Part shown: positions 1 through 64,000 of the stretch, piece after piece | Position numbering within the stretch: position 1 is the first letter of the stretch | How the letters are laid out: every line of letters begins with the position of its first letter | NCBI RefSeq assembly: GCF_018135625.1 | Contig: NZ_CP073078.1 | Span: 3,628,501 to 3,692,500, forward strand | Reading direction: 5' to 3' | Source: Phenylobacterium montanum | GTDB lineage: Bacteria; Pseudomonadota; Alphaproteobacteria; Caulobacterales; Caulobacteraceae | Length of the DNA: 64,000 nt | The notes under the pieces: model-generated | The model's input: only the letters and a program-made list of their open reading frames with translations | The model's database searches: none | What the model was told of the DNA's origin: nothing | Position numbers and translations under genes: made by a program

Positions 1-2
1 CC

Positions 3-1445
3 TATGTCGGCCCGGGTCGGATCTATAATTCCGGCTTCCTGGACGGACTGGAGATCGAGGCGGCCAAGCAGGCGGCCATCGCCCGCATCGAGGCCCAAGG
101 GCATGGCCAGGGCGCCACCGTCTATCGCCTGCGCGACTGGGGCATCGCCCGCCAGCGCGGCTGGGGCTGCCCGGTGCCGATCGTCCATTGCCCGGCCTGC
201 GGCCCCGTGGCGGTTCCCAAGGACCAGTTGCCGGTGCGCCTGCCCGACGACCTGGACTTCAGCCGCCCGGGCAACGCCCTGGCGCGGCATCCGACCTGGA
301 AGCACACGGTCTGCCCGACCTGCGGAACCGCGGCCGAGCGCGAGACCGACACGCTGGACACCTTCGTCGACTCGAGCTGGTACTTCGCCCGCTTCACCGC
401 GCCGGACGCGGCGGAGCCGATCGACAGGGCCGCCGCCGATTACTGGATGCCGGTCGACCAGTATATCGGCGGCATCGAGCACGCCGTGTTGCACCTGCTC
501 TACGCCCGCTTCGTCACCCGGGCCCTGGCCGACGAGGGCATGTTGAAGGCGAAGGAGCCCTTCACCGGCCTGTTCACCCAAGGCATGCTGACCCACGAGA
601 CCTATCGCCGGCAGAACGGCGACTGGGTCGAGCCGTCCGAGATCGAGATCACCGCGGAAGGCGCCACGCGTCGAGCGATCCTGATCGACAGCGGCGAGCC
701 GGTGGTGATCGGCGACACCGAAAAGATGTCGAAGTCGAAGAAGAACACCGTCACGCCCAGCGTGATCTTCGACGACTATGGCGTCGACGCCGCGCGGCTG
801 TTCGTGATGTCGGACTCCCCGCCGGACCGCGACGTGCAATGGACCACCGGCGGCATCGAAGGCGCATGGCGTTTCGTCAACCGGGTGTGGAACGAGTTCG
901 ACAGCCAGCCCCCCGGCGTCGCGCCCGCGGATACCGCCGCCGACCCCAAGGCGCACGAGCTGGTGCGGGCCACCCACCGCCTGACCGCGGCGGTGACCGA
1001 GGCCATCGACGGCTTCCGCTTCAACAGCGGCATCGCCCGGCTGTACGAATTCCTGAACACCCTCAAAACCTTGCCCGCCGAGGGCGCGAGCCCGGCGGTG
1101 CTGGCGGCGCGGCAGGAGGCCCTGTCGACCCTGGCGCGGCTGATCGCGCCCTTCACCCCGCACCTGGCCGAAAGCTGCTGGGAGCGGCTGGGCGAGACCG
1201 GCCTGGCCGTCGCAGCGCCCTGGCCGAGCTTCGACCCCGCCCTGGTCGCCCGCGACGAGGTGGTGCTGCCGGTGCAGATCAACGGCAAGCGCCGCGCTGA
1301 GATTCGCGCCCCCGCGGGCAGCCCCGAGGCCGAGGTCGAGAAGATCGCCCTGGCGGACGAGGCGGTTCGCAGCCATCTTGAGGGCGTGACCGTGCGCAAG
1401 GTGATCGTGGTCAAGGACCGCATCGTCAATATCGTGGTGGGATGA
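3..1445 (+). CDS. leuS: Leucyl-tRNA synthetase, C-terminal part (cut by window start)
   Basis: Charges tRNA-Leu with leucine in the cytoplasm. The frame is open from base 3 and about 480 codons are present; the N-terminal half lies outside the window. Visible landmarks are the [16 protein letters not shown] segment at about 135-180, typical of bacterial LeuRS, two CPxCG pairs nearby, and the class I signature KMSKSK at 723-740, followed by the anticodon-binding and C-terminal domains. The stop overlaps the lptE start (ATGA), so the two are probably co-transcribed with holA. The RGWGCP residue where many homologues have RYWGCP is a minor variation. Confidence 0.97.
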
Positions 1446-1966
1446 GCCGCATGAGCCCCAGCCTGGCCAGGATCGCTGTCGCGGGCGCAGCGCTCGCCGT
1501 CGCGACCGGCCTGTCGGGCTGCGGCTTCACCCCGCTCTACGCTGCCCCGGGCGTCACGGCCGGCTTGTCCTCGATCGAGGTCAATGTCGAGCATGGGCGC
1601 ACCGCCTTCCTCCTGGCCCAGGACCTGGAAGACAGCCTGGCGCGCGACCGCTCGAGCCCGGCGGCCTATCGCCTGGACCTGCGGGTGCAGGAGCACCAGT
1701 ACCCCCGCGGCCTGGTGGTCAGCGGTATCGCCACCCGCTACGAGACCCACGTCACCGTCACCTATCGCCTGATCGAGCTTTCCAGCGGCCAGGTGATCAA
1801 GACCGGGGTCGAGCCGGTTGAGGTCAGCTACGCGGCCACCGCCCAGCCCTACGCCGAGGTCTCGGCCCAGGAGGACGCCGAGGTGCGCGCCGCCAATGAG
1901 GCCGCCGACCGGCTACGCGTGACCCTGGCGGTGTTCTTCGCCGGTCGGAACCGGCCGGCCGGCTGA
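1442..1966 (+). CDS. lptE: LPS assembly lipoprotein LptE
   Basis: Outer-membrane lipoprotein that plugs and assembles LptD to deliver lipopolysaccharide to the cell surface. The 174-residue product starts with a lipoprotein signal peptide ending in the lipobox LSGC (Cys27), followed by the GFTPLYA segment characteristic of LptE/RlpB. The start ATG overlaps the leuS stop by 4 bases, and holA follows 2 bases after the stop; leuS-lptE-holA is a common proteobacterial order, which supports the assignment despite the poor sequence conservation of the family. Confidence 0.9.
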
Positions 1967-1967
1967 C

Positions 1968-3020
1968 GTGATCATCAGTCGCCGCGCCGACGTCGAGCGG
2001 TTCCTGGGCGCCCCGCCCGCCAACATCCGCGCCGCGGTGATCCACGGCCGCGACCGCGGCGGGGTGCGCGAGCGGGCCGACGGCCTGGCCAAAAAGATCG
2101 TTGAACGGCCCGACGACCCCTTCGACGTCGCCCTCCTGACTGAATCCGACATCGACAGCGACGCCGCTCGCCTGGGCGACGAATTGACCGCCCAGTCCAT
2201 GCTGGGCGGGCGGCGGCTGGTGCGGGTCAAGCTGACCGGCGAGAAGGCCTCGGTCGACCGCGCCCTCAGCGAGGCGATGAAGGTCCACCTGGAGGGCGGC
2301 TACAACCCGGACGCCTTCTTCCTGGTCGAGGCCGGAGCCCTGGGCCGCGACTCCGCCTTGCGCAAGGTGGGCGAGAAGGGAGAGGCCTGCGCGGTCATCC
2401 CTTGCTACGAGGACGAGGTCGGCGACGTGGCCCGCCTGGTGCGCGAGAGCCTGGCCAAGGACAAGGTCGGGCTGAACGGCGAGGCCCTGGAGCTGTTCGT
2501 CGGCCGCCTACCGCATGAGCGCGGGGTGGCGCGGCAGGAGATCGAGCGCCTGGCCCTCTACCTCGGCCCGGGCTCCGGCGCGATCGCCACGCCAGACGAC
2601 CTGAAGCCCTATCTGGGGGTCGAGCCGGAAAGCTCCCTGGCCGACGCGGCCCAGGATGCCTTCGGCGGCAAACTGCAGGCGGCTTATCAGGGCCTGAGGC
2701 GCGCCGCGGCCGAGGGCGAGGGCGGCCCTGCGGCCGTGCGCGCCATTGGCCTGCATCTCGCCCGTCTGCGCCGCACCCTGAGCCTGACCAGAAACGGCGC
2801 CGGCCTCGCTGAAGCCGCCAAGGCCTCGGGCGTGTTCTGGAAGAATGAGCGCGAATTCCTGCGCCAGGCCCGCGCCTGGAGCCTGGATCATCTGGACCTG
2901 CTGCAGCCCGAAGTGCTCGAAGCCGACCGCCTGTGCAAACAGACCGGCTCCCCCGACACCCTGATCGCCGAGCGCCTGGCGCTGAGCATCGCCGGCCGGG
3001 CGCGGCGGCTGGGGTTGTAG
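1968..3020 (+). CDS. holA: DNA polymerase III subunit delta
   Basis: Subunit of the clamp loader that opens the beta sliding clamp during replication. The 350-residue length and the closing region (SLDHLDLLQPEVLEADRLCK, then a TGSPD segment and an RLALSIAGRAR tail) fit HolA. The GTG start at 1968 is 2 bases after the lptE stop. A pole-like N-terminal fold and the conserved leuS-lptE-holA context support the call; no catalytic motif is expected for this subunit. Confidence 0.9.
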   Translation: MIISRRADVERFLGAPPANIRAAVIHGRDRGGVRERADGLAKKIVERPDDPFDVALLTESDIDSDAARLGDELTAQSMLGGRRLVRVKLTGEKASVDRALSEAMKVHLEGGYNPDAFFLVEAGALGRDSALRKVGEKGEACAVIPCYEDEVGDVARLVRESLAKDKVGLNGEALELFVGRLPHERGVARQEIERLALYLGPGSGAIATPDDLKPYLGVEPESSLADAAQDAFGGKLQAAYQGLRRAAAEGEGGPAAVRAIGLHLARLRRTLSLTRNGAGLAEAAKASGVFWKNEREFLRQARAWSLDHLDLLQPEVLEADRLCKQTGSPDTLIAERLALSIAGRARRLGL

Positions 3021-3049
3021 GGCGGGCGCGTTGCAGCTTTAACGGCGAT

Positions 3050-3964
3050 ATGAGCCGGCTCCTCACCCGTTTCGCCCTCGGCCTCGTCGCCCTGACCCTC
3101 ACGGCCGCCGCAGCGCAACCCGATCCTGTGGTCGAGACCGGCGACGTCAGCCGCTTCTACAGCCTCTACGACGCCACCGGCGGCCATCCGACGGCCGAGC
3201 AGCTGCAGGCCTATATCGATGGCGGCTCGGAGGGCCTGCGCCAGCTGGCGCGGCTGCGGCGGGTCACCGGCGCAGCCATGGCCGACGCCATGGGCAAGCG
3301 GCCGGAGATCTATGTAGGCGCCAGGCGCTGCGCGGCGGTGCTGCCGCGCGTGCGCACGCGCCTGCTGGCCTCATTCCGCAAGCTGGGCGAGCTCTATCCC
3401 GAGGCCCGCTTCCCGCCCATGACCATCGCCGTCGGCCGCGGCAAGCCGGTGGCGATCGGCAGCCCGGTCAACGGCGTCCAGGTTGGCCTGGAGGCCCTCT
3501 GCGCCGCCGACACCCTGGGGTCCGATCCCGAGGAGCGGTTCGTGCACGTGATCGCTCACGAATACGCCCATACCCAGCAGAACCGGGCTCTGGTCGACGA
3601 CGAACACCCGACCGTGTTGGAGATGTCGATCATCGAGGGCGTGGCCGAATTCGTCGCCGAGCTGACCTCCGGCAGCGTGAGCAACACCGGCCTGGCCGCC
3701 CGGGCGAAAGGGCGGGAACTGGAGATCGAGACCGCCTTCGTCCCCGACGAGGACAAGACCGACATCTCCAAATGGCTCTACAACGGCCTCGGCACGCAGC
3801 AGTGGCCCGGCGACCTCGGCTATTGGGTCGGCTACCGCATCGCCAAGGCCTACTACCTGCATGCGCCCGACAAGCGCCAGGCGCTGAAAGAAATCCTTGA
3901 GATGAACGACCCCAAGGCCTTCCTGGCCAAGAGCGGCTGGCATCCGGGGATCAAGCTGGACTGA
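3050..3964 (+). CDS. DUF2268-type putative secreted zinc protease
   Basis: A 304-residue protein with an N-terminal signal peptide (about residues 1-22, ending in AAAAQ). It carries the zinc-metallopeptidase motif HEYAH at residues 170-174, followed about 23 residues later by EGVAEFVAE, which would supply the third metal ligand of a gluzincin. The arrangement resembles DUF2268 predicted Zn-dependent proteases; the substrate is unknown. I chose ATG 3050 because the longer reading frame would overlap holA and lack the signal peptide. The gene is convergent with parB, with only 7 bases between the stops. Confidence 0.75.
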   Translation: MSRLLTRFALGLVALTLTAAAAQPDPVVETGDVSRFYSLYDATGGHPTAEQLQAYIDGGSEGLRQLARLRRVTGAAMADAMGKRPEIYVGARRCAAVLPRVRTRLLASFRKLGELYPEARFPPMTIAVGRGKPVAIGSPVNGVQVGLEALCAADTLGSDPEERFVHVIAHEYAHTQQNRALVDDEHPTVLEMSIIEGVAEFVAELTSGSVSNTGLAARAKGRELEIETAFVPDEDKTDISKWLYNGLGTQQWPGDLGYWVGYRIAKAYYLHAPDKRQALKEILEMNDPKAFLAKSGWHPGIKLD

Positions 3965-3971
3965 GCCGGCG

Positions 3972-4877
3972 CTACCCCGCCCGAGTCAGGCGCTGGCAGA
4001 GGTCGTCGAGCTGTTCCAGGGTGGCGTAGGCGATACGCAGTTCGCCGGCTCCCCCGCGGTCGATGATCTCGACGTCGAGGCCCAGGATATCGGCCAGGTC
4101 TTCCTCCAGCGCGCGGGTGTCGGCGTCCTTGGGCGCGGCGACGGCGGGTTTGGCCGCATTGCGGGGCCTGGCCTCGCCGCCCTGGGCCTTTCGGGCCAGG
4201 GACTCGGTCTCGCGCACGTTCAGGCCGCGGGCGATCACCTCCCGGGCCAGACCGGCCGGATCCGGCGCGGTGATCAGGGCGCGGGCGTGGCCGCTGGTCA
4301 GGCGGCCGGCGCGCAGTTCGAGCTGCACGGCCTCGGGCAGGCTGAGCAGCCGCAAGGCGTTGGCCACGTGGCTGCGGCTTTTGCCGACGTTCTGCGCCAC
4401 CGCGTCCTGGGTGCGGCCGAACCGCTCCATCAGGGCCTTGTAGCCCATAGCCTCTTCCACCGCGTTCAGGTCGGCGCGCTGGACGTTCTCGATGATGGCG
4501 ATCTCGAGCGCCGCCAGGTCGTCCAACTCGCGCACCACCACCGGCATCTGGTAGAGCCCGGCCTTCTGCGCCGCGCGCCAACGCCGCTCGCCGGCGACGA
4601 TCTGGTATTCGCCGGCCGAATCCGGCATCGGCCGCACCAGGATCGGCTGCAGGACGCCTTTTTCCCGGATCGAGGCGGCCAATTCCTCGATATCGGCCTC
4701 GACAAAGTCGCGCCGCGGCTGGTCGGGGTTGCGGTGCAGAAGCTCGATCGGAACCTCGCGCACGCCGGCCTGCGGCGCCGCGCCTTCACCGCTGACGGCG
4801 GCCTCGGCCTGCTCGTCCAGAAGGGCCGACAGCCCGCGCCCCAGTCCCCTACGGTATTCCGCCATCATTTTATCCAA
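3972..4877 (-). CDS. parB: Chromosome-partitioning protein ParB
   Basis: CTP-dependent clamp that loads at parS and spreads to form the partition complex near the origin. The 301-residue product has a short N-terminal ParA-contacting tail (RRGLGRGLSALL, about 9-20), the NPDQPRR box (50-56), the CTP-binding GERRWRA motif (96-102), the ENVQRADLNAVEEA box, a helix-turn-helix around 157-181 and a C-terminal dimerisation region. An in-frame ATG one residue before MAEYRR is an equally likely start. It follows parA by 13 bases, and intact parS sites lie at 8.3, 9.7 and 10.9 kb. Confidence 0.98.
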   Translation of the reverse strand: MDKMMAEYRRGLGRGLSALLDEQAEAAVSGEGAAPQAGVREVPIELLHRNPDQPRRDFVEADIEELAASIREKGVLQPILVRPMPDSAGEYQIVAGERRWRAAQKAGLYQMPVVVRELDDLAALEIAIIENVQRADLNAVEEAMGYKALMERFGRTQDAVAQNVGKSRSHVANALRLLSLPEAVQLELRAGRLTSGHARALITAPDPAGLAREVIARGLNVRETESLARKAQGGEARPRNAAKPAVAAPKDADTRALEEDLADILGLDVEIIDRGGAGELRIAYATLEQLDDLCQRLTRAG

Positions 4878-4890
4878 TCAATTCCAAGGC

Positions 4891-5721
4891 TCAGGCGGCC
4901 GTCGCCCGCCGCGCCCGCTCGCGCCCCACCACTTCGCGCGCCAGCTTGAGATAGGCCTGGCTGCCCGAGCAGTTCAGATCATAGACCAGCACCGGCTTGC
5001 CGAACGAGGGCGCCTCGGAGACGCGCACATTGCGGGGGATCATGGTCTCGTAGACCTTGTCGCCGAAATGGCTGCGAACATCCTGGGCCACCTGGTCCGA
5101 CAGGCGGTTGCGCCGGTCGTACATGGTCAGCACCACGCCCTGGATCTCCAGCTTGGGATTCAGGCTGGCGCGCACCAGCTCGACCGTGCGCATCAGCTGG
5201 GTAAGGCCTTCCAGGGCGAAGAACTCACATTGCAGCGGCACCAGCACCGCGTCCGCCGCCGCCATGGCGTTGACGGTCAAAAGGTTCAGCGACGGCGGGC
5301 AGTCGATCAGGATGTAGGTGTAGGGGCTGCCGCCGGGTGTCTGGCGCACGGCGTTGATCGCATCGCGCAGGCGGAACGAGCGGCGCTGGGCCTGGGCCAG
5401 CTCCAGCTCGACGCCGGAAAGGTCCGGGTCCGCCGGCACCAGCCACAGGCCGGGCAGGGCCGAGGGCGCGGCGGCGTCGGCCAAGGGCGCGCCGTTGACG
5501 ATCACGTCGTAAGCGGTGGTCTTGCGCTTGCCGCGGGGCATGCCGAGGCCGGTGGAGGCGTTGCCTTGCGGGTCCATATCGATGATCAGGACCTTCTCGC
5601 CCACCGCGGCCAGCGCTGTGCCGAGGTTGATCGCCGTGGTGGTCTTGCCGACACCGCCCTTCTGGTTCGACACCGAAAGCACGCGTAGGGCCGGGTATGA
5701 CCGGGGTTCGGAATCAGGCAC
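4891..5721 (-). CDS. parA: Chromosome-partitioning ATPase ParA
   Basis: DNA-binding ATPase that pulls ParB-parS complexes toward the new pole. The 276-residue sequence contains the deviant Walker A motif KGGVGKTT at residues 21-28, DMDPQGNAS (Walker A prime) and LIDCPPSL (Walker B). The start overlaps the 3' end of rsmG by 8 bases, and parB follows 13 bases downstream, giving the conserved rsmG-parA-parB operon on the minus strand. Origin-proximal position agrees with the Cori-like region at 16.4 kb. Confidence 0.98.
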   Translation of the reverse strand: MPDSEPRSYPALRVLSVSNQKGGVGKTTTAINLGTALAAVGEKVLIIDMDPQGNASTGLGMPRGKRKTTAYDVIVNGAPLADAAAPSALPGLWLVPADPDLSGVELELAQAQRRSFRLRDAINAVRQTPGGSPYTYILIDCPPSLNLLTVNAMAAADAVLVPLQCEFFALEGLTQLMRTVELVRASLNPKLEIQGVVLTMYDRRNRLSDQVAQDVRSHFGDKVYETMIPRNVRVSEAPSFGKPVLVYDLNCSGSQAYLKLAREVVGRERARRATAA

Positions 5722-6391
5722 GGGAGACCTTCTTGATTTCGACGATACGGCCGAGAGTATGGCTGAGACTGGGGGTTAGATGCGACTCGAATTTCCAAGA
5801 TTTTGAGGCTTCTGCCAGCTCAACCTCAACATCTTGTCCCTTGAGGAACAGCCCTACCGCTCCGCGCTTGAGGTAGGGCCGGGCGTAGTCCAAAAGTCTG
5901 ACCAGGGGCGCGACGGCGCGGGCGGTGACCACATCGACCTTCAGCGTCACATCCTCGGCGCGGGCGTTGTGCACGGTTGCGGGCAGGGCGAGCTCGCGCA
6001 CCACTTCGCTGAGGAACCGGCAGCGCTTGGCCATGCTTTCAATCAGATGCACCTGGGCGCCCTCTCGCCCCTTGAGCAGGCAGGCCAGCACGATCCCGGG
6101 AAAGCCTGCCCCGGCGCCGAGATCGGCGAAAGTCAGGGCCTCCGGCGCCACGCGCAATAGCTGGGCGCTGTCCAGCACGTGGCGGCTCCAGAACTCGGCC
6201 TGGGCCGAGGGGCCGACCAAGTTCATGCGCTGGTTCCAGTCGAACAGCAGCGCTTCGAATCGCACCAGGTCGGCGACCTGAGCGTCGGTGGCCCCGAAGG
6301 CCGCCTGGAACCCAGCGGGACCGTAAGCCTGAGGGATGGCCATCGGGCTCTGGCCCGGATTCGCCTCAAGCGGCGCGGGCGCGACGGACAT
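5714..6391 (-). CDS. rsmG: 16S rRNA (guanine-N7) methyltransferase RsmG
   Basis: Methylates G527 of 16S rRNA (E. coli numbering) using S-adenosylmethionine. The 225-residue product has the Rossmann SAM-binding motif [14 protein letters not shown] and the downstream NARAED segment. The first possible start overlaps the mnmG 3' end by 26 bases; a later ATG at 6343 (MAIPQAYG) is a plausible alternative and would remove the overlap. It lies between mnmG and parA, the classic gidA-gidB-parA-parB order. Confidence 0.96.
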
Positions 6392-8225
6392 GGGCGAGCA
6401 GGGCGGTGATGGCGCCGGGGGTGACGCCCTCGATGCGGCCGGCCTGGCCGAGGGTCAGGGGACGGACGGCGGCGAGCTTTTCCCGCGCCTCGAACGAGAG
6501 GCCGCCGACCGCGGCATAGTCCAGGTCGGCGGGCAGCCGCAGGTCCTCGTCGCGGCGGAAGGCGGCGACGTCGGCGGCCTGGCGGTCCAGATAGCCGGCA
6601 TAGCCCGCTTCGATCTCGACTTGCTCGCGCACCGCAGCCGGCCAGGCGCCGATCTCTGGCCAGACCCGGGCCAGGTCGTCGATGTCGATGTCGGGATAGG
6701 CGAGGAGCTGCATCAGGTCGCGGCGCTGGCCGTCGGCGTTGACCTTGAAACCGGCCTTGACCGCCTCGGCCGGGGTCAAGGTCAGGGCGTGGGCCCTGGC
6801 GCGAGCGGCGTCCAGAGCCTCAGCCTTTCCAGCAAAGGCGCGGGCGCGTTCGGCACCGACCAGGCCCAGCTCGACGCCGCGAGCGGTCAGGCGCTGATCG
6901 GCGTTGTCGGCGCGCAGGGTCAGGCGGAACTCGGCCCGGCTGGTGAACATGCGATAGGGTTCGGTGACGCCACGTGTAACGAGGTCGTCGATCATCACCC
7001 CGATATAGGCCTCGTCGCGGGCGAAGCTGGCCGGATCGGCGCCCGAAGCGGCCCGGGCTGCGTTGAGGCCGGCGACCAGGCCCTGCGCCCCGGCCTCTTC
7101 ATAGCCGGTGGTGCCGTTGATCTGGCCGGCGAGATAGAGGCCGGGCAGGCGCTTGACCTCAAGGCTAGGCAAGAGTTCGCGCGGATCGACATAGTCGTAT
7201 TCGATCGCATAGCCGTAACGGCGCACGACCACATCTTCGAGGCCGGGGATGGTGCGCAGGAACAGGTCCTGGGTCGCCTCCGACACCGAGGTCGAGATGC
7301 CGTTGGGATAGACAGTGTCGTCGTCCAGGCCCTCGGGCTCGAGAAAGATCTGATGGCTGTTCCGGTCGGCGAAGCGCACCACCTTGTCCTCGATCGAGGG
7401 GCAATAGCGCGGCCCGCGGCCCTGGATGCGACCGCCATAGACCGCGGATTCGTCCAGCCGGTCAGCGATGATCCGGTGGGTCTCTTCCGTGGTGGCGGTC
7501 ACCCCGCACTGGATCTGTGCCCGCTCAATGCGATCGGTCAGGAACGAGAAGGGGGTCGGGTCAACATCGCCCGGCTGCATTTCCAGCCGGTCCCAGGCGA
7601 TCGACTTACCGTCCAGCCGGGCCGGCGTCCCGGTCTTCAGCCGGCCCATGGAAAGACCCAGGCTGTAGAGCCGGTCTGACAGGCCGACCGCCGGCGCCTC
7701 GCCGGCCCGGCCGGCGGGGATGCGGTTTTCGCCGAGGTGGATCAGGCCCTTGAGGAAGGTGCCGGTGGTCAGCACCACCCGGCCGGCGTTCCACGTGCGA
7801 CCGTCGGCGGCAGAAACGCCGACCACCCGGCCGTTCTCGACGATCAGATCCTCGACCGCCGCCGCCTCGACCGTCAGGTTCGGCTGGGCGGCCAGGGCGG
7901 TTTGCATAGCCTGGCGGTAGAGCTTGCGGTCGATCTGGGCGCGGGGGCCGCGCACGGCCGGGCCCTTGGAGCGGTTCAGCAGGCGGAACTGGATGCCGGC
8001 CTGGTCCGCCAGCCGGCCCATCAGCCCGTCCAACGCGTCGATCTCCCGCACCAGATGCCCCTTGCCCAGGCCGCCGATAGCCGGGTTACAGGACATCTCG
8101 CCGATGGTTTCCAGCTTGTGGGTCAGCAGCAAGGTGCGCGCGCCGACGCGCGCCGACGCGGCGGCGGCTTCGCATCCGGCGTGACCGCCGCCGATGACAA
8201 TGACATCCCAAACGGGCGAGGACAT
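6366..8225 (-). CDS. mnmG: tRNA uridine-5-carboxymethylaminomethyl modification enzyme MnmG
   Basis: FAD-dependent partner of MnmE that installs the carboxymethylaminomethyl group on wobble U34 of certain tRNAs. The 619-residue length is normal for the family. The dinucleotide-binding motif [11 protein letters not shown] lies at residues 11-21, and the MnmG signatures [14 protein letters not shown] and [13 protein letters not shown] are present, as is the C-terminal helical domain. Upstream, a 223-base gap with one exact and one degenerate parS site separates it from mnmE, so it may have its own promoter. Confidence 0.98.
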
Positions 8226-8333
8226 GAACTCAATATGGGGTTGGCCCGGCAGGCAGCCGGGGCTGGGCGGAGCCAGGACTTATACGGAAGCCCGGCCGCC
8301 GCGTCGAGGCGCCGGCCCTGGGGGTAACGGGGA

Positions 8334-8349
8334 TGTTTCACGTGAAACA
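8334..8349. promoter_or_regulatory. parS: parS site 1 (ParB-binding palindrome)
   Basis: Exact match to the 16-base palindromic consensus TGTTTCACGTGAAACA bound by chromosomal ParB proteins. It sits in the mnmE-mnmG intergenic region about 8 kb from the CtrA-box region. Together with the sites at 9715 and 10903 it forms the expected origin-proximal ParB nucleation cluster. Confidence 0.95.
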
Positions 8350-8433
8350 TCGCCGCACACTGTGAATCCTAGGCCCTCATCGAGGCTTGGCCTTGGCTCT
8401 TCACGCGGAGTGGGACGAGTCGCGGTTTTGCGC

Positions 8434-8449
8434 CGCTTCACGTGAAACT
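8434..8449. promoter_or_regulatory. Degenerate parS-like site
   Basis: Matches the parS consensus at 13 of 16 positions (CGCTTCACGTGAAACT), with the central TTCACGTGAAAC intact. It overlaps the last base of the mnmE stop codon. It may be a weak ParB site or a decayed one; binding cannot be judged from sequence. Confidence 0.5.
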
Positions 8450-9804
8450 CACTTACCGATGCAGAACCGGGCAAACACCAGATCCAGCACATCCTCAGCG
8501 TCAATCCGGCCACCGATCCTGGCCAGACAGCGGGCGGCAAGCCGGACATCTTCGGCCGCCAACTCCACCGCTAACCCGCCATCGAGTTCGGCCAGGGCCC
8601 GGCGCAGGTGGGCTTCCGCCGCCTCCAGGTCCCGGCGGTGACGAGCCCGCGTCGCCGCCGGGAACTCAGCGCCGGCCAAGGCCTTCACCACCCGAACGGA
8701 CAATCGTTCCGACATCGCTTGAAAGCCGGCGCCGGTGGATAGGGACAGGGCATGCGTCTCCATCCCATGCTCTTCCGCCCAGGCTCGGGCCGTCGCACCG
8801 CTTGAGCCCTGCGGCAGATCGGCTTTGTTGAGCACCAGCAGGTCGCCCGGCTTGGCCCACTCCACCACCGCCCACCAGGCCTCATCCGCCGCCGCGCTGT
8901 CCACCACCAGCAGTCTGAGATCGGCCCCGACCGCACGATCGGCGGCGCGCCGTACGCCCTCGGCTTCGATCGGATCTTCCGAATGGCGCAGGCCCGCCGT
9001 GTCGGCGACGGTGACCCGGTAGCCCGCCAGGTTCAGCACCACCTCGATCACGTCTCTTGTGGTGCCGGGCGTGGCGGTGACGATCGCCCGATCCGAGCCG
9101 GCGAGGGCGTTCAGCAGGCTGGACTTGCCGGCGTTGGGCGCGCCGATCAGGGCGATACGAAAACCTTCGCGCACGCGCTGACCCCGGCTGGAGTCGGCCA
9201 GAGCGTCCGCGAGTTGCTCGGCGACCCGGGCGATCGGCGCTCGCGCCTGCTCGGCCACCGCCTCGGGCACCTCCTCATCGGGAAAATCCACGGCCGCCTC
9301 GAGGCTGGCCAGGGCGTCGATCAGGCCCTCGCGCCAGGCCGTGTGCCGCGCCGACAACTCGCCATCCAGCTGGCCCAGGGCCTGGCGCCGCTGGGCCTCG
9401 GTCTCGGCGTCTACCAGGTCGGCGACAGCCTCGGCCTGGGCCAGGTCCAGGCGGCCGTGCTCGAAGGCCCGGCGCGTGAATTCGCCCGGCTCGGCCAAGC
9501 GCAGGCCCATCGCCAGCAAAGTCTCGATGACCGCCTCGGTCACTGCCGCGCCGCCATGAAGATGCAGCTCGGCGCTGTCTTCGCCCGTGAAGCTCGCGGG
9601 GCCGGGGAGCCAGAGCACCAGGGCCTGGTCCAGCACCGCGCCGTCCGAAGGTCGGCGAAGGGCGCGCAAGGACGCCCGCCGCGGGCTCAGTCGCCCCGGG
9701 GCCAGCGCCCACAATGTTTCACGTGAAACAGGCCCCGAGATGCGGATCACCGCGACCGCCGCGCGGCCCGCGGCCGTGGCTGGGGCGAAGATGGTGTCGC
9801 TCAT
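8449..9804 (-). CDS. mnmE: tRNA modification GTPase MnmE
   Basis: Tetrahydrofolate-binding GTPase that acts with MnmG on tRNA U34. The 451-residue product has the N-terminal formyl-binding domain, a G domain with GAPNAGKSS (G1), a TPGTTRD switch region and LNKADL (G4), and the C-terminal FCIGK peptide whose cysteine is conserved. A full parS palindrome is embedded in the 5' coding region (9715-9730), read as PVSRET. The 15-base gap from the DUF6489 gene upstream suggests shared transcription. Confidence 0.97.
9715..9730. promoter_or_regulatory. parS: parS site 2, inside mnmE
   Basis: A second exact 16-of-16 copy of TGTTTCACGTGAAACA, located about 25-30 codons into mnmE. Intragenic parS sites are known near alphaproteobacterial and other origins, and here the palindrome constrains the codons for VSRET. 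Confidence 0.95.
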
Positions 9805-9819
9805 GAAATCCGGCGGTGG

Positions 9820-10056
9820 TCAGCCCTTGGCGGCGCCGGTCGCGGCCATCATCAGCTTGCGGAACTGTTCCTGGGCCATGCCGCCGAAAGCCATCCAGTT
9901 CTTCATCAGCTCCTCGGGCTGCAGGGCGGCCATGTTCTCCTTCAGCCGCACCTGCATCTCGCTGACCAACTGCTCGTTGAGGGCGGTGACGTCCGGCAGG
10001 CCGAGAAAGGCGCGCGCCTCCTCGGGCGTACATTCGACATTGACCGTCGCCTTCAT
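9820..10056 (-). CDS. DUF6489-like small protein
   Basis: A 78-residue soluble protein beginning MKATVNVECTPEEARAFLGL and ending in a helical MAQEQFRKLMMAATGA segment. It resembles the DUF6489 family found next to mnmE in Caulobacterales; function is unknown. Starts at 10062 (two residues longer) and 10095 are also open; 10056 is chosen because a GGAG lies about 6 bases upstream and the conserved-looking sequence begins there. It is the first gene of the leftward mnmE-parB cluster and diverges from the hydrolase at 10199. Confidence 0.65.
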   Translation of the reverse strand: MKATVNVECTPEEARAFLGLPDVTALNEQLVSEMQVRLKENMAALQPEELMKNWMAFGGMAQEQFRKLMMAATGAAKG

Positions 10057-10198
10057 GGCCATCTCCACTCCGACCCGGCAAATCACCGGGGCCACAACTT
10101 TGTTATGAGCCTTTCCGGCCCCCAGGCGCTAGAGGCTTTACGAAACCCCATATCCAGAACGCACCCTTCGCCGCCCCCAAGGACGCCCGAGAAAGCCT

Positions 10199-10897
10199 AT
10201 GACCCAGAATCGCCTTACCGTCACCACGCCAGCCGGCTCTTTCGGCGCCTATGTCGCCCGGCCGTCCGCCGCCAAAGCCCCGGCGGTCGTGGTTATCCAG
10301 GAAATCTTTGGGGTCAACGCGGTCATGCGCGGCATCTGCGATGACCTCGCCGGCCAGGGTTACCTTGCCATTTGCCCGGATCTTTTCTGGCGCATCGAGC
10401 CCGGGATCGACATCACCGACCAGAGCGATGCGGAGTGGAAGAAGGCCTTTGAGCTCTACAACGCGTTCAATGTGGACGCCGGCGTCGAGGATATCGCCGC
10501 CACCATCGACCTGATCCGCGCCGATAAGCAATGCTCGGCGAAGGTCGGGGCGGTCGGCTTCTGCCTGGGCGGGCTCCTGGCCTTCCTCACCGCGACCCGC
10601 ACGGACAGCGACGGCAGCGTCGCCTACTATGGCGTCGGCATCGACAAATACCTTGGCGAAGCCGACCGGTTGACCCGCCCGCTCATGCTGCACATCGCGG
10701 AGGAAGACCAGTTCGTGCCCAAGGCGGCCCAGGCTTTGATCATCGATGGACTGAAGAACCGGGCCCAGGTTACGATCCACACCTATCCCGGCCGCGACCA
10801 CGCCTTCGCCCGCAAGGGCGGCGAGCACTACGACGAGGTCGATGCGCAGACCGCCAACCAGCGCACAGCCACCTTCTTCAAATCGGCTCTGGCATGA
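10199..10897 (+). CDS. Dienelactone hydrolase family protein
   Basis: A 232-residue alpha/beta-hydrolase of the dienelactone hydrolase type. The nucleophile cysteine is in GFCLGG (Cys122), with the likely acid Asp170 in EEDQF and the base His201 in GRDHAF, the Cys-Asp-His triad of this family. The natural substrate cannot be inferred; many chromosomal members are not in aromatic-degradation clusters, and no such genes are adjacent here. A parS site follows immediately after the stop. Confidence 0.85.
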   Translation: MTQNRLTVTTPAGSFGAYVARPSAAKAPAVVVIQEIFGVNAVMRGICDDLAGQGYLAICPDLFWRIEPGIDITDQSDAEWKKAFELYNAFNVDAGVEDIAATIDLIRADKQCSAKVGAVGFCLGGLLAFLTATRTDSDGSVAYYGVGIDKYLGEADRLTRPLMLHIAEEDQFVPKAAQALIIDGLKNRAQVTIHTYPGRDHAFARKGGEHYDEVDAQTANQRTATFFKSALA

Positions 10898-10902
10898 GCC
10901 GC

Positions 10903-10918
10903 CGTTTCACGTGAAACA
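10903..10918. promoter_or_regulatory. parS: parS site 3
   Basis: Matches the parS consensus at 15 of 16 positions (CGTTTCACGTGAAACA; only the first base differs). It lies in the 81-base gap between the dienelactone hydrolase and quinone oxidoreductase genes, about 5.5 kb from the origin region. Confidence 0.9.
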
Positions 10919-10978
10919 TGGCCCAACCCGGCGCAGCTGCGTCAGGCGTCCAATCCGTCGACTGATAAGGAGTGACCC

Positions 10979-11950
10979 ATGCTGGCGATCCAGGCGAGCA
11001 GGCCCGGCGGACCGGAGGTATTGGAGGCGATCGACCTCGCCGAATCCGCCCCCGGACCCGGTCAGATCCTGGTCCGCCACAAGGCGATCGGCATCAACTT
11101 CATCGACACCTATCACCGCTCCGGTCTCTATCCGATCAAGTATCCGGCCGTGCTAGGGCAAGAGGCCTCGGGTGTGGTCGAGGCGGTGGGCGAGGGGGTG
11201 ACGCGGTTCAAGGTCGGCGACCGGGCCGCCTATGGCACGGGGCCGCTCGGCGCCTACGCTGAGGCGCATCTGGTCCCGGCCGACCGGGCGGTGAAGATTC
11301 CGGAGGCGGTCAGCTTCGAGACCGCGGCCGCGATCATGCTCAAGGGCATGACGGTCGAGTTCCTGATCCGCCGCTGCCACACGGTGCTCTCGGGCGAGAC
11401 CATCGTTGTCCACGCCGCTGCCGGCGGGGTCGGCACGCTGATGACCCAGTGGGCTGCCACCCTGGGGGCCCATGTGATCGGCACGGTCGGTTCCGCGGCC
11501 AAGGCGGAATTGGCCAAGGCGCACGGCTGCCAGCACGTGATCCTTTACCGCGAGGAAGACGTCGCCGCCCGGGTGCGCGAGATCACGGGCGGCAAGGGCG
11601 TGCCCGTGGTCTATGACGGGGTGGGGGCCGCGACCTTTGAAGCCAGCCTGGCCAGCCTGGGCCGGCGCGGCATGCTGGTAAGCTTCGGCAACGCCTCAGG
11701 CCCCGCCCCCGCGATCGAGCCTGCCCGGCTGGCCCGCGGCGGCTCCCTGTTCCTGACCCGCCCGACCTTGTTCGACTATGTCGCCACGACCCCAGAGCTC
11801 GACGCCAGCGCGGCGGCAGTGTTCGAGGTCGTAGCCTCGGGCCAGGTCAAGGTCGAGATCGGCCAGACCTTCTCGCTGAAGGATGCCCGGCGGGCGCACG
11901 AAGCGCTGGAGAGCCGGGAGACGTCGGGCGCGAGTTTGCTGCTGCCGTAG
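10979..11950 (+). CDS. NADPH:quinone oxidoreductase (zinc-independent MDR family)
   Basis: A 323-residue medium-chain dehydrogenase/reductase of the quinone oxidoreductase (QorA-like) group, expected to reduce quinones with NADPH in the cytosol. The N-terminal GroES-like fold contains NFIDTYHRSGLYP and GQEASGVVEAVG, and the nucleotide-binding motif AAAGGVGTL is in the Rossmann domain. Catalytic zinc ligands of alcohol dehydrogenases are absent, as in this subgroup. An ATG preceded by AAGGAGTGA fixes the start. It is convergent with rho across a composite repeat. Confidence 0.88.
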   Translation: MLAIQASRPGGPEVLEAIDLAESAPGPGQILVRHKAIGINFIDTYHRSGLYPIKYPAVLGQEASGVVEAVGEGVTRFKVGDRAAYGTGPLGAYAEAHLVPADRAVKIPEAVSFETAAAIMLKGMTVEFLIRRCHTVLSGETIVVHAAAGGVGTLMTQWAATLGAHVIGTVGSAAKAELAKAHGCQHVILYREEDVAARVREITGGKGVPVVYDGVGAATFEASLASLGRRGMLVSFGNASGPAPAIEPARLARGGSLFLTRPTLFDYVATTPELDASAAAVFEVVASGQVKVEIGQTFSLKDARRAHEALESRETSGASLLLP

Positions 11951-11954
11951 AAAA

Positions 11955-12137
11955 TCCTTCTCCCCTTGCGGGAGAAGGGGGGGGCCCGCGGCGAAGCCGT
12001 GGGAGGATGAGGGGTCTCACCAGCGCATCCGATAGAGCAACGCCGCGGCGCAGAATGGATGGAGAGGTCAGCGCGACCCCTCATCCTCCCACCCGCTGCG
12101 CGGGCGGGGGCCCCTCCTTCCCCCGCAAGGGGTAAGG
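11955..12137. repeat. Composite inverted repeat, copy 1
   Basis: A roughly 180-base element with complementary ends: the left end reads CCTTCTCCCCTTGCGGGAG and the right end CTTCCCCCGCAAGGGGTAAGG. Just inside each end is a block containing GGGAGGATGAGGGG or its complement. Copies 2 (50783) and 3 (55214) share the same layout, and the core of copy 3 resembles the reverse complement of this core. It lies between the convergent qor-like gene and rho, where the hairpins could help end transcription. Confidence 0.85.
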
Positions 12138-12140
12138 CAG

Positions 12141-13538
12141 TCAGGTATTCATCGACTGGAAGAAGTCGGCGTTGTTCTTGCTTTGCCGCAGCTTGTCGAT
12201 CAGGAATTCGATGGCGTCCTGCGGCCCCATCGGGTTGAGGATACGGCGCAGAACGTAGGTCTTCTGCAGAATATCCTTCGGCGTAATCAGTTCTTCCTTG
12301 CGGGTGCCCGACTTCAGGATGTCGATGGCCGGGAAGATACGCTTGTCGGCGACCTTGCGGTCGAGGATGATTTCCGAGTTACCGGTGCCCTTGAACTCTT
12401 CGAAGATTACTTCGTCCATCCGCGAGCCGGTCTCGATCAGGGCGGTGGCGATGATGGTCAGCGAGCCGCCTTCCTCCACGTTGCGCGCCGCGCCGAAGAA
12501 GCGCTTGGGCCGCTGCAGAGCATTGGCGTCGACGCCGCCGGTCAGCACCTTGCCGGAAGAGGGGACCACGGTGTTGTAGGCGCGGCCGAGGCGAGTGACC
12601 GAATCGAGGAGAATGATCACATCGCGCTTGTGCTCGACCAGGCGCTTGGCCTTTTCGATCACCATCTCAGCGACCTGCACGTGGCGGGTGGCCGGCTCGT
12701 CGAAGGTCGAGGAGATCACCTCGCCCTTCACCGTGCGCTGCATGTCGGTGACTTCTTCCGGCCGCTCGTCGATCAGCAGCACGATCAGATAGGCTTCCGG
12801 GTGGTTGGCGGCGATCGACTTGGCGATGTTCTGCAGCATCACCGTCTTGCCCACCCGCGGCGGCGCCACGATCAGGCAGCGCTGGCCCTTGCCGAGCGGG
12901 GAGACGATATCGATGATCCGGCCCGAGCGGTCCTTCAGGGTCGGATCCTCGATCTCCATGGTCAGCCGCTCTTCGGGATAGAGCGGGGTCAGGTTGTCGA
13001 AGGCGACCTTGTGGCGGACGTTCTCCGGGCTCTCGAAATTGACCTGGTCGACCTTGACCAGGGCGAAATAGCGCTCGCCTTCGCGCGGCGAGCGGATGCC
13101 GCCGTCGACCGTATCACCAGTGCGCAGGCCGAATTTGCGGATCTGCGAGGGGGAGACATAGATGTCGTCCGGGCCGGCCAGATAGTTGGCTTCCGGGCTG
13201 CGCAGGAAGCCGAAGCCGTCCTGCACGACTTCCAGAGTGCCGCTGCCGCTGACCTCGACGCCTTCCTCGGCCAGGGCCTTGAGGATGGCGAACATCATGT
13301 CCTGCTTGAGCATTGAGTTGGCGTTCTCGATCTCCAGCGCTTCGGCGAAGGCCACCAGATCGGCGGAGGACTTCTCCTTCAGCTGCTGTAGCGACATGCG
13401 CGTCAGCCCCATGGCGGCGATGGCCTGGCTGGCGGCGGAGGGCCCGTCCTCGGCCCCGTTTTCGCCACCGTCCGGGCCTTCGCCCAGAATGTCGGCGGCT
13501 TCGGGATCGATCAGGGTGTCGATAGTTTCGTCTTGCAT
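12141..13538 (-). CDS. rho: Transcription termination factor Rho
   Basis: Hexameric RNA helicase that ends transcription at rut sites. The 465-residue protein has the family N-terminal helical domain, the cold-shock-type RNA-binding domain ([13 protein letters not shown]), and an ATPase domain with Walker A APPRVGKT and the [12 protein letters not shown] segment. An acidic 40-residue extension (rich in E, D and G) precedes the Rho N domain; such extensions occur in related alphaproteobacteria. The 248-base region upstream to hemJ has no gene and probably holds the rho leader. Confidence 0.98.
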
Positions 13539-13786
13539 GGATAGTACTCAGTTCCTGGATCGCTCACGCGATCATGCGGACCCCGGAGAAGGGCCCAACG
13601 GTTGGTCTGTCGCGCCGGAGATGTTGAATATCCGGCGCCGATGGGGAGGTTCGGACCTTGCGGCGTCACGGAAGGACGCGGGTCCGACAGGAGAAGGGCG
13701 GCGCGGTTTGGAACCTTGCCTCGCCCCAAGCGGAACCACATGCCGAAGGTCAGGTCAAGCAGAGCGTGAGCCGAGGGGGCGCCGCC

Positions 13787-14251
13787 TCAGCTGTGGATTC
13801 CGCCGAACTTGGTGGTCACCGACAGCACGATGATGATGGCCAGGACGAACGGAATCTCGTTGGTCATGCGCCAGAAGCGCTCGGAGCGCTGGTTGCGGCC
13901 ATTGGCGAAATCGCGCCGCGCCCGGGCTAGAAAGCCGTGCCAGCTGAACAGCACAACCAGCGCCGCGATCTTGGTCAGCGCCCACGGGCTGAGCCAGAAG
14001 TGGGGACCCATCAGGCCGGCGTCAAGCCAGGCCAAGGTTCCACCGAATATCACCGCCATGATCATGGCCGGATTGATGATCATGCGGAGCAGCTTCAGCT
14101 CCATGATCTTGAAGGTTTCGTCCATCTCCGAGCCCGGCGTGGCCTTGCAGTGATAAACATAGAGCCGCGGCAGATAGAGCATGCCGGCCATCCAGGCGAT
14201 CACCGCCAGGATGTGCAGGCCCCGGATCAACTCGAACGGCTCGCCTCTCAA
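13787..14251 (-). CDS. hemJ: Protoporphyrinogen IX oxidase HemJ
   Basis: Integral membrane, haem-containing protoporphyrinogen oxidase of the HemJ type, converting protoporphyrinogen IX to protoporphyrin IX. About four membrane segments are visible, and the family motifs LHILAVIAWMAGMLYLPRL and KLLRMIINPAM are present. I place the start at TTG 14251, which overlaps the hemH stop as TTGA and gives 154 residues; a longer frame from GTG 14302 would overlap hemH by 55 bases. It completes a hemE-hemH-hemJ run of late haem-synthesis genes. Confidence 0.85.
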   Translation of the reverse strand: MRGEPFELIRGLHILAVIAWMAGMLYLPRLYVYHCKATPGSEMDETFKIMELKLLRMIINPAMIMAVIFGGTLAWLDAGLMGPHFWLSPWALTKIAALVVLFSWHGFLARARRDFANGRNQRSERFWRMTNEIPFVLAIIIVLSVTTKFGGIHS

Positions 14252-15309
14252 CGCACGATCTCCACGACTCGGCCAGGGCACTGGCCATAACAGGCTTCGC
14301 ACTGGTGCGGGGCGCCGGGGCTGACGCCGACCGGCTGGTTCAAGCAGCCGACCACCAGATCGGCCAGGCCGCCGATGAAAGCCTCGTGCAGCCCAAGGGC
14401 CGGGACGCGAACATAAGGCCTGCAGCCCTCCTGCTCCGCCAGAACGGCATAGTCGTGATCCAGCTCGACCAGGGTCTCAATATGCTCCGAAACGAAGGCG
14501 ATCGGGGTGACGATCACGCCCAGGCCTTCCCTGGCCGCCTGACCGATCGCCTCGGCGGTGGAGGGGCCGATCCACTTCAGCGGCCCGACCCGGCTCTGGT
14601 AGCAGACCTGCCAGTCCCACTCGCCGCCCAAGCACTGAACCACCGCTGCGGCGGTCGCCTCGACCTGGGACTGGTAGGGGTCGCCCGCCTCGATCACCTT
14701 TTCCGGCAGGCCGTGGGCGGAGAACAGCAACCGCAACTTTTCCGGACGCCCGGCGGCTTCGAAGGCGCCCAGGATCCGCTGGGCGTGAGCCTCGACAAGG
14801 CCCTTCTGGGTCGGATAGCAGCAGATCGCCCGCACCCGGCCCGATCCGCGATAGGCCGCCCTCCAAGCCTTCAGCGACGAGGCCGTAGTGGTGGTGGAAT
14901 ACTGCGGGTACAGCGGCAGCAGCACCACCTCGTCCGGTTCGAACTCCGCAACCTCGCGGGCGGCGGCGGCGGTGAAAGGGCGCCAGTAGCGCATGGCGAT
15001 GAAGGTCTTGACCCTACAGCTCGGAGCCTGGGTGGCGAGCAGGGCCTGCAGGGCGCCGGCCTGGGCCTCGGTCTCAGGCAAGAGGGGCGAGGCCCCGCCC
15101 ATCCGCGCATAGTTGGCCTTGGCCGAGGCCTGGCGCAGCCAGGAGATCATCAGGGCCAGAGGATAGCGCACCAGGGCCGGGACCTGGATGATCGCGGGAT
15201 CGGCGAACAGGTTGAACAGGAACGGGCGCACCGCCGAGGGCCGGTCGGGTCCGCCCAGGTTGAACAGGACCACCGCCACCCGCCGCGCCGGCCCGGCGTC
15301 CCGCGCCAT
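14248..15309 (-). CDS. hemH: Ferrochelatase, probable [2Fe-2S] type
   Basis: Inserts ferrous iron into protoporphyrin IX at the inner membrane. The 353-residue product has NLGGPD near the start, LLPLYPQYS, the catalytic-region FSAHGLP, and FVSEHIETLVELD. The C terminus is CEACYGQCPG, a cysteine cluster of the type that binds [2Fe-2S] in ferrochelatases such as that of Caulobacter crescentus; a further cysteine lies in the body. Its ATG overlaps the hemE stop by one base (TGATG); a start at 15324 is also possible. Confidence 0.95.
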   Translation of the reverse strand: MARDAGPARRVAVVLFNLGGPDRPSAVRPFLFNLFADPAIIQVPALVRYPLALMISWLRQASAKANYARMGGASPLLPETEAQAGALQALLATQAPSCRVKTFIAMRYWRPFTAAAAREVAEFEPDEVVLLPLYPQYSTTTTASSLKAWRAAYRGSGRVRAICCYPTQKGLVEAHAQRILGAFEAAGRPEKLRLLFSAHGLPEKVIEAGDPYQSQVEATAAAVVQCLGGEWDWQVCYQSRVGPLKWIGPSTAEAIGQAAREGLGVIVTPIAFVSEHIETLVELDHDYAVLAEQEGCRPYVRVPALGLHEAFIGGLADLVVGCLNQPVGVSPGAPHQCEACYGQCPGRVVEIVR

Positions 15310-16355
15310 CAGGCTCTCCGCCATCCGGTGACCCTGGCCAGCACCTGCTCCACATGCCGTATCGGCGTATCCGGCAAGATACCGTGGCCCAGATTGAACA
15401 CATAGGGCCCATCGCCCCATTGCTGCAGCAGCTGATCGACACGGCGATCCAAGCCATCGCCCCCAGCGCGCAGAAGCAAGGGATCGAGCGCGCCCTGGAT
15501 CGTCAGCGAGCGCTGCAGGCTCTGGCCCATGGCCGCGCTGGCCTGCACGTCCAGCCCGACGGCGTTCACCCCCGCGCCGGCCGCATAGCCGGTCAGCAGG
15601 GATCCGGCGCCACGGGGAAAGCCGATCACCGGTACGGTGACGCCGGCGGCCCTCAAGCCCTGGACAATACGGGCGTGCGGACGGGTGACGATGCGCTCGA
15701 ACAGGTCTTCGGGGATATTCTCGGCCCAGGATTCGAACAGTTGCAGGGCCTGGGCCCCGGCCTCCACCTGCATGGTCAAGTAGCGAATAGTGGCCTGGAC
15801 CAGCACTTCGATCAGGGCGTCGAGATCGTCCGGCTTTTCGAAGGCGTAGCTTCTGGCCCGGGTCCGATCGCTGCTGCGCCCTTCGATCATGTAGGTCGCC
15901 ACAGTCCAGGGCGCACCGGCGAAACCGATCAGGGCCCGCTCCGGCTCCAGCACCGCCCGCACGCGGGACAAGGTCTCGCCCACGGCTGAAAGCCGGCCCG
16001 CCGCGGCCTCGACTTCGCCCGCCAGGCGTTCGATGGGCGGAAGTTCGCCCAGCCTTGGCCCCTCGCCGGCCTCGAACCACACCTCCTGGCCCAGGGCTTG
16101 GGGCAGGAGCAGGATGTCGGCGAACACGATGGACGCGTCGAACGGGAAGCGGCGCATGGGCTGCAGAGTCGCCTCGGCGGCCATTTCCGGATCGAGGCAG
16201 AAGCTGATGAAGTCCTTGGCCCGGGTCCTCAGCTCGCGATATTCCGGCAGGTAGCGCCCAGCCTGACGCATGAACCACACCGGCGGCCGGTCGGTCACCT
16301 CGCCCGCGAGCGCCCCTAGGAAACGCGATTCAGCCCTGCTCGCCTGCCCGGTCAT
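15309..16355 (-). CDS. hemE: Uroporphyrinogen decarboxylase
   Basis: Decarboxylates uroporphyrinogen III to coproporphyrinogen III in haem synthesis. The 348-residue protein has the N-terminal signature RPPVWFMRQAGRYLPEYR, and FAGAPWTVATYMIEG and GFPRGAG further on. ATG 16355 matches the usual family start; the frame is open to a possible start at 16391. It transcribes away from the origin-like region, and in Caulobacter hemE flanks Cori, with its promoter inside the origin. Confidence 0.97.
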   Translation of the reverse strand: MTGQASRAESRFLGALAGEVTDRPPVWFMRQAGRYLPEYRELRTRAKDFISFCLDPEMAAEATLQPMRRFPFDASIVFADILLLPQALGQEVWFEAGEGPRLGELPPIERLAGEVEAAAGRLSAVGETLSRVRAVLEPERALIGFAGAPWTVATYMIEGRSSDRTRARSYAFEKPDDLDALIEVLVQATIRYLTMQVEAGAQALQLFESWAENIPEDLFERIVTRPHARIVQGLRAAGVTVPVIGFPRGAGSLLTGYAAGAGVNAVGLDVQASAAMGQSLQRSLTIQGALDPLLLRAGGDGLDRRVDQLLQQWGDGPYVFNLGHGILPDTPIRHVEQVLARVTGWRRA

Positions 16356-16414
16356 ACCCGGTCTTAAAGCCCGGACAGCCCTTGGGCTCAAGCCCCGTAC
16401 GGCCCCTTAATCTC

Positions 16415-16429
16415 TTAAAGAAATATTAA
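16415..16429. promoter_or_regulatory. CtrA box 1 in origin
   Basis: Exact TTAA-N7-TTAA (spacer AGAAATA), with an extra TTAA half-site 8 bases to the left at 16407. It is 60-75 bases upstream of the hemE start, where CtrA could repress both origin firing and hemE transcription, as known for Caulobacter Cori. Confidence 0.85.
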
Positions 16430-16584
16430 TGAGAAAGAGGAGGAAGAGGTATGGCCAGGGACAAGCGTGGATAACCGAGTCGCACCGAATCCGATCTGCG
16501 GCCATACCGCGCGCTGGCCGCGGATTTCCACCAGGCCTCCCGGGGCTGTGGAAAACGGGGATGACCGCCAGGCCACCGAATTTC

Positions 16585-16599
16585 TTAATGAAAGGTTAA
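16585..16599. promoter_or_regulatory. CtrA box 2 in origin
   Basis: Exact TTAA-N7-TTAA with spacer TGAAAGG. It lies in the middle of the hemE-ppsR intergenic region, about 110 bases from the DnaA-like box at 16466. Confidence 0.85.
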
Positions 16600-16763
16600 A
16601 TCCTGTCTGGGCGCCGGTCTGGGGAGAGGGGATTGGCGCCCCGGCGGGGGAAATGTGACATCCCCATGACAGTTTGTCGCACCGCGCCTGGGGACGGCGG
16701 CGACCACAATCGGCAAACTGTCCCGAACGTCCTTGGCAAAGCGGCCGCGACCGGCTTTTCTCG

Positions 16764-16778
16764 TTAACAACTCGTTAA
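16764..16778. promoter_or_regulatory. CtrA box 3 in origin
   Basis: Exact TTAA-N7-TTAA with spacer CAACTCG. It is centred about 118 bases upstream of the ppsR start and 30 bases, close to three helical turns, from box 4. Confidence 0.85.
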
Positions 16779-16793
16779 TCCGACCACCGCTCG

Positions 16794-16808
16794 TTAAGCA
16801 TTCATTAA
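16794..16808. promoter_or_regulatory. CtrA box 4 in origin
   Basis: Exact TTAA-N7-TTAA with spacer GCATTCA, followed by CC to give the extended TTAACC end often seen in CtrA sites. The 30-base offset from box 3 puts the two on the same face of the helix. Confidence 0.85.
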
Positions 16809-16888
16809 CCGATGCTCCACAGGGGCTTTCGACCACACATGATCCTGACCGAACCCCTGACCCCAAATCCCTTGCTTCAGAGCGGCCG

Positions 16889-17734
16889 ATGAGCGCCTCG
16901 CGTTTCGCCACCTATTTCCATGTCCATCTCGTCTCCGATTCCACCGGCGAGACCCTGAACGCCCTGGCCCGGGCGGTCTGCGCCCGGTTCGACGATGTTC
17001 TGCCCATCGAACACATCTACGCGCTGGTTCGTTCCGAGCGGCAGCTCGAACGGGTGCTGCTGGAGATCGCCGGCGCGCCGGGGGTGGTGCTGCACACCAT
17101 CGTCGACCGCAACCTGCGCGCCCGGCTGGAAGCGGGCTGCCGCGAGCTGGACATGACCTGCGTGGCGGCGCTGGACCCGCTGGTGGCGGCCCTGGGCCGC
17201 TATCTCGGCGCCTCGCTCTCGACCCGGGTCGGGGTGCAGCACGCCCTGGACAACGACTATTTCAACCGTATGGACGCCTTGAACTACGCTATCGGCCATG
17301 ACGACGGGCAGGGAACCGACGACCTGGAAAGCGCCGACGTCGTGCTGGTGGGCGTCAGCCGCACCTCCAAGACCCCAACTTGCATCTACCTGGCCCACCG
17401 CGGGGTGCGCGCGGCCAATGTGCCCCTGGTGCCGGGGGCCGAGCCGCCGCCGAACCTGACCCGGTTGAAGCGGCCGGTGGTGATCGGGCTGACAGTCTCC
17501 CCAGACCGACTGATCCAGATCCGCCGCAATCGCCTGCTGAACCTCAGGGAGGAGCGCGAAAGCAGCTATATCGAGATCGAGTCGGTGCGCGAGGAGATCG
17601 TCAAGGCGCGACGGATGTTCGAGCGCCAGGGCTGGCCGGTGATCGACGTCACCCGCCGCTCGGTGGAGGAGACCGCCGCCCAGGTGATCAATGTGATCAA
17701 TTCCGGCGGCGGGCAGATCGAGGTCCTGTCTTGA
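16889..17734 (+). CDS. ppsR: PEP synthase / pyruvate phosphate dikinase regulatory protein (DUF299)
   Basis: Bifunctional kinase/phosphorylase that controls PEP synthase or PPDK by reversible phosphorylation of a threonine next to the catalytic histidine. The 281-residue product begins with HLVSDSTGETLNALARAV, a DUF299 hallmark, and carries the P-loop-like GVSRTSKTP. ATG 16889 starts the conserved sequence; the open frame reaches back to 16733 through origin DNA and is not coding there. It is the first rightward gene after the origin and overlaps the maf start (TTGA). Confidence 0.95.
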   Translation: MSASRFATYFHVHLVSDSTGETLNALARAVCARFDDVLPIEHIYALVRSERQLERVLLEIAGAPGVVLHTIVDRNLRARLEAGCRELDMTCVAALDPLVAALGRYLGASLSTRVGVQHALDNDYFNRMDALNYAIGHDDGQGTDDLESADVVLVGVSRTSKTPTCIYLAHRGVRAANVPLVPGAEPPPNLTRLKRPVVIGLTVSPDRLIQIRRNRLLNLREERESSYIEIESVREEIVKARRMFERQGWPVIDVTRRSVEETAAQVINVINSGGGQIEVLS

Positions 17735-18324
17735 AGCCAGTGGTGCTCGCGTCCCAGAGCCAATCCCGCGCCGCCCTCCTGTCCGCGGCCGGGGTCGTGT
17801 TCTCCAAGGTCAGCTCCGGCGTCGACGAGGACGCCATAAAGCAGCGCATGCTGGCTGAATGCGCAGGGCCGAAGGCGATCGCCGAGGCCCTCGGCGAGGC
17901 CAAGGCCGTGGCAGTGTCGAACAAGACGACCGGCCTCGTCATCGGCGCGGATCAGACCCTGGACCTGGCCGGCGAGCTGTTCGACAAGGCGGCCAATGTG
18001 GACGAGGCCCGCCAAAGGCTGGTCGCCATGCGCGGCCGCACCCACCAGCTGCATGGCGGCCTGGTCGTGGCCGAGGAGGGGCGGGTGGTCTGGCGACACG
18101 CTGAAAGCTCGACCCTGACCATGCGCGACTTTTCCGACGCCTTCCTCGACGCCTACCTGGCGCGACACGGCCAGGCGGTCTTGTCCTCGGTCGGCTGCTA
18201 TCATCTCGAGGGCGCCGGGGCGCAGCTGTTCGAGCGCATCGAGGGCGACTATTTCGCCATTCTGGGCCTGCCGCTCCTGCCGCTCCTGGCCTTCCTGCGC
18301 GAGCAGGGCGCGATCGCGTCATGA
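17731..18324 (+). CDS. maf: Maf-like nucleoside-triphosphate pyrophosphatase
   Basis: House-cleaning pyrophosphatase that hydrolyses modified or non-canonical nucleotides. The 197-residue protein begins [17 protein letters not shown], matching the Maf signature (LASxSxxR), and has [10 protein letters not shown] with the catalytic acid, and [10 protein letters not shown]. The TTG start at 17731 overlaps the ppsR stop; no later start keeps the N-terminal motif. The ATGA junction with aroE indicates translational coupling. Confidence 0.92.
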
Positions 18325-19178
18325 GCGGGATCTCCGGCGCCACCCGCCTCGCTGCCGTGGTCGGGCGGCCGGTCCGGCATTCGCTCAGCCCCCTGATCCA
18401 CAACGCCTGGCTGGCCGCAGCCGGGATCGACGGCGCCTATCTGGCCTTGAGCCCCAGCGAGGAAGGGTTCCCGCACCTGGTCGAGGGCCTGCGCGGCTCG
18501 TCCCTGGCCGGGATCAACGTCACCTTGCCGTTCAAGGAGGCGGCGCTCGCCGCCGCCGACGTGGCGAGCACGCGCGCGCAACTGGCGGGAGCCGCAAACC
18601 TCCTGCTGTTCGCCGAGGACGGCTCGGTCCAGGCAGACAATACCGACGGCCAGGGCCTCCTGGGCGCCTTCGCCAGCCAGGCGTCGGGCTTCGATCCGGC
18701 AGCGGCGCCGGTCGTGATCCTGGGCGCGGGCGGGGCTGCGCGCGGGGCGGCGGCCGCTTTTGTCCTGGCCGGCGCGCCCAAGGTCCGGCTGGTCAATCGC
18801 ACCAAGGGGCGGGCCGAAGCCATAGCTCACGCCCTGGGCGAAGCGGTGTCCGCCCACGCCTGGTCGGAACTGCCCGGCCTGTTGGACGACGCCGGCGCCC
18901 TGGTCAACGCCACCTCGCTCGGCCTCGAGGGGCAGGCGCCGTTGGAGATCGAGCTGGACCCGTTGCCGGCTTCCGCGCCGGTGATGGACATGGTCTATCG
19001 GCCCCTTACCACGCGCCTGCTGGAGGATGCGGCGGGCGCCGGCCATCCGGTGGTCGACGGGCTGGAGATGCTGATCCTGCAGGCCGCGCCGTCGTTCGAA
19101 GCCTTTTTCGGCCAGGCGCCGCCCGCGGGGGTCGACGTGCGCGCCTTGGCCCTCGCCGCCCTGGAGCAGGATGCATGA
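18321..19178 (+). CDS. aroE: Shikimate dehydrogenase
   Basis: NADPH-dependent reduction of 3-dehydroshikimate in aromatic amino-acid synthesis. The 285-residue protein has the substrate-binding [25 protein letters not shown] with the catalytic lysine, [12 protein letters not shown] with the catalytic aspartate, and GAGGAARGA for NADP. Four-base ATGA overlaps join it to maf and coaE on either side, so the run is one operon. Confidence 0.97.
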
Positions 19179-19813
19179 TCGTCGTCGGCCTCACCGGCTC
19201 CATCGGCATGGGCAAGTCGACCACCGCGGCCATGTTCGCCGAGGCTGGCGCCCCGGTCTATGACGCCGACGCCGCCGTCCACGCCCTCTACGCGCCAGGG
19301 GGCGCGGCGGTGGCCCCGATCGAGGCGGCCTTTCCCGGCGTGATCAAGGACGGGGCGGTGGACCGTACAGCGCTTGGCCAGCGTGTCCTGGGCGATGAGG
19401 CGGCGATGAAGCGGCTGGAGGCCATCGTCCACCCGCTGGTGGGGGCCAGCCGCGGCGGCTTCTTCGAAAAGGCCCGCGCCGACGGCGCCGAGGTGGTGGT
19501 GCTGGACATCCCCCTGCTGTTCGAGACCGGCGGCGAGCGCAATGTCGATGCGGTGGTGGTGGTCTCCGCCCCGGCCGACCTCCAGCGCGAACGGGTTCTG
19601 GCCCGCCCGGGGATGGCGCCGGAAAAGCTGGACGCCATCCTCGCCCGCCAGAAGCCCGATGCGGAAAAACGCGCCCGGGCCGACTTCGTCATCGAGACCG
19701 GCCAGGGGTTGGAAGCCGCCCGAGCTCAGGTGGCCGAGGTGCTCGCGGCGCTGAAATCGCCCACATGGCGTTCAAGGCGAGCCCTTGAAGCCGGCGGCGA
19801 AGCGTCCCAATGA
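19175..19813 (+). CDS. coaE: Dephospho-CoA kinase
   Basis: Phosphorylates dephospho-CoA in the last step of coenzyme A synthesis. The 212-residue protein has the P-loop GSIGMGKST at residues 8-16, [11 protein letters not shown] and the lid region beginning [15 protein letters not shown]. It overlaps the aroE stop by 4 bases and ends 7 bases before dnaQ. The maf-aroE-coaE-dnaQ order next to the origin is the Caulobacter arrangement. Confidence 0.97.
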
Positions 19814-19820
19814 TCATGGG

Positions 19821-20546
19821 ATGTTGCGCGAAATCGTCCTCGACACCGAAACCACCGGCCTCGACCCGAAGACCGGCCACCGGCTGATCGAAGTCGGCTG
19901 TATCGAGCTGGTGGATTACCTGCCCACCGGCCGGACCTTCCATAAGTACATCCACCCCGACCGCGAAATCGATCCCGAGGCCGAGCGGGTGCATGGCATC
20001 TCCCTGGCCTTCCTGGCCGACAAGCCGCGCTTTCACCAGCCGGAGGTCTGCGACGCGCTGCTGGAATTCATCGGGGATGCGAGCCTCGTCGCGCACAACG
20101 CCGGCTTCGACCGTGGCTTCATCAATCACGAGCTGAAGCGGGCGAACCGACCGATCCTCGAAGAGTCGCGCTGGATCGACTCCCTGCCCCTGGCCCAGAA
20201 GAAATTCCCGGGCATGTACAATTCGCTGGATGCGCTCTGCAAGCGGTTCAAGATCTCGCTGGCGGACCGCACCAAGCATGGCGCCCTGCTGGACGCCCAG
20301 CTGCTGGCCGGAGTCTATCTCGAGCTGCGCGGCGGCAAGGAGCGGGGCTTGGACCTGGCGCCCCAGCAGGCCCAGCGCCGGACCACGGCCGGCCCGACGA
20401 GCGTCGCCGCCGTCAGCCACGGCCCGCGGCCTCGTCCGCTCGCCCCGCGCTCCACCGAGGAGGAGCGCGCGGCGCACGAGGCCTTCATCAAGGGAACCAT
20501 CAAGTCCGGCGCGATCTGGGCGCGCTGGGGGGTGGCGGTGGAATAG
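19821..20546 (+). CDS. dnaQ: DNA polymerase III epsilon subunit (3'-5' exonuclease)
   Basis: Proofreading subunit of the replicative polymerase. The 241-residue protein has the three DEDDh exonuclease motifs: DTETTGLD near the N terminus (Exo I), HNAGFDRGFINHE (Exo II) and KHGALLDAQLLAGVYLEL (Exo III, with the HxAxxD pattern). A proline- and arginine-rich linker leads to a C-terminal segment that would contact DnaE. ATG 19821 begins at the first conserved residues; the upstream TTG at 19785 lies inside coaE. Confidence 0.96.
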   Translation: MLREIVLDTETTGLDPKTGHRLIEVGCIELVDYLPTGRTFHKYIHPDREIDPEAERVHGISLAFLADKPRFHQPEVCDALLEFIGDASLVAHNAGFDRGFINHELKRANRPILEESRWIDSLPLAQKKFPGMYNSLDALCKRFKISLADRTKHGALLDAQLLAGVYLELRGGKERGLDLAPQQAQRRTTAGPTSVAAVSHGPRPRPLAPRSTEEERAAHEAFIKGTIKSGAIWARWGVAVE

Positions 20547-20552
20547 TACGGG

Positions 20553-21032
20553 TCAGGCCTGCCCGACCGGCTGGCCGCCCAACTGGGCCTGACGCGCCGT
20601 ATAGACCGCCACGAAGTCGATCGGGTCGATCATGAACGGCGGGAACCCGCCCTCGCTGGTCAGGTCCGAAATCATTCGCCGGGCGTAGGGGAACAGGTAG
20701 CGCGGGCATTCGATCAGCAGCACCGGCTCCAGCTCGGTCTCCGGAACGCCGGTGATCTGGAACAGGCCGCCATAGACCAGTTCGACCTGGAACACGGTTT
20801 CGGCCGTGCCCTTGGCGGTGGCGTTCAGCTTCAGGTCGACCTCGTAGAGACCGTCCGGCCGCGCCCTCGCGTTCATCTCGACGCCGAGCTCGATCTGCGG
20901 CTGGACCCCGCCGGCGCGCAGCGATTCCGGCGCGCGCGGGTTCTCGAACGACAGATCGCGGATGAACTGGGCGAGAACGCGCATGCCCGGGCCTTCGGCG
21001 GGGGCGGCGGCCGGGGTTTCGGTGTCGGTCAT
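20553..21032 (-). CDS. secB: Protein-export chaperone SecB
   Basis: Cytosolic tetrameric chaperone that delivers unfolded precursors to SecA. The 159-residue product starts [14 protein letters not shown] and has the family features [23 protein letters not shown] and [23 protein letters not shown] in order. The open frame extends further upstream, but the sequence before 21032 is not SecB-like. It is convergent with dnaQ, with 6 bases between the stops. Confidence 0.97.
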
Positions 21033-21225
21033 GAAAGGGACAGTTCCATATGGCTTGACGCACCGCAAACCGGGCGGCGCGCCTTGGAGGCATGAAGCGG
21101 GGCTGCTATCACGCGCACGAACGCGGCGCAACGCGGCGCCTGACGCGGCGCGAGGCGCGGATTATATAGAACCCAGTCCGTCGGGCGTTGGCTTCGCTCG
21201 CGACGGGCGCTGACTCGGTATCGCC

Positions 21226-21834
21226 GTGCAAGTCTTGGAACTGCTCATCCTGGCCGTGCTGGCCGCCGTGGTGCTCTACCAGCTCTACGCTGTGCTGGGC
21301 CGGCGCGTCGGGCGCCAGCCCGAGGATGGCCTGACCGCGCCGGTGCACCGCGTCGGCGCGCCGGCGGCGCCGCAGCCGGAGGCCGAGGCCGAGCCGCAGC
21401 CGGCGGGTGTCGCCGCCATCCGCGCCCGCGACGCCAGCTTCGACATCGGACGATTCCTCGACGGCGCCCGCATCGCCTACGAGACCATCGTCAAGGCCTT
21501 CGCCGAGGGCGACCGCGAAACCCTTCGCCGCCTGGTCTCAGAGGAGGTGTTCGCCCGCTTCGACCCCGTGATCGCGGCCCGCGCAGCCGAGAACCGCCAC
21601 GAGACGGTCGAGTTCGTGCACCCCGCCCGCACCGACCTTGATTTCGCCGAGGTGGTCGGCGACCTGGCCCGGGCCAAGGTGCGCTTCCTTGCGGAGCTGC
21701 GCAGCCGCACCCATGGACCCGAAGGCGAGGCTGTGGACGAGCGCCGCACCGCCGAGATCTGGACCTTCGAGCGCTATTTCACCAGCCGCGACCCCAACTG
21801 GACCCTGGTCCGCGTCGACGCCGCGGAGGCGTGA
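21226..21834 (+). CDS. Tim44-domain membrane-anchored protein (TimA-like)
   Basis: A 202-residue protein with one N-terminal membrane anchor (LELLILAVLAAVVLYQLYAV), a proline- and glutamate-rich linker and a Tim44-like domain (FLDGARIAYETIVKAFAEGD, ending TWTL-like RDPNWTLVRV). Alphaproteobacterial Tim44 homologues sit in the inner membrane; their role in protein traffic is incompletely known. GTG 21226 starts the anchor. The stop overlaps the mltA start (GTGA), and the timA-mltA-smr order is typical of this group. Confidence 0.85.
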   Translation: MQVLELLILAVLAAVVLYQLYAVLGRRVGRQPEDGLTAPVHRVGAPAAPQPEAEAEPQPAGVAAIRARDASFDIGRFLDGARIAYETIVKAFAEGDRETLRRLVSEEVFARFDPVIAARAAENRHETVEFVHPARTDLDFAEVVGDLARAKVRFLAELRSRTHGPEGEAVDERRTAEIWTFERYFTSRDPNWTLVRVDAAEA

Positions 21835-23027
21835 GCATGGGGCGATGCTGGAGGCTGGCGGCGATCGCAGCCGCTCTCGCGATCCTGGCCGCCTGCGCCA
21901 CGGCCCCACCTGCGCCGGTTGCGCCGCCGCCCATACCCGCCCCGCCGGCCCAGCCTGCCCCAAGCCCTGCCCCGCCGGCCGCGCCGCCCAGATCGACGCC
22001 GCCGCCGCGGCTCAGCCTGCACCTCGCCGATCTTCCCGGCTGGGCGCAGGAGGACCACGCCGCCGCGCTGCTGGCCTTCGAGGCCGGCTGTAGCGTCGCC
22101 CCCAACCCGGACATGGCCGCCGCCTGCCGTAGGGCCCGGAACGTCGGCGCCTTGGGCGAGGCCGCTGCGCGTGATTTCCTTGAAGCCAATTTCCGCGCCG
22201 AGCCGGTCGGTGATGGCGGCCTCCTGACCGCCTATTTCGCCCCGGAATACGAGGCCCGCGCCAGCCGCCGTGGAGAGTTCACCGCCCCGGTGCGCGCGCG
22301 GCCCGCCGACCTGGTGCTGATCGACCTTGGCCAGTTCGACCCTACCCTGACCGGCCGCAAGATCAGCGGCCGCATCGTCGGCGGCCAGCTGGTCCCCTAT
22401 CCCGACCGCGCGGCGATCGAGGCCGCGCCCGCGGACGCGCCCCTGGCCTGGATGCGGCCCGAGGACCTGTTCTTCCTGCAGATCCAGGGCTCAGGCGTGC
22501 TGCGCCTGCCGGAAGGCCGCCGGCTGAAGGCGGTCTATGCCGGCAACAATGGCCGGCCGTTCGTCGGCGTAGCCAACATCCTGCGCGACCGCGGCGCCCT
22601 GGCGGCGGGGGATGCTTCGGCCGAGGCGGTGCGGAACTGGCTCGCCGTCCATCGCGGGCCGGAAGCGGACGCCGTGATGCGCCAGGACCCGCGCTATGTG
22701 TTCTTCCGCCTGGAGGCCGATGATGGGGCCGAGCCGGTCGGAACGGCGGGCGTGCCCTTGATTCCCGGGCGTTCGCTGGCGGTCGATCCCGCGAGACATG
22801 CCATGGGCGGGCTCTACTGGATCGACGCCGTCGCCCCGACCCTGAACGGCGCCATGCCGGCCTATCGCCGCATCGCCATGGCCCTCGACACCGGCGGGGC
22901 GATCAAGGGCGAGGTCAGGGCCGATCTCTATATCGGCGCCGGCGCCGCCGCAGGGCTGGAAGCGGGCCGGGTGCGCCATGTGCTCAGCCTCTACGCCTTG
23001 GCTCCTGTCGGCTCGGCCACCCAGTGA
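21831..23027 (+). CDS. mltA: Membrane-bound lytic murein transglycosylase A
   Basis: Outer-membrane lipoprotein that cleaves peptidoglycan to 1,6-anhydromuropeptides. The 398-residue product has a lipoprotein signal ending in the lipobox LAAC, then a long proline/alanine-rich linker, and the MltA domain with LTAYFAPEYEAR, FFLQIQGSGVLRLPEG, YAGNNGRPF and the 3D-domain DTGGAIKGEVRADLY that holds the catalytic aspartate. GTG start at 21831 overlaps the timA stop; an ATG two codons on is a possible alternative. Confidence 0.95.
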   Translation: MSMGRCWRLAAIAAALAILAACATAPPAPVAPPPIPAPPAQPAPSPAPPAAPPRSTPPPRLSLHLADLPGWAQEDHAAALLAFEAGCSVAPNPDMAAACRRARNVGALGEAAARDFLEANFRAEPVGDGGLLTAYFAPEYEARASRRGEFTAPVRARPADLVLIDLGQFDPTLTGRKISGRIVGGQLVPYPDRAAIEAAPADAPLAWMRPEDLFFLQIQGSGVLRLPEGRRLKAVYAGNNGRPFVGVANILRDRGALAAGDASAEAVRNWLAVHRGPEADAVMRQDPRYVFFRLEADDGAEPVGTAGVPLIPGRSLAVDPARHAMGGLYWIDAVAPTLNGAMPAYRRIAMALDTGGAIKGEVRADLYIGAGAAAGLEAGRVRHVLSLYALAPVGSATQ

Positions 23028-23530
23028 CCCGCAGGCTGCGTCCGGAGGAGACCCACATCTGGGCCAAGGTCGCCGCCACCGTGCGGCCGGCGCCGGGGCG
23101 GCATTTCCCCACGGCCTTGCCGCTCGAAACCAAGCCCGAAACCTTGCCGGCGGTCGCGCCACAACCGGCCCCGGCCGCCAGGCCACAGATCAAGAGGCAC
23201 GGCCCGCTCGAAGGCATCGAGCCCCGCCGCAAGCGCCGTATCGTCCGCGAACAGGAACTTGGCCCGCGCATAGACCTGCATGGCCTCGACCAGGATCGCG
23301 CGCGCCAGGCCCTGACCGGTTTCATCGCCCGGGCCTCAGAGGACGGCTGGCGGGCGGTGCTGGTGATCACCGGCAAGGGCGCCCTGGGCGACGGCGTCCT
23401 GCGCCGCATGGTCCCCCACTGGCTGGCCGAGCCGCCCTTGCGGGCCCTGGTCGCCGGGGTCTCGGAAGCCCAGCGCCACCACGGCGGCGCTGGGGCGCTC
23501 TATGTGGCGCTCAAGCGGCAGCGAGGCTGA
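23024..23530 (+). CDS. Smr-domain protein
   Basis: A 168-residue protein with a basic, proline-rich N terminus and a C-terminal Smr domain, recognised by IDLHGLDQDRARQALTGFI, LVITGKGALGDGVLRRMVP and a closing HHGGAGALYVALKRQR. Smr domains of this stand-alone type are nucleic-acid endonucleases or binding modules; the actual role here is not known. The GTG start overlaps the mltA stop (GTGA). It is convergent with the RsmB-type methyltransferase. Confidence 0.88.
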   Translation: MTRRLRPEETHIWAKVAATVRPAPGRHFPTALPLETKPETLPAVAPQPAPAARPQIKRHGPLEGIEPRRKRRIVREQELGPRIDLHGLDQDRARQALTGFIARASEDGWRAVLVITGKGALGDGVLRRMVPHWLAEPPLRALVAGVSEAQRHHGGAGALYVALKRQRG

Positions 23531-23534
23531 GGCT

Positions 23535-24905
23535 TCAGGCCTTGCGCACGAACCGGGCGGCGAAGAAGCCGTCGGCGCCGCCCGGCAGCTGGTGCGGCAG
23601 CACCCGCAGGAGGCCGGCCTTGGTGACCGCGCCTTGGGGCGCCCCACCTTCACCGGGCTGGACCGGGGCCAAGGCGAAATCCTCATGCCGCGCCAGGAAG
23701 GCCTCAGCCTGGGCCTCGGCCTCTTCGGTCTCCAGCGAACAGACGCAATAGACCAGCCGCCCCCCCGGCTTCACCCGTTCGGCGGCGCTGTCCATGAGCC
23801 GCGCCTGCACGCCCGCCAGTTTGGCGATGTCGCCGGGGCGCGTGCCCCAGAGAACATCCGGATGCCGCCGGAAGGTGCCCGTCGCGGAACAGGGCGCGTC
23901 CAGTAGGACGGCGTCGAAGCGGCGCGAATCCTCCCAACGCTCGGCTTCGGCGGCGACCACCTCGGCGGTGAGGCCAGTCCGTTCCAGGGCCTGGGTCAAG
24001 CGGCGCAGCCGCTGGGCGGAGCGGTCGAGGGCCGTGACCTTGGCCCCCGCAGCCGCGAGCTGCAGGGTCTTGCCGCCCGGGGCGGCGCAAAGGTCGATGG
24101 CCGTCTCGCCGGGTTGGATGGCCAGCAGCCGGGCGGGGATGGCGGCGGCCGCGTCCTGCACCCACCAACGGCCCTCGGCATAGCCGGGCCAGTCGGCGAC
24201 GTCGCCGCGCTTTTGCGACCTCAGCGACCCGCCGGGCAGGACTTCGGCCTCCAGGGCTTCCGCCAGTTCGCCGGCGCCCTCGGCTTGGCGCAGGCTGAGG
24301 TCGGTCAGGGGCTCCTCGGCGATCACCGCGGCCATGGCCCGGGCGTCCGCCTCGCCATAGGCCGCACGCCAACGGGCGAACAGCCAGCCGGGGGCCAGGA
24401 CCTCGGGGTCGGCGTCGGGGGCCCCGTCGCGCTGCAGACCGCGCAACACGGCGTTGACTAGGCCCTTGAACGGCCGCGTGGCTTCGGCGGCGCCAGCCAG
24501 GCGCACGGTAGTGTCGATCGCCGCGTGGGCGGGGACGTCCATGAACAACAGCTGCGCCGCGCCCAGGCGCAACAGCATACGCACCGCCTCCGGCGGCGGC
24601 TTGGCCAGCTTGGCGTCCAAAAGGCGGTCGATCGCGCCCAGCCGCCGCAGCAGGGTCATGGCCGTCATTCGCGCCAGGGCCCGATCGCGCAGCTCCAGCC
24701 CGGCGAAGGGCTTGCGCACAAGGGCCTCCTCGAGCCCGCCGCGGTGATCCAGCGCCGCGGCCACCAGGTCCAGCGCCGCCCGGCGGGCGTCCAGGCCTTC
24801 GCCGAGGGGTGTTTCCGTATGGGCGGCGTCCGGCTTGGGCCTGGGCTTGCGGGCGTTGGGCGTCGGGCGTGGGCGGCGTGGGCCGGACGGGCGAGGGGGT
24901 TTCAT
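23535..24905 (-). CDS. rsmB: RsmB-type RNA (cytosine-5) methyltransferase
   Basis: SAM-dependent rRNA m5C methyltransferase of the NOL1/NOP2/Sun family. The 456-residue product has a basic, proline-rich N-terminal tail, an RNA-binding NusB-like helical domain (about 45-190) and the methyltransferase domain with DLCAAPGGKTLQLA, DAPCSATGTFRRHPDV (motif IV cysteine) and VYCVCSLETEE (motif VI cysteine). The domain order is that of RsmB, which modifies C967 of 16S rRNA in E. coli. ATG 24905 is chosen; upstream frame overlaps the DUF1674 gene. Confidence 0.9.
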   Translation of the reverse strand: MKPPRPSGPRRPRPTPNARKPRPKPDAAHTETPLGEGLDARRAALDLVAAALDHRGGLEEALVRKPFAGLELRDRALARMTAMTLLRRLGAIDRLLDAKLAKPPPEAVRMLLRLGAAQLLFMDVPAHAAIDTTVRLAGAAEATRPFKGLVNAVLRGLQRDGAPDADPEVLAPGWLFARWRAAYGEADARAMAAVIAEEPLTDLSLRQAEGAGELAEALEAEVLPGGSLRSQKRGDVADWPGYAEGRWWVQDAAAAIPARLLAIQPGETAIDLCAAPGGKTLQLAAAGAKVTALDRSAQRLRRLTQALERTGLTAEVVAAEAERWEDSRRFDAVLLDAPCSATGTFRRHPDVLWGTRPGDIAKLAGVQARLMDSAAERVKPGGRLVYCVCSLETEEAEAQAEAFLARHEDFALAPVQPGEGGAPQGAVTKAGLLRVLPHQLPGGADGFFAARFVRKA

Positions 24906-24965
24906 CCGCGCCCCGTGCCCCCAAAGGCCGCTGACAATCAAGCAAAAAGGGCGCAAAATCCGCCC

Positions 24966-25163
24966 ATGACGGAACTTCCCGAACACGCCGCCCCCGACAA
25001 GCCGCTCAGCCCGGCCGCCCAGCGGGCGCTGGAAGAGGCGGCGGAACGCCGCCGGCTGGTCGCCGAAGAGGCGAAAAAGGTCGAGGAACGGGGCGGCCCG
25101 GCAGGCCCCGAACCCACGCGGTTCGGCGACTGGGAGCGAAAAGGGATCGCTGTCGACTTCTGA
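24966..25163 (+). CDS. DUF1674 protein, probable succinate dehydrogenase assembly factor 4
   Basis: A 65-residue protein ending in GPEPTRFGDWERKGIAVDF, the conserved C-terminal signature of the DUF1674/SdhAF4 family, preceded by a charged helical region. Mitochondrial members bind the flavinylated SDH subunit and aid complex II assembly; the same role in this bacterium is inference from family. It is divergent from the RsmB-type gene, with a 60-base promoter gap. Confidence 0.85.
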   Translation: MTELPEHAAPDKPLSPAAQRALEEAAERRRLVAEEAKKVEERGGPAGPEPTRFGDWERKGIAVDF

Positions 25164-25248
25164 TCGCCGTTCACCCCAGGCGCGTATGGACTCGCAGGGT
25201 CGCGCACAGGTGCGTAGACCGGACAGCGACCAAGCCCCGGAGCCGGCC

Positions 25249-25719
25249 ATGCCGTTCAAGCTCGCCAGACTAGCGCCCCTGTTCGTCCTCGCCCTGGCGG
25301 CGGCGGGCGCCTCAGCCGCCAGCGCCCATCCGCGTGCGGCGTGCTGCTGCCGGCCGCACGCCGTTCGTCACCACCTGACCCATGTGCGGACCATCGTGCG
25401 CGAGAAGGTGATCATCGACCACATTGTCGAGGGCCCCAGCGAATGGCGCCCCGCGCCTGAAGCGCCGCCGCCGCAGGAGGTCCAGGTCTCGGACCTCTGG
25501 CTCAGCGGCGGGGTCGGCCCCGCCAATGTGGGCGGCGGAGGCGGAGGCGGCGGATTCGCCTATGCCCAGGGCTCGGGGGCGGCGAACGCCGGGGCCTTCG
25601 CCCGCGCCAACGCCTTTGCGGCGGCCCAGGCCAGCGTCTCGGCCAATATCGCCGTCCACGTCGGGATCGGCGGTCATGGCGGACACGGCTGTGGCTGCGG
25701 CAAGGGCGGCCACTGGTAG
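25249..25719 (+). CDS. Secreted Gly/Ala-rich protein with His- and Cys-rich ends
   Basis: Not assigned to a known family. The 156-residue product has a signal peptide (about 1-26), then an N-terminal patch with consecutive cysteines and histidines (AACCCRPHAVRHHLTH), a middle region with an eight-glycine run, an alanine/asparagine-rich repeat-like section, and the C terminus GHGGHGCGCGKGGHW. The two His/Cys clusters suggest metal binding at the envelope; this is inference. ATG 25249 is chosen because it begins the signal peptide and follows a GGAG-like sequence. Confidence 0.6.
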   Translation: MPFKLARLAPLFVLALAAAGASAASAHPRAACCCRPHAVRHHLTHVRTIVREKVIIDHIVEGPSEWRPAPEAPPPQEVQVSDLWLSGGVGPANVGGGGGGGGFAYAQGSGAANAGAFARANAFAAAQASVSANIAVHVGIGGHGGHGCGCGKGGHW

Positions 25720-25726
25720 AAGAGAC

Positions 25727-26452
25727 TCAGGCCTCCGCCATCTCCTGCACCACGCTGAGCGCCGCCGCGCGCGGGTCATTGGCGGCGGTGATCGGCCGGC
25801 CGCAGACCAGGTGGCTGGCGCCGGCGCGCAGGGCCTCTGCCGGGGTCGCCGCGCGGGCCTGATCGTCGGCCTTGGACCAGGACGGCCGCACCCCCGGCGT
25901 CACCACCAGAAAGCCCGGCCCGCCGATCTGGCGCGCCAGCTCGGCCTCGTGCGGGCTGGCCACCACCCCGTCGAGGCCCGCATCCAGGGCCTGGCGGATG
26001 CGCCGCTCGACCAGGTCGCGGACCTTCAGCCCATAGCCGAGCTGGACCAGGTCGTCTTCCGACAGGCTAGTCAGCACGGTCACCCCGACGATCTTGACCC
26101 CCAGCGCGCCGGCCCGTCCGCGCACGGCGGCGGCCATCACCTGGGGTTCGGCGTGCACGGTCAGGAGATCGCAGGCGCCGGTGGCGACGATGGCCGCCGT
26201 CGCCTTCTCCACCGTGGCTCCGATGTCGTGCAGCTTCCAGTCCAGGAACACCTGGCGCCCGCGGCGCTTCAGGTCCTTGGCCATGTCCATGCCGCCGCCG
26301 GCCAGAAGCTGCAGGCCGATCTTGTAGTAGCTGACCGCATCGCCCAGCCGCTCGACCATGGCCTCGGCGTCAGCGCGTGTCGGCAGGTCCAGCGGGATGA
26401 TCAGCCGCGGATCGGCGGGCGTGTCCTGCAGGCGGGCGGCGGCGAGGGTCAT
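25727..26452 (-). CDS. pyrF: Orotidine-5'-phosphate decarboxylase
   Basis: Catalyses the last step of UMP synthesis. The 241-residue protein has RLIIPLDLPTRADAEAMVERL near the start and the catalytic FLDWKLHDIGATV segment with the Asp-Lys-Asp array, GVTVLTSL and the phosphate-binding GRPITAANDPRAAA end. Length and motifs are normal. It is convergent with the His/Cys-rich secreted protein gene, 7 bases apart, and divergent from the MarC gene. Confidence 0.96.
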   Translation of the reverse strand: MTLAAARLQDTPADPRLIIPLDLPTRADAEAMVERLGDAVSYYKIGLQLLAGGGMDMAKDLKRRGRQVFLDWKLHDIGATVEKATAAIVATGACDLLTVHAEPQVMAAAVRGRAGALGVKIVGVTVLTSLSEDDLVQLGYGLKVRDLVERRIRQALDAGLDGVVASPHEAELARQIGGPGFLVVTPGVRPSWSKADDQARAATPAEALRAGASHLVCGRPITAANDPRAAALSVVQEMAEA

Positions 26453-26541
26453 CGAGGGCTCCGTAGCGTACGGGCGCGCGACCCGGCGTTTCGAACGAGC
26501 GGGGCGGCGCGGATTTCGAGGATTTAGGCTAAGACAAAAAC

Positions 26542-27240
26542 ATGAGCCTTGCAGAACTCTCGGTCAACTTCTTCGTCGCCCTGTTCGCCCTGATCGACCC
26601 GGTGGGCAACGTGCCCTTGTTCGCGGCGGCGACAGTGGGCGCGACCCCGGCCGGCCGGCGGCGGCTGGCTGCCTATATCGCCCTATTCTCGCTGGTGTTT
26701 CTGACGCTGATCTATTTCAGCGGTCTCTCGATCCTGCAGTTCTTCGGCATCTCCATGCCGGCTTTCCGCATCGCCGGCGGCATCCTCCTGTTCCTGTTGG
26801 GCCTCGACATGGTGCGCGACGATTTCACCGCCCGCTTCGCCGACGAGAGCGAGGAGGGCGCCGAGCCCCTGTCCACCAGCGCCTACGCCCGGCGCCGGTT
26901 CGAACGCCTGGTGGTGCCCTTCGCCATGCCGCTCCTGATCGGGCCGGGAGCGATCTCGACCGTGGTGATCTATGCCGCCGAGGCCAAGGATTTCGGCATC
27001 CGGGGCATGGGGGCGGGCGTTGGGGTGATCGCCGCCATCGCCCTGTCGATCCTGGTGTCGTTCTGGATGACCAGCCTGATCTCGCGCGCCCTGGGCCGCA
27101 TCGGCATGACCATCGTCGTGCGCATCCTGGGCCTGATCCTCTGCGCCATGGCGGTGCAGTTCATCATCGCCGGAGTCGCGGCCTCGACCCACAATCTCGT
27201 GCGGCACGACGCGGTCTCGCCCTACGAGACGGACAAGTAG
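26542..27240 (+). CDS. MarC family integral membrane protein
   Basis: A 232-residue inner-membrane protein with about six hydrophobic segments, including NFFVALFALIDPVGNVPLF near the start and FAMPLLIGPGAISTVVIYA in the middle, both MarC/YhgN family features. The family was once linked to multiple antibiotic resistance, but its function is unproved. It is followed convergently by a small membrane protein gene 12 bases away. Confidence 0.88.
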   Translation: MSLAELSVNFFVALFALIDPVGNVPLFAAATVGATPAGRRRLAAYIALFSLVFLTLIYFSGLSILQFFGISMPAFRIAGGILLFLLGLDMVRDDFTARFADESEEGAEPLSTSAYARRRFERLVVPFAMPLLIGPGAISTVVIYAAEAKDFGIRGMGAGVGVIAAIALSILVSFWMTSLISRALGRIGMTIVVRILGLILCAMAVQFIIAGVAASTHNLVRHDAVSPYETDK

Positions 27241-27252
27241 GCGCGTTCACCT

Positions 27253-27444
27253 TCAGAGAAGGTGGGCCAGGCTCGGATAGTTGATCAGCACGATCCCGGC
27301 CATGGCGATCACCGCGGCCAGGGTCGAGGCGGCCAGCATCCAGATCACCCCGTGTCGTTCGGCGCCGCGAACCTTGCTGAGGGGCAGATCGACGCCGTCG
27401 CCGTCCTGGTGCTCATGGAGATGCTGGCGATAGGTTTGGGTCAT
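27253..27444 (-). CDS. Small single-pass membrane protein, unknown function
   Basis: A 63-residue protein: a polar His/Asp-rich N terminus (MTQTYRQHLHEHQDGDGVDL), then one membrane span (IWMLAASTLAAVIAMAGIVLI). The start at 27444 follows GGAGGTCCGCCC on the minus strand, a good ribosome-binding site; the open frame upstream is probably non-coding. I do not recognise the family. Confidence 0.55.
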   Translation of the reverse strand: MTQTYRQHLHEHQDGDGVDLPLSKVRGAERHGVIWMLAASTLAAVIAMAGIVLINYPSLAHLL

Positions 27445-27617
27445 GGGCGGACCTCCGTTCGGCGCGAGCGCTGAAGCGGGGCGCATCGGCGATGCGCGGC
27501 GCGCTCGCTTAAACCCGGCCCTGATCTTATCGCCTTTTGCGAATGCGACCAAATCGCCGCCGGGGAATGCGGTCTGGCGTTCCTGAATTCCGCGCCGGCC
27601 GCCCTCTGGTTCAATCT

Positions 27618-28424
27618 TCAGAGCGCGAGGTCGGCGATCACCGGCGCGTGGTCGCTGGGCCGCTCCCAGGCGCGCACGTCGTCATGGATGCGGGCCTCGG
27701 CGCCCCGCCCGGCGAAGGCCTGGGCGTGCAGGGCGGGGGTGGCCCAGATGTGATCCAGCCTCAGGCCCCGGTTGGAGGCGCGGAAATCGGCGGCGCGATA
27801 GCTCCACCACGAAAACAGCTTGGTCGGGTCCGGCGTGGTCTCGCGCACCAGGTCGACGAAGCCGGCGGAGGCGCGCAGCTTCTCGATCGCCGCCAGCTCG
27901 ATCGGGGTGTGGCTGACGATCTTCAGCATCTGTTTGTGGCTCCAGACGTCGAATTCGCCGGGGGCCACGTTGAAGTCGCCGGTGATGACCAGGGGCGCCT
28001 TGGGGCCGGCCGCCGCGGCCTTGGCCGACAGCCGCTCGAGGAAATCGAGCTTGTGGTCGAACTTGGGGTTCAAGGTCCGGTCGGGGATGTCACCGCCCGC
28101 GGGGATGTAGAAGTTCTGGATCTCGACGCCCTGGACCTTCACGGCCACCGAGCGGGCATGACCCTCGCGACAGGCGCCCCAGTCGGCGCCCGGCTCCAGC
28201 GGCAGGCGCGAGGCGGTGGCCACGCCATGCCAGCCCTTCTGCCCGGCGATGGCCAGGTGCGGCAGGCCCATGGCCTCGAAGGCCTCGCGCGGGAACTCGG
28301 GCGCCTGGCACTTGATCTCCTGCATGCACAGCACATCCGGCTGCTGCTCGGCGACGAAACGGGCGACCTGCTCGACGCGCAGGCGGACGGAGTTGACGTT
28401 CCAGGTGCAGATTCGAAGGCGCAT
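27618..28424 (-). CDS. xthA: Exodeoxyribonuclease III
   Basis: AP endonuclease/3'-5' exonuclease for base-excision repair. The 268-residue product has the N-terminal RICTWNVNSVRLR, MQEIKCQ with the metal-binding glutamate, GGDIPD, VITGDFNVAP and the C-terminal WERPSDHAPVIADLAL with the catalytic Asp-His. A terminator-like hairpin on the same strand at 28453-28489 separates it from lolA upstream. Confidence 0.96.
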   Translation of the reverse strand: MRLRICTWNVNSVRLRVEQVARFVAEQQPDVLCMQEIKCQAPEFPREAFEAMGLPHLAIAGQKGWHGVATASRLPLEPGADWGACREGHARSVAVKVQGVEIQNFYIPAGGDIPDRTLNPKFDHKLDFLERLSAKAAAAGPKAPLVITGDFNVAPGEFDVWSHKQMLKIVSHTPIELAAIEKLRASAGFVDLVRETTPDPTKLFSWWSYRAADFRASNRGLRLDHIWATPALHAQAFAGRGAEARIHDDVRAWERPSDHAPVIADLAL

Positions 28425-28452
28425 GCCGGCTTCATCTCACGACCCGGCGCGC

Positions 28453-28489
28453 AAAAAAAGCGCCCGAGGCGGAGGGCCGCGCTCGGGCG
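28453..28489 (-). terminator. Intrinsic terminator between lolA and xthA
   Basis: On the minus strand an 8-bp perfect stem (CGCCCGAG paired with CTCGGGCG) around a 13-base loop is followed by C and seven Ts. It would end transcripts coming from lolA or from a small RNA starting in the AT-rich DNA near 28580-28650. It is 28 bases before the xthA start, so xthA would need a promoter within or just after it, or readthrough. Confidence 0.8.
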
Positions 28490-28577
28490 TCTGAAGTCGT
28501 CTCTCATGCCGCCGCCGGGAGGGGATTGGGATCCGGGACGGAAACAAAGCGTCGGAGGTCAGTCCTACGCCTCATGC
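28453..28577 (-). ncRNA. Candidate small RNA or attenuated leader upstream of xthA
   Basis: The 232-base lolA-xthA gap is unusually AT-rich at 28570-28650. On the minus strand it has a possible -35 element TTGACT (28607-28612) and an ATTTAA-like -10 about 18-20 bases downstream; the spacing is not ideal. About 115-125 bases later comes a strong intrinsic terminator. The transcript would contain C-rich stretches such as CCCCTCCC that can pair with ribosome-binding sites. It may instead be the end of the lolA mRNA or an xthA leader. Confidence 0.25.
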
Positions 28578-28656
28578 GTGTTAAATGTGCCACTTGGGGC
28601 AAAAAAAGTCAATACGAAATCCGTTTCAATCTTGATTGTGACGAATATGTCTCAAT

Positions 28657-29301
28657 TCAGGGCTGTGCCGCTGTCGCCCCCCCGCCACCCGGCGGCGCGA
28701 ACAGGGCAGGATCCAGCCCCGAGGTTGCATGAAGGCCCGTCAGACGAATGCGGGTGGTGCGGCCCTGGCCGTCGGTCAGGCTCCATTCGCGCAAGCGCAC
28801 GGGGGCGTCGGCGAACACCAGGGTGATCTGCCCCTGGGACCGGTGACGGGCGTCGACCGCGGTGAGGGCGAAACCGTCGCTGAAATGGTCGACATTGGTC
28901 ACGCTGACCCCGCGGTCCAGCCGCACGTGCTCGGCCAGGAACAGGGACAGGGGGGTCGCGCTCAGGGGATAGTGGTTCACCGTCTTCAGCCGGGGATCAT
29001 AGACCCAGACCCTGCGTCCGTCCGAGACCGTCACCATGCCGTAGGGCGGATCGTAGGCGAACCGCGCCCGGCCGGGCCGAGACAGGTAGAGGTCGCCATT
29101 GGTGGTGCGCCCGCGCGGGTCGGTCTGCTCGAAGCGGCCCTTCAGTTCGTTCAGCCCGTCCAGATAGGCGGCGGCCTTGGCCACCACCGCCTTGTCCTCG
29201 TCGCTGAGGTCGTCGGGCGAAGGCTGGGCCAGCACCGGCAGTGCGGCCAGCGAAAGGGCGCCGGCGAGAAGGCTGCGGCGGGTGGTCTGTCGATGGCTCA
29301 A
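28657..29301 (-). CDS. lolA: Outer-membrane lipoprotein carrier protein LolA
   Basis: Periplasmic chaperone that carries lipoproteins from LolCDE to the outer membrane. The 214-residue product has a signal peptide with a twin-arginine look (TTRRSLLAGALSLAALPVLA), then the LolA features LKGRFEQTDPRGRTTNGDLYL, RPGRARFAYDPPYGMVTVSDG and VWVYDPRLKTVNHYPLSATPL. I choose TTG 29301, which has AGGAG six bases upstream, over the more distal TTG at 29343. It follows ftsK on the same strand, as is common in alphaproteobacteria. Confidence 0.92.
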   Translation of the reverse strand: MSHRQTTRRSLLAGALSLAALPVLAQPSPDDLSDEDKAVVAKAAAYLDGLNELKGRFEQTDPRGRTTNGDLYLSRPGRARFAYDPPYGMVTVSDGRRVWVYDPRLKTVNHYPLSATPLSLFLAEHVRLDRGVSVTNVDHFSDGFALTAVDARHRSQGQITLVFADAPVRLREWSLTDGQGRTTRIRLTGLHATSGLDPALFAPPGGGGATAAQP

Positions 29302-29387
29302 GTCGGACTCCTCGGCTCGTTGCGCCGTTCTAACGCGCAACACGGCCGGAAAAGCAACGCGATCACGGCGCCAGTTTGGCGAAAGGC

Positions 29388-31787
29388 TCAGATCGGGGGG
29401 GGCGGCCCAGCCAGAATGTCCCGCTTGCCGGCGTGGTTGGCGGGGCCGACGATGCCCTCCTGCTCCATCCGCTCCATCAGCGAGGCGGCGCGGTTGTAGC
29501 CGATCTGCAGCCGGCGCTGGATGTAGCTGGTCGAGGCCTTGCGGTCGCGGGTGACCACGGCCACGGCGCGGTCATAGAGGTCGTCGCCCGAGCCGCCGCC
29601 CTCGCCGAACATGTCGCCGCCCTCGCCGTCCTCGTCGTCGCCGCCGGCGGTGATTTCCTCCAGATATTGCGGCTCGCCCTGGTCGCGCAGGAACTTGGCC
29701 ACCGCCTCGACCTCGCCGTCGCTGACGAACGGCCCGTGCAGGCGGGTGATGCGCCCGCCGCCGGCCATGTACAGCATGTCGCCCTGGCCCAGCAGCTGCT
29801 CGGCCCCCTGCTCGCCCATGATGGTGCGGCTGTCGATCTTGGAGGTGACCTGGAAGCTGATCCGGGTCGGGAAGTTGGCCTTGATGGTGCCGGTGATCAC
29901 GTCCACCGACGGGCGTTGGGTGGCCATGATCAGGTGGATGCCGGCGGCGCGGGCCATCTGGGCCAGGCGCTGGACAGCGCCCTCGATATCCTTGCCCGCC
30001 ACCATCATCAGGTCGGCGACCTCGTCGATCACCACCACCAGATAGGGCATGGGCTCTGGCCTGAGCTTCTCCTCCTCATAGACCGGGCGGCCCTGCTCGT
30101 CGAAGCCGGTCTGCACCGTGCGCACGAAATGCTCGCCCCTGGCCTGGGCCTCCAGCGCCTTTTCGTTGTAGCCGGCGACGTTGCGCACGCCGATCTTGGA
30201 CATCTTGCGATAGCGGTCCTCCATCTCGCGCACGGTCCATTTCAGCGCGACGATGGCCTTCTTCGGGTCGGTGACGACCGGCGCCAGGAGGTGCGGGATG
30301 CCGTCATAGACCGACAACTCCAGCATCTTGGGGTCGATCATGATGAAGCGGCACTGATGCGGGGCCAGGCGGTAGAGGATCGACAGGATCATGGCGTTGA
30401 CCCCCACCGACTTGCCCGAGCCGGTGGTGCCGGCGATGAGCAGGTGGGGCATCTTCGACAGGTCGACGATATAGGGCTCGCCGCCGATGGATTCGCCGAG
30501 CGCCAGGGGCAGGTTCTGGCTGGCGCGCTCGAACTCGGGGGCGGCCAGAAGGTCGCGCAGATAGACGGTCTCGCGGCGGGTGTTGGGCAGCTCGATGCCG
30601 ATGGCGTTGCGCCCCTGCACCACCGAGACGCGGCAGGCGGCGACGCTCATCGAGCGGGCGATGTCGTCCGACAGGGCCACCACCCGGGCGGACTTCACCC
30701 CGGGCGCGGGGACCAGTTCATAAAGGGTGACCACCGGGCCGGCGCGGATCTGGTCGACGGTTCCCTTGACCCCGAACTCGGCCAGCACGCTTTCCAGCAT
30801 GCGGGCATTCTGGCGCAGGGCGCCCTCGTCGAACATGGCCGAGCGCGGCTTGGGCTTGGCCAGCATGGACAGTTCCGGCAGGTGGAAGCCGCTGGGCCGG
30901 ACGAAGTCGAAGCTCTGCTGGTTCTCGCGCTGCTCGCGGTCCGAGCCGCGCGGGGCCGGCGTGCGCGGCGTCTTCACGGCGGGCTGGGCGCGCGGGTCGG
31001 CGTCGTCCTCGTCCGACTCGGGCGCGGCGGCGGCCGGAGTTCCCGCTGGCGGGTCGGCCGGCAGCTCGATGTGGACGCCACGGCGGGCGGGTCGTTCCTG
31101 TCTCGCGCGGGCCACCTCCGGTTCATGGCGGGGCGCAGGCTTCAGCTTGGGCGCTCGCGGGGCGCGGGGCGCGGTCAGGGCGGCGATGATGGCCATGGGG
31201 CTGAGGCGGCCCAGGCCGACGGCGGCGCCCAAGGTCACCGCGGCGACCACCGCCAGCACGCCGGCGCCGATCGTCCGCCCACCCGGAGCGTGGGCCATGC
31301 GCAGCAGGGCGGCGAAACCGTTCAGCAGGCTGTCGCCCCAGAAGCCGCCCAGGCCGCGGGCCAGGGGCCAGGTCGCCGGCGTCGGCAGGGCCGTCAGCAC
31401 CCCGGCCAGGGCCAGCAGGCCCACCAGGCCGAACCACATCCGCCGCCGCAGCACCGGGCGCGACAGGTCCGGATCGCGATCGGCGATCCGCCCGAGGCCC
31501 ATCACCAGCAATACTATGGCCAGCAGCCACGCGCCCAGGCCCAGGGACTGCAGCCCCAGGTCGGCCGCATCGGCGCCCAGCCGACCCATCAGGTTGTGCG
31601 GCCGCTCGCCGGACACCGCGTTCAGGCTCGGGTCCGTGACGCGATAGGTGGCGAAGGCGATCAAGAGGAACACACCGAGCGTCGCGGCCGCCACGCCGCG
31701 GAGGCGGGCAGCCATGGGATGGCGCCAGCCGGCCTCGGCCACCGCCCACATCCATTCCAGGCCCGACCGTCGCGCTACCCTGGCCAT
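29388..31787 (-). CDS. ftsK: DNA translocase FtsK
   Basis: Septum-anchored DNA pump that clears the terminus and activates dimer resolution. The 799-residue protein has about four N-terminal membrane spans (about 25-190), a short Pro/Arg/Glu-rich linker (about 205-300), the motor with Walker [14 protein letters not shown] and Walker [13 protein letters not shown], and the C-terminal gamma winged helix ([22 protein letters not shown]) that reads KOPS-type sequences. A CtrA-like box lies 49 bases upstream. lolA follows, 86 bases downstream. Confidence 0.97.
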
Positions 31788-31835
31788 CGTACGCTGATAC
31801 TCCCTAAAGCCCGCCGCAGGTTTCGGCCAAGAGGG

Positions 31836-31850
31836 TTAAGGCGTGTTTAC
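31836..31850. promoter_or_regulatory. Candidate CtrA box upstream of ftsK
   Basis: TTAA-N7-TTAC followed by CATG: seven of the eight core bases match, with the extended CAT end seen in many CtrA sites. It lies 49-63 bases before the ftsK start, in the divergent gap with the gene at 31926. A cell-cycle link for ftsK is plausible but binding is unproved. Confidence 0.4.
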
Positions 31851-31925
31851 CATGGGCTGAATCGCAGCGCCGCACCGTTCGGATTTCAGCTTAATCCCGT
31901 CACGCCTCCAGGCTAAGATTCGCTC

Positions 31926-32387
31926 ATGGCGGAAGAACGTTTCATCGGCGGCTGGACCCGCTCCTCCCTCGCGGCGCGCACGCCCGAGGAACGCTATGCG
32001 ATCTGGAAGCGCGCCCGCGGCCTGAGAACCGCCGACGGCAACCAGCTGGCGCGCGAGATCGAGCTTCTAGGCCTGCCCTATGCCGAGCCCGCCCGGCTGG
32101 ACGACGACGATCCCATGCGCGCCCGCATGGCCGAGATCGTCACCTCGCCGGAGGGCCGCTCGGCCTGCATCGAGGCTACCCTCGACGGCCTGCCGGCCAT
32201 AGCCGGGGTCGATCCCCTGCTGCATGAGGAATTCGGCGCCGCCTACCGGCTCAGCGACGAGGCCGTGGCTACCGCCGCCGCCCTGGTGGCCGAGCTGATG
32301 ACGCGCGAGGGCTATGTGGACTCCGGGCGCAAGACCCTGCCCAACCGCTATGTCGCCCGCAGCGGCGTGTTCTGGAAGCGCGGCTGA
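31926..32387 (+). CDS. Uncharacterised 153-residue protein
   Basis: A soluble protein, not recognised with certainty. It begins MAEERFIGGWTRSSLAARTP and ends in GYVDSGRKTLPNRYVARSGVFWKRG; no signal peptide, membrane span or catalytic motif is visible. Codon use is like its neighbours. The stop is 3 bases before the TTG start of the metallopeptidase gene, so the two are likely one operon, divergent from ftsK. Confidence 0.65.
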   Translation: MAEERFIGGWTRSSLAARTPEERYAIWKRARGLRTADGNQLAREIELLGLPYAEPARLDDDDPMRARMAEIVTSPEGRSACIEATLDGLPAIAGVDPLLHEEFGAAYRLSDEAVATAAALVAELMTREGYVDSGRKTLPNRYVARSGVFWKRG

Positions 32388-32390
32388 GCC

Positions 32391-33152
32391 TTGAACCTGT
32401 TCTTTCGCCAGCGCCTGGCCGATGGCGACCGGATCGAGGTCGCCGGCGTGCCCGTGCGCCTGCGGGTCAACAGCCGCGCCCGCCGGGTCTCCCTGCGCCT
32501 CGACCTCGCCAGCGGCGAGATGGTGGCCACCGCCCCTAACCTGCGCCAGCTCTCGGCCGCGGCCGATTTCGCTCAGCAGCGGGCCGAGTGGATCCGCCAC
32601 CAGCTCGCCGCCCGACCGCAACCGCTAGGACTGGTCCCCGGCCAGGCGATCGAGGTCCTCGGCCGGCCCTGCCTTTTGGCCCATCGCCCTGGTCGCGCGG
32701 CCTTCCACCCCGCGGCGGGCGGCGAGCCGGCGCGGATCGGTGTCGGCGGCGACCCCGCGCGCTTTTCCAATGGCGTGATCCGTGTGCTCAAGGCCGAGGC
32801 CCTGGGCTTCCTGTCCGAACGCACCGAGGTTCATGTCGCCGCCATCGGCAAGCCTCTGCCCACGGTCAGCGTCGCCGACGCCCGCTCCCGCTGGGGCTCC
32901 TGCCGCCCGCCCCGCAGCCGCGGCTTCGGCGCCGAGTGCGAGGTCGGTCGCATCCGCTATTCCTGGCGCCTGATCCTGGCCCCTTACGCCGTCGCCGACT
33001 ACGTCGCCGCCCACGAGGTCGCCCACCTGGTGGAAGCCAACCACTCGCCGCGGTTCTGGGCGGTGGTAAAAGATCTGGTCGGCGACCACCGCCCGCACCG
33101 GGAATGGCTGCGGGAGCACGGTGCCCGGCTGCATGCGTTTGGGGGTGGGTGA
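32391..33152 (+). CDS. YgjP-type (DUF45) metallopeptidase
   Basis: A 253-residue protein of the YgjP/DUF45 family, predicted zinc metallopeptidases. The C-terminal domain has SVADARSRWGSCRPP, YSWRLILAP and HEVAHLVEANHSPRFWAVV, the HExxH motif with the downstream ligand region, and RPHREWLREHGARLHAF. The substrate is unknown. The TTG start at 32391 follows the previous stop by 3 bases. A palindromic repeat after the stop separates it from convergent leuB. Confidence 0.88.
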   Translation: MNLFFRQRLADGDRIEVAGVPVRLRVNSRARRVSLRLDLASGEMVATAPNLRQLSAAADFAQQRAEWIRHQLAARPQPLGLVPGQAIEVLGRPCLLAHRPGRAAFHPAAGGEPARIGVGGDPARFSNGVIRVLKAEALGFLSERTEVHVAAIGKPLPTVSVADARSRWGSCRPPRSRGFGAECEVGRIRYSWRLILAPYAVADYVAAHEVAHLVEANHSPRFWAVVKDLVGDHRPHREWLREHGARLHAFGGG

Positions 33153-33168
33153 GGCGCGGCCCTCAAAA

Positions 33169-33312
33169 CCTCGTCATCCCGGCCGGAGCGCAGCGAAGAG
33201 CCGGGACCCAGCCGCACCGACTTCGACGCCGCCATCGTCGCGCGTCGAGACCTGGTGTGCTGGGTCCCGGCTCTCCAGCCCGCTGCACGGGCCTCCGGCC
33301 GGGATGACGAGG
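33169..33312. repeat. Intergenic inverted repeat (CGTCATCCCGG family)
   Basis: Left arm 33169-33212 begins CCTCGTCATCCCGGCCGG and includes GAGCCGGGACCCAGC; right arm 33259-33312 is its complement in the same order, ending CCGGCCGGGATGACGAGG. The arms flank a 46-base core. This motif family is widespread between convergent genes in alphaproteobacteria. It sits between the metallopeptidase gene and leuB stops and could form a large hairpin in RNA from either strand. Confidence 0.85.
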
Positions 33313-33331
33313 TAAGGGGGCGGTAGGAAGC

Positions 33332-34384
33332 CTACAGCCCCTTCAACACAGCATCACCCATCTGCGCGGTCGTCAGCGACCCGCCGATGTCCCGCGTCCG
33401 CGCGCCTTCCTCCAGCGCCGCCTTGACCGCCGCGTTCAGCTTGTCGGCCAGGTCGGTGCGGCCCAGCGACCAGCGCAGGGCCATCTCGAAGGACAGGATC
33501 GCCGCCAGCGGGTTGGCCAGGCCCTGCCCCGCGATGTCAGGGGCCGAGCCGTGGATGGGCTCGTAGAGGCCGGGCTTGCCGGGATCGCCCAGGGCGGCGG
33601 AGGGCAGAAGGCCGATGCCCCCGGTCAGCATGGCCGCCTCGTCCGACAGGATGTCGCCGAACAGGTTGTCGGTGACGATCACGTCGAACTGCAGCGGGTT
33701 CTTGACCAGCTGCATGGCCGCGTTGTCGGCCAGCATGTGCTCCAGCTGCACGTCGGCATAGTCGCGGGCGTGCAGGGCGGTGACCACCTCGCGCCACAGA
33801 AGGCCCGTCTCCATGACGTTGGACTTCTCGCAGCTGGTCACCTTGTTGCGCCGGCCGCGGGCCAGCTCAAAGGCGACGCGGCTGACGCGTTCGATCTCGC
33901 TGGTCGTGTAGACCTGGGTGTCGACCCCGCGTTTCTGGCCGTCGGCCAGGGTTTCGATGCCCCGCGGCTGGCCGAAATAGACCCCGCCGGTCAGCTCGCG
34001 CACGATCATGATGTCGAGGCCGGAGACGAACTCCGGCTTCAGCGCCGAGGCGCCGGCCAGGGCGTCGAAGCAGATGGCGGGGCGCAGGTTGGCGTAGACG
34101 TTCATCGCCTGGCGCAGGCGCAAGAGGCCCGCTTCCGGCCGTTGAGCCCGCGGCGCGCCGGCCCACTTCGGCCCGCCGACCGCGCCCATCAGGACGGCGT
34201 CGCTGGCCAGGGCCACGGCCTCAGCCTCCTCCGTCAGCGGCGTGCCGAACTGGTCGAAGCTGGTCCCGCCGAAGGCCCGCTCCTCCAGCGTCAGGTCGTT
34301 GGCCAGCCGGCTGGCCACGCGGCGGACCTGTTCGATCACCTCCGGGCCGATGCCATCGCCCGGGAGAAGCAGAAGCGTGCTCAT
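33332..34384 (-). CDS. leuB: 3-isopropylmalate dehydrogenase
   Basis: Oxidises and decarboxylates 3-isopropylmalate in leucine synthesis. The 350-residue protein has [12 protein letters not shown] at the N terminus, [22 protein letters not shown] with the catalytic lysine, [24 protein letters not shown] and [21 protein letters not shown]. It lies 10 bases after the small monooxygenase gene and downstream of leuD; leuC is not in the window. Confidence 0.98.
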
Positions 34385-34394
34385 GGAAGGTCCT

Positions 34395-34697
34395 CTAGAT
34401 GACGCGCTCGTCGGCCACGTCGTAGGCGGTGATGCTGCGCTCGGAAACCCCGAACTCTGGCCACAATGCGCGCCATTTCGCCATGTGCTCGGTCTGGAAG
34501 TGTGCGGTCAGGGCGCCGCGGTCGCGCCAGACCTCAAAGACCCGGATCAGGCCCGGATCGGCCACGTCCTCGGCATAGCTGTAGACGATGCAGCCTTCCT
34601 CGGCGCGGGAGGCGTCCAGCATCTCGCGCATGTGCGGCAGGAACCGCTCCAGGCTGCCGGGCTGGACCCGCACGCTGCCGGCGACGATCACCTTCAT
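34395..34697 (-). CDS. Antibiotic biosynthesis monooxygenase (ABM) domain protein
   Basis: A 100-residue ABM-fold protein ([27 protein letters not shown], then [17 protein letters not shown] and [24 protein letters not shown] in order), a dimeric alpha/beta barrel family that includes small quinol-type monooxygenases. The family name does not imply antibiotic synthesis. The ATG overlaps the leuD stop by 4 bases, placing it translationally coupled between leuD and leuB; a link to leucine synthesis is unproved. Confidence 0.85.
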
Positions 34698-35308
34698 GGC
34701 CTGCGCTCCAGCCAGGGCTGGGCCAGCTTGCGGCGTTCTTCGAACAGGCCGATCTCGCCAGCGTGGACCAGGGTTTCGCCCACCGCGTCCAGGCCCTTCA
34801 GCAGCTTTTCCTTGCGGCCCGGGTCGATCTCGAAGGCGAAGGTCTTGCCCGAGGGCGAGACCACCGTCTGGCTCTCCAAGTCGACGCTGAAGATGTGATT
34901 GCCGCCCTTGGCCTCGTCCATCAACTCGCGCACCTGGGCTTCCGGCAGGGTCAGGGGCAGCAGGCCGTTGTTGAAGCAGTTGTTGTAGAAGATGTCGGCG
35001 AAGGACGGGGCGATCACGCAGCGGACGCCGAAGTCCAGGAGCGCCCAGGGCGCATGCTCGCGGCTGGAGCCGCAGCCGAAATTATCGCCGGCGATCAGCA
35101 CGCTGGCGCCCTGATAGGCGGCCTGGTTCAGCACGAAGTCGGGCCGTTCCTTGCCCTCGCCGTCGAAGCGCAGGTCGTAGAACAGGCCCTTGGCCAGGCC
35201 CTCGCGCTCCACGGTCTTGAGGAACTGCTTGGGGATGATCTGGTCGGTGTCCAGGTTGGCGATGGCCAGCGGGGCGGCCTTGCCGTCGAGATGGGTGAAG
35301 GGCTGCAT
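34694..35308 (-). CDS. leuD: 3-isopropylmalate dehydratase small subunit
   Basis: Small subunit of isopropylmalate isomerase, which works with LeuC. The 204-residue protein has [34 protein letters not shown] and [16 protein letters not shown]. Length is normal for the bacterial short form. Upstream by 11 bases is a VOC gene; downstream is the ABM gene and leuB. The large subunit gene leuC must lie elsewhere. Confidence 0.97.
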
Positions 35309-35319
35309 GGGAAAGACGC

Positions 35320-36123
35320 TTAATCGCTCGCGGCGCTCAAGACCAGAGTGGGAACGCCCGCGGTGCGGTCGCGGACGGTGAAGACGTGGGTGCCGGGCTT
35401 TCGGCCCTGGCGCACCTCCGAGACGTTGAAGCCGGCCGCGGCGATGCGCTCGCGGGCGGCGTGCGGGTCGCGGGTGCGCCAGGCGAGGCCGCCGAAGCGG
35501 TCAGGGCCGTCGCCGGTAGAGTCCAGACCATGGCCGATCTCGACCACGCTCTTCCCGCAGCGGAAGAACAGCAGCCGGCTGTTCCAGGCCGGGTTGGTGC
35601 GGTCCAGCCTGAGGTACAGCCCCAGCCGCGCGCCGTAGAGGGCCGCGGCCCGGTCCGGGTTCGGGGTCTGCACCACCACATGGTCCAGGGCGTGCAAGGC
35701 GGCGCCGTCGGTTAAGGCCGACCGTGGAATGGGCTCCGCCTCGCACAGCGCCAGCGGCAGGCCGTGGCTGGACTCCGGCGCGATGAACGCTGCCTTGAGC
35801 GCCGTTCCGGGCGCGGCGGCTACGGAAAGCCCGCGCCGCTCGCAGAGCTTGACCGCCGCCTCCAGGTCGGAGGTCGCGAAGGCGATGGCCAACAGCCCCT
35901 CGCCCTGCTCGGCCAGCCGGGCGCGCACCCGGTCGCCCGCAGGCCCTTCGCCCTCCGCCGCGATGATCTCGATCGCCAAATTCTCCAGCCTCAGCCAGGC
36001 CCGCCGCGCCCCACCGGCCGGTTCCGTCCGCTCCGCCGGGCGGCCGAGCAGCGCCTCGTAGGCCGCGGTCCCCGCCTCCAAGTCGGCGACGGCGAGGGCG
36101 ATGTGGTCTATGCCGGTGATCAT
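35320..36123 (-). CDS. VOC (glyoxalase-like) family protein
   Basis: A 267-residue protein with two VOC modules: the first starts at [17 protein letters not shown], the second at [24 protein letters not shown] with [17 protein letters not shown]. The two-module plan and the glutamate in VVEIGHG fit metal-dependent glyoxalase or dioxygenase-like enzymes, often annotated glyoxalase-like domain. The specific substrate cannot be named. It ends 11 bases before leuD and may share its transcript. Confidence 0.82.
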
Positions 36124-36169
36124 GGCCCGATCCTATACCGGGCTGTCGCATGGACGGGAGTCCGCGCCG

Positions 36170-36940
36170 TCACGTCAGGGCGAGCAGGGGCGCCAGCTTT
36201 TCGGGCCGCTTGGCCAGGTAGCGCCGCGCGGCCTTCATCATGTCGGCGATTTCCGGTTTCAGGTGCTTCAGGCCCTCCTCCGCCGGCGCCGCCTTCAGCT
36301 CGAGGAAGGTCGCCAGGGCGAAGGCCCAGCCGCGTGGCGAGAAATAGCCGGACCGCTGCGAGCGCCAGCCCTGCGAGAAGGTGTCGCCATGCTGCTCGAA
36401 GGTGAAGGCGGTGTTGGCGCTGAAGACGGCCAGGCCGCGATAGGCGACGCAAAGTTCGGTGGCCAGTTCGTGCCCAGCCTCGCCGCCCGGCGGCGGCTCC
36501 TCGACGGTGCAGAGCAGGAAATGCGACAGCTCGTGGGCGAAGGTCGCCACCAGCTGGGCCGGCTTGTCGACCAGTTCGCGCGCATAGCAGATGATCGCCT
36601 CGCCATTGACCACCTGGAACGTGCCGCCGGCCTGGCCGGTGCTTTGCAGCGCCCAGAATTCGCCGACCCGCGCGGTCGAGGCCCGCTCGCGGGCCTCCAG
36701 CCGGCAGGGCCAGTTCTGCATGCCCATCAGCTCGCGCACGCAGCTGAACACGTGCTCGGCCCGGGCCTCGCCGGCGGCTTCGCTAGGCGGGAAATAGTCG
36801 CGGCTGGGCAGGACCAGCGGCGTCTGGCGGACCAGACCCATGCCGCCGCGATGGCGCATCAGCCAGGCCCAGGTCTCCAGGTGCCAATCCTCAAGGTCGG
36901 CGTCCAGGAACCGAGGGCCCTTGAACAAGGATCCGAACAT
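36170..36940 (-). CDS. Uncharacterised protein with HELSH and HELATE motifs
   Basis: A 256-residue soluble protein I do not recognise. It has FAHELSHFLL, a HExxH zinc-protease motif, and about 25 residues later GHELATELCVAYRGL, where a glutamate or histidine could be the third ligand. No signal peptide or membrane span is seen. The pattern suggests a cytoplasmic gluzincin-like hydrolase; catalysis is unproved. The flanking genes (VOC, GFA) are separated by short gaps and give no functional clue. Confidence 0.6.
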   Translation of the reverse strand: MFGSLFKGPRFLDADLEDWHLETWAWLMRHRGGMGLVRQTPLVLPSRDYFPPSEAAGEARAEHVFSCVRELMGMQNWPCRLEARERASTARVGEFWALQSTGQAGGTFQVVNGEAIICYARELVDKPAQLVATFAHELSHFLLCTVEEPPPGGEAGHELATELCVAYRGLAVFSANTAFTFEQHGDTFSQGWRSQRSGYFSPRGWAFALATFLELKAAPAEEGLKHLKPEIADMMKAARRYLAKRPEKLAPLLALT

Positions 36941-37018
36941 GGGCGCCGTTCTCCCGCAATGGTTGTCCGCGGAAGCTTTACCGGAACAATAAGAGAACGC
37001 AAGTGGCGCCGCAGCCCT

Positions 37019-37477
37019 TCAGTCCGTATCCCTGTCCGGGTGCTGCAGGGAGACGATCGAGGCGAAATAGGGCTGCACCTTCTCCACCTCCTCACGCGTG
37101 CGCACCGGCAGGCCGGCCAGGTCCTCGAACCAGGGCATGCGGGCGGAGACGTCGTGCTGGATGGTCGGGCGGATGGGGGCGGGATCGTCGAAAGCGCCGA
37201 TGGACAGATCCACATCGCCGGTGTCCGGCTCGAAGCTCAGCGGGGTGCCGCACTGGGCGCAGAAGCCGCGCCGCACGCGGTTGGAGCTCTGGAAATAGGC
37301 CGGCGCGCCGCGGGTCCATGTCATGCCGGAGATCACCGAGACGAACGGGCCGAAGAAGCCGCCGGTGGCCTTCTGGCACATGCGGCAGTGGCACAGGCTC
37401 GCCCGGCCCAGCGGCAGGTTCACCGAAAACCGCACCGCCCCGCACTGGCAGCCGCCGCTGACGCTGTCCTCGCTCAT
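37019..37477 (-). CDS. GFA (CENP-V) domain protein
   Basis: A 152-residue zinc-binding protein of the GFA family: CQCGAVRFSV, CHCRMCQKATGGFFGPFV and CAQCGTPLSFE supply the conserved cysteines. Members are named after glutathione-dependent formaldehyde-activating enzyme, but most have no shown activity. The start overlaps the mtaB stop by 4 bases (ATGA), indicating co-translation from the dapF-mtaB operon. Confidence 0.87.
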   Translation of the reverse strand: MSEDSVSGGCQCGAVRFSVNLPLGRASLCHCRMCQKATGGFFGPFVSVISGMTWTRGAPAYFQSSNRVRRGFCAQCGTPLSFEPDTGDVDLSIGAFDDPAPIRPTIQHDVSARMPWFEDLAGLPVRTREEVEKVQPYFASIVSLQHPDRDTD

Positions 37478-38730
37478 GCGGCGACCCTCTCCGCTGTAGC
37501 CTTGCGCCCGTCGTGGCCGGTGACGCGCAGCGGGATCACCTGGCCCGCCGGTGCGTCGCCGTCGAAGGCGATCTCGGTGAAATCCTCGGCGCGGGCCACG
37601 CCTTCGCGCTCGACCAGGCCCATCAGGGTGCGGCCGGCCTGGCGATCCAGGTGTCGGGCCAGGGCCGCCTCGCCCGCCTGGCGCAGCCGCTCGGCCCGGG
37701 GCTTGATCACCGCCCGGGTCAGCTGAGGCATGCGCGCCGCCGGGGTGCCGGGCCGCGGGCTGAAGGGGAAGACGTGCAGGAAGGACAGCCCCGCCTCGTC
37801 GACCAGGCTCAGGGTGTTCTCGAACATGGCCTCGGTCTCGGTGGGGAAGCCGGCGATCAGGTCGGCGCCGAAGGCTGTGTCGGGGCGCACGGCGCGCACC
37901 TGCTCGACCAGCTTCAGGGCGTCGGCCCGGGAATGGCGCCGCTTCATGCGCTTCAGGATCATGTCGTCGCCGGCCTGCAGCGACAGGTGCAGGTAAGGCA
38001 TCAGCCGCGGCTCTTCGGCCAGGCAGCGCATCAGGTCGGGGTCGATCTCGGCCGCGTCGATCGAGGACAGGCGAAGGCGCGACAGCTCGGGAACCAGCTT
38101 CAGGATCCGGGCCACCAGCTGGCCCAGGGTCGGCGCGCCCGGCAGGTCGGCGCCCCAGGAGGTGACGTCCACCCCGGTCAGCACAACCTCGGCATAGCCT
38201 TGGGCGGCCAGGCGGCGGATCTGCTCGACCACCTCGCCCGCCGGCGCCGAGCGGGAATTGCCGCGGCCATAGGGGATGACGCAGAAGGTGCAGCGGTGGT
38301 CGCAGCCGTTCTGCACCTCGACGTAAGCCCGCGCCCGATCCTTCAGCCCGTCGATCAGGTGGCCGGCGGTCTCGCGCACCGACATGATGTCGTTGACCCG
38401 CACCCGCGGCGCGTCCGGCTGGTCGGCATAGGCGCCGGGCGCGGCCTTTTCCGCATTGCCCAGCACCAGGTCGACCTCGGCCATGCCGGCGAAGGCGGCG
38501 GGATCGATCTGGGCGGCGCAGCCGGTGACGATCAGCCTGGCGTCCGGCCGCTCGCGGCGGGCCTTGCGGATCGCCTGGCGCGCCTGGCGCACCGCCTCGC
38601 CGGTGACTGCGCAGGTGTTGAAGATGATCGCCTTGTCGAGGCCGTCTTCGGCCGCCCGGGCGCGGATCACCTCGGATTCATAGGCGTTCAGGCGGCAGCC
38701 GAACGTGACGACCTGAAGGTCGCTGCTCAC
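37474..38730 (-). CDS. mtaB: tRNA t6A37 methylthiotransferase MtaB
   Basis: Radical-SAM enzyme that converts t6A37 to ms2t6A37 in tRNAs. The 418-residue product has an N-terminal UPF0004 domain (VVTFGCRLNAYES, FNTCAVTGEA, VTGCAAQ giving three cluster cysteines), the radical-SAM motif GCDHRCTFC (CxxxCxxC), and a C-terminal TRAM-like domain. The GTG start at 38730 overlaps the dapF stop (GTGA); the open frame runs further into dapF but lacks family sequence. dapF-mtaB pairing is common in alphaproteobacteria. Confidence 0.94.
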   Translation of the reverse strand: MSSDLQVVTFGCRLNAYESEVIRARAAEDGLDKAIIFNTCAVTGEAVRQARQAIRKARRERPDARLIVTGCAAQIDPAAFAGMAEVDLVLGNAEKAAPGAYADQPDAPRVRVNDIMSVRETAGHLIDGLKDRARAYVEVQNGCDHRCTFCVIPYGRGNSRSAPAGEVVEQIRRLAAQGYAEVVLTGVDVTSWGADLPGAPTLGQLVARILKLVPELSRLRLSSIDAAEIDPDLMRCLAEEPRLMPYLHLSLQAGDDMILKRMKRRHSRADALKLVEQVRAVRPDTAFGADLIAGFPTETEAMFENTLSLVDEAGLSFLHVFPFSPRPGTPAARMPQLTRAVIKPRAERLRQAGEAALARHLDRQAGRTLMGLVEREGVARAEDFTEIAFDGDAPAGQVIPLRVTGHDGRKATAERVAA

Positions 38731-39566
38731 GGCAGCACGCCCGCATAGTCCACCGAGACCGGGCCGGTCATCAGCACGTGGTCGTCGCTCTCGCGCCATT
38801 CGATGGTCAGGCGGCCGTGCTCGAACTCGACGGTGGCCTTGCGGTCGGTCAGGCCGCGGCGGGCTGCGGCCACCAGGGCGGCGCAGGCGCCGGTTCCGCA
38901 GGCCTTGGTCAGGCCGGCGCCGCGCTCCCAGACGCGCAGGCGGATATGGTCGCGGGCCTTGATCTCGGCGAAGCCGACATTGACCCCTTCCGGGAACAGG
39001 GGGTGGTGCTCGATCAGCGAGCCCGCCTCGCGCACCGGCGCGGTCTCGATGTCGGGCACGAAGAACACCACGTGCGGATTGCCCATAGAGACGCAGCCCG
39101 GGGTGTGCAGCACCGGATTGTCGATCGGCCCGACCTGAAGCTCGACGCCCTTGGTGTCCATCTCTTCGGCCAGGGGGATTTCGGTCCAGTCCAGGCCCGG
39201 CTCGCCCATGTCCAGCGTGACCAGCTTGTCGCCGGCCTTGCGACCGCTGAGCCGGCCGGCCCGGGTCTCGAAGGTGGCCTCCTCACGGCCGCTGGCCTCC
39301 ATCAGCAGCCAGGCGACGCAGCGCGAGCCGTTGCCGCAAGCGTCGATCTCCTGCCCGTCCGCGTTCCAGAAGCGCACGAAGGCCTGGGTTTGCGGCGACT
39401 GGGTGACGGAGATGATCTGGTCGCAGCCGATGCCGGTTTCGCGGTTGGCGATGGCGCGCGCCGCCTCGATCCCCGGCTCGAACGGGCCATAGGGGCTTGA
39501 GGTATGCGCCTCGACCACGACGAAGTCGTTGCCCAGGCCATTCATCTTCAGGAACGGGCGGCTCAT
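38727..39566 (-). CDS. dapF: Diaminopimelate epimerase
   Basis: Converts LL- to meso-diaminopimelate for lysine and peptidoglycan. The 279-residue protein has FLKMNGLGNDFVVVEA at the N terminus and both catalytic cysteines, in DACGNGSRCVAWLL and TKACGTGACAAL. It is translationally coupled to mtaB. A terminator-like hairpin lies about 80-100 bases upstream on the same strand. Confidence 0.97.
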   Translation of the reverse strand: MSRPFLKMNGLGNDFVVVEAHTSSPYGPFEPGIEAARAIANRETGIGCDQIISVTQSPQTQAFVRFWNADGQEIDACGNGSRCVAWLLMEASGREEATFETRAGRLSGRKAGDKLVTLDMGEPGLDWTEIPLAEEMDTKGVELQVGPIDNPVLHTPGCVSMGNPHVVFFVPDIETAPVREAGSLIEHHPLFPEGVNVGFAEIKARDHIRLRVWERGAGLTKACGTGACAALVAAARRGLTDRKATVEFEHGRLTIEWRESDDHVLMTGPVSVDYAGVLP

Positions 39567-39646
39567 GGCCGGCTCATATAGGACAAGGCTTACCGTTTTT
39601 CACCTGGGATTGAGGCCGCACGGCGCCCACCTTCGGTAACCCCCGC

Positions 39647-39670
39647 AAAAACCCCTGGGCCGCCCCAGGG
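39647..39670 (-). terminator. Terminator-like hairpin upstream of dapF
   Basis: On the minus strand a perfect 7-bp stem (CCCTGGG/CCCAGGG with a 4-base loop) is followed by G and five Ts. It lies 80-100 bases upstream of dapF, so it may stop antisense transcripts from the SDR operon entering from the right, or attenuate dapF. The short T-run makes efficiency uncertain. Confidence 0.45.
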
Positions 39671-39725
39671 TAAGGGTGGTCTATTGCAACCCTCAGACAA
39701 GAACACGGACACCTGGGGAGCAGCC

Positions 39726-40529
39726 ATGGACGATCTCGACGCCGAGGCCGAGGCCTTGCTGGCCGAGGCGGCCAAGCCCGTGCGCCGCGTGCGGCCGCGC
39801 CTCGCCCGCCAGCTGGCTGACGGCGAGGACCTGGAGGTCCAGACCAGCCACGGCCCGGTGATGGCCTGGCGCCTGGGCGTCGGCCCGGCGACCCTGCTGG
39901 TACACGGCTGGGAGGACGACAACGCCCTCTGGAGCCCCCTGATCGACGAATGCGCCAAGATCGGCCGCGCGGTGGTGGCCCTGGACCTGCCCGGCCACGG
40001 CTATTCCCAGAGCGAGGCCAACTCCATCGAGGCCGCCGCCGAGGCGGTGATCGCCGTGGCCCGGGCGCTGGGTCCCATCGACACCCTGGTCGCCCACTCG
40101 TTCGGCTGCCCGACCAGCATCACCGCCCTGTCCGAGGGGCTTTCGGTCGAGCGGGCGGTGATGATCGCCTCGCCCGTGCCCCGCTCACGCGATCGCAACT
40201 GGTTCGACGCGCGCTGGAAGCGGCGCCAGCGCGAGCGTGGCTGGGACGAGGCGGTGATCGAGCGCGCGGCCGAGCTCGGCCTCTTGCGCACGGCCGAGCG
40301 GATGGCCTCGCACGACCGGGTCGAGACCCTGATCCCGCAGATGACGGCCCGGCTTCTGGCGGTGCACGCCTTCGACGACGAACAGTGCCCGCCGGAGGCC
40401 AGCCGCATCATGGCCGACCGTTGGCCCGGGGGCGAAATCGCCCTGTTCGACGGCCTCGGCCATCGCCTGATCGCCCAGGACGATGCGGTGCTGGAGCGGG
40501 TGATGGCGTTTCTGGAGGACTTCGGCTAG
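39726..40529 (+). CDS. Alpha/beta hydrolase
   Basis: A 267-residue alpha/beta-hydrolase: LLVHGWEDDNALW forms the oxyanion region, AHSFGCPTS carries the nucleophile serine, and the late DGLGHRLIAQD provides the histidine. The N-terminal 30 residues are acidic then basic, with no signal peptide. ATG 39726 follows GGGGAG by 6 bases, so I prefer it to TTG 39684. The substrate is unknown. The stop overlaps that of the convergent SDR gene by 4 bases. Confidence 0.83.
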   Translation: MDDLDAEAEALLAEAAKPVRRVRPRLARQLADGEDLEVQTSHGPVMAWRLGVGPATLLVHGWEDDNALWSPLIDECAKIGRAVVALDLPGHGYSQSEANSIEAAAEAVIAVARALGPIDTLVAHSFGCPTSITALSEGLSVERAVMIASPVPRSRDRNWFDARWKRRQRERGWDEAVIERAAELGLLRTAERMASHDRVETLIPQMTARLLAVHAFDDEQCPPEASRIMADRWPGGEIALFDGLGHRLIAQDDAVLERVMAFLEDFG

Positions 40530-41293
40530 CCCTTGCGTTCCTGCAGAATATTGCCGCCGTCGACCACCAGGACCGAGCCGTTGACGTAGCTCGCCTGGTC
40601 GGAGGCCAGGAACAGGGCGCAGGCCGCCACTTCGTCCGGCGATCCCGCACGCCCCAGCGGTGTCTTCAGGGCGGCCCGGCGCTCTTCGTCCGTGGCGGCG
40701 CCGGTGTCGATCCAGCCCGGGGCCACGGCGTTGACGGTGACCCCGCTCGGGCCGGCCTCCAGCGCCAGGGCGTGGGTCAGGCCGACCATGCCGGCCTTAG
40801 CCGCCGAATAGGCGCTCTCGCCGGCGTTGGAGACGTAAGGGCCGGTCACCGAGGCGATGTTGACGATGCGGCCGAAGCCGCCTTGCAGCATCGCCGGCAG
40901 AAAGCCCCGCGTGACCAGGAAACAGCTGGTCAAGCTGACCGAGATCCCACGATTCCAGTCGGCTTCGGACAGGTCGGCGAAGGGGGCCTGCAGGGCGGGC
41001 TGGGCCAGCGAGCCCATGCCGGCGTTGTTGACCAGAATCTCCACCGGGCCGCAGGCGGCTCTCAGGCGCTCGACCTCGGCGGCGCGGGTCAGGTCGAACA
41101 CGCTGGCCTCGGCCTTTCCGCCATCGGCCCTGATCTCGGCCGCGCGGGCCAGCACCCGTTCGCTCGCGCCCGTCAGGTGGACGGCGAGGCCGGCGCGGGC
41201 CAGGCCGCGGGCGATGGCGAACCCTATGCCGTCCGCAGCGCCTGCGCCCGTGACCAGGGCGCGGCGTGCGCGCTGAAAGCTCTGCCCGCTCAC
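40526..41293 (-). CDS. SDR family oxidoreductase
   Basis: A 255-residue classical short-chain dehydrogenase: the cofactor motif appears as VTGAGAADGIGFAIARGLA, NNAGMGS follows, and the catalytic segment is SAYSAAKAGMVGLTHALALE. The C terminus SYVNGSVLVVDGGNILQ is typical of the FabG-like group. Substrate is unknown. The GTG start overlaps the stop of the aminotransferase gene upstream (GTGA), so the two probably act in one pathway. Confidence 0.88.
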   Translation of the reverse strand: MSGQSFQRARRALVTGAGAADGIGFAIARGLARAGLAVHLTGASERVLARAAEIRADGGKAEASVFDLTRAAEVERLRAACGPVEILVNNAGMGSLAQPALQAPFADLSEADWNRGISVSLTSCFLVTRGFLPAMLQGGFGRIVNIASVTGPYVSNAGESAYSAAKAGMVGLTHALALEAGPSGVTVNAVAPGWIDTGAATDEERRAALKTPLGRAGSPDEVAACALFLASDQASYVNGSVLVVDGGNILQERKG

Positions 41294-42663
41294 CCGCCCG
41301 CCCCACAGAGTTCCGCCAGCGCCTCGCCATAGGCCGAGACGAAACCGTCCGCTTCGGCGTCGGTCAGGGCGGGGGCGGCCAGCACCATGTTGTGAAACGG
41401 GGTCACCAGGTAGCCGCGATTGAGCAGGAAGAGGTGCAGGGCCTGTTCGATCGGGTGCGAGGCCGCCGCGCGGGCCTCGGCGGCGTCGCGCACCGGGTCT
41501 TTTGCAAACACCACCTCGATCCGCGCCCCGACCCGGGCCACGTGCCAGGGCGGGCCGAAACGGGCGATGGCGGCCGCCAGGCCCCCGGCGATGCGGCCCG
41601 CCTGCCGCTCCATGGCGGCGTAGGCCTCGGCGGTCATCACCTCTTCCAGGCAGGCGCGCAGGCAGGCCAGTTGCAGGGCGCTGCCGGACAGAGTCGTGCC
41701 GATGCCGGAATGGCCGTCCGGGCGGGCGCGGCGCACCGCGTCCAGCCGTTCGGCGACCGCGTGGCTCAGGCCCCAGACCGCAGTCGGGACCCCGCCCGCC
41801 ACCGCCTTGCCGGCGACGAACAGGTCGGGCTCAAGCCCGTGCAGGGCCGTGTAGCCGCCGAGACCGCTGGACAGGGTGTGGGTCTCGTCGATCAGGAGCA
41901 GAGTCCCGGCCTCCCGGGTCAGGCGGCGCAGGGCGGCATGGAAGCCCGGCCCAGGCAGGATCATGCCGCAGTTGGTCATCACCGGCTCGGCCAGCACGCA
42001 GGCGATCTCGCTCCCGGCCAGGGCGGCGGCCAGGGCGGCCTCGTCATTGAAGGGGATCGAGACGGTGGTCTGCGACAGGTCGACCGCCTGGCCCAGCAGG
42101 CTGCGCCGCGAGACCGTACGGCCGTCCACCAGGTCCACCAGGGTATCGTCCACCGCCCCGTGGTAGCAGCCGTCGAACACCAGCACCTTGGCCCGTCCGG
42201 TCACCGCGCGGGCGACGCGGATGGCGAAGCGGTTGGCGTCGCTGGCTGTGGCGGCGACCTGCCAGAACGGCAGGCCGAAGCGCTCAGCCAGCAGTCGCCC
42301 GACGGCTGTGGCGTCCGACGAGGGCAGCATGGTGGTCAGGCCCCGGCTGGCCGTCCGCTTCAGCGCCTCAAGAACCGGCGCAGGCCCATGACCGAACATG
42401 GCCCCGGTGTCGCCGAGGCAGAGGTCGACGATCTGGTGGCCGTCCAGGTCGACCAGCCGCGCGCCCGAGGCCTGATCGACCACCATCGGGAACGGGGTCG
42501 GCCAGTCGAGCATCCACAGCATGGGGACGCCATCCAGGAAGCCGCCAACACCGCCATGCGCCGCCCGGCTCTTTGGCCGCGCCTCGGCGAAGCGCGCCGC
42601 TTCGCGCGCGGCCATGACCTGGGCTCGCGCCTCGAGCGCGCTGCGGGACAGGATCTCGGACAT
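41290..42663 (-). CDS. Class III aminotransferase (glutamate-1-semialdehyde aminomutase-like)
   Basis: A 457-residue PLP enzyme with the class III fold: DGCYHGAVDDTLVD, LLLIDETHTLSSGLGG (cofactor-ring aspartate appears as DETHT) and DLFVAGKAVAGGVP with the PLP lysine. It resembles glutamate-1-semialdehyde 2,1-aminomutase relatives, but since haem in alphaproteobacteria is made from glycine and succinyl-CoA, an aminotransferase role on another amino or keto compound is more likely. It is coupled to the SDR gene downstream and divergent from the acylase gene. Confidence 0.82.
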   Translation of the reverse strand: MSEILSRSALEARAQVMAAREAARFAEARPKSRAAHGGVGGFLDGVPMLWMLDWPTPFPMVVDQASGARLVDLDGHQIVDLCLGDTGAMFGHGPAPVLEALKRTASRGLTTMLPSSDATAVGRLLAERFGLPFWQVAATASDANRFAIRVARAVTGRAKVLVFDGCYHGAVDDTLVDLVDGRTVSRRSLLGQAVDLSQTTVSIPFNDEAALAAALAGSEIACVLAEPVMTNCGMILPGPGFHAALRRLTREAGTLLLIDETHTLSSGLGGYTALHGLEPDLFVAGKAVAGGVPTAVWGLSHAVAERLDAVRRARPDGHSGIGTTLSGSALQLACLRACLEEVMTAEAYAAMERQAGRIAGGLAAAIARFGPPWHVARVGARIEVVFAKDPVRDAAEARAAASHPIEQALHLFLLNRGYLVTPFHNMVLAAPALTDAEADGFVSAYGEALAELCGAGG

Positions 42664-42807
42664 GGTGGGCCTGGACTGCTTCTGTGATCACACAGCAACA
42701 CCACGCTGGCGATGGCGGGTCAAGCGCTCGCACGTTCGGTGCGCCGGGTTATAGTCGGCGGCAAATCAAGGCGCGGCGGCAAGGCCCGCGCGGTTTGGGG
42801 GGCAGTC

Positions 42808-44913
42808 ATGCGTCGCGTTCTGCAAGTCGCCTTGGCGGCAGGGGTCCTGTTGCTGCTCGCAACCGCCGGATTGGCCCTGGCGGATCGCGGAAACCAGCCG
42901 CCGACGCCCGACCGCGCGGCTCTGATCGCCCGGGCCAGGGCCTATGACGTTCACATCCGCCGCGACGAATGGGGCGTGCCACATATCAAGGGACCGACCG
43001 ATCCCGATGTCGCCTTCGGCTTCGCCTACGCCCACGCCGAGGACGATTTCGCCACCATCGCCGAGACCGTGTTCACCGTGCGCGGTCAGCTCGCCGCGCA
43101 GATCGGGCCCAAGGGCGCGCCGACCGACTACCTCGTGCGCCTGTTCAAGGTGCGCGAGACCATCGACGCCCAGTACGACCGCGACCTCTCGCCCGATACC
43201 CGCCGGGTGCTTCAGGCCTATGCCGACGGGCTGAACTATTACGGCGCGCTGCATCCGGACCGCGCGCCGCCGGGCCTGTTGCCCGTCACCGCCAAGGATA
43301 TCGACGCCGGCTTCGTCTTCCGCACGCCATTCTTCTACGGCCTGGACCACGTGCTGAAGGACATTACCGCCAAGACCAAGGGTTCGCCGCCGCCGACCGG
43401 CTCCAACGGCGTGGCCATGGCCCCCTCGCGCTCGGCGGATGGCGCCACGCGCCTGCTGGTCAATTCGCACCAGCCCTATACCGGCCAGGTGGCCTGGTAC
43501 GAGGCGGTGCTGGACTCGGGCGAGGGCTGGCATGTCGCCGGCGGCTTCTTCCCCGGCTCGCCTTTCATGCTGCATGGGCATAACGAGCATCTGGGCTGGG
43601 CCAACACCGTCAACGACCCCAACCTGACCACCACCTACCGCCTGGCGCTGAACCCGGCCGACCAGAACCAGTACCGCCTGGACGGCGCCTGGAAGCCGCT
43701 GCAGCGAGCCACGGCGCATATCCGCATCAAGCTGTTCGGGCCGTTCTTCATCACCGTCTCCAAGCCGCTGGAGTGGTCGGCGCAGGGCCCGGTGTTCCGC
43801 ACCGACCACGGCGTCTTCGCCCTGCGCTACGCTGGCATGGGCGAGGTGCGCCAGCCCGAGCAGTACTACCGCCTGGACAAGGCTCAGGACTGGAGCCAGT
43901 GGCGTTCGGCCATGGCCCTGCAGGCCCTGCCCTCGATCAACTACATCTACGCCGACCAGACCGGCCGCATCGGCTATGTCTACAATGGCCAATTCCCCAA
44001 ACGGGCCGAGGGCCGCGACTGGCGGCAGATCCAGCCCGGCGATCGCTCGGACCTGATCTGGCATGGCTACCTGCCCTTCGACCGGGTCCCGCAGATCTGG
44101 GCGCCCAAGTCCGGCTGGGTGTTCAACTCCAACAACACCCCCTTCGCCGCCACCGATCCAGCCGACGGGCTGAAGCCGGCCGACTTTCCCGCCAGCATGG
44201 GCCTACAGGAGAACATGACCAACCGAGCGTTCCGCGCGCAGGAGACCTTCGGCCAGGACCACGCGGTGACCGACGCCAGTTTCCGCGCGCACAAGTTCGA
44301 CATCACCTATTCCGAGCGTTCGGACATGGCGCATCTTGTCGCCCAGATCGTCGCCGCCGATCCCGGCCCCTATGACGACGTCAAGCAGGCCCAGGCGATC
44401 CTGAGCCGCTGGGACCGGCGCACCGACATTCACAATCGCTCGGCCGCGCTCGCGGTCCTGACCGGGGTCGAGGCGATCAAATCGCAGGATAATCCCAGCC
44501 CCCCGCCGCCCATGACCGCTCTGCGCCACGCCATGACCACGCTGAAGACCCATTTCGGCCGGCTGGATCCCGAATGGGGCCAGCTGAACCGAATCCGCCG
44601 CGGGAGCGTCGACCTTCCGATCGATGGCGGCCCCGACACCTTCCGCGCCGTCTATGGCGAACCCCAGCGCGATGGAACCCTGACCGCCGCCGCCGGCGAC
44701 ACCTTCATCATGTTCGTGACCTGGGACCGCGCCGGCAAGGTCAGTTCGGAGAGCGTTCACCAGTTCGGCTCGGCCACCCTGGACGCCTCATCCCCGCACT
44801 ATGCCGACCAGACCCCCCTGTTTGTGGCCATGAAGACCAAGAAGGTCTGGTTCACCGAGGACGGACTGCAGGGGCATGTGAAGGCGGACTACCGGCCAGG
44901 CGAGGCGCACTGA
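42808..44913 (+). CDS. Penicillin acylase family protein
   Basis: A 701-residue Ntn-hydrolase precursor, expected to be exported and self-cleaved into two subunits. The N terminus is a signal peptide (MRRVLQVALAAGVLLLLATA). VHIRRDEWGVPHIKGPTDPD is the family alpha-subunit start, and the nucleophile serine at the predicted cleavage point is Ser199 in TGSNGVAMAP. Related enzymes hydrolyse acyl-homoserine lactones, aculeacin or beta-lactam side chains; the actual substrate is not predictable. ATG 42808 gives the signal peptide at the N terminus. Confidence 0.9.
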   Translation: MRRVLQVALAAGVLLLLATAGLALADRGNQPPTPDRAALIARARAYDVHIRRDEWGVPHIKGPTDPDVAFGFAYAHAEDDFATIAETVFTVRGQLAAQIGPKGAPTDYLVRLFKVRETIDAQYDRDLSPDTRRVLQAYADGLNYYGALHPDRAPPGLLPVTAKDIDAGFVFRTPFFYGLDHVLKDITAKTKGSPPPTGSNGVAMAPSRSADGATRLLVNSHQPYTGQVAWYEAVLDSGEGWHVAGGFFPGSPFMLHGHNEHLGWANTVNDPNLTTTYRLALNPADQNQYRLDGAWKPLQRATAHIRIKLFGPFFITVSKPLEWSAQGPVFRTDHGVFALRYAGMGEVRQPEQYYRLDKAQDWSQWRSAMALQALPSINYIYADQTGRIGYVYNGQFPKRAEGRDWRQIQPGDRSDLIWHGYLPFDRVPQIWAPKSGWVFNSNNTPFAATDPADGLKPADFPASMGLQENMTNRAFRAQETFGQDHAVTDASFRAHKFDITYSERSDMAHLVAQIVAADPGPYDDVKQAQAILSRWDRRTDIHNRSAALAVLTGVEAIKSQDNPSPPPPMTALRHAMTTLKTHFGRLDPEWGQLNRIRRGSVDLPIDGGPDTFRAVYGEPQRDGTLTAAAGDTFIMFVTWDRAGKVSSESVHQFGSATLDASSPHYADQTPLFVAMKTKKVWFTEDGLQGHVKADYRPGEAH

Positions 44914-45011
44914 GCCGGGAAACCCTTCTCCTCCACTGTTGCGCGCAGCGGGCCGGGGGACCTGGCGGCCCGTCGACAGCCCCCCGTTCTGCGAACAGGG
45001 GAGCAGAAAGG

Positions 45012-46229
45012 TTAGACCACCGCGTCCCCATTCAGGAACGCCTGCGCAAAGGCGCAGTGCAGGGCGACGCCGCGGCTCATCACCGTCTCGTCCAGCACCA
45101 TGCGATTGGAGTGCAGGGCGCAACAGGTGCGCCAGTCGCCGCCCTCGGGCGTGGCGCCCAGGAAAGCCATGGCGCCGGGAATTTGCTGCAACACGTAGGA
45201 GAAGTCCTCGGCCCCCATCATCGGGTGGGGCATGTCGCGCCAGGCGCCGGCGCCGAACACCTCGTGGGTGACCCTGCGCGCCAGTTCGACGATGCGGCCG
45301 TCGCAGACCGTGACCGGAAAGCCTTGGTCGAACTCGGCCTCGCCGGTCGCGCCATGGGCGGCGGCGACGTGGTGGACCAGCTTCTTGACGCCTTCCTGCA
45401 CCTGCTTGCGGGTGGTCTCGCTCATGGTGCGCAGGGTGCCGGTCAGGTGCGCGTCCTCGGGGATGATGTTGTTGGTGGTCCCAGCCTCGATCTTGGCGAT
45501 GGTCAGGACCGCTGGATTGAAGGCCGGCACGCGGCGGGTGACGAAGGCCTGCAGGGCGGTGACGATCTCGCAGGCGATCGGGATCGGGTCGATCGCGTCC
45601 TGCGGCATGGCCGCATGGCCGCCGGCGCCGCGCACCTTGATCCGCACCACGTCGGCCGAGGCCAGCAGCGGCCCGGTGCGGCTGGCGAACACGCCGCTGG
45701 GGATATTGGGCGAGACGTGCAGGGCGAAGGCCGCGTCCGGCTTGGGATCGTCCAGCAGGCCGTCCTCCAGCATGAACCGTGCGCCGTGCCAGCCCTCCTC
45801 GCCAGGCTGGAACATGAACACCACCGTCCCGTTCAGCCGCTCGCGCTCGGCCGACAGCGCCCGCGCCGCCCCGGCCAGCATGGCCACGTGGGTGTCGTGG
45901 CCGCAGGCGTGCATGGCCCCCGCGGTCCGCGAACGGAAATCGAGGCCGGTGTCCTCCTGCAGCGGCAGGGCGTCCATGTCGCCACGCAACAGCACCGTGC
46001 GCCCGTCGCCGCCCCCGCGCAGGATCGCCACCAGGCCCGTGGTCGACGGCCCCTGGCGGATTTCCAGCGGCAGGCCCTGCAGGGCTTTGAGGATTTTCTC
46101 GGTGGTGCGCGGGCAGTCTAGGCCCAGCTCCGGGTCCTCGTGTATGGCCCGGCGCAGGGCGATGGCCTCGCCCAGCAAAGCCTCGCCGGCGGTGGTCCAG
46201 ACGGAGGTGTCGATCGGCAGGGCGGTCAT
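45012..46229 (-). CDS. M20 family metallo-amidohydrolase
   Basis: A 405-residue M20D-type hydrolase (hippurate/IAA-amino-acid hydrolase-like). Metal-binding and catalytic motifs are HACGHDTHVAML, FMFQPGEEGWHGARFML and GAGGHAAMPQDAIDPI, with GTLRTMSE in the lid domain and HPMMGAEDFSY near the end. It likely cleaves N-acylated amino acids in the cytoplasm. It follows the enoyl-CoA hydratase gene by 9 bases, consistent with an operon, and converges with the acylase gene. Confidence 0.92.
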   Translation of the reverse strand: MTALPIDTSVWTTAGEALLGEAIALRRAIHEDPELGLDCPRTTEKILKALQGLPLEIRQGPSTTGLVAILRGGGDGRTVLLRGDMDALPLQEDTGLDFRSRTAGAMHACGHDTHVAMLAGAARALSAERERLNGTVVFMFQPGEEGWHGARFMLEDGLLDDPKPDAAFALHVSPNIPSGVFASRTGPLLASADVVRIKVRGAGGHAAMPQDAIDPIPIACEIVTALQAFVTRRVPAFNPAVLTIAKIEAGTTNNIIPEDAHLTGTLRTMSETTRKQVQEGVKKLVHHVAAAHGATGEAEFDQGFPVTVCDGRIVELARRVTHEVFGAGAWRDMPHPMMGAEDFSYVLQQIPGAMAFLGATPEGGDWRTCCALHSNRMVLDETVMSRGVALHCAFAQAFLNGDAVV

Positions 46230-46238
46230 GGGGTATCC

Positions 46239-47054
46239 TCAGCGGCCGGTGAAGGCCGGCGCGCGCTTTTCAACATAGTGGGCGACGCCTTCCTTGAAGT
46301 CTTCGGAGACGAAGCTCCCGGCCATGTCGGCGTTGGCGCTGTCGATCGCTTCGCCTAGGGTCTGGAAGAGGCCGTTCCAGATCTCCCGCTTCATTTCCCG
46401 CAAGGACCGGGGCGAGACCTCGCGCGCCAGCATGCCGGCATAGGCCATGACCTCGGCCATGAACTGCTCGTGCGGGATCACCCGATTGACCAGGCCCATG
46501 GCCAGGGCCTCGGCCGGGCTGACCCGGCGGGCGGAATAGAGCAGGTCGGCGGCGTTGGCGAACCCCACCAGCCGCGGCAAGAGCCAGCTGGACCCATGCT
46601 CGGCGATCAGCCCGCGGCGGGAGAAGGCGGTGGAGAACACCGCAGCGTCGGAGGCGAAGCGCAGGTCGGCATAGAGCGAGATGACCAGGCCCAGGCCCGC
46701 GCAAGGCCCGTTGATGGCGGCGATGATCGGCTTGGGCACAGCGGGGAAGTAGGAATAGGTCTTCTGGAAATCGGCGGCCGAGGCGGGGTCGAAGGGCGCC
46801 TCGGCCTGGGTCGCCGCCCGGGTTTCGCCACCCTGGATGGTCTGCAGGTTCTGCATGTCGGCCCCGGCGCAGAAGCCGCGCCCCGCGCCGGTCAGCACGA
46901 TCACCCGCACGGCCTCGTCCTCGGCCGCGGCGCGCATCGCCGCCTTGACCTCCTGGTGCATCCGCCCGGTCCAGGCGTTGAGCCGGTCGGGCCGGTTCAG
47001 CGTGATCGTCGCGATCCCGCCCTCGCTGGCATAGAGGATTTCGGAATAGTCCAT
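46239..47054 (-). CDS. Enoyl-CoA hydratase/isomerase family protein
   Basis: A 271-residue crotonase-fold protein: TITLNRPDRLNAWTGRMHQE, TGAGRGFCAGADMQNLQ (oxyanion hole) and INGPCAGLGLVISLYADLRF, then the SRRGLIAEHGSSWLLPRL segment containing a glutamate. These fit enoyl-CoA hydratase of fatty-acid oxidation, though crotonase members vary in reaction. It lies between a CoA-transferase and an M20 hydrolase on the same strand, suggesting degradation of a CoA-linked acid. Confidence 0.9.
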   Translation of the reverse strand: MDYSEILYASEGGIATITLNRPDRLNAWTGRMHQEVKAAMRAAAEDEAVRVIVLTGAGRGFCAGADMQNLQTIQGGETRAATQAEAPFDPASAADFQKTYSYFPAVPKPIIAAINGPCAGLGLVISLYADLRFASDAAVFSTAFSRRGLIAEHGSSWLLPRLVGFANAADLLYSARRVSPAEALAMGLVNRVIPHEQFMAEVMAYAGMLAREVSPRSLREMKREIWNGLFQTLGEAIDSANADMAGSFVSEDFKEGVAHYVEKRAPAFTGR

Positions 47055-47140
47055 GGCCGCTCTCCCTCCGGTCGTTCCAGGTCCGTTGTTTTTGAGAGAC
47101 TAGCTCAGACCGGTCGGTGCGGGAGTGGAAAACGACGGCT

Positions 47141-48337
47141 TCAGACGGCGCCGGCCTTGTGCAGCGCCTCCAGGGCGTCTGCATCCAGCCCCAGCAGCCC
47201 CCCCAGGACCTCGGCGTTGTGCTCGCCCACGGCCTGCGGCGCGATGGTGCGGATCGCGCCCGGCGTGGCCGACAGTTTCGGAAACACGTTCTGCATCTTC
47301 AGTCCGGCGAACCGGGGGTGGGCCACCTCGACGATCGCCTCACGGGCGGCGAAGTGCGGATCCTCGATCATGTCGGCGGCGGAATAGATGCGGCCCGCAG
47401 GGATCGAATGCTCGACCATCAGGGCTTCGACCTCGGCGATTGTCAGGGTCCTGGTCCAGGCTTCGATGCGCTGGTCCAGCTCGATCTGGTTGGCGCCGCG
47501 GGCCACGTGGGTCGCATAGCGCGGATCGTCGGCCAGGTCCGGCAGGCCCATGGCCTGGCAAAGGCGGCGGAAGATGCCGTCCTGGTTGGCCCCGATCAGA
47601 TAGTCGCCGTCCTTGCAGGCATAGACGTTGGACGGCGCGATGCCGGGCAGGTACGAGCCCGACCGCTCGCGCACGATGCCGCTGACCGCGTACTCCGGCA
47701 CGAGGCTCTCCATCACCTGCAGCACCGATTCATAGAGGGCGGCGTCGATCACCTGGCCCTCGCCGGTCTTTTCCCGGTGGTGCAGGGCGGCCAGCACGCC
47801 GAGGCAGCCATAGGTGGCCGTCAGGCTGTCGCCGATCGAGACGCCCATGCGCGAGGGCGGCCGGTCCGGGTCGCCGACGATGCGCCGCCAGCCGCCCATG
47901 GCCTCGCCCACCCCGCCGAAGCCGGTGCGTGCGGCGTAGGGGCCCGTCTGGCCGTAGCCGGACATGCGCACCACGATCAGGCCGGGGTTCTCGCGCCGCA
48001 GATCCTTGGGGTCCAGGTTCCAGCCCTCGAGCGCGCCGGGGCGGAAGTTCTCGATCAGGACGTCGGCCTTGGCGATCAGCCGGCGGGCCAGGGCCTGGCC
48101 CTCGGGGATGCGCAGGTTGATCGACACCGACTGCTTGTTGCGGGCGATCACCTCCCACCAGACGTGCTCGCCGCGGCCCCAGACCCGCATGGGATCGCCG
48201 GCGCCCGGCGGCTCGACCTTGATCACCCGCGCCCCGAAATCACCCAGGAGCTGGCCGCAGAACGGTCCGGCGATCAACTGGCCCATCTCCACCACCAGAA
48301 GGTCGCTCAGGGGGCCGGGCTTGGCGGGTTCAGTCAT
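47141..48337 (-). CDS. CaiB/BaiF family CoA transferase
   Basis: A 398-residue family III CoA transferase: the N-terminal VVEMGQLIAGPFCGQLLGDF, IKVEPPGAGDPMR and ENFRPGALEGWNLDPKDL are characteristic, with the catalytic-aspartate region near MGVSIGDSLTATYG. It would move CoA between carboxylic acids. It lies 86 bases upstream of the enoyl-CoA hydratase gene on the same strand; the acid substrates are unknown. Confidence 0.93.
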   Translation of the reverse strand: MTEPAKPGPLSDLLVVEMGQLIAGPFCGQLLGDFGARVIKVEPPGAGDPMRVWGRGEHVWWEVIARNKQSVSINLRIPEGQALARRLIAKADVLIENFRPGALEGWNLDPKDLRRENPGLIVVRMSGYGQTGPYAARTGFGGVGEAMGGWRRIVGDPDRPPSRMGVSIGDSLTATYGCLGVLAALHHREKTGEGQVIDAALYESVLQVMESLVPEYAVSGIVRERSGSYLPGIAPSNVYACKDGDYLIGANQDGIFRRLCQAMGLPDLADDPRYATHVARGANQIELDQRIEAWTRTLTIAEVEALMVEHSIPAGRIYSAADMIEDPHFAAREAIVEVAHPRFAGLKMQNVFPKLSATPGAIRTIAPQAVGEHNAEVLGGLLGLDADALEALHKAGAV

Positions 48338-48409
48338 GGGGCGTGCCTTGCGCTGACGGGTCTGGCCGAACGCATAGCTCGCACCGATCGCCAGGGCGAG
48401 GGCCTGGGC

Positions 48410-48943
48410 CTAGGGCTTGCCGGTCTCGGCATAGGCCTTCAGCCGCGCCATTTGCAGGCCCAGCACGTGGTCCACGGGCGTGGCCCAGCCGGCGAAGCCG
48501 TCCTTGGCGTAGCCGCCGACATCGTAGGTCAGCACCAGGTCCGCGCCGCCGTCCTGCGGCTTCAGGGCGAAGGCCAGATGGCCGGTGACGCCCAGGGTCT
48601 GCAGCGGCCCCAGCGCGCCCTCCAGCCGCAGCATCTTGCCTGGCGCGACGAACACCACCCGCATGTGCGCGACCGAGCCGCCGTCCTTCAGCGCCTCGCA
48701 GAAGCAGCCGCCGGCCTTGGGCTCGATGCTCAGATTGGCCGAGTCGCCGGAAAAGGTGTGGTCCGGACTCCACCAGCGGCCGATATCGACCAGGGCGGCA
48801 TAGGCCTTGTCGGGCGGGACGGCCAGGTGGAGCGCGTGGCGCACCTCGAAGCCGTTCGGCTGGACGTCGACGACCTCGGCCCGGGCTGCGCCCGAAGATG
48901 CGACCACGGCGGCCACCGCCGCCAGAACCAGCTGAATCCGCAC
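48410..48943 (-). CDS. Exported SRPBCC/START-like protein
   Basis: A 177-residue protein with a signal peptide (RIQLVLAAVAAVVASSGAARA) and an SRPBCC-like fold segment: FEVRHALHLAVPPDKAYAALVDIGRWWSPDHTF-type sequence, split here as motif positions 30-62, and PVDHVLGLQMARLKAY at the end. The fold binds hydrophobic ligands; exported members are less common. The start is GTG at 48943. No function can be named. murI lies 39 bases upstream on the same strand. Confidence 0.72.
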   Translation of the reverse strand: MRIQLVLAAVAAVVASSGAARAEVVDVQPNGFEVRHALHLAVPPDKAYAALVDIGRWWSPDHTFSGDSANLSIEPKAGGCFCEALKDGGSVAHMRVVFVAPGKMLRLEGALGPLQTLGVTGHLAFALKPQDGGADLVLTYDVGGYAKDGFAGWATPVDHVLGLQMARLKAYAETGKP

Positions 48944-48982
48944 GCCCGCCTCCCCGGCTTTCTTGTTCGTCGGGATTGAGAC

Positions 48983-49834
48983 CTAGGCGGCGTCGAAACT
49001 CAAGGGCGCGCCCCAGAAGCTGGAGACCAGCCCGTTCTGCGGCCCCGCCCGGCCGGTGGTCAGGAACCGCCGCGCCCCGCCGGTCCCGGGCGCATATTCC
49101 GGGTGCCGCTCCAGATAGCGCACGATCGCCTCCGCCGTGGCCGCCGGCTGGTGGATCAGCGGCGTGCCGGGCGGCAGGGCGGCGCGGAACAGGTCGGCGA
49201 TGATCTCGTAGTGGGTGCAGCCCAGGATCGCCCGGTCCGGAGCGCGGCCGATACGCTTCTTCAGCGCCGCCACGTGCCCGTCCACCGCCGCCTTCAGCGC
49301 CGCCTGGCCCTCGCCGGCCTCGATCATGCGGGCCAGGTTCGGGCAGGGCTCGGAGAACACCGCCACGTCCTGACGGCGCTTGTCGATCTCGATCTCATAG
49401 ACCCGGCTGGCCGCCGTGCCCGGTGTCGAGAACACGCCCAGGATGTCCAGCTGCTCGACCTTGTCGCCGCGCCGCTCGGCCTCGTGCTCCCAGGGCAGGC
49501 CGGTGGCCTTTTCGATGGTCGGCACGATGATGCCGAGGACGTTCAGCGCCCGCCCCTGCTCGCGCCGATAGCCGGGCAGCCAGGTCTGCTGCAGTCGCCG
49601 CAGGGCTATGGCCGAAGCGGTGTTGCAGGCCAGGACGATCAGGTCGCAGCCCTGGTCGAACAGGCGCTCGCAGCCCGCTCGGGTCAGGGTGACGATCTCC
49701 TCGCCCGGGCGGCCGCCATAGGGCTGGTTGGCCTGGTCGGCCAGATAGATCAGGTCGGCGTCCGGCAGGGCCTGAACCAGAGCCCGATGCACCGAAAGCC
49801 CGCCCACGCCGGAATCGAAAACGCCGATGGCCAT
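48983..49834 (-). CDS. murI: Glutamate racemase
   Basis: Makes D-glutamate for peptidoglycan. The 283-residue protein begins MAIGVFDSGVGGLSVHRAL and has both catalytic cysteines, in VLACNTASA and LGCTHYEI, plus the DQANQPYGG segment. Length is usual. It reads leftward toward the SRPBCC gene. Confidence 0.97.
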   Translation of the reverse strand: MAIGVFDSGVGGLSVHRALVQALPDADLIYLADQANQPYGGRPGEEIVTLTRAGCERLFDQGCDLIVLACNTASAIALRRLQQTWLPGYRREQGRALNVLGIIVPTIEKATGLPWEHEAERRGDKVEQLDILGVFSTPGTAASRVYEIEIDKRRQDVAVFSEPCPNLARMIEAGEGQAALKAAVDGHVAALKKRIGRAPDRAILGCTHYEIIADLFRAALPPGTPLIHQPAATAEAIVRYLERHPEYAPGTGGARRFLTTGRAGPQNGLVSSFWGAPLSFDAA

Positions 49835-49885
49835 GGCCCGGCTTTAGCCGAGCCCGCGGCGCTTAGAAACCGGAAAGAGGTTAAT

Positions 49886-50347
49886 TCAGTGCGGCATGTT
49901 CTCTGTGTTTGAGGCCGTCGCCGCCGCCACCCAGGGCGCCACCGAGGCCAGCCGCGCCCGCCGCGCGACCCGGCCCTGCCAGAGGTAGAGCAGGGGTGTG
50001 ATGATGAGCTCCATGACCAGGGCCGCCACCATCCACGGATCCAGCGGCCCTGCGGCCAGAAGGCCGAGGGCGCGGAAAAATCCGCCGCAGACCACGATCA
50101 GGGTCAGCAGCGTGAACCGCGAGCCCGCCAGCTCGATGCGCGGAATGGTGCTCCAATAGGCGAGGCCGATGGCCAGCAACAGGCCCGACAGGTAGCGATA
50201 GTGGCTGTCCAGCCCCGCCCCGCCGGCCTGGTCCAGCATGGCCGGCCCGAACAGCGCCCCCGCCAGCCCCGCCGCGACCGGCGCCCCGCCGCACACCGCG
50301 ACGGCGAGCTGTAGGAGTTTGGTTTCGAGGGGGCGGTGGTGGGTCAC
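49886..50347 (-). CDS. DUF4345 membrane protein
   Basis: A 153-residue protein with about four hydrophobic segments and the motif LDSHYRYLSGLLLAIGLAYW and CGGFFRALGLL, typical of DUF4345. Function is unknown. GTG 50347 is the start; the 51-base gap to murI leaves room for a promoter containing TTAATT. Confidence 0.78.
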   Translation of the reverse strand: MTHHRPLETKLLQLAVAVCGGAPVAAGLAGALFGPAMLDQAGGAGLDSHYRYLSGLLLAIGLAYWSTIPRIELAGSRFTLLTLIVVCGGFFRALGLLAAGPLDPWMVAALVMELIITPLLYLWQGRVARRARLASVAPWVAAATASNTENMPH

Positions 50348-50398
50348 AAAGGGGTTATAGCGCGAGATCGTGGGCGGTGGGGAAAGATCGCGGCGGCT

Positions 50399-50746
50399 TC
50401 ACTCTTGCTCGCCGATCCGCCGCAGGATTTCGTTGAGGGCGGCTTCGGGATTGTCGATCACATCGACATTCCAGAGCCGGATCACCGTGAACCCCTCGGC
50501 TTTGAACCAGCTGTCGCGAGCCTCGTCATAGCCGCTATCGGCGTGCTGACCGCCGTCGCATTCGACGATCACGTAGGGGTCGAAACAGGCGAAGTCGGCG
50601 ATGTAGGGACCGATTGGAACCTGGCGACGGAACTTCAGTCCCTCGAGCTGCCCACCGCGCAGCAAGCTCCAAAGTTTCTGCTCGGCGCGCGTTGGGTCCC
50701 GCCGCATGGCGCGGGCGCGCTTGGTGAGGACGGTGTGATCAACCAC
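50399..50746 (-). CDS. DUF559 endonuclease-like protein
   Basis: A 115-residue protein with the DUF559 core: RRDPTRAEQKLWSLLRGGQL, FKFRRQVPIGPYIADFACF and VIVECDGGQHADSGYDEARD, related to the Vsr/very-short-patch-repair endonuclease fold. Active-site acids (D, then E-x-D) are intact. Function is unknown. The open frame continues upstream into the composite repeat; the family start is closer to GTG 50746 (or ATG 50707), so the longer reading is rejected. Confidence 0.82.
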   Translation of the reverse strand: MVDHTVLTKRARAMRRDPTRAEQKLWSLLRGGQLEGLKFRRQVPIGPYIADFACFDPYVIVECDGGQHADSGYDEARDSWFKAEGFTVIRLWNVDVIDNPEAALNEILRRIGEQE

Positions 50747-51151
50747 AAGGCGCAGCTTGTCACCCAGCGGATCAGCCGCCAACCCTTCCCCCCTTTGTGG
50801 GGGAAGGAGGGGCCCGCTCGCGAAGCGAGTGGGAGGATGAGGGGCGCCGGCGGATCGTCTTCGCGAGGAGTCTTCAGTCGCGCGGCTATCGCCGCGCGTC
50901 CCCTCAACCTCCCACGGCTTCGCCGCGGGCCCCTCCTTCTCCCACAAGGGGAGAAGGGATTGATTTCGCTCACCAAAGCCCATGAAGGTAGCCTTGCTCG
51001 CCGTCCCAGGCTGCTCAAGGACGGCGCGGCGCGCCGCCGCGGTGCGGCCGGCCCTCCGGGCCGGTCCTTGACCAGCCCGGGTCGGCGAGCTCCAATTCCA
51101 TCATGGATTTAGGGGGCGATGTGGCCCGCCGACTGCAACACGGAGGCTGAG
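50747..51151. other. Gene-free stretch with composite repeat
   Basis: This 405-base interval between the DUF559 gene and a small membrane-protein gene holds repeat copy 2 (50783-50958). The rest (50959-51151) is GC-rich and shows no reading frame with family features; I see no tRNA or clear terminator in it. Confidence 0.7.
50783..50958. repeat. Composite inverted repeat, copy 2
   Basis: Same layout as copies 1 and 3: left end CCCTTCCCCCCTTTGTGGG with the block GTGGGAGGATGAGGGG, right end with CCTCAACCTCCCACGGC and TTCTCCCACAAGGGGAGAAG. The core differs in sequence and includes its own GCGCGGC...GCCGCGC hairpin. It begins 36 bases upstream of the DUF559 start. Confidence 0.85.
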
Positions 51152-51406
51152 GTGAAGCAGATACTTCGGATCGCAAGCGCGGCGCTAGTCATGCTCGGCC
51201 TGTTTGAGTTGCGCGATCTGCTGGGGATTGTCGCCGCGGCGGTCGGGGCTGCGAAATTCCACGATGGCTGGACGTTGTATCCGCCAGAGGTCGGCCATTC
51301 CTTGTTTGACCCGTCCGTTCCCGCAGGCCTGATGCTGTTAGCCGCGGGCGTGTTTGTAGGACTGGCGTCTCTACTACCGTTTCGTCGCCAGACCTCCCTT
51401 CCTTGA
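51152..51406 (+). CDS. Small membrane protein, unknown function
   Basis: An 84-residue protein with two hydrophobic segments (ILRIASAALVMLGLFELRDLL and AGLMLLAAGVFVGLASLLPF) and a polar loop containing FHDGWTLYPPEVGHSLFDP. I do not recognise the family. GTG 51152 has GGAGG seven bases upstream and is preferred over ATG 51119. Codon use includes more AT-ending codons than its neighbours, a weak hint of a different history. Confidence 0.5.
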   Translation: MKQILRIASAALVMLGLFELRDLLGIVAAAVGAAKFHDGWTLYPPEVGHSLFDPSVPAGLMLLAAGVFVGLASLLPFRRQTSLP

Positions 51407-51508
51407 CCTTTCCCCCCATCCGGCGTAAATCGCCGCCTCCTCGGCGCAGTCCAAAACGCGCCCTCCACCGCCACGACCCCTGAACCATCAGGACGAGGGC
51501 GGCGAGGC

Positions 51509-51542
51509 CCCCCGTCGACGTGATCGTCCACGGGGGCGTTTT
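51509..51542 (+). terminator. Hairpin with T-run before ffh
   Basis: CCCCCGT pairs with ACGGGGG, then one C-C mismatch and a second stem GACG/CGTC around TGAT, with GC and four Ts after it. It ends 40 bases before ffh. It either ends transcription from the small membrane-protein gene or attenuates ffh. It does not contain the SRP RNA core sequence. Confidence 0.6.
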
Positions 51543-51581
51543 GCGTTTGGGATCAGGCTTGGGAATTCGAAGGTAGGTTTC

Positions 51582-53114
51582 ATGTTCGACGCCCTGACCG
51601 AAAAGCTATCCGGCGTGTTCGACCGCCTCGGCGGCCGCGGCGTGCTGTCCGAAAAGGATGTCGACGAGGCCCTGCGCGAGGTCCGCGTCGCGCTCTTGGA
51701 CGCCGACGTCGCCCTGCCGGTGGCGCGCGACTTCATCGCCAAGGCCAAGGAACGGGCCGCGGGCGAGGCGGTGGTGCGCTCGGTGCGGCCCGCCGACCAG
51801 GTGGTCAAGATCGTCTATGACGGCCTGATCGAGACCCTGGGCGGGGAGGAGCCGGTTCCGCTGAACCTGGCCGCCGCGCCGCCGGCGGTGATCCTGATGG
51901 CCGGCCTGCAGGGCTCGGGCAAGACCACCACCGCCGCCAAGCTGGCCCTGCGCATCTCGAAGACCGAGCGCAAGAAGGTCATGATGGCCTCGCTCGACAC
52001 CCGCCGCCCGGCGGCCATGGAGCAGTTGGCCCTGCTGGGCCAACAGGCCGAGGTCGACACCCTGCCCATCGTCGCCGGCCAGTCGGCGCCGGACATCGCC
52101 CGCCGCGCCATGTCGGCCGCCAAGCTGGCCGGCTACGACGTGCTGATCCTCGACACCGCCGGCCGCACCACGCTCGACGAGGCGATGATGGCCGAGGCGG
52201 CCGAGATCGCCCGGATTTCGCAGCCGACCGAGACCCTGCTGGTCGCCGACAGCCTGACCGGCCAGGACGCGGTGCGCACGGCCAAGGCCTTCCACGAGCG
52301 CCTGCCGCTGACCGGCCTGATCCTGACCCGCGCCGACGGCGACGGCCGCGGCGGCGCCGCCCTGTCCATGCGCGCGGTCACCGGCCTGCCGATCAAGTTC
52401 CTGGGCGCGGGCGAGAAGATCGACGCCCTGGACGTGTTCGACGCTCGCCGGGTCGCGGGCCGCATCCTCGGCCAGGGGGACATCGTGGCCCTGGTGGAGA
52501 AGGCGTCGGCCGAGCTGGACCAGGCCAAGGCCGAGCGCATGGCCAAGAAGCTGGCCAAGGGCCAGTTCGACCTGGACGACCTCTCCGACCAGCTGGCCCA
52601 GATGCAGAAGATGGGCGGCATGCAGGGGCTGATGGGCCTGCTGCCCGGCGTGCAGAAGATCAAGAAGCAGATTGCCGAGGCCAATATCGACGACAAGATC
52701 TTCCGCCGCCAGCAGGCGATCATCTCGTCCATGACCAAGGTCGAGCGCAAGAAGCCCGACCTCTTGAACGCCTCGCGCAAGCGGCGGGTGGCCGCCGGCG
52801 CCGGCGTCGACGTGGCCGAGATCAACCGGCTTCTGAAACAGCACCGCCAGATGGCCGACATGTTCAAGGCCATGAGCAAGGGCGGCGGCAAGGGCTTCGC
52901 CCGCATGGCCCAGATGATGGGCGGCCAGATGGGGGGAATGGGCGGCGCCGACATGGCGCGGCTCAAGGCCATGGGCGGCGGCAAGCTGCCCCAGGACGCC
53001 TCGCAGCTCTCGGGGCTCGGCGGCCTCGACCCGAACAATCCTCCGCAGATGCCCCAAGGCCTTACGGGCCTGCCCGGCCTCGGCGGCGGCTTCAACCCCT
53101 TCAAGAAACCCTGA
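51582..53114 (+). CDS. ffh: Signal recognition particle protein Ffh
   Basis: GTPase subunit of the SRP that targets nascent membrane proteins to FtsY. The 510-residue protein has the N domain, the G domain with GLQGSGKTTTAAKLA (G1), DTAGRT (G3) and LTRADGDGRGGAALS, and a methionine-rich M domain with a long Met/Gly-rich C-terminal tail (RMAQMMGGQMGGMGGADM) as in alphaproteobacteria. It heads the ffh-rpsP-rimM group, 32 bases before rpsP. Confidence 0.98.
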   Translation: MFDALTEKLSGVFDRLGGRGVLSEKDVDEALREVRVALLDADVALPVARDFIAKAKERAAGEAVVRSVRPADQVVKIVYDGLIETLGGEEPVPLNLAAAPPAVILMAGLQGSGKTTTAAKLALRISKTERKKVMMASLDTRRPAAMEQLALLGQQAEVDTLPIVAGQSAPDIARRAMSAAKLAGYDVLILDTAGRTTLDEAMMAEAAEIARISQPTETLLVADSLTGQDAVRTAKAFHERLPLTGLILTRADGDGRGGAALSMRAVTGLPIKFLGAGEKIDALDVFDARRVAGRILGQGDIVALVEKASAELDQAKAERMAKKLAKGQFDLDDLSDQLAQMQKMGGMQGLMGLLPGVQKIKKQIAEANIDDKIFRRQQAIISSMTKVERKKPDLLNASRKRRVAAGAGVDVAEINRLLKQHRQMADMFKAMSKGGGKGFARMAQMMGGQMGGMGGADMARLKAMGGGKLPQDASQLSGLGGLDPNNPPQMPQGLTGLPGLGGGFNPFKKP

Positions 53115-53146
53115 AGACCCTCAAGACTTAGACAAGGACCAACCCC

Positions 53147-53632
53147 ATGCTGAAGATCCGTCTCGCCCGTGGCGGCGCCAAGAAGCGCCCCTTCTACCAG
53201 ATCGTCGTCGCCGACAGCCATTCGCCCCGCGACGGCCGTTTCATCGAGAAGGTGGGCACCTACAACCCGCTGCTGAAGAAGGACGACCCGAGCCGCGTCA
53301 CCCTGAAGGTCGAGCGCCTGCAGGACTGGATCGCCAAGGGCGCCCAGCCGACCGATCGCGTCGCGCGCTTCCTGGCGGCCGAGGGCCTCGCCAAGTGGGC
53401 CCCGGGCAACAACCCGACCAAGGCCAAGCCGGGCAAGAAGGCCGAAGAACGCGCCGCCGAACGCGCCCAGCGTGAAGCCGACCGCGCCGCCGCGGCCGCC
53501 GAAGCCGCCGCCCAGCCGGCGCCGGAGCCCGAACCCGAAGCCGCCGCCGAGGAAGTCGTGGCCGAAGCTCCGGCCGCCGAGGCTGTTGCTGAAGAAGCGC
53601 CGGCCGCTGAAGAAGCCGCCACCGAGGCGTAA
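53147..53632 (+). CDS. rpsP: 30S ribosomal protein S16 with long acidic-alanine tail
   Basis: The first 80 or so residues are a standard S16 ([48 protein letters not shown]). The total of 161 residues is about twice the minimal family length because of a C-terminal extension rich in Ala, Glu and Pro, beginning after [17 protein letters not shown]. Such tails occur in related alphaproteobacteria; their role is not established. It follows ffh and precedes rimM in the expected order. Confidence 0.97.
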
Positions 53633-53710
53633 GGCGTTGCTGGCGCCTTGGCGCTCGCACCCCCACCCCAACCCCTCCCCGCAAGGGGCAGGGGCTTTGG
53701 GAATGCGCCC

Positions 53711-54232
53711 ATGACCAACCTGATCCTGGTCGGCCAGGTGGCCGGGGCGTTTGGCGTGCGGGGCGAGGTGAAGATCACCGCCTTCACCGAGAGCCCCGCC
53801 AATCTCCTTTCCTACAAGACCTTGAAGCGTCAGGACGGCTCGCCCGGCCTGACGCTGACCTCCGGCCGCGTCCACAAGGGCCAGGTGATCGGTCGCGCCA
53901 AGGAGGTCGCGACCCGCGAGGAGGCCGAGGCCCTGCGGGGCCTGAAGCTGTTCATCCCGCGCGAGACCTTGCCCCAGCCGGACGAGGACGAGTTCTACCT
54001 GACCGACCTGATCGGCCTCGCCGCCGTTTCGCCCGAGGGCGCGGCTGTGGGCCGGATCAAGAGCGTGCAGAACTTCGGCGCCGGCGACCTGCTTGAAATC
54101 GAGCCCCCCGCCGGCCCCACCTGGTGGCTGCCCTTCACCCGCGATTGCGTCCCCGAGGTCGACCTCGCCGGCTGTAAGGTCGTGGTGGCGCGGCCGGACG
54201 AGGTGGGGGACGAGGAGCCCGGGGCCTCGTAG
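53711..54232 (+). CDS. rimM: 16S rRNA processing protein RimM
   Basis: Binds S19 and the 30S head during maturation. The 173-residue protein starts LILVGQVAGAFGVRGEVKI and has the PRC-barrel segment DEDEFYLTDLIGLAAV and DLLEIEPP with the late WWLPFTRDCVPEVDLAGCKV. ATG 53711 begins the conserved N terminus; the open frame upstream covers the intergenic gap after rpsP. trmD, normally adjacent, is displaced by an inverted tesB. Confidence 0.95.
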   Translation: MTNLILVGQVAGAFGVRGEVKITAFTESPANLLSYKTLKRQDGSPGLTLTSGRVHKGQVIGRAKEVATREEAEALRGLKLFIPRETLPQPDEDEFYLTDLIGLAAVSPEGAAVGRIKSVQNFGAGDLLEIEPPAGPTWWLPFTRDCVPEVDLAGCKVVVARPDEVGDEEPGAS

Positions 54233-54250
54233 GCCTCCGCGACATTTTTG

Positions 54251-54288
54251 GCGCTCTTTCCCGCGAAGGCGGGGTGAGCGCTAAAATA
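54251..54288. other. Imperfect hairpin between rimM and tesB stops
   Basis: GGCGCTC and GAGCGCT ends pair, with an inner CCCGC/GCGGG stem around GAAG. It sits between two convergent stops. Neither strand shows a run of Ts directly after the stem, so Rho-independent termination is doubtful, but it may act as a bidirectional pause or 3'-end stabiliser. Confidence 0.35.
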
Positions 54289-55143
54289 CTACTTCCGCAT
54301 CCGGATCAGCCCTTCCTGGGCCACCGACGCCACCAGGGCGCCGTCCTGGGTGAACAGTTGGCCGCGGATGAAGCCGCGGGCGCCCGAGCCCGAGGGCGTG
54401 TCCTGGGCGTAGAGGTGCCAGTCGTTGAAGTTCGACGGGCGGTGGAACCAGATGGCGTGGTCCAGGCTGGCCGACTGCAGGCCGGGCGTCTGCCACCATA
54501 CTCCGTGCGGCCGCATTGCGGTGCCGAGGAGCGCCATGTCCGAGGCATAGGCCAGCAGGGCCTGGTGCAGATGGGCGTCGCCGCCGATCGGGGCCTTGGC
54601 CCGCATCCAGACATTGTTGAGCGGCGGGGCGACCTCGCCGGCCTGGCTGGGAGTGGCGTGGCGCAGGTCGATCGGCCGCGGCCGCAGCATCATCCGCGCC
54701 TGCTCGGGGGTCATTTTCTTGGCCAGCTCCGCCATCTGGGCGTGGCCGTCGTCCAGCGTGTCGGGCGCCGGCGCATAGGGCATGGCCGCCTGGTGCTCGA
54801 AGCCTTCCTCGGGGACCTGGAACGAGCCGGCTAGGTTGAAGATCTGCTTGCCGTGCTGGATGGCGGTCACCCGGCGGGTGGTGAAGCTGGCCCCGTCGCG
54901 GGCGCGATCGACCTCGTAGAGGATCGGCACGCTGGGGTCGCCCGGGCGGATGAAATAGCAGTGGATCGAGTGGCAGACCCGGTCCTCCACCGTCTCGTAG
55001 GCCGCCAGGAGGGCCTGGGCGATCACGTGGCCGCCGAAAATCCGCGGGCCGCCATCCTCGGGCGCCTGGCCGCGGAACAGGTTCATTTCGATCGGCTCGA
55101 GCGCGAGCGTCTCGACCAGGTTTTCGACGTCGTCCATGGCCAT
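54289..55143 (-). CDS. tesB: Acyl-CoA thioesterase II
   Basis: Hydrolyses medium- and long-chain acyl-CoA. The 284-residue double-hotdog protein has LFRGQAPEDGGPRIFGGHVIAQAL near the start, SIHCYFIRPGD, then SLDHAIWFHRPSNFNDWHLY and the C-terminal ARGFIRGQLFTQDGALVASV with the conserved aspartate/threonine/glutamine elements of TesB. It lies inverted between rimM and trmD, which are usually adjacent, and its 5' side abuts a composite repeat. Confidence 0.95.
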   Translation of the reverse strand: MAMDDVENLVETLALEPIEMNLFRGQAPEDGGPRIFGGHVIAQALLAAYETVEDRVCHSIHCYFIRPGDPSVPILYEVDRARDGASFTTRRVTAIQHGKQIFNLAGSFQVPEEGFEHQAAMPYAPAPDTLDDGHAQMAELAKKMTPEQARMMLRPRPIDLRHATPSQAGEVAPPLNNVWMRAKAPIGGDAHLHQALLAYASDMALLGTAMRPHGVWWQTPGLQSASLDHAIWFHRPSNFNDWHLYAQDTPSGSGARGFIRGQLFTQDGALVASVAQEGLIRMRK

Positions 55144-55213
55144 GGCTTTTCAAATTGTGCAATGCGAAAGGCACGGGGGATTACGCCGCAAAGCCGGGCG
55201 GAGCAAGTTCCCA

Positions 55214-55395
55214 CCCTTCTCCCCTTGCGGGAGAAGGAGGGGCCCAGTGCGCAGCAAAGGGAGGATGAGGGGTCGCGCGAACCTCTCCGTCCTGGTTTTG
55301 CAGCAGCGACGGACTTCTGGTAGGCCGGCGCGACCCCTCATCCTCCCACCCGCTGACGCGGGCGGGCCCCTCCTTCCCCCACAAGGGGGGAAGGG
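55214..55395. repeat. Composite inverted repeat, copy 3
   Basis: Left end CCCTTCTCCCCTTGCGGGAG with GGGAGGATGAGGGG inside it; right end CCTCATCCTCCCACCCGC then CTTCCCCCACAAGGGGGGAA. The core resembles the reverse complement of the copy 1 core (both share a CGCGnnnACCTCTCC stretch). It lies between the tesB start and the trmD start, that is, at one edge of the insertion that splits the ffh-rplS cluster. Confidence 0.85.
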
Positions 55396-55409
55396 AGCAG
55401 AAGCGCCCC

Positions 55410-56135
55410 ATGCCCTACGACGTCACCGTCCTGACCATGTTCCCCGAGGCCTTTCCCGGCCCGCTCGGCGTGTCGCTGATCGGTTCGGCCTGGCGGGAAA
55501 AGGGCCTGTGGCGATTGGAAACACTGGACATTCGGGGCTTTTCCGAAGATAAGCGCGGCTTCCTCGACGACACCCCCGCTGGGGGTGGCCCGGGGCAGGT
55601 TATGCGGGCGGACGTGATCGCGGCGGCGCTGGACAGCGTTTCGCAGGCGGGGCGGCCGCTTTTGTACATGAGCGCCCGGGGAAGGCCCCTGACCCAGGCG
55701 CGCGTCCGTGAGTGGGCTCAGGCTCCTGGCCTGATCGTGCTCTGCGGCCGTTTCGAGGGGGTGGACCAGCGGGTGCTCGACGCCCGGGGGTTCGAGGAGG
55801 TCGCCGTCGGCGACGCAGTCCTGGCCGGTGGCGAGGCGGCGGCGATGGTGGCGATCGAAGCCTGTGTCCGGCTCGTGCCGGGCGTCCTGGGCGAGGCCGA
55901 AAGCCTGGCCGAGGAAAGCTTCGAAGACGGGCTTCTGGAGCACCCGCAGTTCACAAGGCCGCGGACGTTCGAGGAGCGCGAAATTCCGGAGGTCCTGCTC
56001 TCCGGCCACCACAAGAAGGTGGCCGCGTGGCGCCGGGCGCAACGGGAACAGACCACGCGGGAGCGGCGGCCGGACCTTTGGGCGCAGCATCTCGCCAACT
56101 TACAGGCAAAGGGCGACAAAGCCCAAGGAGACTAG
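55410..56135 (+). CDS. trmD: tRNA (guanine-N1)-methyltransferase
   Basis: Methylates G37 of tRNAs with a trefoil-knot SPOUT fold. The 241-residue protein has [50 protein letters not shown] and [15 protein letters not shown], with the C-terminal [14 protein letters not shown]. rplS follows 2 bases after the stop. The usual upstream neighbour rimM is separated by tesB and a repeat, so trmD-rplS probably has its own promoter near the repeat. Confidence 0.97.
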
Positions 56136-56137
56136 AC

Positions 56138-56524
56138 ATGAACATCATCCAGCAGCTGGAACAGGAAGAAGCCGCCCGCGTGATGGGCGACAAGAAGGTC
56201 CCGGACTTCCAGCCCGGCGACACCCTGCGCGTCAACGTGCGCATCAAGGAAGGCGACCGCGAGCGCGTCCAGGCCTATGAGGGCGTCTGCATCGCCCGCG
56301 CCGGCGGCGGCCTGCAGGAGAGCTTCACCGTCCGCAAGATTTCTTTCGGCGAAGGCGTGGAGCGCCAGTTCCCGCTGATGTCGCCGATGATCGAATCCAT
56401 CGAGGTCAAGCGCCGCGGCGTCGTGCGCCGGGCCAAGCTCTATTATCTGCGCGACCGTCGCGGCAAGTCGGCCCGCATCGCCGAACGCGCCATGGGCGCC
56501 GGCAAGGAGAACGGCGAGGGCTGA
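56138..56524 (+). CDS. rplS: 50S ribosomal protein L19
   Basis: The 128-residue protein has [57 protein letters not shown] and [17 protein letters not shown], standard L19 features. It follows trmD by 2 bases and ends before an intrinsic terminator. A decayed partial copy of its 3' end is present at 58411-58530. Confidence 0.98.
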
Positions 56525-56550
56525 TCTTCGCCCGCAATTGACCCATTAGA

Positions 56551-56584
56551 AGGGCCGTTCCGGATCGCCGGGACGGCCCTTTTC
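56551..56584 (+). terminator. Intrinsic terminator after rplS
   Basis: AGGGCCGT pairs with ACGGCCCT, extended by an inner CCGG/CCGG stem around ATCG, followed directly by TTTC in the exit. It lies 26 bases after the rplS stop and should end the trmD-rplS transcript. Confidence 0.85.
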
Positions 56585-56778
56585 GCGCGGCGGGGGTTTT
56601 GCTGTTCGCCCTACCCAAAAGGGGGTCGCCGCGCGCCGTCGATCCTGACTCGACTTTTGTATCTTCACTTTGCTGGGTTAGCTTCTTCGAACTCGGCTGA
56701 AAACTGAATCTGCAACCTGAAATGCCAGATTCCGCCTATCCGCCTCGCGTTCCGGCGGCAAACGGAGGGTGATCGTTC

Positions 56779-58473
56779 TTGACTGGGCCCAAGGCCGCTC
56801 GGCCAGGCATTCAGGTCAAGGTCTTCGCGGCGACCGCAGCGTTGTCGTGGGCGGCCGCGCTGATCTTTTCGGTTTTCGAGCAGCGGACCCACGGCGCGAC
56901 CGCCATATGGCCGGTGAACGCCATGATCCTGGCGGCTTATATTCTGCTCGGCCGGGAGGCGCGCGCGGCGGTCATCGCAGGCGGCGCGGCGGCCCTCATC
57001 GCCACCAGCCTGGTGATGAACACCAATCCGCGGCTCGCATGCGTCCTGGCCATCTTCAACTCGACAGAGATCGTCTTGGTGCATCTGGTCGCCGCCCGGG
57101 TGCTGAAGGGCCGCTTCAGCTTCGAAGGGGTGGACCGCCTGCTGGCTTACTGGTCCGCCTGCGCCGCGGTCTGCGCCGTGAACGCCTTGCCGGTAGGTTT
57201 CGTCGAGCTCGCCTGGCAGGGGCGTCCGTTCTGGACCACATTCAACGCCTGGGGCGTCGGGGACGCGCTGGGCTACATGCTGGTGACGCCGGCGATTTTG
57301 GATATTCGGCACGACTGGGCGGCGCTGGCGGCGGATTCCCGGCGGGGCGTCCACGCCCTGGCGACGGTAGCGGCCCTGCTCTTGGTCGAGGCGCCGGTGC
57401 TCTATTTCCGCGCCTATGAGCTCCAGTTCGCCATATTGGTGATCTTTGTCGCGATCGCTTTCCGCCAGGGGCGCACGGTCGCCGGCCTCGCGATCCTGTC
57501 GACCATCGTGCTCGCCGACGGACTGCTCAATTTCGGCAGCCCGCGCGCGCCGGTCGTATTCGGCCTGGTGATTGACGAGAAGCTCTATGCCCAGATCTTC
57601 CTGGCGGGCTGTGCGCTGGCGGCGATCCCGATGGCTGGTGCGGTCGCCAAGCAAAGGGCGCTCGACGCAGAACTGATCGCAAGCCGCACCGAGGCGCTGG
57701 CGGCCTCCGAGGCCAAGAGCCAGTTCCTGGCCAATATGAGCCACGAGATGCGCACGCCGCTGAACGCCGTGATCGGCTTCGCCGGCCTGCTGCAGGGTAT
57801 GGCCGAGTTGCCCGGGCCAGCGCGGCGGCACGCGGACCGTATCGCAGCCGGCGGGCGTGCGCTGCTCGATCTCGTCAATGACGTGCTGGACTTCGCCAAG
57901 GTCGAGTCCGGGCATGTGGACCTAGCCTGCGAGATGGTGGAGCTTCACCGCCTTGTCGCAGAGACGGTCGACCTGGTGGCTGCGGACGCTACGGCCAAGG
58001 GGCTGGGGCTCGACTGGGCGATGGACGAAGCGACACCAGCGCTGATCCAAGGTGACGCGAGGCGGTTACGCCAAGTCCTGCTCAACCTTCTCGGCAACGC
58101 CGTCAAATTCACCGAGCGCGGCGCCGTGCGCGTCAGTGTGGCGCCGGCCGGCGAGTCGATACGCTTCAGCGTCACCGACACCGGTCCCGGCATCGCCCCC
58201 GACTTCAGAGACCGGCTATTCGATCGTTTCAGCCAGGGCGACGCCTCGCTCAGTCGCAGCCATGGCGGCGCAGGTCTCGGCCTGGCCATTTCGCGGGGGC
58301 TGGTAGAACTGATGGGTGGGCGCATCGGCGTGACAAGCGAGCTCGGCCAAGGCTCGATGTTCTGGTTCGAAATCCCGGCGCGGGCGCCAGCAGCGGCCGC
58401 GCCGCCCCACTGGAGAGCATTACCGTCGATAAGTTCTCCTTCAGCGAAGGGGTCGAGCGTCAGCTCCTTTTGA
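56779..58473 (+). CDS. MASE1-type sensor histidine kinase, orphan
   Basis: A 564-residue membrane kinase. About eight hydrophobic segments in residues 10-290 form a MASE1-like sensor (AIWPVNAMILAAYILLG is typical), followed by HisKA with phospho-acceptor His322 in NMSHEMRTPLNAVIGF, and a catalytic HATPase domain with GNAVKFTERG (N box), DTGPGIAPDF (G1) and GGAGLGLAIS (G2). No response regulator gene is adjacent. The TTG start has GGAGGG 12 bases upstream. The last 20 residues are read out of frame through an rplS-derived remnant, so the natural C terminus has been replaced. Confidence 0.85.
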   Translation: MTGPKAARPGIQVKVFAATAALSWAAALIFSVFEQRTHGATAIWPVNAMILAAYILLGREARAAVIAGGAAALIATSLVMNTNPRLACVLAIFNSTEIVLVHLVAARVLKGRFSFEGVDRLLAYWSACAAVCAVNALPVGFVELAWQGRPFWTTFNAWGVGDALGYMLVTPAILDIRHDWAALAADSRRGVHALATVAALLLVEAPVLYFRAYELQFAILVIFVAIAFRQGRTVAGLAILSTIVLADGLLNFGSPRAPVVFGLVIDEKLYAQIFLAGCALAAIPMAGAVAKQRALDAELIASRTEALAASEAKSQFLANMSHEMRTPLNAVIGFAGLLQGMAELPGPARRHADRIAAGGRALLDLVNDVLDFAKVESGHVDLACEMVELHRLVAETVDLVAADATAKGLGLDWAMDEATPALIQGDARRLRQVLLNLLGNAVKFTERGAVRVSVAPAGESIRFSVTDTGPGIAPDFRDRLFDRFSQGDASLSRSHGGAGLGLAISRGLVELMGGRIGVTSELGQGSMFWFEIPARAPAAAAPPHWRALPSISSPSAKGSSVSSF

Positions 58474-58530
58474 CGCCTTCGGTCATCCCGCCAAGGCGCC
58501 GGCAAGGACACCGGTTTGGGCTCCATTCGA
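58411..58530 (+). pseudogene. Decayed partial copy of the rplS 3' end
   Basis: Bases 58416-58487 translate (in a frame differing from the kinase) as SITVDKFSFSEGVERQLLLT and on to VI, matching L19 [19 protein letters not shown] at 14 of 24 aligned residues; the DNA agrees at about 55 of 78 positions. After a gap equal to about 95 missing bases, 58495-58508 repeats the 14-base GGCGCCGGCAAGGA from the rplS end, with similarity continuing past the position of the rplS stop. It is truncated and frameshifted, hence a pseudogene. Confidence 0.8.
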
Positions 58531-58550
58531 ACTTGCCGACCGCCATTTTC

Positions 58551-58569
58551 ATAGCTAGCTATATAGCTA
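58551..58569. promoter_or_regulatory. Overlapping palindromes, probable MarR-type operator
   Basis: Two overlapping perfect palindromes, ATAGCTAGCTAT (58551-58562) and TAGCTATATAGCTA (58556-58569), lie 23-41 bases before the MarR-GNAT start, in an AT-rich island. MarR-family dimers bind such symmetric AT-rich sites, often over their own promoter; here the site would overlap the core promoter. Autoregulation is inferred. Confidence 0.65.
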
Positions 58570-58591
58570 TAAATATGTGTTGGAGGCCGCG

Positions 58592-59551
58592 ATGACGGGC
58601 GACCTGTTGCAAGAGCGTGGAAACCTGTTCCTGGGCAGCCGGCTGAAGCGGTTGGCCGAGCGGATGCAGGCCGATGTGGTCCACGTGCCCGAGCGGGCCG
58701 GGCTGGAGATCCAGCCGGGCCAGTACCCCATGCTGGGCGTGCTCGACCGCGACGGCCCGATGACCATCGGCGAACTGGCCCAGACCCTCGAGCTCAGCCA
58801 GCCCACCATCACCCGCGCCGTGGCCCGGCTGATCGAGATGGGCCTGGTCGAGGCCAGCCGCCTCGGCCGCGACCAGAGGCACAAGACCATCTCCCTGACC
58901 GCGGCGGGGCGGGCGGCGATGGAGGTCTCGAAGGCCCGGGTCTGGCCGCAGATCGAGGCGGCGGTGACCGAGATCACCCAGGGCCTTACCGGCTCGCTGT
59001 TGAACCAGATCACGATCCTGGAGCGCCGCCTCGCGGAGAAGCCGCTGAGCCAGCGGGGCCTTTCCGCCGTGCCGTCGGGCCTCGTCATTCGCGAATTCGC
59101 CGCCGATCTCGCCCCTGCCTTCCGTGACATCAACAGCCAGTGGATCACCGCCATGTACGAGATGGAGGCGGCCGATCGCGAGGTGCTGGACGACCCTGAG
59201 GGCAAGATCATCGACCCCGGCGGCGCCATCCTGTTCGTCGAGGCCGAGGGCCTTGGGATCGTCGGGACCTGCGCCCTGAAGAAGACCGGCGAGGGCGCCT
59301 TCGAGCTGATCAAGATGGGCGTCCTGGAATCCGCCCGCGGCCGCAAGGCCGGCGAATTCCTCCTCCGAGCCGTGATCGCCCGGGCCCAGACGCTGGGGGC
59401 CAAGACCCTCTACCTGCTGAGCAACAAGAAATCCGCCGCCGCCGTCCACCTCTACGAAAAGCTCGGCTTCGTCCACGACGAGGCGATCATGCGCGACTAT
59501 GGCGGGGCGTATGAGCGGTGCGACGTGGCGATGCGCTATCGCGGGCGGTGA
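58592..59551 (+). CDS. MarR-GNAT fusion: transcription regulator with acetyltransferase domain
   Basis: A 319-residue two-domain protein. Residues 1-145 form a MarR winged helix (TIGELAQTLELSQPTITRAVARLIEMGLVE, then RDQRHKTISLTAAGRAA). Residues about 165-319 form a GNAT acetyltransferase fold (ESARGRKAGEFLLRAVIARA for acetyl-CoA binding, VHLYEKLGFVHDE near the end). Such fusions are a known architecture; ligand and acetylation target are unknown. ATG 58592 follows GGAGG by 5 bases; GTG 58577 is less likely. Overlapping palindromes lie just upstream. Confidence 0.9.
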   Translation: MTGDLLQERGNLFLGSRLKRLAERMQADVVHVPERAGLEIQPGQYPMLGVLDRDGPMTIGELAQTLELSQPTITRAVARLIEMGLVEASRLGRDQRHKTISLTAAGRAAMEVSKARVWPQIEAAVTEITQGLTGSLLNQITILERRLAEKPLSQRGLSAVPSGLVIREFAADLAPAFRDINSQWITAMYEMEAADREVLDDPEGKIIDPGGAILFVEAEGLGIVGTCALKKTGEGAFELIKMGVLESARGRKAGEFLLRAVIARAQTLGAKTLYLLSNKKSAAAVHLYEKLGFVHDEAIMRDYGGAYERCDVAMRYRGR

Positions 59552-59826
59552 GGCGGGTGAGATTTCTATCGCCTTTCGGCGAGGGAACGGCGCCGCCAAG
59601 CTGAGTCCTATTCACGGCTGCGGGCCGGCAGGCTCTGATCGCCTGTGAAACTGAGGTGAGATATGTGCGTGCGCGCCGAACGGCAAATTAGCGCTGGCTT
59701 GCCCTGTCATGACGTTTGGACACTGCAACCTGTCGCATCCGTCCATGGCGGTGTCTGCAGGCTGTCACAGAAACGCGTCTAAGCTGGGCCTTTGAACCAC
59801 CCTCCACCAGAAGAGGCGGAAATCCC
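59552..59826. other. Intergenic region before the FAD oxidoreductase gene
   Basis: The 275-base gap between the MarR-GNAT gene and the FAD oxidoreductase gene has no family-like reading frame. I see no intrinsic terminator, tRNA or extended palindrome. It is long enough to hold the promoter of the oxidoreductase-MFS operon. Confidence 0.6.
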
Positions 59827-61191
59827 GTGACCCGATCGATCCAGGAACCTGCCCGCGAGATTCCGGTCGTGCATGAGACCGACGTGCTGGTGGTCGGGTC
59901 CGGTCCCGGCGGGCTGCCGGCGGCGCTGGCGGCGGCGCGGGCGGGGGTCGAGGTCACGCTCTTGGAGCGCTACGGCTGCTTCGGCGGCAACATCACCCAG
60001 GTGGGGGTCGAGGGTTTCGCCTGGTATCGCCATCCGACCACCATCGACAGCGAGGGCATCGGCCGGGAGATGGAGGAGCGCGCCAGGGTGATGGGCGCGG
60101 CCCAGCCCGAGCCGCAGTCGGTCAGCCACGCCCTGGACGCCGAGGGCTTCAAATATGTCGCCGACCTGATGGTCGAGGAGGCGGGGATCCGGCCCATGCT
60201 GCACCGCATGTTCGTCGCCCCGATCGTCGAGGGTGGCGAGATCAAGGGCGTGATCGTCGAGAGCAAGGCCGGGCGCGAGGCGATCCTGGCCAAGCGAGTG
60301 ATCGACGCCACCGGGGACGCCGACGTCGCCTTCCGCGCCGGCGCGCCGACCTGGAAACTGCCCAAGGCCGAGATGATGTCGGTCTCGGTGATGTTCTCCA
60401 TGAGCGGGGTCAACAAGACCCGCTTCATCGAGCAGGTGAAAGCCGACCCGCAGACCTATGCCGACTGGGGCGGCAACGGCGAATGGGACATCACCACCGA
60501 CGGCAAGGAGGACGCCCTGTTCTCCCCGTTCCTGAGGAAACCGTTCAAGAAGGCGCTGGAGGCGGGGCTTCTGCCGCCGAACCTGGCCACCATCGCCGGC
60601 ACCTGGGGCGGCGTCACCGACCAGGGCGACCTGACCTATCTCAATCTGGTCCACCTGAACTATGACGGGACCGACCCGGACGAGCTGACCGCCGGCGAGA
60701 TGGAGGGGCGCAAGCAGGCCATGCTGGCCATCGAGGCGCTGAAGCGCTTCATGCCCGGCTGCGAGGAGGCCAAGCTGCGCAATTTTGGCATGACGCTGGG
60801 CGTGCGCGACACCCGCAAGATCGACGCCCTCTACAACATCACCGAGGCTGACGTGCGGGGCCAGGGTCGGTTCGAGGACTCCATCGGCATCTTCCCCGAG
60901 TTCATCGACGGCTACGGGATCCTGATCCTGCCCACCACCGGCCGCTATTTCCATGTCCCCTACCGCTCGCTCGTGCCCAAGGGGGTGAGGAACCTGTTGG
61001 TCGCCGGCCGTTCGATCGGCGGGGACAAGATCAGCCATGCGGCGGTGCGCAACATGATGTGCTGCACGGTCGCCGGCCAGGGCGCGGGGGTCGCGGCGGC
61101 GGTGTCGCTGAAGAGCGGCCGCGCGCCGCATGAGGTCGACATCGCCGCAGTCCAGGCCGAACTGAAGCGCCAGGGCGCGCGGCTCCATTGA
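59827..61191 (+). CDS. FAD-dependent oxidoreductase (FAD_oxidored family)
   Basis: A 454-residue flavoprotein. The N-terminal dinucleotide-binding motif DVLVVGSGPGGLPAALAAARAG is followed by LLERYGCFGGNITQVGV, typical of the FAD_oxidored family, and the late part has DSIGIFPEFIDGYGI, PYRSLVPKGVRNLLVAGRSI and GQGAGVAAAVSLKSG. The substrate is unknown. The GTG start at 59827 is chosen because upstream sequence lacks conserved features. Its stop overlaps the MFS start (TTGA), so oxidation and transport of one compound are likely linked. Confidence 0.85.
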   Translation: MTRSIQEPAREIPVVHETDVLVVGSGPGGLPAALAAARAGVEVTLLERYGCFGGNITQVGVEGFAWYRHPTTIDSEGIGREMEERARVMGAAQPEPQSVSHALDAEGFKYVADLMVEEAGIRPMLHRMFVAPIVEGGEIKGVIVESKAGREAILAKRVIDATGDADVAFRAGAPTWKLPKAEMMSVSVMFSMSGVNKTRFIEQVKADPQTYADWGGNGEWDITTDGKEDALFSPFLRKPFKKALEAGLLPPNLATIAGTWGGVTDQGDLTYLNLVHLNYDGTDPDELTAGEMEGRKQAMLAIEALKRFMPGCEEAKLRNFGMTLGVRDTRKIDALYNITEADVRGQGRFEDSIGIFPEFIDGYGILILPTTGRYFHVPYRSLVPKGVRNLLVAGRSIGGDKISHAAVRNMMCCTVAGQGAGVAAAVSLKSGRAPHEVDIAAVQAELKRQGARLH

Positions 61192-62453
61192 GCGTGCGGC
61201 GCGTCCCTCCGCTCGCCTGGCTGGCCCTGGCGCTGGCGGCCCTGACCATCGCCGGCAACTACTACGCCTATGACGCGGTGGCCCCGGCGGCGGACCTGCT
61301 GCGCACCCAGCGGGGCTTCAGCCAGTCGCAGCTGGGCTTCCTCAACGCCATAGCCAGCCTGCCGAATATCGTGCTGTCGCTGTTCTGCGGCCTGATCATA
61401 GACCGGGTGGGGGCGGCCAAGGCGGCCTTCGGCTTCGCCCTGGTCTGCTTCGTCGGGGCCGTCATGACCGCGATCGGCCAGCCCTTCGCCCTGATGGCGG
61501 CCGGGCGGCTGATTTTCGGCGTGGGCGAGGAGACGGTGCTGATCGCGCTTCTGGCCGGCCTTGCCCAATGGTTCTCCGCCGGCGGCGCGGCGCTTTCGAT
61601 GTCACTGCTGTTCAGCCTGGCCCGGGTCGGATCCTACATGGCCGACATCTCGCCGCGCTGGGCGGGCCCGCTGTACCACAGCTGGCGGCCGCCCCTGGTG
61701 CTGGCCGCCGCCCTGACCGGGATCAGCATGGTCACCGGCCTGCTCTTCTGGCTAATCGACTCGCGACGTGCGCCGGGCGAAGCGGCGGCGTCCGAGCGGT
61801 TCGAGTTGAAGGGCGTTCTGCGCTTCGACCGCTCGTTCTGGTACATCCTGGGACTGAACGTCCTCTACGCCTCGGTTTTCTTCCCCTTCCGCTCGACCTT
61901 CGCCATCGAGTTCTTCCAGGACGCCAAGCACCAGACCCTGGCCATGGCGGGCCTGGCCAACAGCTGGGTGTTCTTCGCCGCCATCTTCGCCACCCCGGTG
62001 TTCGGGGCCATAGCCGACCGCTTCGGCCATCGCTGCGCCATGCTGAGCTTCGGCGCCGGCCTTGTGCCCCTGACCTTCCTTTTGCTCGACGCCACCGACG
62101 CCAGCCTGTGGGTCTCCACCGCCCTGATGGGGATCAGCTTTTCGGTGGTGCCGGCGGTGATCTGGCCCACGACCGCCATGCTGGTGGAGGAGCGGCGTCT
62201 CGGCACGGCCTTCGGCGTTATCAACGTGCTGCAGAGCCTGGGCATGTTCCTCTGCAACTGGATCGCCGGGGGGCTGAACGACGCCTACCGAGCCGGCCCG
62301 GCGCACCCGGAGGGGTATGGCCCGATGCTGGTCATGTTCGGCGCGCTCAGCCTCGTCGGCTTCCTTTGCACGCTCGCGCTGTGGCGGCGTGAGAGTGGAC
62401 CGAATGGCCACGGCCTGGGGAGGCCGCCCTCAGCATCGAGCGCCGCCGCCTGA
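61188..62453 (+). CDS. Major facilitator superfamily transporter
   Basis: A 421-residue inner-membrane transporter with about twelve hydrophobic segments and the MFS loop GLIIDRVGAAKAAFGFAL between helices 2 and 3, and GAIADRFGHRCAMLSFGAG in the second half. It is translationally coupled to the FAD oxidoreductase gene through a TTGA overlap. The cargo and direction cannot be told from sequence. Confidence 0.92.
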   Translation: MSVRRVPPLAWLALALAALTIAGNYYAYDAVAPAADLLRTQRGFSQSQLGFLNAIASLPNIVLSLFCGLIIDRVGAAKAAFGFALVCFVGAVMTAIGQPFALMAAGRLIFGVGEETVLIALLAGLAQWFSAGGAALSMSLLFSLARVGSYMADISPRWAGPLYHSWRPPLVLAAALTGISMVTGLLFWLIDSRRAPGEAAASERFELKGVLRFDRSFWYILGLNVLYASVFFPFRSTFAIEFFQDAKHQTLAMAGLANSWVFFAAIFATPVFGAIADRFGHRCAMLSFGAGLVPLTFLLLDATDASLWVSTALMGISFSVVPAVIWPTTAMLVEERRLGTAFGVINVLQSLGMFLCNWIAGGLNDAYRAGPAHPEGYGPMLVMFGALSLVGFLCTLALWRRESGPNGHGLGRPPSASSAAA

Positions 62454-62492
62454 CAGCTTGACGGGAGCCTATGTGTTCGGCGTGATCGTCGG

Positions 62493-62777
62493 ATGAGCCA
62501 AGATAGGGCTACCCAGGCCGATCTCACAAAGCAAAGCATAGCCTACGCCCTGATCGGGTTCGGCGCGCCGTCCCTGTTTGCCGGCATGATGTTGTTTCGG
62601 ATTGTCTTTCTTCCAGGCCACAGCGGGCCTTCTTTGGCCAAGATTTCCTTCTCACACCCGGCGTTTGTCGTATCGGCGATTTTGATGGGATTTGGTTCGA
62701 CCCTGTTCTTCGGCGGATTGTCGATACTCAAGTCGGTAAAACGGGCGATCGGCCGGCACCGAAACGACCGTGGATAG
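62493..62777 (+). CDS. Small two-span membrane protein, unknown function
   Basis: A 94-residue protein with two hydrophobic segments (AYALIGFGAPSLFAGMMLFRIVFL and PAFVVSAILMGFGSTLFFGGLSIL) and a basic C-terminal tail (KSVKRAIGRHRNDRG). Not recognised. Codons are less GC-biased than in neighbours. It converges with the LysR gene, whose stop is directly adjacent. Confidence 0.55.
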   Translation: MSQDRATQADLTKQSIAYALIGFGAPSLFAGMMLFRIVFLPGHSGPSLAKISFSHPAFVVSAILMGFGSTLFFGGLSILKSVKRAIGRHRNDRG

Positions 62778-63692
62778 CTATCGGACCGGCGTCTCGGGCT
62801 GCGCCCCGACGATATAGGCTGTCAGCCCCTCCGCCAGATGGTCGAACATCAGCCGCATGCGGCGGCTGGCCTTCAGGTCCTCGTGCATCACCACCCAGGT
62901 CTCCAGCTGGAAGCCGAACGCATCGGGCAGCACCCGCACCAGATTTGGATCGCGGCGGGCTATGCCGACCTGGCACCCGCCGATGCCGAAGCCGGCGCGC
63001 AGGGCGGCCAGCTGGGCCAGGTCGCTGTCGGCGCGGAAGGTGAAGGTCTCGCGGCTGACCGGCCCGGTCAGGTCGTCGACGGAGTCGCCGAGCGAGCTTT
63101 CCTGGTCGTAGCCGATCACCGCATGGTCGGCCACGTCGGCCATGATGGCCGGGGTTCCGCGCCGCTGCAGATAGCGGCGGTGGGCGTAGAGGCCGATCTC
63201 CAGGCTGCCGATGCGCTTGGCCAGCAGCGCGCCCTGGGTCGGGCGGACCATGCGCACGGCGATGTCGGCGGCGCGGCGGAGCAGGTCCTCGGCCCTGTTG
63301 GATAGCACCAGCTCGACCACGACCTTGGGGTACAGGTCGTTGAACTCGGCCAGGATCGGCGGCAGCACCTCGGCGCCGATGATCTCGCTGGCGGTGACCC
63401 GGACCACGCCGGCTACCTCGTCCGCCTCGGCCGAGGCGTCGCGGGCTGCGGCGGCGGCGGCCGAGGCCATGGTCTCCAGATAGGGGCCGAGTTCACGGGC
63501 CAGGTCGGTGGGCCGCAGGCCGGTGGGCGAGCGGGTGAAGAGAGGCAAGCCCAGCGCCTGCTCCAGCTGCTCGATATGTCGCCCGACGGTCGGCTGCGAC
63601 AGCCCAAGGGTTCGCGCCGCCCCGGACAGGCTGCCGGCGCGCAGCACGGCCCTCAGGGTGCGATAGAGCGACCAGTCCACGTCCTTGCTCAT
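62778..63692 (-). CDS. LysR family transcriptional regulator
   Basis: A 304-residue LysR protein: an N-terminal winged helix with AGSLSGAARTLGLSQPTVGRH, then a periplasmic-binding-protein-like effector domain (VVRVTASEIIGAEVLPPILAEF). ATG 63692 gives the usual start. It is divergent from the Rossmann-fold gene at 63784, the standard layout in which a LysR protein controls its neighbour. The small-molecule inducer is unknown. Confidence 0.92.
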   Translation of the reverse strand: MSKDVDWSLYRTLRAVLRAGSLSGAARTLGLSQPTVGRHIEQLEQALGLPLFTRSPTGLRPTDLARELGPYLETMASAAAAAARDASAEADEVAGVVRVTASEIIGAEVLPPILAEFNDLYPKVVVELVLSNRAEDLLRRAADIAVRMVRPTQGALLAKRIGSLEIGLYAHRRYLQRRGTPAIMADVADHAVIGYDQESSLGDSVDDLTGPVSRETFTFRADSDLAQLAALRAGFGIGGCQVGIARRDPNLVRVLPDAFGFQLETWVVMHEDLKASRRMRLMFDHLAEGLTAYIVGAQPETPVR

Positions 63693-63704
63693 ACAGATTC
63701 GTAT
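63691..63704. promoter_or_regulatory. Possible LysR binding site
   Basis: The inverted repeat ATAC-N6-GTAT at the LysR start is of the size and symmetry of LysR-type sites. It overlaps the first two bases of the lysR start codon, so it could serve autorepression. With only four base pairs per arm it may be chance. Confidence 0.3.
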
Positions 63705-63783
63705 ATCAAACCCACAGCTTTCCACAATTCCGTCTAGCGGCCTGAGGCGGCATTCTCCCAGCATCAGACACGAGGAGGACGCC

Positions 63784-64000
63784 ATGTCCGGTCAAACCCA
63801 AGCTCTCCGCACGGCCCCCGAGCGCACGGCGCTTGTCATCGGCGCCGGCGGTTCCTTCGGCCTGCACGCCACCCTGGCCCTGATCGGCCACGGCTGGCAG
63901 GTCCGCGCCCTGGTCCGCGACCCGGCCAAGGCCGCCGCTCGCCATGGCCAGCGCCTGCCGGTGCAGTGGGTCCGCGGCGACGCCATGAACCCGGCCGAGG
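63784..64000 (+). CDS. NAD(P)-binding Rossmann-fold protein, N-terminal part
   Basis: Seventy-two codons are present before the window end. The sequence TALVIGAGGSFGLHATLALIGHGWQVRALVRD is a Rossmann motif of NAD(P)-dependent epimerase/NmrA-like proteins; the rest of the gene lies outside. ATG 63784 has GAGGAGG about 6 bases upstream. It is the likely target of the divergent LysR regulator. Confidence 0.8.
   Translation, partial: MSGQTQALRTAPERTALVIGAGGSFGLHATLALIGHGWQVRALVRDPAKAAARHGQRLPVQWVRGDAMNPAE

Follow-up and report, generated by a model that had tools for sequence, protein, structure and literature searches.

A probable Cori-type replication origin with an additional CtrA box in Phenylobacterium montanum, a genome carrying three ctrA genes

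The intergenic region between hemE and a COG1806 gene, located in the window analyzed here (the whole 64-kb stretch, C1:3628501-3692500, of a 5.65-Mb genome in two contigs), is very probably the chromosomal replication origin of this member of the Caulobacteraceae and would work like Caulobacter Cori. As an origin it is of an ordinary, known type, Cori with one extra CtrA box; the unexpected part is the presence of three intact ctrA genes in a genome whose relatives nearly all have one. A single ctrA is the rule in the family and the gene is essential in the model species. The origin assignment, already proposed in a first-pass annotation of the sequence, is supported by gene context, a neighboring par locus, an AT-rich element, weak DnaA-type boxes and a cluster of CtrA boxes whose half-sites are conserved. 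Each of these matches Cori, and no other locus scanned came close.

The ORF list and profile matches show that hemE and the COG1806 gene diverge from the origin region (Table 1), and both are boundary genes of the experimentally mapped Cori (PMC1914354). The right-hand neighbor had been correctly noticed as the flanking gene but named ppsR, a label that we corrected to Kinase-PPPase/COG1806 (PF03618); the closest relatives of its product are encoded by MAGs and Caulobacter sp. CCUG 60055, followed by Phenylobacterium, all of them Caulobacteraceae. The parB gene and a ParA-type ATPase gene lie 11-12 kb to the left of the origin and three parS sites, whose proximity had been claimed before, at 5-8 kb, so that the complete set is found within 13 kb. 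The dnaA gene (C1:3230259) is 415 kb from the origin, farther than in relatives having both on one contig; in several of those relatives dnaA is likewise tens to more than 100 kb away.

Table 1. Features of the predicted origin and its surroundings (positions within the 64-kb window; conservation values come from an alignment with eight close relatives and are approximate, the noncoding DNA being divergent).
Feature	Position	Strand	Remarks
parB	3972-4877	-	TIGR00180 above cut-off
parA-type ATPase	4891-5721	-	matches to the ParA/MinD family, none reaching an equivalog cut-off; placed before parB
parS	8334-8349		TGTTTCACGTGAAACA
parS	9715-9730		TGTTTCACGTGAAACA
parS, one mismatch	10903-10918		CGTTTCACGTGAAACA
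hemE, uroporphyrinogen decarboxylase	15309-16355	-	PF01208, E 3.8e-103; ATG at 16355; upstream TTG at 16391 also in frame
Origin region (hemE-COG1806 intergenic)	16356-16888		533 bp; 41% AT vs 32% mean
AT-rich element, probable unwinding element	16406-16446		72% AT, assigned by composition only; overlaps CtrA box a
CtrA box a (predicted)	16415-16429		TTAAAGAAATATTAA, exact; conservation of half-sites 0.80, spacer 0.39
Weak DnaA box, 8 of 9	16466-16474	-	TTATCCACG; conservation 0.76
Weak DnaA box, 8 of 9	16547-16555	-	TTTTCCACA; conservation 0.65
W-box-like	16556-16564	-	TCATCCCCG; directly adjoins the 16547-16555 box; conservation about 0.70
CtrA box b (predicted)	16585-16599		TTAATGAAAGGTTAA, exact; half-sites 0.69, spacer 0.46; offset unchanged in close relatives
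W-box word TCCCCA	16620-16625	-	exact
W-box word TCCCCA	16661-16666	+	exact
W-box word TCCCCA	16689-16694	-	exact; CTGGGGA form
CtrA box c (predicted)	16764-16778		TTAACAACTCGTTAA, exact; half-sites 0.23 vs regional mean 0.42; 30 bp before box d
CtrA box d (predicted)	16794-16808		TTAAGCATTCATTAA, exact; half-sites 0.94, spacer 0.34
Weak DnaA box, 7 of 9	16813-16821	+	TGCTCCACA; starts 5 bp past the end of box d; conservation 0.61
Kinase-PPPase, COG1806/DUF299	16889-17734	+	PF03618, E 1.5e-90; right-hand boundary gene of published Cori

All four exact TTAA-N7-TTAA sites reported by the first-pass annotation are present and they are the sole ones in the window (0.01 expected); the additional half-site at 16407 was also confirmed, forming a TTAA-N4-TTAA arrangement with the one at 16415, and a further TTAA word is located at 16364. 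TTAA words number 18 in the window; ten fall inside the origin region, eight of them paired at exactly 11 bp. Across the whole genome TTAA-N7-TTAA occurs 22 times and the reversed pattern, used as control, 20 times, so a genome-wide enrichment of the CtrA box was discarded; as the motif is not over-represented genome-wide, the signal consists in the local cluster.

For comparison, the hemE-COG1806 intergenic region was cut from 77 relatives, giving 78 regions with that of the window. The 77 relatives contain 94 exact CtrA boxes in 39.5 kb of origin sequence and zero in 737 kb of flanks; each carries 0-3 boxes, versus four here. Boxes a, b and d combine conserved half-sites with unconserved spacers, the pattern expected of binding sites, and by this alignment they appear to be old; box c is, as far as the sequences compared indicate, private to this genome and a lineage-specific gain beside box d.

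Regarding DnaA, a single good DnaA-like box (8 of 9) had been announced, a count that proved too low, given that two were found. The guess that the DnaA sites are mostly of a weak type held: exact copies of the box TTATCCACA number just four over the 5.65 Mb, both strands considered, against 18 for the reversed pattern, and none of the four is near the origin. The weak DnaA-site class described for Cori includes W-boxes with the consensus TCCCCA (PMC4285127). The word CTGGGGA, which contains the W-box, was detected in 72 of the 78 origins when about 10 would be expected, and CTGTGGA in 55 of 78 (about 3 expected); TTATCCACA and the Caulobacter G-box TGATCCACA are both absent from all 78. The interleaving of CtrA boxes with DnaA-type sites of presumably weak affinity is thereby well supported as a general feature of Caulobacteraceae origins, at the level of sequence.

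The most AT-rich 40-mer of the origin spans box a, and only 0.006% of the 40-mers of the window are as AT-rich. No IHF site matching the strict consensus WATCAN4TTR was found in the origin region, and box c (TTAACAACTCGTTAA) is only loosely like the published IHF/CtrA site TAACGCTCTGTT. The lack of a strict IHF consensus, of exact DnaA boxes and of G-boxes, like the 415 kb to dnaA, counts against the origin assignment.

Set against published descriptions of C. crescentus Cori, the region shares the hemE/COG1806 boundaries and an AT-rich element next to hemE, along with multiple CtrA boxes, DnaA sites of the weak class, TCCCCA W-boxes among them, and parS within 8 kb (PMC1914354, PMC4468827, PMC4285127). 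It differs in having four exact CtrA boxes, one of them private, where five CtrA binding sites have been published for Cori; in the absence of a strict-consensus IHF site, whereas in Cori an IHF site overlaps a CtrA box; and in lacking the G-boxes, as do the 77 relatives, its 8-of-9 boxes having other sequences. We regard the G-box as characteristic of C. crescentus Cori itself and not as defining for the wider hemE-COG1806 kind. With the origins of Phenylobacterium and other Caulobacteraceae (loci L003-L082) the region has in common the gene pair, the position of box b, the W-boxes and a TCCACAG element, although many of those origins carry TTCGCTAAGA at the position of box d. About 40 origins, most of them from Phenylobacterium, have a conserved TTCGCTAAGA flanked by TATCCCCA and TCCACAG (L011-L080; for instance in L040, at offset 444 of the hemE-COG1806 region); this motif is either a degenerate half-site or a site for another factor. 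The hemE-linked origins of Rickettsia and Wolbachia, considered here by description, likewise have hemE as a boundary, and most strains carry CtrA boxes (PMC1914354), but they belong to a distant lineage and their boxes vary from none to seven. Our results extend the Cori model in that half-sites are conserved without their spacers, W-boxes occur in nearly all the Caulobacteraceae origins examined and one box is lineage-specific.

Strand polarity, suggested earlier as a check on the origin, with a GC-skew minimum elsewhere named as refuting, gave no clean outcome and does not pin the origin to this locus: the broad switch at 3.28-3.96 Mb does contain the locus (3.645 Mb), but the best points are 0.2-0.4 Mb away. 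The raw GC-skew minimum lies at about 3.36-3.41 Mb and the skewed k-mer minimum at 3.438 Mb, while GC3 corrected for gene strand fits best at 3.28 Mb with a second minimum near 3.96 Mb; the locus fits polarity worse than any of these points. The terminus-side switch, near 0.70 Mb, is sharp whereas the origin-side one is broad, and the sign of the polarity alternates across 3.4-4.1 Mb, around the origin. A search for SSU rRNA, intended for operon polarity, returned no match here, but it likewise failed in a number of control genomes, among them Caulobacter, and so carries no information on the origin. According to PMC1914354, skew predicts origins unreliably in this class. When loci were scored by boxes alone, the origin region ranked first by a wide margin within the 2.7 Mb scanned, about half of the genome and including all of 3.08-4.20 Mb; no other cluster of CtrA/DnaA boxes was found in 3.08-4.20 Mb, neither near 3.44 Mb nor at dnaA, and initiation at dnaA or at the minimum of the skewed k-mers was therefore rejected.

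The displaced minima could also mark the locus as a relic, with initiation moved to the vicinity of the polarity switch (about 3.28-3.44 or 3.96 Mb) and the boxes persisting for another reason. Several minima standing 0.2-0.4 Mb off speak for this reading, which we nevertheless regard as improbable, considering that no rival box cluster exists in 3.08-4.20 Mb, that W-box and CtrA sites are conserved at the locus and one box was even gained in this genome, that the arms from the locus to the 0.70-Mb terminus stand at 53:47, and that the sign alternation in 3.4-4.1 Mb is what near-origin inversions would leave. Since polarity alternates over that interval and nothing origin-like was found at the minima checked, a local rearrangement by inversions is the likelier, but unproven, explanation for the displacement; we judge the objection from polarity to be outweighed, not answered.

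The boxes might instead chiefly control transcription rather than replication, the target being hemE, COG1806 or a CcnA-like RNA encoded between boxes b and d. In C. crescentus Cori a CtrA-dependent RNA of 182 nt, CcnA, lies between two CtrA boxes (PMC8959179), and the 209 bp separating boxes b and d would fit such an RNA; however, conserved DnaA-type sites interleave with the CtrA boxes, and no Rfam match above threshold, no structure excess on either strand and no sigma-70-like promoter was detected. A CcnA-like RNA in 16600-16808 was accordingly rejected, lacking Rfam support and folding no better than shuffled sequence on both strands. We hold a chiefly transcriptional function to be very improbable, but transcriptional and replication roles of the boxes can coexist. 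As for a chance cluster in an AT-rich gap, the region is indeed more AT-rich than average, but in 5,000 dinucleotide shuffles of it a single box appeared in 23 and two boxes in none, and across the 78 origins 98 TTAA pairs are spaced at 11 bp with no more than 8 at any other spacing; shuffles and relatives together refute this explanation, to which we assign a negligible probability.

Returning to a functional origin of the Cori type, phosphorylated CtrA has been described as excluding DnaA in Cori (PMC4468827). From the sites, conservation and context observed here we infer a comparable course of binding, exclusion and replication start. DnaA would assemble on several weak sites, the two 8-of-9 boxes and the TCCCCA W-boxes, and would then open the AT-rich element next to hemE; while CtrA activity is high, its phosphorylated form, bound at the four boxes, would shut DnaA out. 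The positions of the boxes would suit this role, box a overlapping the AT-rich element, box b lying about 20 bp past two paired DnaA-type sites, and boxes c and d just before the last DnaA-type box, TGCTCCACA. Box c, at 30 bp from d, should strengthen binding there and may add cooperativity.

On the side of the regulator, three full-length ctrA copies are dispersed over the genome, at C1:2088159, C1:2416977 and C1:1284527 (L238:9160-9861, L239:8978-9679 and L240:8528-9229, respectively). The query, C. crescentus CtrA, gave 100% matches in several Caulobacter genomes. A match at the strict threshold was obtained in 147 of 149 genomes of the family; four others have two copies and only this one has three. 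The other members of the genus that were searched, in fragmented assemblies, have at most one close copy each and one of them has none. The three proteins score 414, 400 and 386 bits, above the 350-bit cut-off of equivalog NF045991, and the alignment shows that the phospho-acceptor aspartate and the C-terminal Ala-Ala are retained in all of them and that their recognition helices are near-identical. The presence of intact ctrA genes agrees with a Cori-type origin.

Copy 1 adjoins a FliI-like ATPase gene, and the sequence upstream of this copy can be aligned with its counterpart in a genus member, while copies 2 and 3 lie in unrelated neighborhoods. Copies 2 and 3 look like old, functional duplicates, given that a CtrA box with a 7-of-8 match lies about 105 bp upstream of both starts, as in copy 1, with matching surrounding sequence, that they cluster together with moderate support, and that their dN/dS of 0.10-0.15 indicates purifying selection. 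A phage origin of ctrA2 was discarded, its closest viral relatives being only up to 68% identical.

It is conceivable, though we think it rather unlikely, that both sides of the origin brake have expanded in this lineage, with three CtrA paralogs of the same DNA specificity, each expressed or activated in conditions of its own, gating a box-enriched origin. Three ctrA genes together with an extra box offer a natural case for asking whether the dosage of a master regulator and the number of origin boxes co-evolve.

Two further pairs of exact CtrA boxes, at L244:4825/4901 and L243:4542/4614, were seen, in one case with fliOP-like and flgBC-like genes on the two sides and in the other with a ruvC-like gene following, these neighbors having been named by eye from translations; both pairs are fitting for the known CtrA regulon. 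Homologs of CtrA were also seen in IMG/VR contigs (L246-L254), 58-68% identical to copy 2, and on small Methylobacterium plasmids (H1-H15), 75-78% identical to copy 3.
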